A DNA stretch of 44,287 nt from Prevotella sp. (GTDB taxonomy: Bacteria; Bacteroidota; Bacteroidia; Bacteroidales; Bacteroidaceae): NCBI GenBank assembly GCA_017524385.1, contig JAFWSS010000246.1, forward strand, positions 1-44,287. Reading direction: 5' to 3'. Below the pieces are notes generated by a model, which searched no databases, was not told the origin of the DNA, and worked only from the letters and a program-made list of their open reading frames with translations. The number at the start of each line of letters is the position of its first letter. Position 1 is the first letter of the stretch. Made by a program: the position numbers and the translations under genes. This document shows, one piece after another, positions 1 to 44,287 of the stretch.

Positions 1-10
1 ACTCTGTTGT

Positions 11-203
11 TTGCTTGAACTCTGCCAAGTCGCGACAAAAATCAGCGAAGTTAATTTTTGAAGCAGTGAGAGCAGAGTCAAGCTTGCTTGAACTCTGCCG
101 AGTCGCGACAAAAATCAGCGAAGTTAATTTTTGAAGCAGTGAGAGCAGAGTCAAGCTTGCTTGAACTCTGCCGAGTCGCGACAAAAATCAGCGAAGCTAA
201 TAA
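11..203. repeat. 73-bp tandem repeats, 2.6 copies, each able to fold as a hairpin
   Basis: The decamer TTGCTTGAAC starts at 11, 84 and 157, giving an exact 73-bp period. The third copy stops after about 46 bases. The copies are almost identical; the first has CCAAGT where the others have CCGAGT. Within each full copy the first 15 bases (GCTTGAACTCTGC) pair with the last 12 (GCAGAGTCAAGC) apart from one bulged A, so each copy could form a long stem. No gene is visible in it. The array lies just beyond the mutS terminator and may continue to the left of the window. Confidence 0.9.
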
Positions 204-205
204 TG

Positions 206-241
206 AATAATGGATCCACTGTTTCAAGTGGATCCATTATT
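206..241. terminator. mutS transcription terminator
   Basis: A perfect 15-bp inverted repeat, AATAATGGATCCACT and its complement, encloses a 6-base loop (221-226). It starts about 10 bases past the mutS stop codon. The A/T-rich outer stem gives a U-rich 3' side when read on the minus strand, as expected of an intrinsic terminator. Confidence 0.85.
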
Positions 242-250
242 TATGCTTTT

Positions 251-2881
251 CTACGATGACTTACCACTCACTATCTTCTTTATTTCAAAGAGTTTGTTGA
301 GTGCTTCCATAGGTGTGAGATGATTGATGTCAATACCCAATATCTCGTCACGCACCTGGCAAAGCACCGGGTCGTCAAGTTGGAAGAAATTGAGTTGCAT
401 CCCCTCCCTTGACCTGTTGATCGACTGTGCAGAAGGCTTTCCCACGGTGCCTACATTGCTGTTGTCTGATTCCAATTGCTTCAAGATGACATTAGCCCTC
501 CTAACTATGCTCTTCGGCATACCGGCAATCTCAGCAACGTGGATGCCGAAAGAATGTTCGGAACCTCCTTTTGCCAACTTGCGCAGGAAAATCACCTTGT
601 TGTCTATCTCCTTCACACTCACATTGTAATTCTTGATGCGAGGGAAATTCTTCTCCATCTCATTGAGTTCGTGATAGTGGGTGGCGAAAAGCGTCCGCGC
701 CTTCGCCCTGGCATGCTCGTGCAGGTATTCCACGATGGCCCAGGCGATGGAAATGCCGTCATAGGTCGATGTGCCGCGGCCTAGTTCGTCAAACAGCACC
801 AACGACTTGGGAGAGACATTGTTGAGAATGTTGGCTGCTTCGGTCATTTCCACCATGAAAGTCGATTCACCAACAGAAATGTTGTCCGACGCTCCTACAC
901 GAGTGAATATTTTGTCCACCAAGCCTATTTTCGCGCTCTCTGCTGGCACGAAACACCCTATCTGGGCCAATAGCACTATCAAGGCAGTTTGACGCAACAG
1001 CGCCGATTTACCAGCCATGTTCGGACCTGTGATGATGATGATCTGCTGACGCTCGTTATCAAGATAGATGTCATTGGGTACATATTTCTCTCCCAAAGGC
1101 AACTGTGTCTCAATCACAGGATGCCTGCCTTGCTTGATGTCGATAACTTCTGTATTGTCGATGACGGGTCGGATGTAACGTCGCTCTTCAGCAACATTGG
1201 CAAACGACAAGAGACAGTCGATGCGAGCCAGAAGATTGGCATCGATCTGGATGGCGGGAATGTATTCCTGAATAGCCATCACCAATTCGTTGAACAATTT
1301 TGTCTCCAACGACAATATTTTGTCCTCAGCACCAAGGATTTTCTCCTCATACTCCTTCAACTCCTGAGTGATATACCGCTCAGCCTGAGCCAAGGTCTGC
1401 TTTCTCACCCATTCAGCAGGCACCATGTCCTTATAGGTGTTGCGCACCTCAAGATAGTAACCGAAGACATTGTTGTAACCTATCTTCAACGAGGATATGC
1501 CGGTGGCGGCTGACTCACGCTCCTGAATCTTCAACAAGTATTCCTTGCCATGGTAGGCGATGTTGCGCAACTCGTCGAGTTGTTCGTTCACACCATTGTT
1601 GATGACGTTACCCTTGTTCACCTGCAATGGAGCATCTGCTTGTATTTCCCGGGCGATGCGGTCACGAATGGAATGGCACAAGTTGAGTTGTTCGCCTATC
1701 CTTTTCAAAACAGGGTTGTCGGCGTTCATACACGCACCTTTCACCACTTCTATGGCTTGCAGAGCAACCTTCAGTTGGATTACTTCCCGCGGAGAGACAC
1801 GACCCACAGCAACCTTGGAGATGATGCGTTCCAAGTCGCCTATGAGATGCAGTTGATCGTCAACGCATTGGCGGAATGTCGGCTCCCTATAGAAATAGTC
1901 CACAATGTCGAGTCGCTCGTTGATGGGCTTCTCATCCTTCAAGGGGAACACCAACCAGCGACGAAGCATCCTGCCGCCCATAGCGGTGATGGTGCGGTCG
2001 ATGACATTGAGCAGTGACATACCGTCGTCCTGCATCGTGTTCAACAGTTCCAACGAACGGATGGTGAATTTGTCAAGCCTTACAAATTTATCCTCTTCGA
2101 TGCGAGAGATGGAGGTGATGTGGCTGATTTGAGTGTGTTGCGTGAGTTCGAGGTATTGAAGGATGGCACCTGCCGCCACAACACCGTTGTTCAAATGGTC
2201 GACACCGAACCCCTTAAGGCTCTTTGTCTGAAAATGCTTGAGAAGCTTGGGCCTTGCTGTTGACTCTGTGAACACCCAGTCATCCAACTCAAAAACACAG
2301 TATTTCGAACCAAAATAACGCTCAAAAACGCCTTTGTGGGCACGGTCGTAAAGCACCTCCTTGGGTTGGAAGTTGCCCATCAGTTTCTCCACGTAGTCGT
2401 AAGTGCCTTCTCCTACAAGGAATTCACCTGTGGAGATGTCGAGAAAAGACACTCCGCAACCCGTCTTTCCGAAATGGATGGCAGAGAGAAAATTGTTTTC
2501 CTTGTAATTGAGTACATTGTCGCCCATCGCAACGCCAGGGGTCACCAGTTCAGTGATGCCCCTCTTCACCAATGTCTTGGTGAGTTTGGGGTCTTCCAAC
2601 TGGTCGCAGATGGCTACACGCCGACCTGCCCTGATGAGTTTAGGCAGATAGGTGTCCAAGGCGTGATGGGGAAATCCAGCCATCTCGGTGGCGGCTGTCT
2701 GGCCACCATTGTTTCGCTTGGTGAGCGTGATGCCAAGGATTTTGGATGCTGCAACGGCATCCTCGCAATAGGTCTCATAGAAATCACCACATCTGAACAG
2801 CATCAGCGCATCAGGGTGTTTCGCCTTCAGCGTGAAAAACTGCTGCATCATCGGGGTCAGTCCTTTTTCTTTCTTTGCCAT
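251..2881 (-). CDS. mutS: DNA mismatch repair protein MutS
   Basis: MutS recognises mispaired and unpaired bases and uses ATP to start methyl-independent mismatch repair with MutL. The 876-residue product is full length. Visible landmarks are the N-terminal mismatch-reading motif GDFYE (about residues 32-36), the connector, lever and clamp domains, the C-terminal Walker A GPNMAGKS, and a Walker B/signature region with [14 protein letters not shown] and ATHYHEL. The frame stays open upstream to an ATG at 2935, but the start at 2881 ([10 protein letters not shown]) matches the family, and a TAccTTTG promoter element lies at 2900-2907, inside the longer version. It is transcribed away from the candidate replication origin and is followed by a strong hairpin terminator. 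Confidence 0.97.
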
Positions 2882-2899
2882 AGAGTGATTTGTGTTTTG

Positions 2900-2907
2900 C
2901 AAAGGTA
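2900..2907 (-). promoter_or_regulatory. -7 promoter element of mutS
   Basis: On the minus strand this reads TACCTTTG, matching the Bacteroidetes TAnnTTTG element, 19 bases before the mutS ATG at 2881. No TTTG was found at the expected -33 position, so only half the promoter is supported. Confidence 0.55.
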
Positions 2908-2940
2908 ATGAAAAAATCCGTTTTCCCCATCTCATTCATC

Positions 2941-3300
2941 ATTATTTCTTTTTTTATTCTTTTAAAAGAAAAAAAGAAGATGATGATGATATGGTGGGGA
3001 AAAGTGGATAAAATGGTTGAAATACACTTATTAGGTTTAATCAACGGTTATCAACCAACACTTGTTGATAATAATCTATTGAATATAAACTTTTTACATA
3101 CTTATCCACAGTTTTTTCAACAGGTGGATAAGTCCCTGTGGATGATGTTTTATGATTTCAAGTGTGGATAAAGTTTTCATAAACGAGTATTTTGTTACAC
3201 TTTTATCCACATTTTTCAGGCTCTTTGAAGGGAATATGGATAAGTTGGAAGTTATTATGAAGTTATTGGTGAGTTATCCACACTCTATTGTGGATAACTT
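2941..3300. other. oriC: Candidate chromosomal origin of replication (oriC): DnaA-box cluster with AT-rich tract
   Basis: Five perfect DnaA boxes (TTATCCACA) occur at 3102-3110 (+), 3163-3171 (-), 3203-3211 (+), 3274-3282 (+) and 3289-3297 (-). One-mismatch boxes lie at 3003-3011, 3063-3071, 3123-3131 and 3137-3145, all on the minus strand. A very AT-rich tract at about 2941-2981 could be the unwinding element. No gene fits the 458-bp gap. By hand count the plus strand has more C than G in mutS (1261-1500: G 40, C 68) but more G than C to the right (9181-9360 in leuS: G 67, C 42; 4681-4740 in porZ: G 21, C 9). Both sides are minus-strand genes, so gene direction does not explain the switch. 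That this is the real oriC is inference. Confidence 0.65.
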
Positions 3301-3339
3301 TACTTAAATTTCACAAGTTTCGGCATCAAGTATATCCCT

Positions 3340-4329
3340 TTAACTCCCCTTTAACTCCCCTTCTTTGATTTTGGTTATTCCGTATGTGATGACTGTTGCT
3401 GTGAGGAAAACGAGGATGAAAGTGATGATGACCTGCCAATAATGCCCTGAGTAGGAGAATCCCATTTTTTTGAGTGCGAGGCAGACTGCCATAGGTGTTG
3501 CTCCACAAATGAAATAATATGTCAAGGAGTGTCTTCCTGTAAATTGCAAGAGGGCATTGTCGGGCAGATGACGGCATACACCCACAATCAACACGGCTCC
3601 GGCCATTCCATCCACCAAGAGCACTGCAAATGAACCTACGTTGATGGGTTCCATTGTCAGTGTCATGTCTGCGGATGTCACCATCCATTTGATTCCCACG
3701 ATGACCAAGGCAAGAATGATGAGTATTCTTGGTTGTTGAAAGTGGGATAGCAGTTTTTTTTTTCTGCACATCATACCTGCGAAAAGGAAAAACAGCATCA
3801 TCAAGGCATTCTGCCAACACCAGATGTTGATGTCGTGCAGGAAGTCGGTGGAAACAAAATGGTAGATGGCGGCAATGAGAAGATAGGGTAGGGAGCAGCA
3901 GCCGAAAATCCAAAAGGTGATGTTTTTGCGTTTCGAGGAGCAATGGATGATGATGGCGAAAAGCATCTCTGCCAACATCAGTGCGGCGAGAAACCAGGAT
4001 GCGTGTCCTGTGATGACAGACATCAAAGTTTCCACCAACGTGGTATCGTCTCTCACCATGGCTTTTGGGAAGGCGATGGCTGTGGTGAAAATGAAATAGG
4101 GTAGGGTGATGCCTTTCACGATGGAGACAATCTTGTGTCGGAGGTCAAAGGTGTCGTAAGATGTTTTTATGAACAAATATCCGGAGATGAATACGAATGC
4201 GAGTAGTGAGTTGTCTACATGATAGGCGTAAGGGATGATTTCCTCTCCTGTGTAATATATTTCTGTGTGGAGGAGTAAGATGGACACCATGCAGAGTCCC
4301 CTGGCAATGTCGATTTTGGTGTCGCGCAT
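3340..4329 (-). CDS. Acyltransferase family 3 integral membrane protein
   Basis: The 329-residue protein has about ten hydrophobic membrane segments and begins MRDTKIDIARGLCMVSILLLH. The D-I-x-[RK]-G-x-x-x start followed by a membrane-embedded His is typical of acyltransferase-3 (OafA/NodX-like) proteins, which move acyl groups onto sugars of lipopolysaccharide or other surface glycans. The substrate cannot be read from sequence. It starts 2 bases after the porZ stop and is the last gene of the leuS-yitT-rdgB-porZ operon. Its stop codon lies inside an 11-bp tandem duplication (TTTAACTCCCC twice, about 3340-3361), so the extreme C-terminus may vary between strains. The family call is firm; the function is not. 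Confidence 0.85.
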   Translation of the reverse strand: MRDTKIDIARGLCMVSILLLHTEIYYTGEEIIPYAYHVDNSLLAFVFISGYLFIKTSYDTFDLRHKIVSIVKGITLPYFIFTTAIAFPKAMVRDDTTLVETLMSVITGHASWFLAALMLAEMLFAIIIHCSSKRKNITFWIFGCCSLPYLLIAAIYHFVSTDFLHDINIWCWQNALMMLFFLFAGMMCRKKKLLSHFQQPRILIILALVIVGIKWMVTSADMTLTMEPINVGSFAVLLVDGMAGAVLIVGVCRHLPDNALLQFTGRHSLTYYFICGATPMAVCLALKKMGFSYSGHYWQVIITFILVFLTATVITYGITKIKEGELKGS

Positions 4330-4331
4330 GG

Positions 4332-6614
4332 TTATCTGACGATGGCTATCTTGCAGACTGTTCCTTTCTTCCCATCGCTGGTGGCTGTTTGGACCATGTA
4401 GACACCCGAGGCCACCCTTTTTCCGCTGTCGTCACAACCATCCCAGGTGAAAGTGCCGCCATTGCTGGTGCCTTCGGCCACCAGGGCGCCGTTTGCAGTG
4501 ACTATCTTCACATCGGCGTTCATCGTCAGTCCTGTCACGGTGATGAGTCCTGTATAGTCTGGTTTGACGGGGTTGGGATAGGCATACACCGTGTTCTTGT
4601 TCATCGTCTCACTGGTGGCGGTGGCGTCGCTCATATAGGAGCACAAACCATTGTCGGTACCGAAGAAAACCTCGCCTGTCTCATCGTTGATGGTGATGGC
4701 TTCGATGTTGTCGGAGAGCAACTGGCTGTTTGATGACAGGAAATGCTGCAGTTGGGTCATGTTGTCGGCACTGATGAGATAGACACCGTTGCCATTGGTG
4801 CCAAACCATTTCCTATTGCCTCCATCAACGGCGATGCAGTTGATGTCGGCACCTCCCAGAAGGTAGTCGGCGAAATTGGTGCCGTCATTGCGTGGCACCT
4901 TGATTTGTTGCAAGACGCTGTTGGAACCGTTGTCTATGTCGTTGGCTGGGAGCATCACCGGTCCTACGCTGGTGCCTATCCAGATGTTGCCGTCCTTGTC
5001 TTCCGCCACGCACCTCACGCCGGTGGGTTCCAGTCGGGTGCCGTCTTCGTTCACAAAGGTGGTGTAATGGTTCATGGCGCTGTTGGAAGGGTCGAGACAA
5101 TAAAACGAGGGTGTGTCCCAATGGTTGTTGACAAACCACAATAATCCTCTGCTGTCCAATATCATTCCTCTCATATTGCCTAGGCTGCGGGTGCCTTCCA
5201 TCAGGTTGTTCTTGTGGTGTTCTTCCCATGTGCCGTCTGTCTTGAGTTCCAGGATGGATTTCTCCAAGGCTTGGCTGTTGAGGCACCAAAGGTTGCCTTG
5301 CTTGTCAAACTTGATGCCCAGTGCGAGGACATAGTTCTTGCTTTCGCTGTCCAAGGCATATCCCAAAGGACTGTTGTCGGGATTGTAGTGCTTGACGAAT
5401 TTTCCATCCATATATTCGTAGAGTCCTGTCCTTCCACCCACGAAGATATGCTTGGGGTCTTTAGGGTCGATGTCGAGGCATGTCATATCCTCAAAACGGT
5501 TGCCTACGATGTCTTTCAAGTCGTCTTCATAGATGGTCCATTGGTCGTTGCTGTAGGTTTGTGTGACGGCCTTTCTGAATAGTTCGGCGGCAGAGTCGAA
5601 ACCTCCTCCGCAAGTGAAGAGGGTGTGGTTGACATATTTCAACACGCCGAAATAGTTGTATTTGGGTCCATCGGGGTTGATGTCGGTGGTTTGAAAGGAG
5701 ATTTCGTTGTTGTCATCCAAAATGAAGGAACAGAGTTTTCCATCGTCTTGATTGCTCCAGAAGCAATGGTTCTTGTTGTCGTAGGCCACTGACTTGAAGG
5801 TGACATCCTCTTGTTGCAGGAAGGTGATGTCGTTGATGGAGTTGAGCACCATTATGCCATGGTCTTGTACGAAAAGCAGTTTCTCTCCAGAGATATTGCA
5901 TGAGTTGAAGGCATATTGCTGGATGAGTTTCCATTCGTCTCCGTCTTTGCAATAGATGTTTCCGTTGTTGGCGGCAAGCAGTTTGCCTCCGAAATCGAAA
6001 AGATGGTCCACCTGGAGGGTGCTTTCACTCGTCCAATTGTTTTTATCCAGCAGGTTGTCGTTAGTGTTGCCTTTGATGATGCCTTCTTCACAAATCGCAT
6101 AGATGTGGTTGCCGAAGATGGTGGCTTCCTTCACCTTGCGTCCCAGGTTGTAGGTGGCGGTGATCTCGGCTTCGGCGACATTGATTTTCAGAATGCCGAA
6201 ATTGGTGGCCACGAAGGCGAAGGTGCCGCTTGTCTTGATGCTGTTGATGGTTTTGTCCACCGTCATCGACTTGTTGTAGTAGTCGGAGATGTTCACCACG
6301 TTGCCTTTGCTGTCGAGCAAGTCGATGTTGTGGTTCTCATAGAGGATGACGAGTCGTTTTGCTGCCTTGCAGTATGCAATGTGTGAGATGTTGCAGTCGC
6401 TGAGCGTGTTCATCTTGTCATAGGTTTCCACGCTGTGGTCGTTGCTGTTGTAGGAGAAGAGGCCTTTTGAACTGAGCACATACACCATCTTGTCGACAGG
6501 CACTATTTCCGTGATGTCGCCATAGGCCAGGTAACTGGTCCATGAGCCGATGGGTCCGCCTTTTGCAAAGGTGAGCATGGCGATGAACAGTAGTGTTGTG
6601 ATCAGTCTCTTCAT
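4332..6614 (-). CDS. porZ: Type IX secretion system attachment-complex protein PorZ
   Basis: The 760-residue protein has an N-terminal signal peptide (first ~18 residues, ending AKGG), a long region of beta-propeller repeats of the two-component-regulator type (for example GNLWCLNS, GNIWIGTS, RKWFGTNGNGVY), and a C-terminal secretion-sorting domain of about 80 residues starting AYPNPVKPDYTG. Length and order fit PorZ of Porphyromonas gingivalis. There PorZ works at the cell surface with PorU, PorV and PorQ, where cargo loses its sorting domain and is joined to anionic LPS. Proteins carrying only propeller repeats are the main alternative. It follows rdgB by 6 bases and precedes an acyltransferase gene. 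Its presence implies that the organism has a type IX system. Confidence 0.85.
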   Translation of the reverse strand: MKRLITTLLFIAMLTFAKGGPIGSWTSYLAYGDITEIVPVDKMVYVLSSKGLFSYNSNDHSVETYDKMNTLSDCNISHIAYCKAAKRLVILYENHNIDLLDSKGNVVNISDYYNKSMTVDKTINSIKTSGTFAFVATNFGILKINVAEAEITATYNLGRKVKEATIFGNHIYAICEEGIIKGNTNDNLLDKNNWTSESTLQVDHLFDFGGKLLAANNGNIYCKDGDEWKLIQQYAFNSCNISGEKLLFVQDHGIMVLNSINDITFLQQEDVTFKSVAYDNKNHCFWSNQDDGKLCSFILDDNNEISFQTTDINPDGPKYNYFGVLKYVNHTLFTCGGGFDSAAELFRKAVTQTYSNDQWTIYEDDLKDIVGNRFEDMTCLDIDPKDPKHIFVGGRTGLYEYMDGKFVKHYNPDNSPLGYALDSESKNYVLALGIKFDKQGNLWCLNSQALEKSILELKTDGTWEEHHKNNLMEGTRSLGNMRGMILDSRGLLWFVNNHWDTPSFYCLDPSNSAMNHYTTFVNEDGTRLEPTGVRCVAEDKDGNIWIGTSVGPVMLPANDIDNGSNSVLQQIKVPRNDGTNFADYLLGGADINCIAVDGGNRKWFGTNGNGVYLISADNMTQLQHFLSSNSQLLSDNIEAITINDETGEVFFGTDNGLCSYMSDATATSETMNKNTVYAYPNPVKPDYTGLITVTGLTMNADVKIVTANGALVAEGTSNGGTFTWDGCDDSGKRVASGVYMVQTATSDGKKGTVCKIAIVR

Positions 6615-6620
6615 ATGGGT

Positions 6621-7214
6621 CTATTCCTTGAGGTATTGCGCGAGTTTCTCCACTGCCTTGGCCCGGTGTGAGATGCGGTTCTTGATGTCCATGCCAAGTT
6701 GTGCGAAGGTGGTGTCGTAGCCTTCAGGTTGGAAGATGGGGTCGTAGCCGAATCCCTCGCTGCCGTGCCGCTCACGGGTGATTTGTCCTTCTACTATGCC
6801 TTCGAAGGTTCTCACGTCTTTCGCTTCGTGGGTGCACTCGTCTATGATGATTAACGCGATGACGGTGCGGAATCTTGCATTGCGATTGTTATTTTCTCCT
6901 AATTTGTGCAACAATTTTCGCATATTGGCTTCGCTGTCGTGTTCTTCGCCTGCATATCTGGCGGAAAACACGCCTGGTTCTCCATTCAGGGCGTCCACTT
7001 CCAGTCCGGTGTCATCTGCGAAACAACTGATATGATAGTGTTCATAGATGTATAATGCCTTCAGTAAGGCGTTTCCTTCCAGGGTGTCGGAGGTTTCCGG
7101 TATGTCGATGTGGCAGTCGATGTCGTTGAGCGACAGCACTTCAAACTGGTCTCCCAGGATGTCCTTGATTTCACTGAGTTTATGTGGGTTGTTGGTTGCG
7201 AATACTATTTTCAT
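6621..7214 (-). CDS. rdgB: Non-canonical purine NTP pyrophosphatase (RdgB/HAM1 family)
   Basis: This 197-residue enzyme hydrolyses dITP, XTP and ITP to the monophosphate and pyrophosphate, keeping deaminated purines out of nucleic acid. The start [17 protein letters not shown] carries the family's substrate-loop motif (T-N-N-x-x-K). [30 protein letters not shown] and SHRAKA follow in the usual order. The gene begins 35 bases inside the end of the upstream yitT-like gene, in another frame, which suggests coupled translation. porZ follows 6 bases downstream. The length is normal for the family and nothing is missing. Confidence 0.96.
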
Positions 7215-8163
7215 TGTCTTTCTTTTTTACTTTCACTTTCATTTCATCGAAACCTTCACCATAGACGCCGATGACGCTGCTCTGGCTTACAAAGGCGTTG
7301 GGGTCGATGGTCTTGATCAGTCGGAAGATGCTGACGCTCTCACGTTTCCTGGCAAGGATGCAAAGCACCTTCATGTCTTGTCCTGTATACCATCCATGGC
7401 CGTCGAGGATGGTGACGCCATGGTTCATCTCCGTGCCTATGGCGTTGGCGATTTCCTGGTATTTCTTGGAGAAAATGAAGAATTGCACAGACTCCCTTCT
7501 GGAGTTCATCACATAGTCGAGCATGACATTCTCCACCACAAGGGTGCAGAGGCCGAAGACTATTTTGTACAAAGCCTCTGTGACGGTGTAGTCGCGGGCG
7601 AAGATGAACATGGGAAAACTGGAGCCGATGATGACCAGGTCGACGAAGATGAGCACGGTGCCGAGCGACATGTTGTGGTATTTGTTGACGATGGCTGCCA
7701 CGATGTCTGTTCCTCCTGTACTGCCGTTGTGGAGGAAGACGATGGCCAGTGCCGTGCCCGTCATGCAGCATCCTATGATGAGCGACATGAAGTTCTCGTC
7801 GCCAAGGAGTTTTATCATCGTCCCGTCGTCGTTGGTCATCACCTCCTGGGCGACGCCGAGCGTGAGCGAGAGGGCGAAGATGGCATAGATGGTCTTCATC
7901 AAGAATTTCCATCCCAGGATTTTCAACGCCAGGGCCAACAGGATGAAGTTGATGATGAAATAGGTGTAGTTGATGGGTATGCCATGGCCGTCTCCGTTGG
8001 TGGCATAGAAGATGATGGCCGAGATACCCGTCACGCCTCCTGTCACTATTTCGTATGGAAGCAGGAAGCAGGTGTATCCCACCGTGTAGAGCAGGAGACC
8101 GAGGGTGATGAAGAAGTAGTCCTCGGCCTCTCTGAATAATTTGCTTTTTGTGTTGGTTGGCAT
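7180..8163 (-). CDS. YitT family membrane protein with C-terminal DUF2179 domain
   Basis: The 327-residue protein has five or six hydrophobic segments in the first ~210 residues, including the YitT signature around [15 protein letters not shown] and [22 protein letters not shown] soluble C-terminal domain (about residues 215-315, [20 protein letters not shown]) matches DUF2179. The family is widespread in Bacteroidetes and Firmicutes; its transport or signalling role is not settled. It starts 9 bases after leuS ends, and its last 35 bases overlap rdgB, so it belongs to the leuS operon. Confidence 0.9.
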
Positions 8164-8172
8164 ATGCCTTTT

Positions 8173-11034
8173 TTATTTCACCACTATGTTAACGATTTTC
8201 TTGGGCACGATGATGACTTTCATCACCTTCTTCCCGCTGATGTATTTGGCTGACCTTTCGTCGGCGAGAACGGCTTGCTCGATGTCGGCATTGCTGGCAT
8301 CCACGGGGAACAGCATCTGGTATCTTGCTTTTCCATTGAAGGAGATGGTGAGTTGCATCTGGCTCTCCACAAGGTATTTCTCGTCATATGCAGGCCAAGC
8401 GGCATCGCAAACCGAACCCTTCTCTCCAAGGGCTTCCCACAGTTCCTCGGCGATGTGAGGGGTGAATGGGGCGATGAGGGCCACCAGTTGGCGGAGCACC
8501 TCGCGGCTGTGGCATTTCTGCTGGGAGAGTTCGTTGACGGCAATCATGAAGGCGGCCACGGAGGTGTTGTAGGAGAAGGCTTCAATGTCTTGGCTCACCT
8601 TCTTGATGAGTTTGTGCAGGCTTTTGAGCATTTCGGGAGTGGCTGGCTCGTCGGTGACGGTCAGTTGGTCGTTGTCCCTGTCGTTGCCCCAGAAGAGTGC
8701 CCAGAACTTCTTGAGGAAGCGGTGGCAACCGTCGATGCCGTTGGTGTCCCAGGGCTTGCTTTGCTCCACAGGGCCGAGGAACATCTCATAGAGGCGCAGG
8801 GTGTCGGCTCCGAAACGTGCCACGATCATGTCGGGATTCACAACGTTGAACATGGATTTCGACATCTTCTCCACAGCTTGGCCGCAGATGTATTTGCCAT
8901 CCTCGAGGATGAATTCTGCATCGTTGAATTCTGGTCTCCATTTCTTGAATGCCTCGATGTCGAGCACGTTGGCATCAACGATGTTGACATCCACGTGGAT
9001 TTCGGTGGTCTTGTATTTGTCGATGAGGCCCTTGCTCACGAAGAGGGGTTTCTTGTCGTGGTCGTCGGTGTTGACGCGGTAGACAAAGTTGCTCTTTCCT
9101 TGTATCATGCCTTGGTTGATGAGTTTCTGGAAGGGCTCTTCCTTGCAGGAGTAGCCATAGTCGTGCAGGAACTTGTTCCAGAAGCGGGAGTAGATGAGGT
9201 GGCCGGTGGCGTGCTCCGTGCCTCCCACGTAGAGGTCGACGTTCTGCCAGTATTCATCCACGGTCTTGTCCACGAGTGCCTGGTCGTTGTGTGGGTCCAT
9301 GTAGCGGAGGTAGTAGGCCGACGAACCAGCGAAACCGGGCATGGTGTTGAGTTCGATGGGGAAGACGGTGACATTGTCGATGAGCGCCTTGTCCACGATT
9401 TCCTCTTTCACGGTGTCCCACGCCCATTTGGTGGCTCTTCCGAGTGGTGGCTCACCGGTCTCCGTGGGTTGGTATTTGTCGATTTCAGGCAGTTCGATGG
9501 GCAGTTTGCTTTCAGGAATCATCTGTGGCATGCCGTCCTTGTAGTAGACGGGGAAGGGCTCGCCCCAATAGCGTTGGCGTGAGAAGATGGCGTCGCGAAG
9601 GCGGTAGTTCACCTTCACCCTGCCAAGGTGCTGCTCGGCAACGTATTTCTTAGTGGCTTCGATGGCTTCTTTCACGGTGAGGCCGTTGAGGGAGAAGTCG
9701 CAGTAGGGCTTCACATCCTTTCGTGGCGAGTTGCACACGATGCCTTCCTTGGCATCGAAACTTTCCTCACTCACGTCGCATCCTTCGATGAGGGGGATGA
9801 TGGGGAGTGAGAAATGCTTGGCGAAGGCATAGTCGCGTGAGTCGTGGGCTGGCACGGCCATGATGGCTCCCGTGCCGTATCCGGCAAGCACGTAGTCGCT
9901 CACCCAGATGGGGATGGCCTCGCCGGTGAAGGGGTTGATGGCATAGGAACCGGTGAAGACACCGGTGACCTTCTTGTCTGCTATACGTTCGCGCTCGGTG
10001 CGTTTCTTGGTGGCTGTCAGGTAGTCTTCCACGGCTTGGCGCTGCTCTTTGGTGGTCACTTTCTCCACATACTCGCTTTCCGGGGCGAGCACCATGAAGG
10101 TGACGCCGAACATCGTGTCGGCGCGGGTGGTGAAGATGGTGAAGTCGATGTCGCTGTCCTTGACATGGAACACCACCTCTGCTCCTTCCGAGCGACCAAT
10201 CCAGTTGCGCTGGGTCTCCTTGAGGGAGTCGGTCCAGTCGATGGTGTCGAGACCGTCGAGCAGGCGTTGGGCATAGGCCGACACGCGGAGGCACCATTGC
10301 ATCATCTTCTTTTGCACCACGGGGAAGCCGCCGCGCACGCTGATGCCGTCCACCACCTCGTCGTTGGCAAGCACGGTGCCCAGGCCGGCACACCAGTTCA
10401 CCATCGTCTCTCCAAGGTAGGCGATGCGGTAGTTCATCAGTGTCTCTTGCTGCTGCTTGTCGTCCATGGCTTCCCATTCCTCTTGGGTAAAATGGAGTTC
10501 CTCGGTGCAGGCGGCGTCGAGGCCGTCGGTGCCTTGTTTTGCGAAGTGCTCCACCAGATACTCGATGGGCAGGGCGCGCTGCTCATTGTTGTCATAATAG
10601 GAGTTGAACATCTTTTGGAAGGCCCATTGAGTCCATTTGTAGTAACCGGGGTCGCAGGTGCGCACTTCGCGGTCCCAGTCGAAACAGAAGCCTATCTTGT
10701 CGAGTTGCTCGCGATAGCGGTTGATGTTGTTGACGGTGGTGATGGCGGGGTGCTGGCCGGTTTGTATGGCATATTGCTCTGCAGGAAGTCCATAGGCGTC
10801 GTAGCCCATGGGATTGAGCACGTTGAAACCTTGTTGTCTCTTGTAGCGTGCATAAATGTCGGATGCAATGTATCCTAACGGGTGTCCAACGTGAAGGCCT
10901 GCCCCGGAGGGGTAGGGGAACATGTTGAGCACATAGAACTTCTTACGGTTTTGGTCTTCGGTCACCTTGTAGGTCTTCCGTTCAACCCAGCGTTGCTGCC
11001 ACTTTTTCTCGATGTCGTTGAAATTGTATTCCAT
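8173..11034 (-). CDS. leuS: Leucyl-tRNA synthetase
   Basis: LeuRS charges tRNA-Leu with leucine. The 953-residue protein shows the class I HIGH motif as HVGH (residues 48-51, after PYPSGAGL), a CP1 editing insertion ([19 protein letters not shown] and a [16 protein letters not shown] stretch with the conserved editing Asp), the catalytic KMSKS (about 723-727) and an anticodon-binding C-terminal region. It is the first gene of the operon running to the acyltransferase. A TAACTTTG promoter element lies at 11099-11106, and a hairpin with a T-run lies further upstream (see 11130-11164). The length is typical of the family. Confidence 0.98.
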
Positions 11035-11098
11035 ATGTTTTTTAATCGTTTGTTGCTTGGAATGTCTATAATCTGTGCGCTTTCGCGCAATTTGCGTG

Positions 11099-11106
11099 CA
11101 AAGTTA
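11099..11106 (-). promoter_or_regulatory. -7 promoter element of leuS
   Basis: On the minus strand this reads TAACTTTG, followed by a leader of roughly 60 bases before the leuS ATG. No well-spaced TTTG was found at -33. The nearest, inside the hairpin arm, is about 24 bases away. Confidence 0.5.
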
Positions 11107-11129
11107 CAACAATCTCACCTTATAAAAAA

Positions 11130-11164
11130 GCAAAAGGCCACTTTTTTGAAAAGTGGCCTTTTGC
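11130..11164. terminator. Terminator-like hairpin between leuS and the divergent ATPase gene
   Basis: A perfect 14-bp inverted repeat, GCAAAAGGCCACTT and its complement, can be extended to 16 bp. Read on the minus strand it is followed by TTTTTT, so it has the form of an intrinsic terminator pointing toward leuS. Neither neighbouring gene ends here. The rest of the 320-bp gap holds only the two promoters. Confidence 0.7.
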
Positions 11165-11275
11165 AGATGGCTTTGTCTTTATATGGTTTTTATCTTTCTT
11201 CAGTTTCTCTTCATGTGATATGACAAGGCAAAATTAGAAAAAAAGCGCCATAGATTGAAAGCGTTGGGTGATTTT

Positions 11276-11306
11276 TTTGCTTTTTCCTTGGTTTTTGTTA
11301 TCTTTG
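11276..11306 (+). promoter_or_regulatory. Bacteroidetes-type promoter of the ATPase/nuclease-like gene
   Basis: TTTG at 11276-11279, a 19-base spacer and TATCTTTG at 11299-11306 match the full TTTG-N19-TAnnTTTG consensus. The ATG at 11355 lies 48 bases further on. This supports that start rather than the upstream in-frame ATG at 11268, which would precede the promoter. Confidence 0.8.
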
Positions 11307-11354
11307 CGTTTTGAAGTGAGGCATGAAGCCATAATTTCATACCAACTATTTATT

Positions 11355-12938
11355 ATGGGTCAATACATCAATTTGGGAAATGAAGGGTTTCAAAGAATCC
11401 GCAACAGCGAATATGTGGACAAGTCTGGACTGATAGCTGTTGTCAACAAAACGCTATTCACAGAGCAGTGTTTCAGTTGTGTCACCCGTTGTCGTCGCTT
11501 TGGCAAGTCTATGGCGGTGAAGATGCTATGTGCCTACTATGACCATTCGTGTGACTCTCGCAGTCTGTTTGCTGATTTGGAAATAGCTGGTCATCCTTCA
11601 TTTGAACATCATTTGAACAAATATCCCGTCATCTGCCTTGATATGACCAATTTTGTGACAAGATACCACGATGACGACATTGTAAGTCATATCGAGGAGG
11701 AACTGAAATCCGACATTCTTGAATATTATCCCGACGTTCCTGTCAGGGAAAAAGAGGATTTGATGGACTGTCTTGTTCGCATTGCCGGAGTTACAGGAGA
11801 GCGTTTTGTCTTCATTATAGACGAGTGGGATGCCATCTGCCGTGAGTTCAAGTCTGGTACGTCGGCTATGGACCGCTATGTCAACTGGCTGCGCCGGATG
11901 TTCAAGAGTTTGAATGCCAGCCAGGTTTTTGCAGGGGTTTATATAACAGGCATCTTGCCTATCAAGAAATATAAGACCGAGTCGGCACTGAATAATTTCA
12001 TTGAATATTCCATGGTGTCTCCGGGTGGCATGGCTTGCTATTTCGGTTTCACCAAGGATGAGGTGCGTGTTTTGGCAGACAAGTATGATATGGAATTCGA
12101 CGAGTTGGAGAAGTGGTATGATGGATATCAGATAGGGTTACAACCATCCATGTTCAATCCCAATTCAGTGATGAAAGCCATTGATCGTCAGTGGTGCGAA
12201 AGTTATTGGGCGAGTACGGGTGCTTTCGATGCCGTGGCTCATTACATCCAGATGAATTTCGAGGGACTGAAGGATGATGTCATCAAAATGCTCGCTGGAG
12301 GAAGTGTGAAGGTGAACACTACCAAGTTTCAGAATGACATGTCGATTGTCAAAAGTAAGGATGACGTGCTTACCGTGCTCATCCACTTAGGTTATCTCTC
12401 TTTCAATTGGCGCAAAAAAGATTGTTACGTGCCCAATTTTGAAGTGTCATGTGAGTTATCCAATGCCGTAGAGGAAACAGGATGGACCAATGTAGTGAAG
12501 GCATTGAAACAGTCTGAACAACTACTTCAGGCAACACTCGAGGGCGATGCTGAGGCGGTGGCGAGAGGGGTTGATGCAGCACACGATGAAAACACAAGCA
12601 TTCTCTCCTATAACAACGAGAATTCACTGGCTTGTGTGTTAAGCATCGCCTATTTTGCCGCCCGCAACGACTATGTCATCCATCGTGAGTTGGCTTCGGG
12701 AAAGGGTTTTGCCGACCTTGTATTGCTGCCAAGAAAGAATGTAGATTCTCCCGCCATCATCCTTGAACTGAAATATGACAAAGATGCCGACAGTGCCATC
12801 AACCAAATCCATCGTCGGCAATATCCTGTCAAGGTGGCTCAACATTGTGGCGAACTCCTCCTTGTGGGTATCAATTACGACAAGGAGAAGAAAATCCACG
12901 AATGTGAAATAGAATTGTGCAAGATGGAGTGCACTTGA
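11355..12938 (+). CDS. AAA-family ATPase with C-terminal PD-(D/E)XK nuclease-like domain
   Basis: The 527-residue protein belongs to a large Bacteroidetes family (AAA-ATPase-like plus DUF1703). It has the lead-in SEYVDKSGLIAVVN, a shortened P-loop RRFGKS (residues 47-52) and a Walker B-like IIDEWDA (about 144-150). Its C-terminal nuclease-like core has a conserved Asp in GKGFADLVLLP and the ELKYD motif. Biochemical function is not established; such genes occur in many variable copies and roles in DNA interaction or defence have been proposed. It is a single gene with its own promoter, on the opposite strand to its neighbours, so independent insertion is plausible. Start chosen from the promoter position. 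Confidence 0.85.
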   Translation: MGQYINLGNEGFQRIRNSEYVDKSGLIAVVNKTLFTEQCFSCVTRCRRFGKSMAVKMLCAYYDHSCDSRSLFADLEIAGHPSFEHHLNKYPVICLDMTNFVTRYHDDDIVSHIEEELKSDILEYYPDVPVREKEDLMDCLVRIAGVTGERFVFIIDEWDAICREFKSGTSAMDRYVNWLRRMFKSLNASQVFAGVYITGILPIKKYKTESALNNFIEYSMVSPGGMACYFGFTKDEVRVLADKYDMEFDELEKWYDGYQIGLQPSMFNPNSVMKAIDRQWCESYWASTGAFDAVAHYIQMNFEGLKDDVIKMLAGGSVKVNTTKFQNDMSIVKSKDDVLTVLIHLGYLSFNWRKKDCYVPNFEVSCELSNAVEETGWTNVVKALKQSEQLLQATLEGDAEAVARGVDAAHDENTSILSYNNENSLACVLSIAYFAARNDYVIHRELASGKGFADLVLLPRKNVDSPAIILELKYDKDADSAINQIHRRQYPVKVAQHCGELLLVGINYDKEKKIHECEIELCKMECT

Positions 12939-12953
12939 AAAAGTGAACTCCAT
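12924..12953. terminator. Imperfect hairpin at the end of the ATPase gene
   Basis: ATGGAGT pairs with ACTCCAT, and an inner CACTT pairs with AAGTG, around the stop codon at 12936-12938. The T-run after it is weak (CTCTTTATT), so this is a modest terminator candidate. Confidence 0.45.
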
Positions 12954-13070
12954 CTCGCCTCTTTATTGTACCCAAGCACGGTTATGCTCCGTGGTCTCTG
13001 CCTTGAAAGGGCAACGATCTATCTGATTAATCTACATGGGCATTTTTCATTCTTGGTACATATTTCCTTG

Positions 13071-13145
13071 TAGCGCCTGTGAGGTTCGAACTCACAATCA
13101 CACGCCTTGAGAAAGCGGTGTCTTATCCATTTCGACTAAGGCGCC
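13071..13145 (-). tRNA. tRNA-Glu (anticodon CTC)
   Basis: The acceptor stem GGCGCCT/AGGCGCT pairs over 7 bp, with a G-U first pair. The T-arm is GTGAG-TTCGAAC-CTCAC. The anticodon loop TTCTCAA gives CTC. The D-arm and the following GACACCGC resemble bacterial tRNA-Glu. Position 27-43 is a C/U mismatch and the variable loop is one base longer than usual. No CCA is encoded. The amino acid is read from the anticodon only. Confidence 0.75.
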
Positions 13146-13163
13146 ATTTTTATATTTTTTTTG

Positions 13164-13238
13164 TGCAGTATGAGCGATTCGAACGCTCACCTTTCTGCTT
13201 GGAGGGCAGGGGTGCTAAGCCAGTTACACCAATACTGC
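13164..13238 (-). tRNA. tRNA-Gly (anticodon TCC)
   Basis: A perfect acceptor stem (GCAGTAT/ATACTGC), D-stem GTGT/GCAC and T-arm GAGCG-TTCGAAT-CGCTC. The anticodon loop reads CCTCCAA, so the anticodon is TCC, but position 33 is C instead of the almost universal T. Position 27-43 is a C/A mismatch. No CCA is encoded. Confidence 0.75.
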
Positions 13239-13248
13239 ATTTTTTCAT

Positions 13249-13323
13249 TGGAGGACCAGGAGGGGTTCGAACCCTCGGCCTGTTGGTTAACAGCCAACTG
13301 CTCTACCTCTGAGCTACAAGTCC
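13249..13323 (-). tRNA. tRNA-Asn (anticodon GTT)
   Basis: The anticodon arm GTTGG-CTGTTAA-CCAAC is canonical and gives GTT. The T-arm is GAGGG-TTCGAAC-CCCTC. The acceptor GGACTTG/CTGGTCC has one T/T mismatch, shared with the tRNA-Met at 42011. CCA is encoded at the 3' end, unlike the neighbouring tRNA genes. Confidence 0.9.
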
Positions 13324-13340
13324 GTTTATATTCTTCTTTG

Positions 13341-13413
13341 CGGTCCCTACGGGAATCGAACCCGTCTCTCTTGAGTGACAGTCAATTATCCACACCATGC
13401 AGACTCAGAGACC
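13341..13413 (-). tRNA. tRNA-Asp (anticodon GTC), atypical core
   Basis: The acceptor GGTCTCT/AGGGACC, T-arm ACGGG-TTCGATT-CCCGT and loop CTGTCAC give anticodon GTC with the G73 discriminator expected for Asp. Position 8 is G rather than T and position 14 is G rather than A, so the usual T8-A14 tertiary pair is lost. Position 27-43 is A/G. No CCA is encoded. It may be a divergent working gene or a decaying copy. Confidence 0.7.
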
Positions 13414-13449
13414 ATTTCTTCATCATTCATTCAAAGACCGTTTTCCTTG

Positions 13450-13522
13450 CGGGGCTTACGGGAGTTGAACCCGCTCCGAACTGCGTGACAGGCAGACATC
13501 TTAGCCGTTTGACCTAAACCCC
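13450..13522 (-). tRNA. tRNA-Asp (anticodon GTC), second copy
   Basis: The acceptor GGGGTTT/AAGCCCC, anticodon arm CTGC-CTGTCAC-GCAG and G73 indicate tRNA-Asp. Position 8 is A rather than T and position 27-43 is T/T. The body is very different from the other GTC tRNA 37 bases away. No CCA is encoded. It is the first gene of the minus-strand tRNA cluster. Confidence 0.75.
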
Positions 13523-13573
13523 AGTTTTTATTTGTCAGAATAAGGATTTTTCCTTTGTTCCTGATTTCTGATG

Positions 13574-13581
13574 CAAAGGTA
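13574..13581 (-). promoter_or_regulatory. -7 promoter element of the tRNA cluster
   Basis: On the minus strand this reads TACCTTTG, about 50 bases before the first tRNA-Asp. No well-placed TTTG was seen at -33. The 37-bp or shorter spacers between the five tRNAs suggest one transcript. Confidence 0.5.
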
Positions 13582-13720
13582 CAACGGTGCTCCGCAATGT
13601 ATTTGCGTAATGAAAAAAAATTTTTGTTTTAGGGTGTTTTTTTCAAAAAATCACCATTTTTCTAAGTATCAAACCTAAGAAAGCAAGTCGATTTTAGCCT
13701 TGAGACTACTATACAAACAT

Positions 13721-13746
13721 AGGGACGCCACAAAAGTGGCGTCCCT
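13721..13746. terminator. Terminator after the DUF3108 gene
   Basis: A perfect 11-bp inverted repeat, AGGGACGCCAC and its complement, with an AAAA loop, lies 24 bases past the end of the DUF3108 coding region. It ends the GH3/Ig-like/DUF3108 operon before the tRNA cluster. Confidence 0.8.
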
Positions 13747-13770
13747 GTGTCATATGTGGTGAAAAGGTTG

Positions 13771-14577
13771 TTATCTCACTACCGAAGAGATGGGATTCCT
13801 GAGTCCTTTCATGGAAGAAACATATGCCTTTGCATCACCCACGTTGAGCACGATGTCGAGGCGGATGGGCACATGATTGGCATCATCGGTGACGAAGAAG
13901 GAACCATAGTGCTTGTATTTCTTCTTTCTGGTGCTCCATTCAGAGTAGGTGAGTTTCAGACATCTGTATTTCACACCATTTTCTCCTTTGACGGTTTCTT
14001 TTCCTTCATATTTGAGCAAGCCGGTTGTGACACCGTTTCCATCCGCCACGTTGAACTTGATGGTGTGTCCTTTTTGCCATCCTGAATTGTTGTAACTTCT
14101 GGCGCGTGTGAAGATGTTCAGCATGTCATAAACACAATCATTGACGGTCTTCTCACTTCTGTTGTGGGTGTTGTCATGCCTTTTGCGATGCATTTTCACC
14201 TTGCATTTGCCGTTGGGATAGCTGTACCACACTTCGTCAACGGTGTAGCGGTCGCCTTCACGGGCTCCCTTTCTGAAATAAAGTGGAGAGAGGGTGGTGT
14301 TGACATATCCTGTGAGCGTGTCACGTATGGCATACACATTGTCGAGTTTGCCGTTGGAGCGTGTGATGAGGCTCGTCCTGAAGGCGGATTTTCCTTGATA
14401 GTTGGTGGAGACGGTGGAGAGAGAGGCGGTGCCTACTTTCACCCACACGAATTTCCAATTGAAGTAGAGGTTGTATGAGAGAAATTCACCACTGGAGAAA
14501 GCTTTGTTCTCCAATGGGCATTGTGCTGATGCACCAGTGGCAACTAGCAATAATAATGTGATGATGTAGTTTCTCAT
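13771..14577 (-). CDS. DUF3108 domain-containing exported protein
   Basis: The 268-residue protein has a clear signal peptide (first ~18 residues, ending GASAQC), then a single beta-rich domain recognisable as DUF3108. Landmarks are FSSGEFLSYNLYFNWKFVWV near the start, LYFRKGAREGDRY in the middle and HVPIRLDIVLNVGDAKAYV near the end. The family is periplasmic or outer-membrane associated; its function is not known, although a lipocalin-like fold has been suggested. Its ATG overlaps the stop of the upstream Ig-like lipoprotein gene by 4 bases, and that gene overlaps the GH3 gene in the same way, so the three are probably made in fixed proportion. A hairpin terminator follows. Confidence 0.85.
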   Translation of the reverse strand: MRNYIITLLLLVATGASAQCPLENKAFSSGEFLSYNLYFNWKFVWVKVGTASLSTVSTNYQGKSAFRTSLITRSNGKLDNVYAIRDTLTGYVNTTLSPLYFRKGAREGDRYTVDEVWYSYPNGKCKVKMHRKRHDNTHNRSEKTVNDCVYDMLNIFTRARSYNNSGWQKGHTIKFNVADGNGVTTGLLKYEGKETVKGENGVKYRCLKLTYSEWSTRKKKYKHYGSFFVTDDANHVPIRLDIVLNVGDAKAYVSSMKGLRNPISSVVR

Positions 14578-16559
14578 TTCTTGGGATTGTTGATGTAACT
14601 GTTTGGTGGTATGTATATGATGCCCATTTTGCGGGCTCTTTCTTGGTTTTGGTTCCTGATTTTCTTTTCCTTGTCAGGTTTTTGCTTGGTTATCTCGCTG
14701 GGTTTGAGCGTCTTTTGCCTGGAGGGATTCCAACTTTTCACCAGCGGCCAGTGAGCCTTGCATTCCAGTTTCTCTGGATAGTAGTACACGTTTTCGGCTT
14801 GCTGGTCGGCGGCATAGTCGCCAGTGTCCCAACGCCTGTTGTTGTTGTTGTCGGCGAAAACTCTGAAGTAGTATTCGCCTGGCTTCACGTAGTTGAAGAC
14901 AATGTTGCCATCGGTAGATACCGCTTGTCTCACCACTTTGTCTTGCTTGTCGAGCAGTTGGCCTATGTAGGTTGACTCTTCCAATCGTGCCACTTGCATG
15001 GTGATGGAGGTGAAGTCTTCTTCCGGCCTGATGGTCATTCCTTTCTTGATTTCCTTGGATACCTTCCCGTAAATGTCGGTGAAGGCGGCTGAGTCGAGCA
15101 CGAGGGAGTATTGCTTTCCCATCGTCCAGAGATGGTCGGTGCTGTCGGGGGTGAGGATGAAGATGCGTTTGGCTGCCTCCATGCCTTCCGTTTCTCTTTT
15201 GACGCATTCCAAGTGAAAAGGTTTATCATCGAAGAGCGTATCTCGTCGTGCCGAGAGGTGTATCTTGGTCGTGTCGATGTGGAGGATGGGTGTTGGCGAC
15301 TCTATGGTGATGTATCCATCGGGGGCCATGTCGCTTTTGATGTTGACAACGACCTCCAATGGTGTCGCTGGCATTTCTGTCATCACCTCTTTGCCTTTTT
15401 TCTTGGCCTTCTCTTGCTCCTTGGCCCATTTTTCCATCTCTTTCTGCTTGTCTTTCATGCGCGTGGCATAGGTTTCCTTTGAGAGGATGTTGAGGGTGTC
15501 GGTTTTTGGTTGCAGCATGCCGGTGGAGTCGGTGGCAAGGTAGGTGAGTTGCATGCTCAGCGTGTCTTGGTTGACGAGAGTGGTGTCTTTCAACCAGTAG
15601 CGCAGGGTGTCGAGGTGTTCGCTCGCTTCAAGGAGGAAGGCGTCCTGCTCATCAAAGTTGAAACCCTTGATGTCGGGAAGTTGGTCGCTGCCGTAGGTGA
15701 AGAAGAGGCTGAAGTTGTCTGCTTGTTTGCGCTCGTTTTTCAGATAGAAGCGGTCGCTCTGCACTTCTGTGAATGCTCTGAGCACGATGTCGTCGGGCAG
15801 GAAGTGTGTGTATCCGGTGGGTATGATGTCGGCGATGCGTAGTGAGTCTTGCCAGATGGTGTCTTGCTTGACATCGGGTTTGCTTGACGGTATGATGATG
15901 TCGTGGGAGAAGGCTATTTTCTCGTTCTTCTGGGAGAAGAAATAGTTGCCGTCGTTGTCTTGCAGTGCGAAGGCACGGTATTCTCCCGGTGCAACACCTT
16001 TGATGACGAATCGTCCGCGGCTGTCGGTGCGTGCCACACGCAGCATGGGGGTTGTGGTGAAGGCGCTGTCGGAGAGGTTGTCATAAAGTCCTACGAGGAT
16101 GCCTTTGATGGGTTCCATGTTTTCTGCCTCTACCACGTTGCCGGCCACTTCCATCGTGTCGATGTGGTTGCCCGTCGAGAAACTATAGGCATAGTTGCCC
16201 AGCGGATTGCCCTCGTTGTTGTCGGAGATGGCATCGGAGAAATCGATGGTGTAGGTGGTGTTGGGTATTAGCGAGTCTTTGAGTTCCACGGTGATACGTC
16301 TTCCTGCCCCTTTGATTTCTGGTGCCTCCAATTGAGGTGGCGACACCACCACTTTTTCCGTGGCGTTGTCTAATTTGATGAATTCGTCAAAATAGATGTT
16401 GATGTTTCTGGTGCTGACATTTGTAGACTTGTCATCGGGGATGGCGCCTACCACATGTGGAGGTGTTTCGTCATACCATCCACCGTCGGGTTGCCCCATC
16501 TTGGCACAGCTTGTCAAAGTGAGCAAGACTGTTGCGAGCAGGATGAAAGGGTTTCTCAT
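14574..16559 (-). CDS. Ig-like domain outer-membrane lipoprotein
   Basis: The 661-residue protein starts with a lipoprotein signal whose lipobox ends LTLTSC (Cys about residue 18). An N-terminal SbsA-like Ig domain follows (about residues 30-130, PPHVVGAIPDDKSTNVSTRN, then VELKDSLIPNTTYTIDF). A carboxypeptidase-like or Cna-B-like beta domain comes next (about 150-210, GILVGLYDN and GRFVIKGVAPGEYRAFALQD). A Lys/Glu-rich stretch lies near 365-395, and a second PGEYYFRVFADNNNN module near the C-terminus, which ends in basic Arg/Lys-rich residues. Homologues are common in Bacteroidetes; no function is established. It is translationally coupled on both sides by 4-base overlaps. Confidence 0.85.
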   Translation of the reverse strand: MRNPFILLATVLLTLTSCAKMGQPDGGWYDETPPHVVGAIPDDKSTNVSTRNINIYFDEFIKLDNATEKVVVSPPQLEAPEIKGAGRRITVELKDSLIPNTTYTIDFSDAISDNNEGNPLGNYAYSFSTGNHIDTMEVAGNVVEAENMEPIKGILVGLYDNLSDSAFTTTPMLRVARTDSRGRFVIKGVAPGEYRAFALQDNDGNYFFSQKNEKIAFSHDIIIPSSKPDVKQDTIWQDSLRIADIIPTGYTHFLPDDIVLRAFTEVQSDRFYLKNERKQADNFSLFFTYGSDQLPDIKGFNFDEQDAFLLEASEHLDTLRYWLKDTTLVNQDTLSMQLTYLATDSTGMLQPKTDTLNILSKETYATRMKDKQKEMEKWAKEQEKAKKKGKEVMTEMPATPLEVVVNIKSDMAPDGYITIESPTPILHIDTTKIHLSARRDTLFDDKPFHLECVKRETEGMEAAKRIFILTPDSTDHLWTMGKQYSLVLDSAAFTDIYGKVSKEIKKGMTIRPEEDFTSITMQVARLEESTYIGQLLDKQDKVVRQAVSTDGNIVFNYVKPGEYYFRVFADNNNNRRWDTGDYAADQQAENVYYYPEKLECKAHWPLVKSWNPSRQKTLKPSEITKQKPDKEKKIRNQNQERARKMGIIYIPPNSYINNPKK

Positions 16560-18070
16560 ACATTCATCTCAAGTAGTTCGTCGATGATTTTGCGGCTGTT
16601 GGAGAGGCGTGGCACTTTGTGCTGACCGCCCAGTTTCCCACGTGACTTGAGCCATTGGTTGAAGAGGTCGTGGCGGGCTTTCACCACTTCGAGGTGCTGC
16701 AAGGTGATGTCCTTGTAGCGTTTGGCCTCATAGTCGCTGTTGATTTCCTGCAGTTTCTTGTCAAGGATGTCGGAGAAGTGTTCAAGGCTCTCGGGTTCCT
16801 TGGCAAACTCGATGAGCCATTGGTGACGACATTTTGCATTGTTATCCATGAAAACGGGTGCGGCGGTGTATTCGAGCACTTCGGCACCTGTGATGCTGCA
16901 GGCATATTCCAGGCCTTTCTCTGCGTTGTCCACTATGAGTTCTTCTCCGAAGGCGTTGATGAAGTGCTTGGTCCTGCCGGTGATGGTGAACTTGTAGGGC
17001 TTTTTCGATGAGAACGTGATGGTGTCTCCTATGAGGTATCGCCATAGTCCACAGGAGGTGGAAATGACAATGGCGTAGTTGACGTTGGTTTCAACTCCTT
17101 CAAGTGGCACGACGCTGGGATGGTCCTTGTGAAGTTCATCGACGGGGATGAACTCGTAGAAGATGTCATAGTCGAGCATGAGCAGCATGGTGGGGTCGGA
17201 GAGGTTGTCCTGTAGACCGAAGAAACCTTCGCTGGCATTGTAGGTTTCCATGTATTGCATCTTGCTGCTGCGTATGATTTGCTCGTATTGGGGGCGGTAG
17301 GGGGTGAAGGCAACGCCTCCGTGGAAAAAAACTTCCAGGTTGGGCCACACCTCGTTGATGAATTGTTTTCCTGACAGTTCGAGGACGCGTGTGAGTACGG
17401 AGAGCATCCAAGAGGGCACGCCGGAGAGGTTGGTCACATTGCGGTGTAGGGTCTCCCGTGCTATGCGCTCGCGCTTGACCTCGAAGTCTGAGAGCAGTGC
17501 GGTCTTTTTCTTTGGAACTCTCACCAGGTTGACCAAAGGGTTGATGTTTTCTATGAGGATGGCGCTGAGGTCGCCCACCAGGGAGTCTGAGATGTCATAG
17601 TTGGTGGCATGGCTGCCGCCGAGGATGAGCGCTTTGCCGTCGAAGAGTTGGCTGTTGGGCCTCTCCTTCAGATAGAGTGCCACGGTGTCCTTGCCTCCAG
17701 CGTAATGGATGCGTTGCAGTCCATCGTCGCTGACGGGGATGAATTTGCTCTTGTCATTGGTGGTGCCTGAGGACTTGGCGAAGCATCTCACACGTCCCGG
17801 CCACAAGATGTCTGTCTCACCGTGGCGCATGCGGTCGATGTCGCCCTTGAGATCCTCATACGAGTTCAACGGGATGTTGTGTGTGAAACTCTCGTAGTCT
17901 GTGATGGTGCTGAAAAGATGGCGACGTCCGTATTCCGTGTCTTTGGCACGTCCTATCAGATGCCGTAACACCTTTTCTTGCAAGTCACCTGTATGCTCGC
18001 CATAGTGGAGGTCGAGCTCTTTTTGTCGCGACAGGAAAAAGAGTCGGTTGACAATCTTTGTTATGCTCAT
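16556..18070 (-). CDS. GH3 auxin-responsive-promoter family protein
   Basis: The 504-residue protein belongs to the GH3 family of the acyl-adenylating superfamily. In plants these enzymes join amino acids to jasmonate or auxin; bacterial members have no settled substrate. The ATP-binding motif SSGTTNDKSKFIPVS is intact, as is the later YNASEGFFGLQ segment, which corresponds to the family's second nucleotide-binding motif. The frame extends to a GTG at 18088, but the ATG at 18070 (MSITKIVNRLFF) is preferred. A TAAATTTG promoter element lies at 18120-18127. It heads an operon with two exported proteins coupled by 4-base overlaps. Confidence 0.9.
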   Translation of the reverse strand: MSITKIVNRLFFLSRQKELDLHYGEHTGDLQEKVLRHLIGRAKDTEYGRRHLFSTITDYESFTHNIPLNSYEDLKGDIDRMRHGETDILWPGRVRCFAKSSGTTNDKSKFIPVSDDGLQRIHYAGGKDTVALYLKERPNSQLFDGKALILGGSHATNYDISDSLVGDLSAILIENINPLVNLVRVPKKKTALLSDFEVKRERIARETLHRNVTNLSGVPSWMLSVLTRVLELSGKQFINEVWPNLEVFFHGGVAFTPYRPQYEQIIRSSKMQYMETYNASEGFFGLQDNLSDPTMLLMLDYDIFYEFIPVDELHKDHPSVVPLEGVETNVNYAIVISTSCGLWRYLIGDTITFSSKKPYKFTITGRTKHFINAFGEELIVDNAEKGLEYACSITGAEVLEYTAAPVFMDNNAKCRHQWLIEFAKEPESLEHFSDILDKKLQEINSDYEAKRYKDITLQHLEVVKARHDLFNQWLKSRGKLGGQHKVPRLSNSRKIIDELLEMNV

Positions 18071-18119
18071 TTCTTCCAGATTTTCCACCTCGTTTTTAGA
18101 GATGGTAGAGATGGAGTTG

Positions 18120-18127
18120 CAAATTTA
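18120..18127 (-). promoter_or_regulatory. -7 promoter element of the GH3 operon
   Basis: On the minus strand this reads TAAATTTG, about 50 bases before the ATG at 18070. No -33 TTTG was found at the right distance. Confidence 0.5.
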
Positions 18128-18205
18128 GCCTAAACTTTTTGAAAAAGGCTGTTTTTCACTATTTTTAATATATTGTCTTAGGTGCGAGATGTCTTGTGGG
18201 TGTGC

Positions 18206-20035
18206 TCATTGCCTGTCTTTTTTAATGAGTTCAAGCAGTTTTTCCACGGCTTGGCTTTCGGGAATGTTTTTCTCTATGCATTCCTTTCGGCGATAGATGG
18301 AGACTTTTCCTGGGCCTGCTCCTACGTAGCCATAGTCGGCATCGGCCATCTCTCCAGGACCGTTGACAATGCATCCCATGATGCCTATTTTGAGTCCTTT
18401 CAGGTGTTGGGTGGCTTCTTTCACACGGGCGATGGTGGATTGCAGGTCATAGAGTGTCCGTCCGCATCCCGGGCAACTGATGTATTCTGTCTTGCTCATG
18501 CGGAGCCTTGCTGCTTGGAGAATGGCGAAGGCGGTGTCGGCGAGGATGTCGTTGGTGATGTCTCCCTCGTTGGTGAGCCACAGGCCGTCTGCCAGGCCAT
18601 CCATCAGCAGGGGACCCATGTCGGCTGCCGCTTCCAGTTGCAACAATTCCTTCTCTTCTTTGCCGTGGGCAAGGTGAAGACGTATCACCATGGGATTTCC
18701 CAAGCCTTGTGTCATCAACTCATGGGCGAGTGCCCTGTGCTCACCCACGGGGTTGGGATGATGGCTCACGCTCACCACGACCACTTCGGGGTGTTTCCTA
18801 AGGCATTCCAGGTATTCCTCTCTTCTCTTTCCATATTCCACGATGAGGAATTTCAGGAATTGTTCTGAGTGGTCGATTTCGCCCATCTCGTCGGGTTGGA
18901 ATAGTGGGAAGATGCCGGGGAGTGGAGGGCATTCTTTCTGGTCGACGATGTGGTAGTGGCTTCCGGCATGGAGGGGTGTCTCTTTGCCGGTGTGCATGAA
19001 GTCGGGTCTCATCGTGCCGTTGAAGGTGCCATCGGCATTGCCGGGGGTGATGACAACGGGGACGTGGCTGCCTCCGATGACTCTCAGGTCGTTGGTTTTT
19101 CTCCTTTCAGGACTCAGGTAGTTGAAACCCTTGAATGTGTGTGCTTCGATGACGGGATGACCCGCTCGTTTTGAGATGTGTTCCACAAGGTGTCGTGCCA
19201 CGGGGATTTCACACTCTGGCTCTTCGCTCAGCGACACTCGGATGGTGTCGCCTATGCCGTCTGCGAGCAGTGCGCCTATGCCCACGGCGCTCTTGATGCG
19301 TCCGTCCTCGCCTTCTCCTGCTTCCGTCACACCAAGGTGTAGTGGGTATGCCATGCCTTCCTTTTCCATCTGGTGTGCCAGGAGTCGCACGGAGCGCACC
19401 ATAACCACGGTGTTGGAGGCCTTGATGGAGATGACCACGTTGTCGAATTGCTCGCGTCTGCAGATGCGTAGGAATTCCATGCAACTTTCAACGATGCCTT
19501 CCGGGGTGTCGCCGTATCTCGACATAATGCGGTCGGACAGAGAGCCGTGGTTGACACCGATGCGCAATGCGGTGCCATGGTCGCGGCAGATGCGCAGCAG
19601 GGGCAGCAGCGTATCTTCTATCTTCTTCAGTTCCTGTGAGTATTCCTCGTCGCTGTATTCCAAGTGCTTGAAGGTGCGCGCCGGGTCAACGTAGTTGCCG
19701 GGGTTGATGCGCACCTTTTCGCAATGGAGGGCTGCCACTTCTGCCACATGGGGGTTGAAATGCACGTCTGCCACGAGGGGGGTGCTGAAGCCTTCCTCTC
19801 GCAGCCGGGCGTGGATGTTCTTCAGGTTTTCCGCTTCCCGCGTCCCTTGTGTGGTGAACCTGACATATTCTCCTCCCGCGTTGATGATGCGTCGGGCCTG
19901 GTCCACGCACCCTTCTGTGTCGGTGGTGGGCCTGGTGGCCATCGACTGCACCCTGATGGGGTTGTCGCCGCCCATGGGGCAGTCGCCGACGTGGATTTCC
20001 AAAGACTTCCTTCGGTGGTAGTTGAAAAGGTCCAT
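18206..20035 (-). CDS. ispG: 4-hydroxy-3-methylbut-2-en-1-yl diphosphate synthase, long form
   Basis: IspG (GcpE) reduces methylerythritol cyclodiphosphate to HMBPP with a [4Fe-4S] cluster, the penultimate step of the MEP isoprenoid pathway. The 609-residue protein has the N-terminal TIM-barrel (IRVQSMATRPTTDTEG, VADVHFNPHVAEVAA, RIGVNHGSLSDR) and a C-terminal cluster domain with CPGCG and GCIVNGPGE. The extra ~200 residues between these domains mark the three-domain form of Bacteroidetes, Chlamydiae and plants, against about 370 residues in E. coli. It starts 4 bases after purE ends and is the last gene of the rpoN operon. Confidence 0.96.
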   Translation of the reverse strand: MDLFNYHRRKSLEIHVGDCPMGGDNPIRVQSMATRPTTDTEGCVDQARRIINAGGEYVRFTTQGTREAENLKNIHARLREEGFSTPLVADVHFNPHVAEVAALHCEKVRINPGNYVDPARTFKHLEYSDEEYSQELKKIEDTLLPLLRICRDHGTALRIGVNHGSLSDRIMSRYGDTPEGIVESCMEFLRICRREQFDNVVISIKASNTVVMVRSVRLLAHQMEKEGMAYPLHLGVTEAGEGEDGRIKSAVGIGALLADGIGDTIRVSLSEEPECEIPVARHLVEHISKRAGHPVIEAHTFKGFNYLSPERRKTNDLRVIGGSHVPVVITPGNADGTFNGTMRPDFMHTGKETPLHAGSHYHIVDQKECPPLPGIFPLFQPDEMGEIDHSEQFLKFLIVEYGKRREEYLECLRKHPEVVVVSVSHHPNPVGEHRALAHELMTQGLGNPMVIRLHLAHGKEEKELLQLEAAADMGPLLMDGLADGLWLTNEGDITNDILADTAFAILQAARLRMSKTEYISCPGCGRTLYDLQSTIARVKEATQHLKGLKIGIMGCIVNGPGEMADADYGYVGAGPGKVSIYRRKECIEKNIPESQAVEKLLELIKKDRQ

Positions 20036-20039
20036 GATG

Positions 20040-20549
20040 TCAGTTGGTCTTGTGTTTGTAGGTCTTGATGTCTGCCAGTTGTTGGTTGGCTTTCACTATC
20101 TTCTCTCCAAGGCGTGACTTGTAGTCCTCCACCTTTTGGGCGATGGTGGCGTCGGTGAGGGCGAGCATCTCCGCAGCGAGGATGGCGGCGTTGAGTGCTC
20201 CGTTGACACCGACGGTGGCGACGGGGATGCCTGGAGGCATCTGTATGATGCTGAGCATGGCGTCGAGACCGTCGAGCATGCCCTTGATGGGGACGCCGAT
20301 GACTGGGAGCGTTGTGGCTGCTGCAATCACCCCGGGCAGTGCTGCTGCCATGCCGGCTGCTGCGATGATGACTTTTACACCCCTTCCTTTGGCGTTGCGG
20401 GCGAAGTCTTCAACAGCGTCGGGGGTGCGGTGTGCAGAGAGGGCATGGACCTCGAAGGGGATTTCCATTTCATCGAGCAGGCTCATGGCCTTTTCCATGA
20501 CGGGCAGGTCGCTGGTGCTGCCCATGATGATGCTTACCATTGGTTTCAT
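20040..20549 (-). CDS. purE: N5-carboxyaminoimidazole ribonucleotide mutase PurE
   Basis: PurE converts N5-CAIR to CAIR in de novo purine synthesis. The 169-residue length is typical of class I. The active-site loop is MGSTSDLPVMEKA (residues 9-21), then HALSAHRTPD and a glycine-rich AAAGMAAALPGVIA. SDLP replaces the more usual SDWP, a known variation. It lies between a membrane-protein gene and ispG, with which it has a 4-base gap, although the two pathways are unrelated. Confidence 0.96.
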   Translation of the reverse strand: MKPMVSIIMGSTSDLPVMEKAMSLLDEMEIPFEVHALSAHRTPDAVEDFARNAKGRGVKVIIAAAGMAAALPGVIAAATTLPVIGVPIKGMLDGLDAMLSIIQMPPGIPVATVGVNGALNAAILAAEMLALTDATIAQKVEDYKSRLGEKIVKANQQLADIKTYKHKTN

Positions 20550-20573
20550 AGTGCGAAATATTTGTTTATGTTG

Positions 20574-21227
20574 TCAGATGACCATGGTGGCGCATATGGT
20601 GCCTAGCAGGAATCCTGCCACCACTTGTATCAAGGTGTATTTCTTGAGCACCATCCTGCTTGTACCCACCAACCCGCCGAGGAGGATGATGAAGCACATC
20701 CACCATATGGGATTGAAGGAGAATATCACGGAATAGGATGTGATGGCTCCCAATAATCCGCCTATGGCTGCGCAATGCAAGGAGATGTGATACCATCTGT
20801 GGATGATGGCGCAAAGCATGAGGATGACGATTGCTGCGATGAAGATGCCTTGAAAGGTCTCACCATTCAAATTGCAGTAGATGCCATTTCCGTCTATGTA
20901 TATGATGTTGTATGGCATATTGTTCATTATCAAGCAATAACATCCCACGACAAAGGATAGGATGCAGATGATGCAGGGTGCCAGGACTTCACCTCTTTCC
21001 TTCAATTCTTCCATGCTCCATCCTTTTAATCTGCAATATATGCGTATGAGTGTCAATGGAAGCATGGCTGTGAAGAGCAAGAAGATGAGGAAGTAGTGTA
21101 GTTTCACTGCCCACGGAAGGATGCTGAGGTAGTTGAACAGTATGAGCAGTCCCGCCACGGGCATGAGGAAAGGTGAGCACAGGATGCTTGTTGTTTTAGA
21201 CATTCCGACGAGGTCCTTTTCTTTCAT
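20574..21227 (-). CDS. PAP2-like integral membrane protein
   Basis: The 217-residue protein has six hydrophobic segments. Its C-terminal half contains WYHISLHCAAIGGLLGA and, further on, TLIQVVAGFLLG. These resemble motifs 2 and 3 of PAP2 lipid phosphatases (SxH and the H-x-x-x-Q-V-x-A-G region), but the third-motif His is replaced by Thr and the first K-x-x-x-x-x-x-R-P motif is not evident. Catalytic activity is therefore doubtful. The ATG overlaps the rpoN stop by 4 bases, pointing to translational coupling. An internal Met at residue 9 is an alternative start. Confidence 0.7.
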   Translation of the reverse strand: MKEKDLVGMSKTTSILCSPFLMPVAGLLILFNYLSILPWAVKLHYFLIFLLFTAMLPLTLIRIYCRLKGWSMEELKERGEVLAPCIICILSFVVGCYCLIMNNMPYNIIYIDGNGIYCNLNGETFQGIFIAAIVILMLCAIIHRWYHISLHCAAIGGLLGAITSYSVIFSFNPIWWMCFIILLGGLVGTSRMVLKKYTLIQVVAGFLLGTICATMVI

Positions 21228-22624
21228 TGTTTCCTAAGGCTTGATTTTGGGATGTTCATTTGTTCTCTATACTTCACGATGGTGCGACGCTTGGTGTTGA
21301 AGCCTTTTTTCTTGATTTCCTCTTCCAACTGCATGTCGGTGAGGGGATGACGCTTGTCTTCCTTGTCGATGATTTCTTTCAGAAGGCTTTTTATCTTGCG
21401 GGTCGACACCTCGTCGCCATCGTTGTCGTATCGGTCGTTGAAAAAGAAGCGAAGGCGGAAGATGCCCCATGGGGTTTCGGCGTATTTCTCATTGGTCACC
21501 CTGGAGATGGTGGAGATGTCGAGGCCGGTGTCTGATGCAACGTCTTTCAGCGTCATCGGCATGAGGTCTGCTTCGTCGCCGTCGAGGAAGAACTTCTTCT
21601 GGCGCTTGATGATGGCGCTCATGGTTTTGGCGAGGGTGATTTGGCGTTGCTGAAGGGCCTCGATGAGCATCTTGGCTCCTTCCATGTCTTTCTTGAGCAA
21701 TGGAAGGGCTTCCTTGTCTTTTCGTGAGAGGCTTTTCATGCTGTTGATGATTTCCATATAGGATTCCGACACTTCCAGCTGAGGGAGCCTTCCCCTGTTG
21801 AGTGTGAAGGTGATGTCGCCTTCCTCGTTGGTTTCAACAATGAAGTCGGGAGTGACTTGTTGCTTGCTGCCACCAATCACTTCACCAAGCGACGAACCGG
21901 GTTTGGGATTGAGTTTGCGAACCTCGGCTCTCACCTCTTCCTTTTCCTCGTCGGTGAGGCGTAGGGAGCGTTGCAACTTGTCCCAGTGGTTTTTGAGCAA
22001 GTCGTCGAAATGGCTGCCGATGATGCTCGTGAGCATGTCTTTCATCCAACCGTCCTTGCGCCTTTGCACTTGAAGCAGCAGGCATTGTTGCAGGCTTTGA
22101 GCCCCTATGCCGGGAGGGTCGAAGTCTTGAAGAAGGGAGAGCACCTCTTCCACCTCTTCGGGGGTGGATTCGAAGTTGTGGTAGATGTCCATCTCATCAC
22201 AGATGGTTTCACAACTTTTGCGAAGCAGGCCGTCGGTGTCGAGCGAACCGATGAGGTATTCCATGATGTAGCGCTGATGGTAGTCGAGCTCGGTCTGCCT
22301 CATTTGTTCCTTCAGTTGGTCATAGAACGAAAGACTGTCTGACGGGTCTTGGCGCGGGCCTTGGGTCTGCACGGGAATGGTTGGAAGGGTGTCGTAATCT
22401 TCGGAAGGGGAGGGGCTTTCGCGATCAGAAACAGAAGGTGTCTCCCACGAGGATTCCTCTCCGGGGCTGGCTTCCAAGGCAGGGTTGTCTATCAACTGGT
22501 GGCTGACATACTCCTGCAGTTGGTCCACGGGCTTTTCTATCATTTGCCCTATCAGCAGTTGCAAGGGGGTGAGTCGTTGCTTCTGCGTCTGTTTCTGTCC
22601 TTGTCTGATGCTTTGCTTGGCCAT
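21224..22624 (-). CDS. rpoN: RNA polymerase sigma-54 factor RpoN
   Basis: The 466-residue protein directs RNA polymerase to -24/-12 promoters that need an AAA+ enhancer-binding activator. The N-terminal Gln/Leu-rich activator-interacting region (LTPLQLLIGQMIEKP, residues 17-31) is present. A core-binding domain with DFDPPGIGAQSLQQCLLLQ follows, then a helix-turn-helix near GLDISTISRVTNEKY. The C-terminal RpoN box is KRRTIVKYREQ, close to the consensus ARRTVAKYRE. It heads an operon with the PAP2-like gene, purE and ispG. A TATATTTG promoter element lies at 22651-22658. No activator gene is in the window. Confidence 0.96.
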   Translation of the reverse strand: MAKQSIRQGQKQTQKQRLTPLQLLIGQMIEKPVDQLQEYVSHQLIDNPALEASPGEESSWETPSVSDRESPSPSEDYDTLPTIPVQTQGPRQDPSDSLSFYDQLKEQMRQTELDYHQRYIMEYLIGSLDTDGLLRKSCETICDEMDIYHNFESTPEEVEEVLSLLQDFDPPGIGAQSLQQCLLLQVQRRKDGWMKDMLTSIIGSHFDDLLKNHWDKLQRSLRLTDEEKEEVRAEVRKLNPKPGSSLGEVIGGSKQQVTPDFIVETNEEGDITFTLNRGRLPQLEVSESYMEIINSMKSLSRKDKEALPLLKKDMEGAKMLIEALQQRQITLAKTMSAIIKRQKKFFLDGDEADLMPMTLKDVASDTGLDISTISRVTNEKYAETPWGIFRLRFFFNDRYDNDGDEVSTRKIKSLLKEIIDKEDKRHPLTDMQLEEEIKKKGFNTKRRTIVKYREQMNIPKSSLRKQ

Positions 22625-22650
22625 GGATTCACTTGAAACAATATGCTCTA

Positions 22651-22658
22651 CAAATATA
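22651..22658 (-). promoter_or_regulatory. -7 promoter element of the rpoN operon
   Basis: On the minus strand this reads TATATTTG, 26 bases before the rpoN ATG. No -33 TTTG was found. The surrounding 119-bp gap is otherwise AT-rich and empty. Confidence 0.45.
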
Positions 22659-22743
22659 ATACCAAGAAGGAATATATATATATTTCATTAATCTTTTTTA
22701 AGACTTTTCCTTTCTTTCGACATCTCGTTATCACATCATCTCG

Positions 22744-23778
22744 TCATAATGCGACCCGGGGTAGTACTATGCAGATGGTTTTTGCCTTGACGTATGCTTC
22801 TGAGAGAAACACGAATCCCCCATAGGGGTTGTTGTTGCCCCACGAGTTCTTGCAGATGAAGTATTTGCGTTGGTGGTCGTCATGGGCTATGCCCACCATT
22901 TCCATGCAATGGTCGTCGGTGGTCTTGAAATGGTCGAAGTCGCGCTGCCTGCTTTCTTGTGTCACCGGTTGGTTGCTGGTGAGTTCCCCAATCCCTCTCT
23001 CGGCACTGAACCCTGTCTCTGTGATGTCGCCTTCCCAGCATACCGGATGCCCGTGTCGGAGTGCCTGTTCCATGCATGTCATCATGGAGTCGATGGGGAG
23101 GTTGAGGAAGCGGTTGGCGTGTTGGTTGTCGGGCACTTCGAGTGTGAAAGTCGAACCGAAAGGATGATGTGTGAAACTCGTGATCGACACATATTCGTCT
23201 TTCTTGCAGATGCTGCGAGCAAATTCCAACGTGGTGTATTGGCATCCGAGCATGAAGACCCAGGAGGGGGAGAAGCCAAGTGCGTCGTCAAACAGTTTTT
23301 CGGCATTCTCGTTCAGGTGTGCAATGCCTTTGCGGTGTGCTCTACTGCTGTCGGCTAGTCGAGTGAGTTGCATCGACAAAGACTTGAAGTCCACCTCATT
23401 TGCTTTGTAGGAGTCATAGGGCATGGCGCCGTGGCTTTGCAGCAGGTCGAGGGTCATGGGAGCCATGCCTTTCAGGCTGACAGTGTGTGTGCCGGCGGTG
23501 GCATAATGCCGCTGCACCTGCTCTGCCAGTGCGTGACGGCAGAGGTAGGTGGCGGAAAGGTTGACGGAGTCGCCATCGCGAAGGTGTTCGCTTTCGATGG
23601 TGGCGAGCATGGCATAAATCCAACATGCGTTGCTGTTGCCTTGGTCTTTGACGGGTGTGGTGCGCAGCAATACGTCGGTGTGGAAACGCTTCACCTTTTC
23701 ATCGACGATGTCTCCCGCTTTTTGAGTACAGTTGGCAAGGAGTGTGGTCAGGATGGTGATGAGGATGGCTTTCCACAT
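22744..23778 (-). CDS. Papain-like (C1 family) cysteine peptidase, lipoprotein
   Basis: The 344-residue protein has a short signal with a lipobox ending LLANC (Cys17), so it is probably lipid-anchored. The papain fold is recognisable by the oxyanion Gln and catalytic Cys in PVKDQGNSNACW (Cys52), the catalytic His in DDHCMEMVGIAHD (about residue 292) and the Asn in KNSWGNNNPYGGFVFLS. Homologues resemble bleomycin-hydrolase-like aminopeptidases. It begins 2 bases past the stop of the S41 protease gene, so the two exported proteases are likely made together. The substrate is unknown. Confidence 0.85.
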   Translation of the reverse strand: MWKAILITILTTLLANCTQKAGDIVDEKVKRFHTDVLLRTTPVKDQGNSNACWIYAMLATIESEHLRDGDSVNLSATYLCRHALAEQVQRHYATAGTHTVSLKGMAPMTLDLLQSHGAMPYDSYKANEVDFKSLSMQLTRLADSSRAHRKGIAHLNENAEKLFDDALGFSPSWVFMLGCQYTTLEFARSICKKDEYVSITSFTHHPFGSTFTLEVPDNQHANRFLNLPIDSMMTCMEQALRHGHPVCWEGDITETGFSAERGIGELTSNQPVTQESRQRDFDHFKTTDDHCMEMVGIAHDDHQRKYFICKNSWGNNNPYGGFVFLSEAYVKAKTICIVLPRVAL

Positions 23779-23779
23779 G

Positions 23780-25348
23780 TCACTGTTGCAGTATTTCTAT
23801 TCCTTTGAGCACGATGTCGTTGGTTTCGTTGAAGACATGAAAATACTCGTTCATGTCCCATAGGTCGCGTGCGATGAGGGCTTTGAGCTGGGTTCTCAGG
23901 TAGGGGATGGTGCGCGCCAGTTCCTCGTCGTCCTTGGGTTTGATGTTGTCTTCGGCTCCTTTCTTGAAGATGTCGTCGAGGAGGCTTTGAGGCACCTCGA
24001 AGTTGCCGTCGAATTCTTCGAAGGTGTTGTATTTCTTCTTGAGTGCCTTGCGGTTGTTGTCGATGTACTTGAGGTTGGCGTTGATGATGTGGCTTTTGGC
24101 GGAGAGTTGACGATGGTACTTGGTGTACTTCATCGTGTCGAGTGGCACGAAATAGTCGGGCATGATGCCGCCGCCGCCATACACCACGCGGTTTTTGCGC
24201 AGGGTGTGGAACTTGAGTGAGTCGGCGAAGTGTATGCTGTCGGAATTGGTCATCTCGCCGTTGCGGAAACGGTTCTCGATGTCTTCGGCATAGTCTTTCT
24301 TGTCACCCTTGGTGTAGGGTTTTTGGATACAGCGGCCCGAGGGGGTGTAGTAATGGGCGATGGTGAGGCGTATCATCGAGCCATCGTCGAATTCTATGGG
24401 TCGTTGCACCAGGCCTTTGCCAAAGGTGCGTCGTCCCACGATGACGCCGCGGTCTTGGTCTTGGAAGGCTCCGGCGGTGATTTCCGAGGCTGAGGCGCTG
24501 TATTCGTTGACGAGTATCACGACGCGGCCGTCGAAGGTGTTGGAGCCGGAGGAGTAATAGTCGCGTTTGGGTGAGCGGCGGCCCTCGGTGTAGACGATCA
24601 TGTCGCCTTTCTCCAGGAATTCCTCGATGACCATGACAGAGGCTTGCAGGTATCCGCCGCCGTTGTCCTGGAGGTCGATGATGAGGTCTTTCATACCTTC
24701 ACCTTGCAGTTTGGCCATGGCGTTCATGAATTCCTCGTAGGTGGTGGCGCCGAAGTTGCCGATGCGGATGTATCCGATGCCCGGGCGTATCATGTAGGAG
24801 GCGTCGAGCGAATAGACGGGGATTTTGTCGCGAATGACGGTGAAGGGGAGTTGCTCCTTGATGCCTTGGCGCACAATCTTGAGGTTGACCTTCGTTCCCT
24901 TGGGGCCTCTCAGTCGTGACATGATGTCCTCTTTCGACATTTTCACGCCTGCGATGGCGGTGTCATTCACTGCTACGATGCGGTCGCCGGGTATGATGCC
25001 CACTTTTTCCGATGGTCCGTTGGAGATGGTTTGTATCACCAAAAGGGTGTCTTCCATCATGTTGAACTGCACGCCGATGCCTTCGAAACTGCCTTCCAGC
25101 GACTCGGTCATCTGTTTGGTTTCCTTCGCGTTGGAATAGGTGGAGTGGGGGTCTAGCTTTTCTAGCATGCCCCTGATGGCATCCTCGGTGAGTTTTTCTT
25201 CGTCCACATCCTCCACATACAGGTTGTTGATGGCCATTACCGCCATGTTGAGTTTGTGGAGTGGAGTGGAGGAGCCGTACCTTGATTGTGCGTATACGCC
25301 ATGCCATGCCAATAGCAAGGCAAGGATGATGAAGGATGATTTTTTCAT
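23780..25348 (-). CDS. S41 family C-terminal processing peptidase
   Basis: The 522-residue protein has a signal peptide (first ~20 residues, ending GVYAQ), a PDZ domain (about residues 95-175, [27 protein letters not shown]) and an S41 catalytic core with the nucleophile Ser in [13 protein letters not shown] and the general-base Lys in [10 protein letters not shown]-terminal helical tail follows. Relatives (CtpA, Tsp) degrade or trim periplasmic proteins. Its ATG overlaps the stop of the topoisomerase gene by 4 bases, and the C1-like protease follows 1 base after. Confidence 0.93.
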
Positions 25349-27315
25349 AATGCTTCTTCTATGTTTTCTTTTGGGATGTCTTCCTCTATGATGAGGTTGT
25401 TGATGATGAAATTCTGTCGCTCCATGGTGTTCTTCCCCATGTAGTATTCCAAGAGTTGAGCCACTTGGTCGTTTTTGTGCAGGGTCACTTGCTCAAGACG
25501 CATGTCGGGACCGATGAAATGAACGAATTCGTCGGGAGAGATTTCGCCCAAACCCTTGAAGCGGGTGATCTCGGGGTCGGGACCGAGGTCCTGGATAGCG
25601 GCGAGACGTTCCTCGTCGGTGTAGCAGTAGCGGGTGATGTAGTCGCTCTTCCTTTCGCCAGGGGCTCGTTTCTCGTCGGCCTCGGCCACCACTTGCTTGT
25701 TCTTGATCTTCGTGCGACGCGCCCTGACACGGAAAAGAGGGGTTTGAAGCACATAGACATGGCCTTTCTTGATGAGGTCGGGGAAGAACTGAAGGAAGAA
25801 GGTGATGATGAGCAGACGGATGTGCATGCCATCGACATCGGCGTCGGTGGCCACGATCACCTTGTTGTAGCGCAGGGTGTCGAGGCCGTCTTCGATGTCG
25901 AGGGCCGCTTGGAGGAGGTTGAACTCCTCGTTCTCATAGACCACCTTCTTGGTCAGCCCGTAGGTGTTGAGCGGCTTGCCGCGAAGGGAGAAGACGGCTT
26001 GAGTGTTGACGTCCCGGCTCTTGGTGATGCTGCCGCTGGCGGAGTCGCCCTCGGTGATGAAGATGCAGCTCTCTTCCTTGCGGTCGTTTTTCGTGTCGCT
26101 GTAATGGATGCGGCAGTCGCGCAACTTGCGGTTGTGAAGGTTGGCTTTCTTGGCGCGCTCGCGGGCGAGTTTTGTGACACCGGCCATCGCCTTGCGCTCC
26201 TTCTCGCTCTCGGCAATCTTCTGCAGCATCGTTTCTGCCACGTCGGGGTTCTTGTGCAGGTAGTTGTCCACCTCGGTCTTGATGAAGTCGCCCACGTATT
26301 TGTTCACCGACACGCCGTCGGGGCTCATGGTGAGCGAACCGAGTTTGATTTTCGTCTGGCTCTCAAACATCGGCTCTTCTACGTTGACGGCGATGGCTGC
26401 CACCAGTCCGTTGCGGATGTCGCCATATTCGAAAGCCTTGCCAGAGAACTCCTTGATGGTCTTGGCGATGTGCTCCTTGAAGGCGCTTTGGTGCGTGCCG
26501 CCCTGCGTGGTGTGCTGCCCGTTGACAAAGGAGTGATACTCTTCTCCATATTGGTTGGTGTGGGTGAAGGCTATTTCTATGTCCTCGCCTTTCATATGGA
26601 TGATGGGGTAGATGCCCTGGCTGGTCATGGTGTCGTTGAGCAGGTCTTCAAGGCCGTTGCGGCTGAGGATGCGCCTGCCGTTGTACATGATGGTGAGACC
26701 GGTGTTGAGGTAGGTGTAGTTGCGGAGCATGGTTTCCACGATGTCGTCCTGGAAACGGTAGTTCTTGAACATCGTGTTGTCGGGTTCGAACCAGATGTAG
26801 GTGCCGTTCTCGTCGTCGGTCTTCTCTGTGGTGTCGGTTTGCAATTCGCCAAGGGCGAAGGTGGCCTTGCGCACCATGCCGTCACGGTAGGAGCGCACCT
26901 CGAAGCGTGCGCTAAGGGCGTTGACGGCCTTCACGCCGACACCGTTGAGCCCGATGCTTTTCTTGAATGCCTTAGAGTCATATTTGCCACCGGTGTTGAG
27001 CACGCTGACGGCTTCGATGAGTTTGCCTTGGGGGATGCCGCGCCCATAGTCGCGAACACGCACGCGCAAATGGTCTTCGATGTCGATTTCGATGCGCTTG
27101 CCGGCGTTCATCTTGAACTCGTCGATGGAGTTGTCGATGACTTCCTTGAGCAGCACGTAGATGCCATCCTCGGGCAGAGAACCGTCGCCAAGGCGCCCGA
27201 TGTACATGCCGGGACGAAGGCGGATGTGCTCGATGCCGGTGAGGGTGCGTATGTTGTCGTCTATATATTCGGTTTGTTCGAGTTCGGGATTGAATATGTC
27301 TTTCTCTTCTTCCAT
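25345..27315 (-). CDS. parE: DNA topoisomerase IV subunit B (ParE)
   Basis: The ATPase subunit of a type IIA topoisomerase, which unlinks daughter chromosomes. The 656-residue protein shows the GHKL ATPase motifs ([33 protein letters not shown]), a transducer domain with QTKIKLG, and the TOPRIM region (TEGDSASG, then the metal-binding [12 protein letters not shown]). GyrB of the same phylum looks similar; the short C-terminus and the gene context favour ParE over GyrB. No subunit A gene is beside it. It starts 12 bases after the GNAT gene and overlaps the S41 gene by 4 bases. Confidence 0.9.
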
Positions 27316-27327
27316 AGTTCTGGTTTG

Positions 27328-28476
27328 CTAAATGTTTTTCTTGAAGCAGCGTCTGCGCTTGTGCATCTCGTGGTCGAAAAAGCCCCATTGCCCCTGCACG
27401 TTCGTGTTCGACTCCATCTCCACGTTGCTCTCGCCCCATTCAAAACCGTAGGACACGTATTGGGGGATGAGGTCGGAGAAGAGAAGGGCGTTGGCGCCTT
27501 TCTTGCGGTATTCGGGCAGGACTCCCACCAGGTAGAGGTCCACGATGTTGGTCTTGTGCCATTTGATGGCCCTGAGCAGGTGCCACCATCCGAAGGGCAA
27601 GAGCCTTCCCTTGTGGCATTTCTGCAATGCCTTGGTGAGTGAGGGAAGGGTGATGCCCACGCCAACCATCTTGTGGGGGTCGAAGTTCCAGTCTTCGATG
27701 ATGGTGATGAGGTTCAGGTCGGCTAAAGGGAGATACATGTCGACATATTGGTCCACCTGCCGCTCGGTGAGTTCGGAGAAGGAGTAGAGGTCTTGCATGC
27801 ACTCGTTGAGGATGGAGAAGACGCGTTTGCCATAACCCTCCTTGAACACTTCCCGCCTGGTGAGTTTCTTCACATGCAGGTTGTAGCGCTTCTCTATCAT
27901 ATTGGAGATTTTGGATAGTTTTTCCGGCACCTCCTTGGGGATGAAAATCTTGTACTCCACATAGTCGTTGTCTTTCTCGAAACCGCCGATGCGCTCCAGG
28001 TGCTCAGGGTAATAAGGATAGTTGTAGATGGTGGCCATCGTACCAAGTTGGTCGAAGCCCCAGATGAGCATGCCTTCGGGGTCCATGTCGGTGAATCCCA
28101 GTGGACCCACCATTTCAGTCATTCCCTTAGCCTTTCCCCAGTCTTCAACAGACTTGAAGAGTGCTTTCGACACGTCGAGGTCGTCGATGAAGTCTATCCA
28201 ACCAAACCTCACCACGCGACGGTCCCACTTCTTGTTGGCATTGTGGTTGATGATGGCGGCTACGCGACCAGCCAACTTCCCGTCTTTGTAGGCGAGGAAA
28301 TAGTCGGATTCGCAAAACTCAAAGGCGGCGTTCTTGTCGCGGCTGAGCGTTTTCATATCGTCGCTGAAAAGGACGGGAGCGTCGTATTCGTTTCCTTTGT
28401 ACAGGTCGTAGTGGAACTCGATGAAGCGCTTGAGATCCTGGCGCGTTTCCACTCGCTTGATGGTGATTTCAGACAT
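27328..28476 (-). CDS. GNAT-like N-acetyltransferase family protein
   Basis: The 382-residue protein (MSEITIKRVETRQDLKRFIEFH) has a GNAT-like fold: FLAYKDGKLAGRVAAIINH in the N-terminal half and a C-terminal half with VDLYLVGVLPEYRKKGANALLF, the acyl-CoA-binding type of loop. Homologues are common in Bacteroidetes beside DNA topoisomerase genes; the substrate is unknown. The frame extends upstream to 28620, but the perfect promoter at 28533-28563 lies inside that extension, so the ATG at 28476 is the likely start. It leads the operon GNAT-parE-S41-C1. Confidence 0.85.
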   Translation of the reverse strand: MSEITIKRVETRQDLKRFIEFHYDLYKGNEYDAPVLFSDDMKTLSRDKNAAFEFCESDYFLAYKDGKLAGRVAAIINHNANKKWDRRVVRFGWIDFIDDLDVSKALFKSVEDWGKAKGMTEMVGPLGFTDMDPEGMLIWGFDQLGTMATIYNYPYYPEHLERIGGFEKDNDYVEYKIFIPKEVPEKLSKISNMIEKRYNLHVKKLTRREVFKEGYGKRVFSILNECMQDLYSFSELTERQVDQYVDMYLPLADLNLITIIEDWNFDPHKMVGVGITLPSLTKALQKCHKGRLLPFGWWHLLRAIKWHKTNIVDLYLVGVLPEYRKKGANALLFSDLIPQYVSYGFEWGESNVEMESNTNVQGQWGFFDHEMHKRRRCFKKNI

Positions 28477-28532
28477 GGGACTTGATATCTTGAATAAGGG
28501 GTGAAAATTACTACTTATTAATATACATCCGA

Positions 28533-29226
<694 letters not shown>

Positions 29227-29260
29227 TCAAGATGACAATGCATGCAGTATTTTTTCTTAA

Positions 29261-29437
29261 GAAAAAGAGAGACAAATTTTAATCATCATCTCACTGCAAT
29301 TGAAGGATACAGTGCTTGATAAACTTGGCGAACCCAGAGGAAGCTTCGATGTGGAAGGGTTGGATAAAGACCCCGATGCAGAAGAGATTGGTGGCGATGA
29401 GGCCAACGTCTTCTCCAAATCGTTGTGGGAGGAGTGA
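29261..29437 (+). pseudogene. Orphan 3' gene fragment
   Basis: After a stop at 29258 the plus-strand frame is open to TGA at 29435-29437. It reads ...LKDTVLDKLGEPRGSF, then DPDAEEIGGDEANVFSKSLWEE. The acidic, low-hydrophobic composition looks like a real protein C-terminus, but there is no ATG and no promoter. The family is not recognised. It ends 67 bases before the endonuclease I start. The rest of 28863-29260 holds nothing else recognisable. Confidence 0.35.
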
Positions 29438-29504
29438 CTCGCCACAAGACCATCTTGGTCCTTTTGCAACTTCATGATACCGTATGACTAAAATGATAAT
29501 CAAT

Positions 29505-30509
29505 ATGAAAAAACTATTCTTCACATTATTGCTATCGACGGCAGTACTGGCAATCCAAGCACAAGGACCCAACAGCTCGGGAGCCTACTACCAGGATGCC
29601 GACGGAAAGAAGGGCGAAGCTCTGAAGACATCGCTCTGCGGCATCATCTACAACCGTGACGAAGGAGGATCGCTGGATGTGGCATACAAGGCGCTTTGGA
29701 CACATTTCCAAACAACAGACGCCACACCGGAAGGAAAGGTCTGGGACATGTATTCCAACAAAGTGGAGTTCACATTCGGCGCCAATCAGGACACAGGAAG
29801 CGGAAACGCGGAAGGACAGTATTACAATCGTGAGCACTCCTTCCCTAATAGCTGGTTCGGGGGAAAGGTGATGCCTATGTACACCGACCTTCACCATGTT
29901 TATCCAACCGACAAGTATGTGAACAACAAACGCTCTAACTTCCCCTTCGGAGAAACAAATGGAGAAGCATATATGTCGGCAAATAATTTCAGCAAACTCG
30001 GGAAATGCACTCGCCAAGGATACAACGGTACGGTGTTCGAACCAAACGATGAGTACAAGGGTGACTTCGCACGTACATATTTCTATATGGTGACATGCTA
30101 TGAGGAAAAACTACCCGACTGGTATGCCAACAACGCAGACGTAAAGGCTACCATCGACGGAAGCACCTATCCTGGCATAGCAGAATGGCAACTACAGATG
30201 CTGATGGAATGGTCGGCAAACGACCCTGTCAGCGAGAAGGAAGTCAACCGCAACAATGCCGTCTATGGCATACAGAAGAACAGAAACCCATTCATCGACT
30301 ACCCCGGACTGGAGCAGTACATATGGGGGGACAAAAAAGATGTGCCATTCGTGTACGACACTACCGACATCGTAGCCATCCATGACTACGATACGGCTGG
30401 CGAAGGGTGTGCCAACGAGTGGTTTTCGCTCGACGGACGACGACTAAGCGGCAAACCGGCTCACAAAGGCATTTACATCCACAAAGGCAAGAAGGTTGTC
30501 ATCCGATAA
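29505..30509 (+). CDS. Secreted endonuclease I (EndA/NucM family)
   Basis: The 334-residue protein has a signal peptide (MKKLFFTLLLSTAVLAIQAQG). Its endonuclease I domain has the metal/His active-site motif NREHSFPNSW (about residues 108-117) and then DLHHVYPTDKYVNNKRSNFPFGE. Enzymes of this type cut DNA nonspecifically outside the cytoplasm, for nutrient scavenging or breakdown of extracellular DNA. The C-terminus (WFSLDGRRL, then KGIYIHKGKKVVIR) resembles the short sorting tails of many Prevotella secreted proteins and may mark it for type IX secretion. In-frame ATG codons lie at 29484 and 29493; the one at 29505 best fits the signal peptide. Confidence 0.9.
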   Translation: MKKLFFTLLLSTAVLAIQAQGPNSSGAYYQDADGKKGEALKTSLCGIIYNRDEGGSLDVAYKALWTHFQTTDATPEGKVWDMYSNKVEFTFGANQDTGSGNAEGQYYNREHSFPNSWFGGKVMPMYTDLHHVYPTDKYVNNKRSNFPFGETNGEAYMSANNFSKLGKCTRQGYNGTVFEPNDEYKGDFARTYFYMVTCYEEKLPDWYANNADVKATIDGSTYPGIAEWQLQMLMEWSANDPVSEKEVNRNNAVYGIQKNRNPFIDYPGLEQYIWGDKKDVPFVYDTTDIVAIHDYDTAGEGCANEWFSLDGRRLSGKPAHKGIYIHKGKKVVIR

Positions 30510-30550
30510 AGGAAACATACATAAATCTAGACATCATTTCTCACACATCA

Positions 30551-30587
30551 CTTCGCCCAGGCTCCTGCTCAGGATGTCTGGGCGAAG
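30551..30587. terminator. Terminator-like hairpin after endonuclease I
   Basis: CTTCGCCCAG (30551-30560) pairs perfectly with CTGGGCGAAG (30578-30587), with a nested TCCTG/CAGGA hairpin inside. It lies about 40 bases past the endA-like stop. Apart from this and the SusC promoter element, the 318-bp gap 30510-30827 holds no gene. Confidence 0.65.
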
Positions 30588-30750
30588 GCTTATTGGCCTT
30601 GAAGGCTGAAGGCAACTGGCCCACTCGGGTTTTAGACATCGGCATTGCAAAACTTCAGAAACTTGAGGTAGTTGAAAGTGGTATTTAGGGGATGAAACAA
30701 AATTGAATGTCGTTGAAACGAAATTGAAACACACATTGTAAATATTATTT

Positions 30751-30758
30751 TATCTTTG
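30751..30758 (+). promoter_or_regulatory. -7 promoter element of the susCD operon
   Basis: TATCTTTG matches TAnnTTTG. The SusC ATG follows 69 bases later. No TTTG is found at -33. Upstream (30685-30731) are two near-copies of GAAAC-AAATTGAA, possible operator sequences. Confidence 0.5.
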
Positions 30759-30827
30759 CACCGTCATTTGTTACACTATGCAATTTTATAACCCAAATAA
30801 CTATCTAATAACTAAAAAAGTATTATC

Positions 30828-33800
30828 ATGCATTTTAACTTGAAAAAAACCATCTACTTGATGGGTCTATGCTCCTTGTTTGGGGTGTTGAGTGCACAGC
30901 AAGCCATTGCAGCGCCTGCCGGGGTCTCTTCCACCGACGAGGTGCAACAATCCAAGAGAGTGACGGGAAAGGTGAGCGATGCCGATGGCGCGCTCATTGG
31001 TGCTACTGTGATGGAAAAAGGTACGTCCAACGGTGTCATCACCGATATGGACGGAAACTTCACCATCAATGTGAATCCTGGGGCCACACTGGTCGTCTCC
31101 TATGTGGGATACATCACCCAGGAAGTGAAGGTGGGAAACCAAAGCAATATGAACATCGTGCTCGATTCGGAGAGCGGAAGCCTCAACGAAATCATCGTCA
31201 TCGGTTACGGTACACAGCGACGCGAGGCTGTCACCGGATCGGTGGCTAATGTCAATGGTGAGAAACTCAACCAAGTCGCTTCCACCAACGCTGCACAAGC
31301 CCTGCAAGGACGTATCGCAGGCGTGCTGATGACGCAGACATCTTCACAACCGGGCGCTGAAATGCAAATACGCATACGTGGACAACGTTCCTTGAGCGCT
31401 TCAAACGACCCGCTCATCGTGCTCGACGGAATACCATTCATGGGACAACTCTCCGATATCAACCCCGCAGACATCAAGTCGATGGACATTCTCAAGGATG
31501 CATCTGCTACTGCAATCTACGGCTCGCGTGGTGCCAACGGTGTGATCATCATCACCACATCCAAGGGATACCAGGGGGCTCCTGCTAAGGTTTCATATAA
31601 TGGATACGTCAGTTTCAAGAAGGTGTTCGAGAAATACCCCATGATGGACGGACCAACGTTCGCCAAGTTCCGCAAATATGCCGGCAAATATGAAAACTCC
31701 CTCGACGAGAACGACAATACCAACACCGACTGGCAGGATCTTTACTACCAGACTGGTGTGAGCAACAACCACGATGTGACCGTTTCTGGAGGCACCAATG
31801 GAGGCAGCTACAGCTTCGGTGCTGGATACTATCACGATGAGTCGCCCGTTCCAACACAAGAATACGACCGCATATCCGTACGTGGAAACTTCGACCAGAT
31901 GGTGGGCAAATGGTTCCGCTTCGGACTGAGCACCAACAACAGCTATCGCATGACACAGGGTGTCAACGATATGTATGGCGTGCTGAGCAAGAGCCCGCTG
32001 GCCAGCCCATATGACGAGAATGGAAACCTCAAACGCTATGTCACACTACCCGCCGACGACCAGTCCGTGGTCACCAAGGAGACGGTGAGAAGAGACAAGG
32101 CCATATGGCTCAACGAGAACAAGGGCATCGGTTCCTATAATACGCTCTTCGGAGAGGTGAAATGCCCGTGGGTGGAAGGACTGAGCTACCGCATCAACGT
32201 AGGTTTGAACTTCCGTTCCTCCAAAGGGGGCAACTTCACAGGAACAGGTGTCAACAACAAGGATGAGAAAGCCATCAACGGAGGTGGCATCTCCGAGAAC
32301 CAAACACGCAACTGGGCTATTGAGAACATCGTCACTTTCGACCGTACCTTCGCTGAGAAGCACAACCTCAACGTCGTGGGCATGTACTCCGCCGAGGAGA
32401 CCACATACGAGTCAACCGGAGCTTCTGCTCAGGGCATACCTGCCGACTTCTTCCAATACTATGCTCTCGACAAGGCTACTGGCGAGGTGAACCTCAACAA
32501 CTACAACTATTGGCAGAGCGGACTGATGTCGTGGATGGGCCGTGTGATGTATTCCTATGACAACAAGTACATGCTTTCCGCCGCCATACGTTCCGACGCC
32601 TCCTCACGCCTGGCCAAGGGACACCAGTGGCATACCTATCCAGCTGTCAGCGCTGGTTGGAACATCTTCCGGGAGAGCTTCATGGAGCCTGTCACATGGG
32701 TGGACAACCTGAAACTGCGCGTGGGCTATGGAGAGACCTCCAACCAGAGCATCAACCCGTATTCAACACTCGGTGGACTGGCCGTGCGCAACTACAACTT
32801 CGGCGACACATACATGGCTGGATACTATGTCAACGCACTGCCCAACCCAGAACTGGGATGGGAATATTCCAAGACTTGGAACATGGGTCTCGACTTCTCA
32901 TTCTTCAACGGAAGACTATATGGCTCGTTGGAATACTACATCCAGAAGACCAACGACATCTTGCTCGACGTGTCTCTGCCTTCATCCTCAGGTGTGAGCA
33001 GCTTCACCGGAAACATCGGAAAAACCGAGAACAAGGGATGGGAATTCACACTCAACGGCGTCATACTCGACAACAAGAACGGATGGCACTGGGATGCTGG
33101 CATCAACCTCTACGCCAATAAGAACAAACTGGTGGCTCTCGCCTCGGGAGAGGACCGCGACGAAGGCAACAGATGGTTCGTGGGGCATCCCATCGATGTC
33201 ATCTACGACTATGAATACGATGGCTTGTGGAATGCAGAAGATGTTTATAATGTAACAGTAAAGAACGCCGATGGCACAACCACCGAGACCACAAACTTTG
33301 CCATTCTCGAGCCAGGCGGCAACCTGGGTATGATTAAGGTGAAATACAACGACGATGTGCTCGATGCCAATGGTGTCCCCACACGTGCCATCGGTCCTGA
33401 CGACCGACGCATCATGAGTATGGAGCCCGACCTCCTCGGAGGCTTCAACACCACCGTGGGCTACAAGAACTTCGACCTCACCGTCATCGGTGCCTTCCAG
33501 GTGGGCGGCAAGCTCATCAGCGCCATCCACTCTTCCAACGGCTACCTGAACATGCTCACCGGTCGCCGCGGACAGCTCGACATCGACTATTGGACAGAGG
33601 ACAACACGGGGGCCAAGTATCCGAGACCAGGTGGCATACAGAGCGGTGACAACCCCAAGTATGGCTCAACACTTGGATATTTCGATGCCGGATACCTGAA
33701 GATTCGGACCATCACCCTGGGCTACAACTTCGACAAACTGAGTGTCATCAAGAACCTGGGCATCAGCCGACTCCGTCTCTACGCCACCGTGCAGAACCCC

Positions 33801-33980
33801 TTCGTGCTCTTCTCACCCTACACCAACGAGAGCGGTCTTGACCCAGAGACCAACTCATGGGCCAACCAGAACACGGCCGTGGCTTATGGAGAGTACTCCG
33901 GAAAGCACAGGATGCCCATCATCGGCTATAACACTCCTGCCACGCGCAACTTCCTCTTCGGCATCAACGTAACATTCTAA
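30828..33980 (+). CDS. SusC/RagA family TonB-linked outer-membrane transporter
   Basis: The 1050-residue protein is a TonB-dependent beta-barrel that imports glycans or peptides bound by its SusD partner. It has a signal peptide (first ~29 residues), a carboxypeptidase-like domain (about 45-120, VTGKVSDADGALIGATV and YVGYITQEV), a TonB-box-like region near LNEIIVIGYG, and a plug domain (VTGSVANVNGEKL, ALQGRIAGV, IRIRGQRSL, DASATAIYGSRGANGV). The rest is barrel, ending in the aromatic-rich ATRNFLFGINVTF. There is no STN extension. A susD gene follows 46 bases on, and no catabolic enzyme is next to it. Confidence 0.96.
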   Translation: MHFNLKKTIYLMGLCSLFGVLSAQQAIAAPAGVSSTDEVQQSKRVTGKVSDADGALIGATVMEKGTSNGVITDMDGNFTINVNPGATLVVSYVGYITQEVKVGNQSNMNIVLDSESGSLNEIIVIGYGTQRREAVTGSVANVNGEKLNQVASTNAAQALQGRIAGVLMTQTSSQPGAEMQIRIRGQRSLSASNDPLIVLDGIPFMGQLSDINPADIKSMDILKDASATAIYGSRGANGVIIITTSKGYQGAPAKVSYNGYVSFKKVFEKYPMMDGPTFAKFRKYAGKYENSLDENDNTNTDWQDLYYQTGVSNNHDVTVSGGTNGGSYSFGAGYYHDESPVPTQEYDRISVRGNFDQMVGKWFRFGLSTNNSYRMTQGVNDMYGVLSKSPLASPYDENGNLKRYVTLPADDQSVVTKETVRRDKAIWLNENKGIGSYNTLFGEVKCPWVEGLSYRINVGLNFRSSKGGNFTGTGVNNKDEKAINGGGISENQTRNWAIENIVTFDRTFAEKHNLNVVGMYSAEETTYESTGASAQGIPADFFQYYALDKATGEVNLNNYNYWQSGLMSWMGRVMYSYDNKYMLSAAIRSDASSRLAKGHQWHTYPAVSAGWNIFRESFMEPVTWVDNLKLRVGYGETSNQSINPYSTLGGLAVRNYNFGDTYMAGYYVNALPNPELGWEYSKTWNMGLDFSFFNGRLYGSLEYYIQKTNDILLDVSLPSSSGVSSFTGNIGKTENKGWEFTLNGVILDNKNGWHWDAGINLYANKNKLVALASGEDRDEGNRWFVGHPIDVIYDYEYDGLWNAEDVYNVTVKNADGTTTETTNFAILEPGGNLGMIKVKYNDDVLDANGVPTRAIGPDDRRIMSMEPDLLGGFNTTVGYKNFDLTVIGAFQVGGKLISAIHSSNGYLNMLTGRRGQLDIDYWTEDNTGAKYPRPGGIQSGDNPKYGSTLGYFDAGYLKIRTITLGYNFDKLSVIKNLGISRLRLYATVQNPFVLFSPYTNESGLDPETNSWANQNTAVAYGEYSGKHRMPIIGYNTPATRNFLFGINVTF

Positions 33981-34026
33981 TTGACAATTGAAGACTGAAA
34001 ATTGACAATTTAATTTAGACAAGAAT

Positions 34027-35976
34027 ATGAAAACCAAAAATATCAAATATATCCTTGCTGCGGGTTTGTTGTGCTGTGGACTTTCCACCACCTTCACCTC
34101 CTGCTCCGATATCCTCGACGAGCAGCCTCGCAGCCAGTTCGACCCCACTTTCTTCACCACGAAGACGGGTATCGAGGGTGGCTTGACCTCTCTCTATGCG
34201 CACTTGCGCTATTTCTATGGAAACGGATATTGGCTCAACCATTGTGAGACAGGCACCGACGAGTACACCTATGCTCAGTCGGCCGACGGAAACTTCAAGG
34301 ATGCCGACCTCTCAGGCGTGGGCTCACTCACCTCAACCAGCAGCCGCTCTGACATCCTCTGGGGAACGGCATTCGCAAACATCAACACCGCCAGTGGCAT
34401 CATCGAGAACGGTGCTGCAGCAGGCATCAGCGACGCATTGCTCGCTGAGGCTTACTTCTTCCGCGCTTTCGACTACTTCCTCCTTGTACAGACCTTCGGT
34501 GGCGTGCCACTCGACCTGGGTGCTGGAGACCTGAAGTTCAACACCTCAACCATACGCACCTCCAAGCGCAACACCGTGCCTGAGGTCTATGCTGCCATCT
34601 TCGCCGACTTGGAGAAGGCTGTCGCCGACCTGCCCGACAATCCTCGTCTGACAGGGACCGCTACAAAGAACCTCGCACGTCTCTTCCTCTCAAAGGCTTA
34701 TCTGACCTATGCTTGGTGGCTGGAGAACCCCAAACAGATTCCTACTTATCCTGAGTGCACACGCGATGCCGGACAGGCCAACTCTTACTTCCAGAAGGCT
34801 TATCAAACTGCCATGGAGGCCATCAACAATCCCGGACCTTATGGATTGCAGCCCACTTTCTATGATGTGAACGTAGCAACCAACGACCGCAACTCGGAAA
34901 TCATGCTCTATGCCGACCACGACGAGAACGAGAAGTTTGGCAACGGTGGTGCCGGATACGGATGGGGCAGCGGTGGCTCACCTGAGAACTTCGCCTACTG
35001 GATGGAGACATGGAACTACACTGAGATGACAGCGAAGGCTGCTTCAGGTGCAGTCATCAATCCCATTCAGCGTGAGGCTGTGCAGGGTCTCGGACGTCCT
35101 TGGACACGTATGGCTCCCATCGCCGACAACTTTATGAAGGGTGGTGTTTGGGAAGATGACGTAAAGGCCATCGACTCTCGCTACGATGCCACCTTCACCC
35201 TGCGCTACCACACCAACTGGCACAAGGCTGGCAATTCTGAGCCTTATGTCTTTGGCGCAAATGGCATGCAGGTGCTCCCCAACGAGGTTTACTTCAGCTG
35301 GGTGCCTGAGAGCGAGGATGGCAACATCAACTACACTGGTGCCGACGGAAGACTTGGTTTCGGAGAAATTCCTGGCCGCCCGGACTTCGTGGTCGCTGTC
35401 AACCATATCAGCCGCAAGAAGTATCCCATCAACTGGAAACTCGGCATCTACCGCACCGACAACGCCGGTGGTCTTGGCAGCAAGGTCAATGGCGGAAGCC
35501 CACGTCCTTACAACATCGCCAAGTTCTCTGAGTTCTATCTCATCGCCGCAGAGGCTGCTGTGAAGTTGGGGAACAACACCGAGGCTAAGCGCCTTGTTGA
35601 CGTACTCCGTGCACGTGCTGGCAAGCAGACCTTCTCTCAGAACGATGATGTGGCTGTTTCTGTCGATCATACGGCTGAGATGTTGGCCGCCACACCGGCC
35701 GTCATCACCATCGACTACATCCTCGATGAGCGCAGCCGTGAGTTCTGGGGTGAGGGATACCGTTGGTTCGACCTCGTGCGCACACAGAAGTGGGCTGAGC
35801 GTTCCACAGTATATCATATTGCCGGTGATGGATACACCGACAAGGACCTCAAGGAGTTCAGGCGTGACATTCCTGCCGGATATTACATCCGTCCTATCCC
35901 ACAGGGGCAGCTCGACGGCATGGAAATGTCTGACGAAGAGAAAGCAGCATATCAGAATCCCGCTTATAGAAATTAG
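34027..35976 (+). CDS. SusD/RagB family outer-membrane lipoprotein
   Basis: The 649-residue protein is the surface substrate-binding partner of the preceding SusC. It has a lipoprotein signal ending TTFTSC (Cys about residue 26), an N-terminal SusD-like domain with DEQPRSQFDP and LAEAYFFRAFDYF, and the RagB/SusD C-terminal region (NIAKFSEFYLIAAEAAVKLG, then LDERSREFWGEGYRWFDLVR). It is longer than average for the family (about 500-600 residues). Substrate cannot be told from sequence. A terminator hairpin follows at 36005-36028. Confidence 0.96.
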   Translation: MKTKNIKYILAAGLLCCGLSTTFTSCSDILDEQPRSQFDPTFFTTKTGIEGGLTSLYAHLRYFYGNGYWLNHCETGTDEYTYAQSADGNFKDADLSGVGSLTSTSSRSDILWGTAFANINTASGIIENGAAAGISDALLAEAYFFRAFDYFLLVQTFGGVPLDLGAGDLKFNTSTIRTSKRNTVPEVYAAIFADLEKAVADLPDNPRLTGTATKNLARLFLSKAYLTYAWWLENPKQIPTYPECTRDAGQANSYFQKAYQTAMEAINNPGPYGLQPTFYDVNVATNDRNSEIMLYADHDENEKFGNGGAGYGWGSGGSPENFAYWMETWNYTEMTAKAASGAVINPIQREAVQGLGRPWTRMAPIADNFMKGGVWEDDVKAIDSRYDATFTLRYHTNWHKAGNSEPYVFGANGMQVLPNEVYFSWVPESEDGNINYTGADGRLGFGEIPGRPDFVVAVNHISRKKYPINWKLGIYRTDNAGGLGSKVNGGSPRPYNIAKFSEFYLIAAEAAVKLGNNTEAKRLVDVLRARAGKQTFSQNDDVAVSVDHTAEMLAATPAVITIDYILDERSREFWGEGYRWFDLVRTQKWAERSTVYHIAGDGYTDKDLKEFRRDIPAGYYIRPIPQGQLDGMEMSDEEKAAYQNPAYRN

Positions 35977-36004
35977 TTAGTTCTTAAGTTTTTGAATTAG
36001 GATT

Positions 36005-36028
36005 GGGGGTGACCATTCGGTCACCCCC
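36005..36028. terminator. Terminator between susD and the convergent methyltransferase gene
   Basis: A perfect 10-bp inverted repeat, GGGGGTGACC and its complement, with an ATTC loop, lies between two convergent genes and could serve both. It is G/C-rich with little T-run. Confidence 0.75.
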
Positions 36029-36094
36029 CTGTTATCATTACAAAAAAATTGAAATATCGTCTTAATGTTATACCGGAATACCGAAATACCGTCA

Positions 36095-37345
36095 TCACAA
36101 TCCTTTTTTACAGATGAAAATCATATGTTGCTTGTCTTTGGTGGTGGTGGCGAAGAGATAGGTGTCGCCTCCGTCGGACAGTCGCAGGCGTTTGCGTAGT
36201 TGGTCGGCGGTGAGGGGGAAGTTGCGTGTGGTGATGTTGGCTTGGGTGATGTCCTTGAGTGACTCGCGCAACTGCCGCTTGTTCATCGTGGTGGTGCCGG
36301 TGATGTGCATGACACGCCCGGGGAAGTGGGGAATGTGCTGGGTGGAAAGGAAAAGATGGCTGTTGGGGGCGATGGCTTGAAGGGAGAACCTTTCCGCCAA
36401 TGTGGCGAAGCAGCCTGCTTTCATGATGGCGGCATTGGGCTCGTAGAGCCAGCATGTGGAGCCTATGGGACTTGCGGGGTCTATAGTTCTTGTGGGAGCA
36501 AGGGGAATCTCGCTGATGCAGGGTGTGGGGGCGGCCTGTCGCTCCGTTTCCAAATCGGTGATGAAGGTCTGTTGGTCGTTTGCACAGCAGACGACGGTGT
36601 TGGTGCTGCTGCTGTGATGAGCACTGAGCCATACGAGCAGTTCCTTGCATTCGTTGGCAGCGGCCACGATGTGTATCTCCCTCACCGTGTTCGGACAGGC
36701 GTTGTCAAGGCTTTTGAGTGTCTCGTGCCAGTCGAGCATGGGTGATAGTTTCACCATCAGGTGGTCGGCTTTCTCGAGGAGTCGGGGCAGCACGGGCAGG
36801 ATGTCGGGTGTGCAGTCGCTGATGGCGAAGGTGCGTGCACCGTGTTGGTCACGCCTTGCCGGGTCGATGAAAAGCAGGGAGAGATGGGGTAAAGAGTCGA
36901 GCAGAGCAATGGCGTCGCCTTCGCGCACCTCGGCATGGTCGAGACCCAAGGCGCGCAGGTTGTGACGTGCCACTTGGCAGAGAGTGTCCTGGCGCTCGAT
37001 GTAGATGGCTTGTGTGAAGAGTGGGGCGAGAAAGGAGAAATCGACACCGGCTCCTCCGGTGAGGTCGGCTAGGATGTGTCGCTCATTGTCGCCAATGAAC
37101 TTCTGGCAGAGGTCGGCCTTGTAACGTGCCGTCTGTTCCGAAGAACACTGTTCCATAGCCAGTGGGGGAGGGTAGGTGATATCGTCGCAGGAAGCCCATG
37201 ACGGCAACTTGCTCTTTGCTTTCTGCCAACCCCTGATTTGGTCGATGGCGAAGGCCATGTCCACATCGAGGTGCTTGGACGCTTGCAAGGCCAACGTCCG
37301 TGTGTCGTCATTACGATGAGCGAGGATGAAGGCTTTGATGCCCAT
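36095..37345 (-). CDS. Class I SAM-dependent methyltransferase with THUMP-like/ferredoxin-like domain
   Basis: The 416-residue protein has a SAM-binding core: ILADLTGGAGVDFSFLAPLF (motif I) and, after a helix, AIYIERQDTLCQVARHN. LLFIDPARRDQHGARTFAISD is the catalytic DPAR-type motif IV. A C-terminal part (GRVMHITGTTTMNKRQLRESLK, then NITTRNFPLTADQLRKRLRLSDGGD) resembles the ferredoxin-like THUMP-like domain of Bacteroidetes methyltransferases such as PG1098. RNA is the likely target, by analogy. It ends convergently with susD. A short repetitive AT-rich spacer (TCTAAA repeats) separates it from the M15 peptidase gene. Confidence 0.8.
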   Translation of the reverse strand: MGIKAFILAHRNDDTRTLALQASKHLDVDMAFAIDQIRGWQKAKSKLPSWASCDDITYPPPLAMEQCSSEQTARYKADLCQKFIGDNERHILADLTGGAGVDFSFLAPLFTQAIYIERQDTLCQVARHNLRALGLDHAEVREGDAIALLDSLPHLSLLFIDPARRDQHGARTFAISDCTPDILPVLPRLLEKADHLMVKLSPMLDWHETLKSLDNACPNTVREIHIVAAANECKELLVWLSAHHSSSTNTVVCCANDQQTFITDLETERQAAPTPCISEIPLAPTRTIDPASPIGSTCWLYEPNAAIMKAGCFATLAERFSLQAIAPNSHLFLSTQHIPHFPGRVMHITGTTTMNKRQLRESLKDITQANITTRNFPLTADQLRKRLRLSDGGDTYLFATTTKDKQHMIFICKKGL

Positions 37346-37406
37346 GTCTAAAAACTAAATAAAGTCTAAATCTCAAATCTAAAGTCTAAAATCTCAAATC
37401 TCAAGT

Positions 37407-38177
37407 CTATCTGATGACTTTGTAGTATTTCTTCGCCTCGGCGCGGGTGCAGAGGTTGAAATGCCACCATTCGGTGCGGAGGGGTTTGAAACCACCAGCA
37501 GCCATCACCTCACGAAGGAGTTGGCGGTTGGCTTGTGCCTCCTTGGTCATGCGTTTGCTTGACACCAGTTTGTCCTCGATGTCGATATGGGAGAGTGTGC
37601 CCATGTAGTCTACCTTCGCGCCCATCGGGATGGTGTCGCCGCCAACGCGGCAGATGGAGATGTCGACAGCCATGCCGTAGTTGTGCATGCCGCCGCCGTT
37701 GGCAGGGTTGCTCACATAGATGTTTTTGGGAGTCCCCTTCACTACGTTCCACATCACTTGCTGGATGCTCATGGGGCGTGTGGCGTCGAAGATGATGAGA
37801 CTGAGTTCCGGATGAAGTTCCTTGAGCTTTTTCTGGGCCTTGGCGAGGGCATCGGCGGCCTTGGGGTGGAGATATCCCTCACGCAAATCCTTGTAAAGCA
37901 CCTGCCCGGTGAAGTTGTCGGGACGGCTGTACATCAGGCTGACCTCGATGGTGGGGTCCACCGACTTGATGTTCACCATCCCTTGACGCTCCATCGATAG
38001 TGCCGTGGCGCTGAGGCTGTCGGGCTCGACGGCATCTGTTGATGATCTGAAGCCTTTGGTGGAATTGGAGCCAACAACGGTTTGGGGCGTATCCGTTTTT
38101 GACGACACTTTGGGGGTGTCGGCTTTGTGACTGGTGCATGCTATAAGGATGATGGTGGCTAGCAGTATTCTCTTCAT
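37407..38177 (-). CDS. M15 family D-alanyl-D-alanine dipeptidase (VanX/DdpX-like), lipoprotein
   Basis: The 256-residue protein has a lipoprotein signal with Cys about residue 14 (IILIACTS), a linker, and a VanX-like zinc peptidase domain. Zinc ligands and catalytic residues are visible in HNYGMAVDISI (H-x(6)-D) and EWWHFNL (E-x-x-H), with the conserved Arg in FDATRPMS. VanX enzymes hydrolyse D-Ala-D-Ala. In Bacteroidetes a role in peptidoglycan turnover rather than vancomycin resistance is likely, because no vanH or vanA genes are present. Preceded by a strong terminator, so it is transcribed on its own. Confidence 0.9.
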   Translation of the reverse strand: MKRILLATIILIACTSHKADTPKVSSKTDTPQTVVGSNSTKGFRSSTDAVEPDSLSATALSMERQGMVNIKSVDPTIEVSLMYSRPDNFTGQVLYKDLREGYLHPKAADALAKAQKKLKELHPELSLIIFDATRPMSIQQVMWNVVKGTPKNIYVSNPANGGGMHNYGMAVDISICRVGGDTIPMGAKVDYMGTLSHIDIEDKLVSSKRMTKEAQANRQLLREVMAAGGFKPLRTEWWHFNLCTRAEAKKYYKVIR

Positions 38178-38196
38178 CTTGGTGGTAATTGGATAA

Positions 38197-38230
38197 TCAC
38201 CGCCTGCTCCATGTCAGGAGCAGGCGGTGA
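38197..38230. terminator. Terminator after lemA
   Basis: A perfect 14-bp inverted repeat, TCACCGCCTGCTCC and its complement, with loop ATGTCA, lies 29 bases past the lemA stop and just upstream of the M15 peptidase ATG. Confidence 0.8.
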
Positions 38231-38259
38231 CCATGGTGAGTAAGTATGAAAATGTAGGC

Positions 38260-38841
38260 TTAGAATTTCACTTCTGGCTTTTTCTGGGCGTCAGCGTCGG
38301 CTTGGAATTTCTCCATCTGACGGAAGCCGAAGATGCCGGCGAAGATGTTTTTCGGGAACGAGCGGATTTCCTTGTTGTATACGGTCACCTTGTCGTTGTA
38401 CTTGTTGCGTGCCTCGTTGATGCGGTTTTCCGTGCCTTCCAACTGCGTCTGAAGGTTCATGAAACTCTCGTTGGCTTTCAGGTCTGGGTAGCTTTCAGAT
38501 ACGGCGATGAGCCTTCCGAGGGCGGAGCCTAGTTCACCTTGTGCTTTCTGGAACTCAGCAAGTTGTTCGGGGGTGCAGTTGCTGGGGTCGATGGTCATAC
38601 TCGTTGCCTTTGCGCGTGCTTCCACCACTTCTTTGAGTGTGTTTTCCTCATGCTTGGCATAGCCTTTCACAGTTTCCACAAGATTGGGAATGAGGTCAGC
38701 TCTGCGCTGGTAAGTATTTTGCACGTCACTCCATGCTTGTGTGGCATCTTCCTGAACGCCCACCATTCCGTTGTAGGCGCTGATGCACCATAATACCAAT
38801 ACCGCGATGACGGCAAGGATGATCATTGTTGATTTTTTCAT
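38260..38841 (-). CDS. LemA family protein
   Basis: The 193-residue protein has a single N-terminal membrane helix (first ~24 residues) and a helical cytoplasmic or periplasmic domain. LemA landmarks are YNGMVGVQEDATQAWSDV, RRADLIPNLVETVKGYAKHE and YNKEIRSFPKNIFAG near the C-terminus. Function is not settled; genes of this family often sit beside TPM-domain genes, as here. It starts about 85 bases after the TPM gene on the same strand. The gap contains a tandem 18-bp AT repeat (see 38895). Confidence 0.93.
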   Translation of the reverse strand: MKKSTMIILAVIAVLVLWCISAYNGMVGVQEDATQAWSDVQNTYQRRADLIPNLVETVKGYAKHEENTLKEVVEARAKATSMTIDPSNCTPEQLAEFQKAQGELGSALGRLIAVSESYPDLKANESFMNLQTQLEGTENRINEARNKYNDKVTVYNKEIRSFPKNIFAGIFGFRQMEKFQADADAQKKPEVKF

Positions 38842-38894
38842 GCTCTTTTATGTTTTTAGTGAATATATTTCAATGTCTCGCTTATCAATTCCAA

Positions 38895-38926
38895 ATTGTA
38901 AATTATTAATTGTAAATTATTAATTA
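38895..38926. repeat. Short AT-rich direct repeat
   Basis: The sequence ATTGTAAATTATTA appears twice in tandem within about 32 bases between the TPM gene and lemA. Similar AT-rich repeats lie between susC and susD and beside the methyltransferase gene, so they appear to be a local habit of intergenic DNA. Confidence 0.55.
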
Positions 38927-39769
38927 TCACCAGCTTCCTCCGGCGCCGCCGCCTCCGAAGCTGCCGCCTCCGAAGCTGCCGCCTCCACCTCCGAAACTAC
39001 CGCCTCCACCTCTGAAGCCGCCGCCGCCTATGAAGATGTTGCCACCGCCACCGCTGTATCCGCCACCGCCGCTGCCGACACCTCCGCCATGTCTCCATAA
39101 ATAGATGATGAGGATGATGAGGAAGATGAGGAGCATGATGTCGGCGAAGGATACATCGTCGTCGCTGGCCACGATAGAGGTCGATGGGGGCAGTTCACCG
39201 GTCTTGATTTGTGTATAGACGGCCTCGCAGGTCTGAGCCACGGCGAGGCTGGTGTTGTTCGCCCGCATGTTGGGCTTGATGAAGTTGGTGGCGATGCGGT
39301 TGCAGGTGATGTCGGGAAGGTATGACTCCAACCCTTTTCCGGGTGCTATGAAATACTGCTTGTCAAGGACGGCGAGCACGATGACGAGTCCGGTGCGTGT
39401 GTCCTTGTATCCTATGCCGTAATTGTTGCCCACATCCTGTGCCATGCGAAAGGCATCGGCGTTTTTCACGTGGTTGACGACGATGAAGACAGACTGGATG
39501 TCAAACTCATGGTTGAGCAGATTGAGGTAATGGTTGGCGGAGGCCTTGTACTCGTAGTCTAGAAGGTTGTCGGGGTCGCACACATACTGCGTGGAGTCTT
39601 TGAGAAAGACCATTTCTATGTTGTCGGCACTCCAGATGGGGTATCCGTCGTCTGCTTTTTCCGGACTGGCGGCAATGGCTGCCGCGCTGGTCGTCAGGAG
39701 GGCGGCCAGGATGATGAGAAGGTGCTGCCAGAGCTTCTTGGGTGTCTGTGTGTCGGTCATTCTCGTCAT
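38927..39769 (-). CDS. TPM domain-containing membrane protein (YgcG-like)
   Basis: The 280-residue protein has a signal/membrane segment (about residues 14-36), a TPM domain (about 55-190, VCDPDNLLDYEYKASANHYL, FDIQSVFIVV, GYKDTRTGLVIVLAVLDKQY), then a membrane helix (about 205-225) and a tail of about 45 residues almost entirely Gly with Ser and Phe. The TPM domain is found in YgcG and in plant photosystem-II repair proteins (TLP18.3), some with phosphatase activity. The Gly-rich tail comes from DNA repeats of GCCGCCTCC type. It lies upstream of lemA. A start at MTDTQ (39760) is also possible. Confidence 0.85.
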   Translation of the reverse strand: MTRMTDTQTPKKLWQHLLIILAALLTTSAAAIAASPEKADDGYPIWSADNIEMVFLKDSTQYVCDPDNLLDYEYKASANHYLNLLNHEFDIQSVFIVVNHVKNADAFRMAQDVGNNYGIGYKDTRTGLVIVLAVLDKQYFIAPGKGLESYLPDITCNRIATNFIKPNMRANNTSLAVAQTCEAVYTQIKTGELPPSTSIVASDDDVSFADIMLLIFLIILIIYLWRHGGGVGSGGGGYSGGGGNIFIGGGGFRGGGGSFGGGGGSFGGGSFGGGGAGGSW

Positions 39770-39829
39770 TTTTGTGCAAAAATAGTGATTTTTGCGGATG
39801 GTTGCAACTTTTGGGATGGGAATTTTGTG

Positions 39830-40249
39830 TTATACAGTTTTTCTCATACCGAGGGCCTTGTTTTCTGCCCTTTCCATCACCTCTCGCTCTCCGGGGCCTT
39901 TGTCGTTGATGCCGCAGAGATGAAGGATGCCATGGATGATGACGCGATGGAGCTCGTCGTCGTATGGTGTGCCTTGTTCCTGGGCGTTGGAGGCCACGGT
40001 GTCGAGTGAGATGACAATGTCGCCGCTGATGGTGTCGCCTTCGGAGTAGTCGAAGGTGATGATGTCGGTGTAGTAGTCGTGACCAAGATATTCGAGGTTG
40101 ACTTCCAGGATTTTATTGTCATCGACAAACATATAGCCTATCTCGCCTACCTTCTTTCCATAGGAGGCGGCCACGGCTTTCACCCATGCCGTGGTGAGGC
40201 GTTTCTTGATGGAGGGCATTTTCACTCCATCGGTGTTGTAGGTGATCAT
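39830..40249 (-). CDS. ybeY: Endoribonuclease YbeY
   Basis: YbeY is a zinc endoribonuclease for rRNA maturation and ribosome quality control. The 139-residue protein has the ligand motif HRVIIHGILHLCGIND (H-x3-H-x5-H type, here HGILHLCGIND with a partly shifted third ligand) and the downstream acidic GEREVMER. TYNTDGVKMPSIKK marks the N-terminus. It lies 50 bases after coaD and 60 bases before the TPM gene. Confidence 0.9.
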   Translation of the reverse strand: MITYNTDGVKMPSIKKRLTTAWVKAVAASYGKKVGEIGYMFVDDNKILEVNLEYLGHDYYTDIITFDYSEGDTISGDIVISLDTVASNAQEQGTPYDDELHRVIIHGILHLCGINDKGPGEREVMERAENKALGMRKTV

Positions 40250-40299
40250 TGTGGTGTGTTTTTAGTTTTCTAGTATTCCTAGCTTCTCTAGTATTGTGG

Positions 40300-40755
40300 T
40301 TATTCTTGCTTTCTCTTTGGGAGGAAGGGTGTGGTGTCTTGCCCGAAATGGGAGAGTTCCCTCACCATGGTCGAACTGACACATGCCAATTCCGGCTTGG
40401 CGAAGAGGATGATGGTTTCCAGTCCGCTGACGAGGCGGTTGATGTCGGCTTGCTCGCGCTCATATTCGAAGTCTTTCACGCTCCTAACGCCTTTCACCAC
40501 GAATTGAGCACCCATGCGTTTCGCCAGTTCGGTGGTGAGGTCGCTGTATGCCACAACCTCCACCCGAGGGTTGTCGGCGTAGAGGGCGGCGATGGCCTTC
40601 AAGCGCTCTTCCGTGCTCTGGGTGTAGTGTTTGTGCTCGTTGACACCCACGGCGATGACGAGGTGGTCGGCGAGGGCGAGGGCGCGCTGGGCGATGTCGT
40701 AGTGACCGATGGTGAAGGGGTCGAAACTCCCTGGGAAGATGGCGGTGGTGTTCAT
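40300..40755 (-). CDS. coaD: Phosphopantetheine adenylyltransferase
   Basis: CoaD transfers AMP from ATP to 4'-phosphopantetheine, the penultimate step of coenzyme A synthesis. The 151-residue protein has the nucleotidyltransferase motif [13 protein letters not shown] (residues 9-21, HxGH-type with GHYD), [12 protein letters not shown] and [12 protein letters not shown]. Length and order are normal. The ATG overlaps the ruvB stop by 4 bases, so it is coupled to ruvB. Confidence 0.95.
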
Positions 40756-41786
40756 TCAAAAAGGTCTCTTTGTTGTGGTGTTCCGTGATAGGGGTTGCGT
40801 CCAAGGTGGCGGTAGGCCAGTTCGGTGACCATACGGCCTCGTGGTGTGCGTTTGATGAAGCCTTCCATGATGAGGAAAGGCTCGTAGACCTCCTCTATGG
40901 TGCCGGAGTCCTCGCCGATGGCGGTGGCGATGGTGGTGATGCCCACAGGGCCACCCCGGAACTTGTCGATGATGGTGGTGAGAATTTTGTTGTCTATCTC
41001 GTCGAGGCCATACTGGTCGATGTTGAGGGCGGTGAGGGCTATGTTGGCGATGCTGAGGTCGATGGTGCCGTTGCCGCGCACTTGTGCGAAGTCGCGCACA
41101 CGACGGAGAAGTGCGTTGGCGATGCGGGGCGTGCCGCGGCTCCGACGGGCTATCTCTTCTGCCGCCTTCTGCTCCATCGGCACGCCGAGGATGCTTGCCG
41201 ACCGCTTGAGAATCTTTGTGATGGTCTCTGGGTCGTAATACTCCAGGTGCATGTTGATACCGAAGCGGGCGCGAAGGGGGGCGGTGAGCAGGCCGCTGCG
41301 TGTGGTGGCGCCGACGAGGGTGAAGGGGTTGAGGTCGATTTGTATGGTGCGTGCCGATGGACCTTTGTCGATCATGATGTCGATGCGGTAGTCCTCCATG
41401 GCGGAATAGAGGTATTCCTCCACCACGGGGGAGAGACGGTGAATCTCGTCGATGAACAGCACGTCGTTGGTCTGCAGTGAGGTGAGGATGCCGGCCAGGT
41501 CGCCAGGCTTGTCGAGCACAGGGCCGCTGGTGAGTTTGAAACCCACACCCAGTTCGTTGGCGATGATGTTGCTCAGAGTTGTCTTGCCTAGGCCGGGAGG
41601 ACCGTGCAGCAGGGTGTGGTCCAGGGGCTCGCCACGGTATTTGGCGGCCTCAACAAACACCTGCAGGTTGTCGACAACGCTCTGCTGACCGCTGAAGTCG
41701 GCGAAACGCAGGGGGCGAAGGGCATTCTCAAAATCCTTCTCCGCTGGAGACACGCGCTCTTTCCTTATGTCAAAATCTTCTTCCAT
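40752..41786 (-). CDS. ruvB: Holliday junction branch-migration ATPase RuvB
   Basis: RuvB is the hexameric motor that moves Holliday junctions with RuvA. The 344-residue protein has Walker A GPPGLGKT (residues 62-69), Walker [11 protein letters not shown] (111-120), a sensor/arginine-finger region ([18 protein letters not shown]) and the C-terminal winged helix ([18 protein letters not shown]). A full Bacteroidetes promoter lies at 41880-41911, divergent from the tRNA-Met promoter. No ruvA or ruvC is in the window. It leads the ruvB-coaD-ybeY set. Confidence 0.97.
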
Positions 41787-41879
41787 GGAATATGTTCCTC
41801 ATTGATGGGGACCGCTTTCCATGCATCTCTTGCGTATGGGGGGTATGATGCTGGCAGCGAATCACACATTAACAGCCAA

Positions 41880-41911
41880 CAAAGGTAAGCAATGCCGTTT
41901 GAATCACCAAA
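41880..41911 (-). promoter_or_regulatory. Bacteroidetes-type promoter of ruvB
   Basis: On the minus strand, TTTG (41908-41911), a 20-base spacer and TACCTTTG (41880-41887). The -33 element lies inside the palindrome CACCAAATATTTGGTG (41905-41920). The ruvB ATG is 93 bases further on. Confidence 0.75.
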
Positions 41912-41956
41912 TATTTGGTGGTTTAAAAAAATAATCCTTTAAAAATTTGGTGGTTT
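41905..41956. promoter_or_regulatory. Palindrome and direct repeats between divergent ruvB and tRNA-Met promoters
   Basis: CACCAAATATTTGGTG (41905-41920) is a perfect 16-bp palindrome. The 11-mer TTTGGTGGTTT is repeated at 41915-41925 and 41946-41956, exactly 31 bases apart (about three helical turns). The palindrome overlaps the ruvB -33 element and the second repeat contains the tRNA -33 element, so the site could be a shared operator. Confidence 0.55.
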
Positions 41957-41977
41957 CAACCTAATAGATTAACTTTG
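41946..41977 (+). promoter_or_regulatory. Bacteroidetes-type promoter of tRNA-Met
   Basis: TTTG (41946-41949), a 20-base spacer and TAACTTTG (41970-41977), with the tRNA starting about 34 bases further on. Confidence 0.75.
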
Positions 41978-42010
41978 CACCCCAATATATACGCTTGACG
42001 TTTATATCTC

Positions 42011-42084
42011 GGACTTGTAGCTCAGTTGGTTAGAGCAACAGACTCATAATCTGGAGGTCGTAGGTTCAAGCCCTACCTGGTCCA
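42011..42084 (+). tRNA. tRNA-Met (anticodon CAT)
   Basis: A typical cloverleaf: acceptor GGACTTG/CTGGTCC (one T/T mismatch, shared with the tRNA-Asn here), D-arm with TAGCTCAGTTGG, anticodon loop CTCATAA giving CAT, and T-arm GTAGG-TTCAAGC-CCTAC. No CCA is encoded. An elongator tRNA-Met is likeliest; an Ile tRNA with modified CAT is possible. Confidence 0.93.
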
Positions 42085-42089
42085 CATGG

Positions 42090-42128
42090 AAAATCAGCAA
42101 CTTAGAAGAAATTCAAGTTGCTGATTTT
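42090..42128 (+). terminator. Terminator of tRNA-Met
   Basis: AAAATCAGCAACTT (42090-42103) pairs perfectly with AAGTTGCTGATTTT (42115-42128), followed by a T. It lies 5 bases past the tRNA gene. It could also act for leftward transcription. Confidence 0.75.
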
Positions 42129-42135
42129 TCATTTT

Positions 42136-42218
42136 GCGAAAACAATGCGAAAACAATCGTTTTGAGTTCGACCCCATTTTAAGCAAGTTTTCGCAATCTT
42201 ATGAGACTGCGAAAACAA
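42136..42218. repeat. GCGAAAACAA repeats beside tRNA-Met
   Basis: GCGAAAACAAT occurs twice in tandem (42136-42146, 42147-42157), and GCGAAAACAA again at 42209-42218. GTTTTCGCA (42187-42195) and TGCGAAAAC (42208-42216) form a perfect 9-bp inverted repeat. Clusters of short direct and inverted repeats next to a tRNA 3' end are typical of integrase arm-binding sites, but no integrase is in the window. No gene is supported between 42130 and 42382. Confidence 0.6.
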
Positions 42219-42382
42219 GTTGAAGTTCATATGAACGGATAAAAGCCGAGGTGTTGCCAAAGTGGAAACACCTTCAAAACCTCCTTGGCGATTCACCAAT
42301 GCGGTAGTCTTTTTCTCCAAATGGTATTATGCATCTGTCTTACGTCCTGTTCCACTTGTCTGCATCCTTGGCTTAACCATGA

Positions 42383-42703
42383 TTACATTCCTTCGTTCGC
42401 CAGAAAATACTCTTTTGCCAAGTCAATGGCATTTAAACGGAGTGTTTCGTCCTCTTCCTTTAAGATGGCATATACGCCATCAGCTAGCCAGAGTTTCATC
42501 AGTTCCTTTTCATCAACCTTATAAAGCTCTGCCAACTTGGGAACTTGGTCACGTCTTACACGTCGCGCCCCCAATTCCATCTTACTATACATAGGCATGT
42601 CCGTCTCAAGCAACTCTGCCAACTGTCGTTGCTTCAATCCATGCTCCAGTCTCATGGCCTTTATCTTCGGACCAAACATGCCATAAATTCTTTTATCCTT
42701 CAT
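42383..42703 (-). CDS. XRE-family helix-turn-helix regulator
   Basis: The 106-residue protein has an XRE/Cro-type HTH in its first 65 residues (IKAMRLEHGLKQRQLAELL, then MPMYSKMELGARRVRRDQ), ending in a short acidic helical tail. Homologues often start at MFGPKIKAMR, which would be the ATG at 42679, so the first 8 residues are uncertain. It is probably a repressor or antitoxin-like regulator. No partner with a clear shared function lies downstream on its strand. Immediately upstream is a truncated antitoxin remnant. Confidence 0.8.
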   Translation of the reverse strand: MKDKRIYGMFGPKIKAMRLEHGLKQRQLAELLETDMPMYSKMELGARRVRRDQVPKLAELYKVDEKELMKLWLADGVYAILKEEDETLRLNAIDLAKEYFLANEGM

Positions 42704-42723
42704 ATTCTTTGTATCGTTGTTTG

Positions 42724-42813
42724 TCAGATATTGGCTTTTTCCTTCTTATCCGGTTCTCCCTGACGGATATACTCGTCAAATTCTTCTATGTTAAACTTAC
42801 GTTCATTGCACAT
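42724..42813 (-). pseudogene. Truncated VbhA-like antitoxin (Fic partner) remnant
   Basis: A 29-codon frame starts MCNERKFNIEEFDEYIRQGE and continues with PDKKEKANI before TGA at 42724-42726. This closely recalls the N-terminus of Bacteroidales VbhA-family antitoxins, in which the section equivalent to KKEKANI is followed by W-x-T-A-I-G. Reading past the stop gives QTTIQ, so the stop may have replaced that Trp codon. No Fic toxin follows. The family call rests on recall of the conserved start, not on a search. Confidence 0.5.
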
Positions 42814-42841
42814 ATTAACGTTTTTTATATTGAGAAAACTT

Positions 42842-43669
42842 CTATTCCAATTGTTTTCTATACACTGAATCTAAAGTTTGTCCATCCTTATCTTTCCAGA
42901 CGAGCCAACCGTTATTGCTACTGCCAATACAGAAGTCGGCAGCTGTACTTGGACTGGAGAATGTTTTGTCGGATTCCAATAATAATTTGTCTCCATTTGC
43001 AGATGTATATTCCGAAAGTAGTTTCTCACGTTTCTCTTTCCATGTAAACGATGGAACAGACGATTTGGCGACAATACTACCCTTTAAAACAGTGAATCCG
43101 TTGGCATCATAGAAACCTCTGGCATCACAACCACGTCCCTTTGTATAGAACAGATGTTCCTCCTTTGGCTTTGCTACATCAAAGATATTGCAACCAATAA
43201 AGGATGTGAGGAACTTCACATCTTCAAAGAACCCTTCCATATCATCCTTCCTGTATTCAGGAAGATTGGGAGCCTTAGGTGTTTGCTTGTTCTCATTCAG
43301 CACAAAAGTGTTTGAAATCTTTGCCTCTGCGATAGCCCGATATTCCAAGTATTGCACATCAGCCTTTGTCATAGCAGCATCTTTCGAGATAAACAGCAAC
43401 GCCTTTTGCCAAAAGGCTTTCTTGCTATCGTGGTCTTTCACCCGCTCACGGAAATTCTCCGTCTCACCAATGTATGCCTTTGGTTTTGTTGTTTCATCCT
43501 CACCCAACAAGATATAAAATGCTGGTGTCTGCAACTCCTGTCGCTCATTCAGAATTGAGAGATTTGAACGAGGAATCACATACATCTGGCAAATCTTATT
43601 GCAGATGAACACATACAGAGTCCCTTTCGGGTCTCCATCTATCAAATATGTTGTTACTGTTTTGCCCAT
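42842..43669 (-). CDS. GIY-YIG nuclease-like protein with C-terminal DUF4357 domain
   Basis: The 275-residue protein carries a GIY-YIG domain (about residues 47-125; FYILLGEDE, then AYIGETENFRERVKDH, with the Arg and downstream Glu expected of the active site). A DUF4357 domain lies at the C-terminus (FSSPSTAADFCIGSSNNGWLVWKDKDG). Such proteins occur in accessory regions and often near restriction-modification genes, with likely DNA-cleaving activity; the role here is unknown. The ORF also has an ATG two codons upstream. It is divergent from higBA and is not obviously disrupted. Confidence 0.85.
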   Translation of the reverse strand: MGKTVTTYLIDGDPKGTLYVFICNKICQMYVIPRSNLSILNERQELQTPAFYILLGEDETTKPKAYIGETENFRERVKDHDSKKAFWQKALLFISKDAAMTKADVQYLEYRAIAEAKISNTFVLNENKQTPKAPNLPEYRKDDMEGFFEDVKFLTSFIGCNIFDVAKPKEEHLFYTKGRGCDARGFYDANGFTVLKGSIVAKSSVPSFTWKEKREKLLSEYTSANGDKLLLESDKTFSSPSTAADFCIGSSNNGWLVWKDKDGQTLDSVYRKQLE

Positions 43670-43702
43670 ATTCATTATTTCGCTTGCCGTTCGACGCTAA
43701 AG

Positions 43703-44074
43703 TTGCTTTGTCAACAAGAAAGTTATTTCTTATTTCAGACCATAAGTAATTATAAAAGAGACATTGCGTTATCTGAATTGTACGAGACAGGCAAAACCAA
43801 GGACAGGAAATACAAGCAAATATGTAAGAACAAGAAACTGGTTAATGGCTATATTAAAGCCGTAGGTATTATGTACAACGTAGAATCCACGGAAGAATTG
43901 AAGCCCTTCAGTTTTCTTCATTACGAGAAGCTGAAATACCAACGTGGCGAGCCTAAAAGTTCAGTAAGACTTGCAAATGGAATGGTTGAACGCCTGTTGT
44001 TTGTAGAAACAGATGACGGTATTGAAGTAGAATTAATAGAAATTGATAGTACGCATTATGGCAACAAGAAGTAA
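43703..44074 (+). CDS. higB: HigB-like RelE/ParE-superfamily toxin
   Basis: The 123-residue product ends in a RelE/HigB-type core (RDIALSELYETGKTKDRKYKQI, then LKPFSFLHYEKLKYQRGE and SSVRLANGMVERLLFVE), an mRNA-cleaving toxin family that acts on the ribosome. There is no ATG; the longest frame starts at TTG (43703). A typical HigB would start about 14 residues later (near YKRDIAL), where only ATA and similar codons occur, so the start is uncertain. The antitoxin gene overlaps its end by 17 bases in another frame, the usual HigBA order. Confidence 0.8.
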   Translation: MLCQQESYFLFQTISNYKRDIALSELYETGKTKDRKYKQICKNKKLVNGYIKAVGIMYNVESTEELKPFSFLHYEKLKYQRGEPKSSVRLANGMVERLLFVETDDGIEVELIEIDSTHYGNKK

Positions 44075-44287
44075 CAGATTAGTTCCTGCCAGGACAATAC
44101 ACCCAGGAGAAATCTTGCGTGATGAGTTGCAGGAACGTGGTATCAAGCAAAAGGATTTTGCCCAAATGATTGGCGTGCAGTCAACTCATCTGAATGAATT
44201 TATTAAGGGGAAGCGCAATCTGAATGAAGATTTGGCTATGAAGCTGGAAAAACATTTGGGCATCCCGTTTAAAACATGGATGAATCT
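44058..44287 (+). CDS. higA: HigA-like antitoxin, XRE-family HTH (cut by window end)
   Basis: An ATG at 44058 opens a frame MATRSNRLVPARTIHPGEIL, then RDELQERGIKQKDFAQMIGV, through QSTHLNEFIKGKRNLNE, running off the window end. The HPGEILRDEL start is the hallmark of HigA-type antitoxins, which bind HigB and repress their own operon. At least 76 residues are visible and the C-terminus is missing. It overlaps the higB stop, so the two are translationally linked. Confidence 0.9.
   Translation, partial: MATRSNRLVPARTIHPGEILRDELQERGIKQKDFAQMIGVQSTHLNEFIKGKRNLNEDLAMKLEKHLGIPFKTWMN

Follow-up and report, generated by a model that had tools for sequence, protein, structure and literature searches.

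A DnaA-box cluster between mutS and an acyltransferase gene as the very probable chromosomal replication origin of a Prevotella-like bacterium

Where does chromosome replication begin in a Prevotella-like bacterium, and does a cluster of DnaA boxes between two ordinary genes mark the place? The cluster lies in a stretch of 44,287 nucleotides, called here the window, which is part of a draft assembly of 272 contigs and 5,054,690 bases (5.05 Mb). A sequence-only reading had singled out as a candidate replication origin the 458-bp gap (2882..3339) between mutS (251..2881, minus strand) and an acyltransferase-3 family gene (3340..4329, minus strand). The porZ, ham1-like, yitT-like and leuS genes (4332..11034, minus strand) flank the proposed origin on the right. 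After following up this reading, we consider it very probable that the gap is the chromosomal oriC of this bacterium, which is called Prevotella-like after the named records with the most similar MutS. It had been described as free of genes, and this holds provided that the mutS start is the inner ATG at 2881, as is likely; the longest mutS frame, beginning at 2935, reaches into the gap, and the MutS models match from residue 26 of that frame onward. Farther to the right, between leuS and a tRNA cluster (12969-13522), an AAA-ATPase-like/PDDEXK_9 gene (11271-12938) is encoded on the strand opposite to its neighbours; the tRNA cluster has six genes by Rfam and five by ARAGORN (Glu, Gly, Asn, Asp and Asp).

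Scored against the E. coli DnaA box consensus, the gap carries five perfect and five one-mismatch boxes between 3003 and 3297, spanning 295 bp, which bears out the five perfect boxes of the sequence-only reading and fixes at five its count of at least four one-mismatch boxes. The one-mismatch boxes are all on the minus strand, at 3003..3011, 3063..3071 (TTATCAACA), 3123..3131, 3137..3145 and 3235..3243, and the perfect ones (TTATCCACA) are found at 3102..3110 (plus), 3163..3171 (minus), 3203..3211 (plus) and in an inverted pair at 3274..3297, whose members start at 3274 (plus) and 3289 (minus) and stand 6 bp apart. Leading into this last pair are three AGTTAT units in 11-bp steps (3250..3277, plus strand), which may be weak DnaA sites. 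Such a cluster is far above chance expectation: Markov sequences modelled on the dinucleotide composition of 2936-3339 never contained more than 2 perfect boxes (20,000 sequences), against 5 in the gap, and for boxes with at most one mismatch 1,000 such sequences averaged 0.2 and reached 3 at most, against 10 in 2936-3339. The sixth perfect box of the window, at 13386, is inside a tRNA-Asp gene. In the whole 5.05-Mb genome there are 36 perfect boxes, and nowhere outside the gap do two of them lie within 1 kb, the search for a second cluster having covered perfect boxes.

The frequency of the box as a word differs among genomes, TTATCCACA being 2–3 times rarer than its reversed letters in our genome (G000, 36 v 90), G158 (30 v 70) and G240 (36 v 102) and showing no such rarity in G016 (44 v 41), G024 (48 v 40) and G010 (49 v 44). 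Perhaps one clade avoids stray boxes, or the difference is mere word composition.

Clusters of DnaA boxes are not always origins. The cluster could be a DnaA-titration or regulatory site like datA of E. coli, or it could be a DnaA-regulated mutS promoter, given that the boxes are directly upstream of mutS, with the true origin elsewhere in either case. We judge this very unlikely; one argument against it is that perfect boxes do not cluster anywhere else in the draft genome. The contig that carries dnaA (C185) gives no better candidate: a dnaA-linked origin with its own cluster would have told against the gap, and all 28.4 kb of C185 hold one perfect box and no cluster. The encoded DnaA has the DnaA_N, Bac_DnaA (ATPase) and Bac_DnaA_C (C-terminal DNA-binding) domains, so the genome encodes the initiator itself. 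The separation of boxes and dnaA agrees with the remark of the sequence-only reading that in Bacteroidales oriC is often not next to dnaA, and with the consulted part of PMC4755523, where the oriC of Bacteroidetes is described as commonly far from that gene.

The AT-rich tract that had been noted beside the boxes is also confirmed. The GC content of 2936-3339 is 30%, its predicted duplex stability over 400 bp ties the window minimum to one decimal, and over 100 bp the predicted stability of the gap is within the lowest 0.2% of the window, as expected of an easily opened stretch. The least stable 100 bp (3007..3106) are the best candidate for a DNA unwinding element, of which an AT-rich imperfect palindromic tract at 2921..3003, pyrimidine-rich and then purine-rich with its centre at TTTTAAAA, is possibly a part. 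The palindrome score of this tract merely ties the largest of 30 shuffles. Of 18 clusters compared, six (window, G240, G093, G028, G012 and G017) have as their best palindrome an AT-rich pyrimidine/purine tract that is located at an end of the box array or next to it, beating 30 shuffles in two of the six (G240 and G028) and tying the largest in the window and G012; a conserved cruciform is not claimed. The alignment rows of G012, P. jejuni, G246 and L013, seemingly reverse-oriented, were left out of inference.

A BLAST search of 2936-3339 against 40 genomes of the genus matched eight, our own included, the matches being driven mostly by the low-complexity AT tract. At the eight matched places in seven relatives, at least five boxes (at most one mismatch, within 700 bp) were found in G028, G012, G034 and contig C37 of G017, and 0 or 1 box each in contig C52 of G017, G030, G023 and G001.

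The relatives tell us whether the join of mutS, boxes and acyltransferase gene is real and how far it extends. The assembly could have misjoined the mutS and acyltransferase sides at the boxes, being fragmented and having an estimated contamination of 6.56%, and the contigs of L013 and G246, where mutS also adjoins the boxes, end near them. Such an artefact is scarcely credible, however, given that the identical join is present in two other assemblies, namely G158, on a 224-kb contig with the whole order mutS, boxes, acyltransferase, porZ, ham1, yitT and leuS (MutS 95.9% identical), and G240, with the gene order of the window (MutS 97.6% identical). Elsewhere the neighbours differ. In G028 and G196 the boxes come after leuS, yitT, ham1, porZ and a gene resembling the acyltransferase (35-38% identical), with another ORF intervening; in G264 they come after porZ, and in G010, G017 and P. 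jejuni they are directly upstream of a DUF3108 gene. At L015, L017, L024, L035 and L063, leuS and mutS are divergent and 0.1-2 kb apart, and no group of at least four boxes was found in the locus examined. Adjacency to mutS is thus no general rule: among 80 MutS loci kept out of 592, four perfect boxes within 2 kb upstream were found in one (L013) and in none of the other 79, with 11 of the 80 having less than 2 kb upstream and 4 of these less than 200 bp.

The layout of the boxes themselves is partly conserved. The window's offsets 0, 21, 35, 61, 101, 172 and 187 are those of G240, and the offsets 0, 97, 102, 135, 187 and 201 are identical in G024, G016 and G093 and fitted within 1 bp by G010, except for the 102 box. 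Between the window and G024/G016 the match in spacing is partial, with 101 and 133 against 102 and 135 and the last pair about 15 bp nearer. The clusters of G024, G016, G010, G028, G158, G240 and P. jejuni (L023) resemble that of the window in their clustering, most of them with other flanking genes. A close inverted pair is common to the window, G010, G024, G016, G158 and G240, whereas a palindromic double box made of two overlapping one-mismatch boxes in G024, G016, G012 and P. jejuni is not among the boxes of the window.

An inverted pair of perfect boxes with a 4–7 bp spacer occurs in 18 of 276 genomes of the genus, our own included, and the reversed-letter control matched in one of the 276. 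The surroundings were inspected in 14 of the 18 (the other four being G000, G010, G024 and G016), and in 11 of these the pair is part of an intergenic stretch with at least five boxes, which in G075 form two groups of 3. Of the other three, G057 has 4 boxes at the pair, G263 has 3, at the end of a contig, and in G058 the pair falls within a gene of the sensor-kinase type. The pair was rejected as a general origin mark, with 258 of the 276 genomes lacking it. Close box triplets were also seen in hybrid sensor-kinase/AraC-type regulator genes of G057 and G058 (L222:12130-12152 and L223:9865-9887). Boxes with at most one mismatch number 26 in three clusters in L226 (G125, 9407-11327) and 22 in two clusters in L235 (G291, 4738-6188), and these serial clusters are possibly multipartite origins.

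The sequence-only reading had also pointed to a change of the plus strand from C-rich to G-rich across the gap. The sign of the change stands, the skew being -0.01 to -0.07 (C-rich) over 1-2500 and about +0.1 (G-rich) from 3001, but its weight does not, since the left side contains a single gene, mutS, and the window's skew therefore proves little. Given that the window begins 2.9 kb left of the gap and that our genome is fragmented, the skew switch and the parS linkage were read in relatives. In the window and G158, genes of either orientation have C-rich third positions on their coding strand, so that raw skew mostly tracks gene direction, and we therefore fitted an orientation-corrected GC3 skew model with a coding baseline and a replication-strand term. 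The model was run on mechanically picked ORFs, which in places were overlapping frames (for example the plus-strand frame at window 7048, which lies over ham1 and yitT) that add noise to the fits.

In G158, where nearly all of the 224-kb contig was analysed with 212 breakpoints, the best breakpoints, 130 and 131 kb, are equal, there being no gene midpoint between them, and fall between mutS and the acyltransferase gene, with the boxes at 131.1-131.5 kb. A skew minimum away from the boxes would have spoken against the sequence-only reading, and the G158 optimum is instead this very interval; the second-best breakpoint region is at 112 kb (766.8 v 753.2). The improvement was equalled by 4 of 1000 permutations and by 0 of 300 in another run, figures that serve as a guide only, neighbouring genes being non-independent. 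In G024, a single contig sampled with 42 stretches and 360 ORFs, the two-point model places the origin best at 1.52 Mb on a 20-kb grid, with 1.48 Mb nearly equal and the boxes at 1.51 Mb, and the terminus at 0.10-0.16 Mb. A strand-composition switch is thus present at the corresponding sites of G158 and G024, and its coincidence with the cluster in both weighs against a titration site or mutS promoter. In favour of that explanation, G016 (41 stretches, 362 ORFs) is equivocal, its skew fitting 1.06 Mb slightly better than the box site at 0.66 Mb, which is a close second; at 0.48 Mb, G016 also has a further two perfect boxes separated by 45 bp.

The fit in G024 bears also on another explanation, in which a second replicon, and not the main chromosome, would have its origin at the cluster. 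Prevotella can indeed have a second chromosome, P. intermedia having two according to the portion of PMC4755523 consulted. Nonetheless, the G024 cluster, 18 kb from mutS, is at the fitted skew origin of a single 3.5-Mb contig, and the window contains mutS, leuS, gcpE, purE and rpoN-type genes together, all of which makes a second replicon extremely unlikely. Gene orientation counts against oriC: on the right side of the gap, from 3.3-25 kb, nearly all genes would meet the inferred fork head-on, and around the G158 site (contig C72) only 57 of 158 mechanically called ORFs are on the inferred leading strand, which we find unusual for an origin. The corresponding figure in G024 is 195 of the 360 sampled ORFs.

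An oriC is usually found near parS, a nearness that is not strictly defining. We searched 11 genomes for sites like the parS 16-mer, allowing up to 2 mismatches. In G024, G016, G010, G028, G012 and G158 a single contig carries both the box cluster and parS, which lie 13-62 kb apart in six of six; these relatives have 8 parS sites with no more than one mismatch, and every one of them is linked to the boxes at this distance. In our own genome, G240 and G246 the boxes and parS are on separate contigs, our perfect parS pair being on C33, and G003 and G004, where the box cluster was not located, are outside the six-genome comparison. With the pattern reversed, each strand of a genome yielded 0-4 matches when up to 2 mismatches were allowed, and 2-mismatch sites therefore carry little weight. 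That the cluster of the relatives stays near parS while its flanking gene is not always mutS argues further against a titration site or a mutS promoter.

The box cluster, then, recurs while the surrounding genes reshuffle. Inversions around the origin suffice to explain the changed neighbours. An origin that itself hopped is a bolder reading, in which the origin of the genus would be a mobile cassette, its box layout fixed in part, that has moved from slot to slot among retained genes, such as the acyltransferase/mutS slot (window, G158 and G240) and, in G010, G017 and P. jejuni, a slot just upstream of DUF3108, with right-hand genes mostly head-on in this clade; we regard this as rather doubtful.

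In summary, we observe the boxes, a duplex of low stability, perfect boxes that cluster nowhere else in the draft genome, and the layout, skew and parS linkage in relatives, and the agreement of the cluster with the G158 skew, the gene order and spacing in relatives and the nearness of parS supports the gap as a candidate replication origin. DnaA binding, the position of duplex opening and initiation at the gap are what we infer from them. Most likely, the ten boxes at 3003-3297 would be bound by DnaA made from a gene elsewhere in the genome, and the closely spaced inverted pair at 3274-3297 would be one of its anchors. DnaA would then form an oligomer and melt the AT-rich DNA at about 2930-3106, so that helicase could be loaded there and two forks could depart.

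This provides a sequence-level candidate origin for a Prevotella clade in which looking beside dnaA fails to find oriC, and a known origin would aid the closing of genomes, the design of vectors and the use of read coverage to estimate growth rates. In fragmented Prevotella genomes, the box layout that recurs here and the nearness of parS may help to find oriC; the inverted pair alone, as a locator, marks just the 18 genomes counted above. Our literature search found no paper combining oriC, mutS and Prevotella.

Among known systems, the oriC of E. coli and that of B. subtilis have a box cluster beside an AT-rich unwinding region, and the cluster of the window likewise adjoins an AT-rich region. 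It differs from both in spacing and accessory sites, and a simple DnaA-trio pattern has no match in the gap; the B. subtilis oriC, moreover, flanks dnaA. The closest description is that of the first-chromosome oriC of P. intermedia OMA14, which, in the section of PMC4755523 consulted, measures 476 bp, has multiple DnaA boxes and a GC-skew transition, and is not near dnaA. The proposed origin belongs to another species and shares with it the multiple boxes, the skew transition and the location away from dnaA. With a Prevotella oriC away from dnaA thus already published in that source, the gap adds one more site to a kind that is already known, involving no new mechanism, and is well supported and unsurprising.
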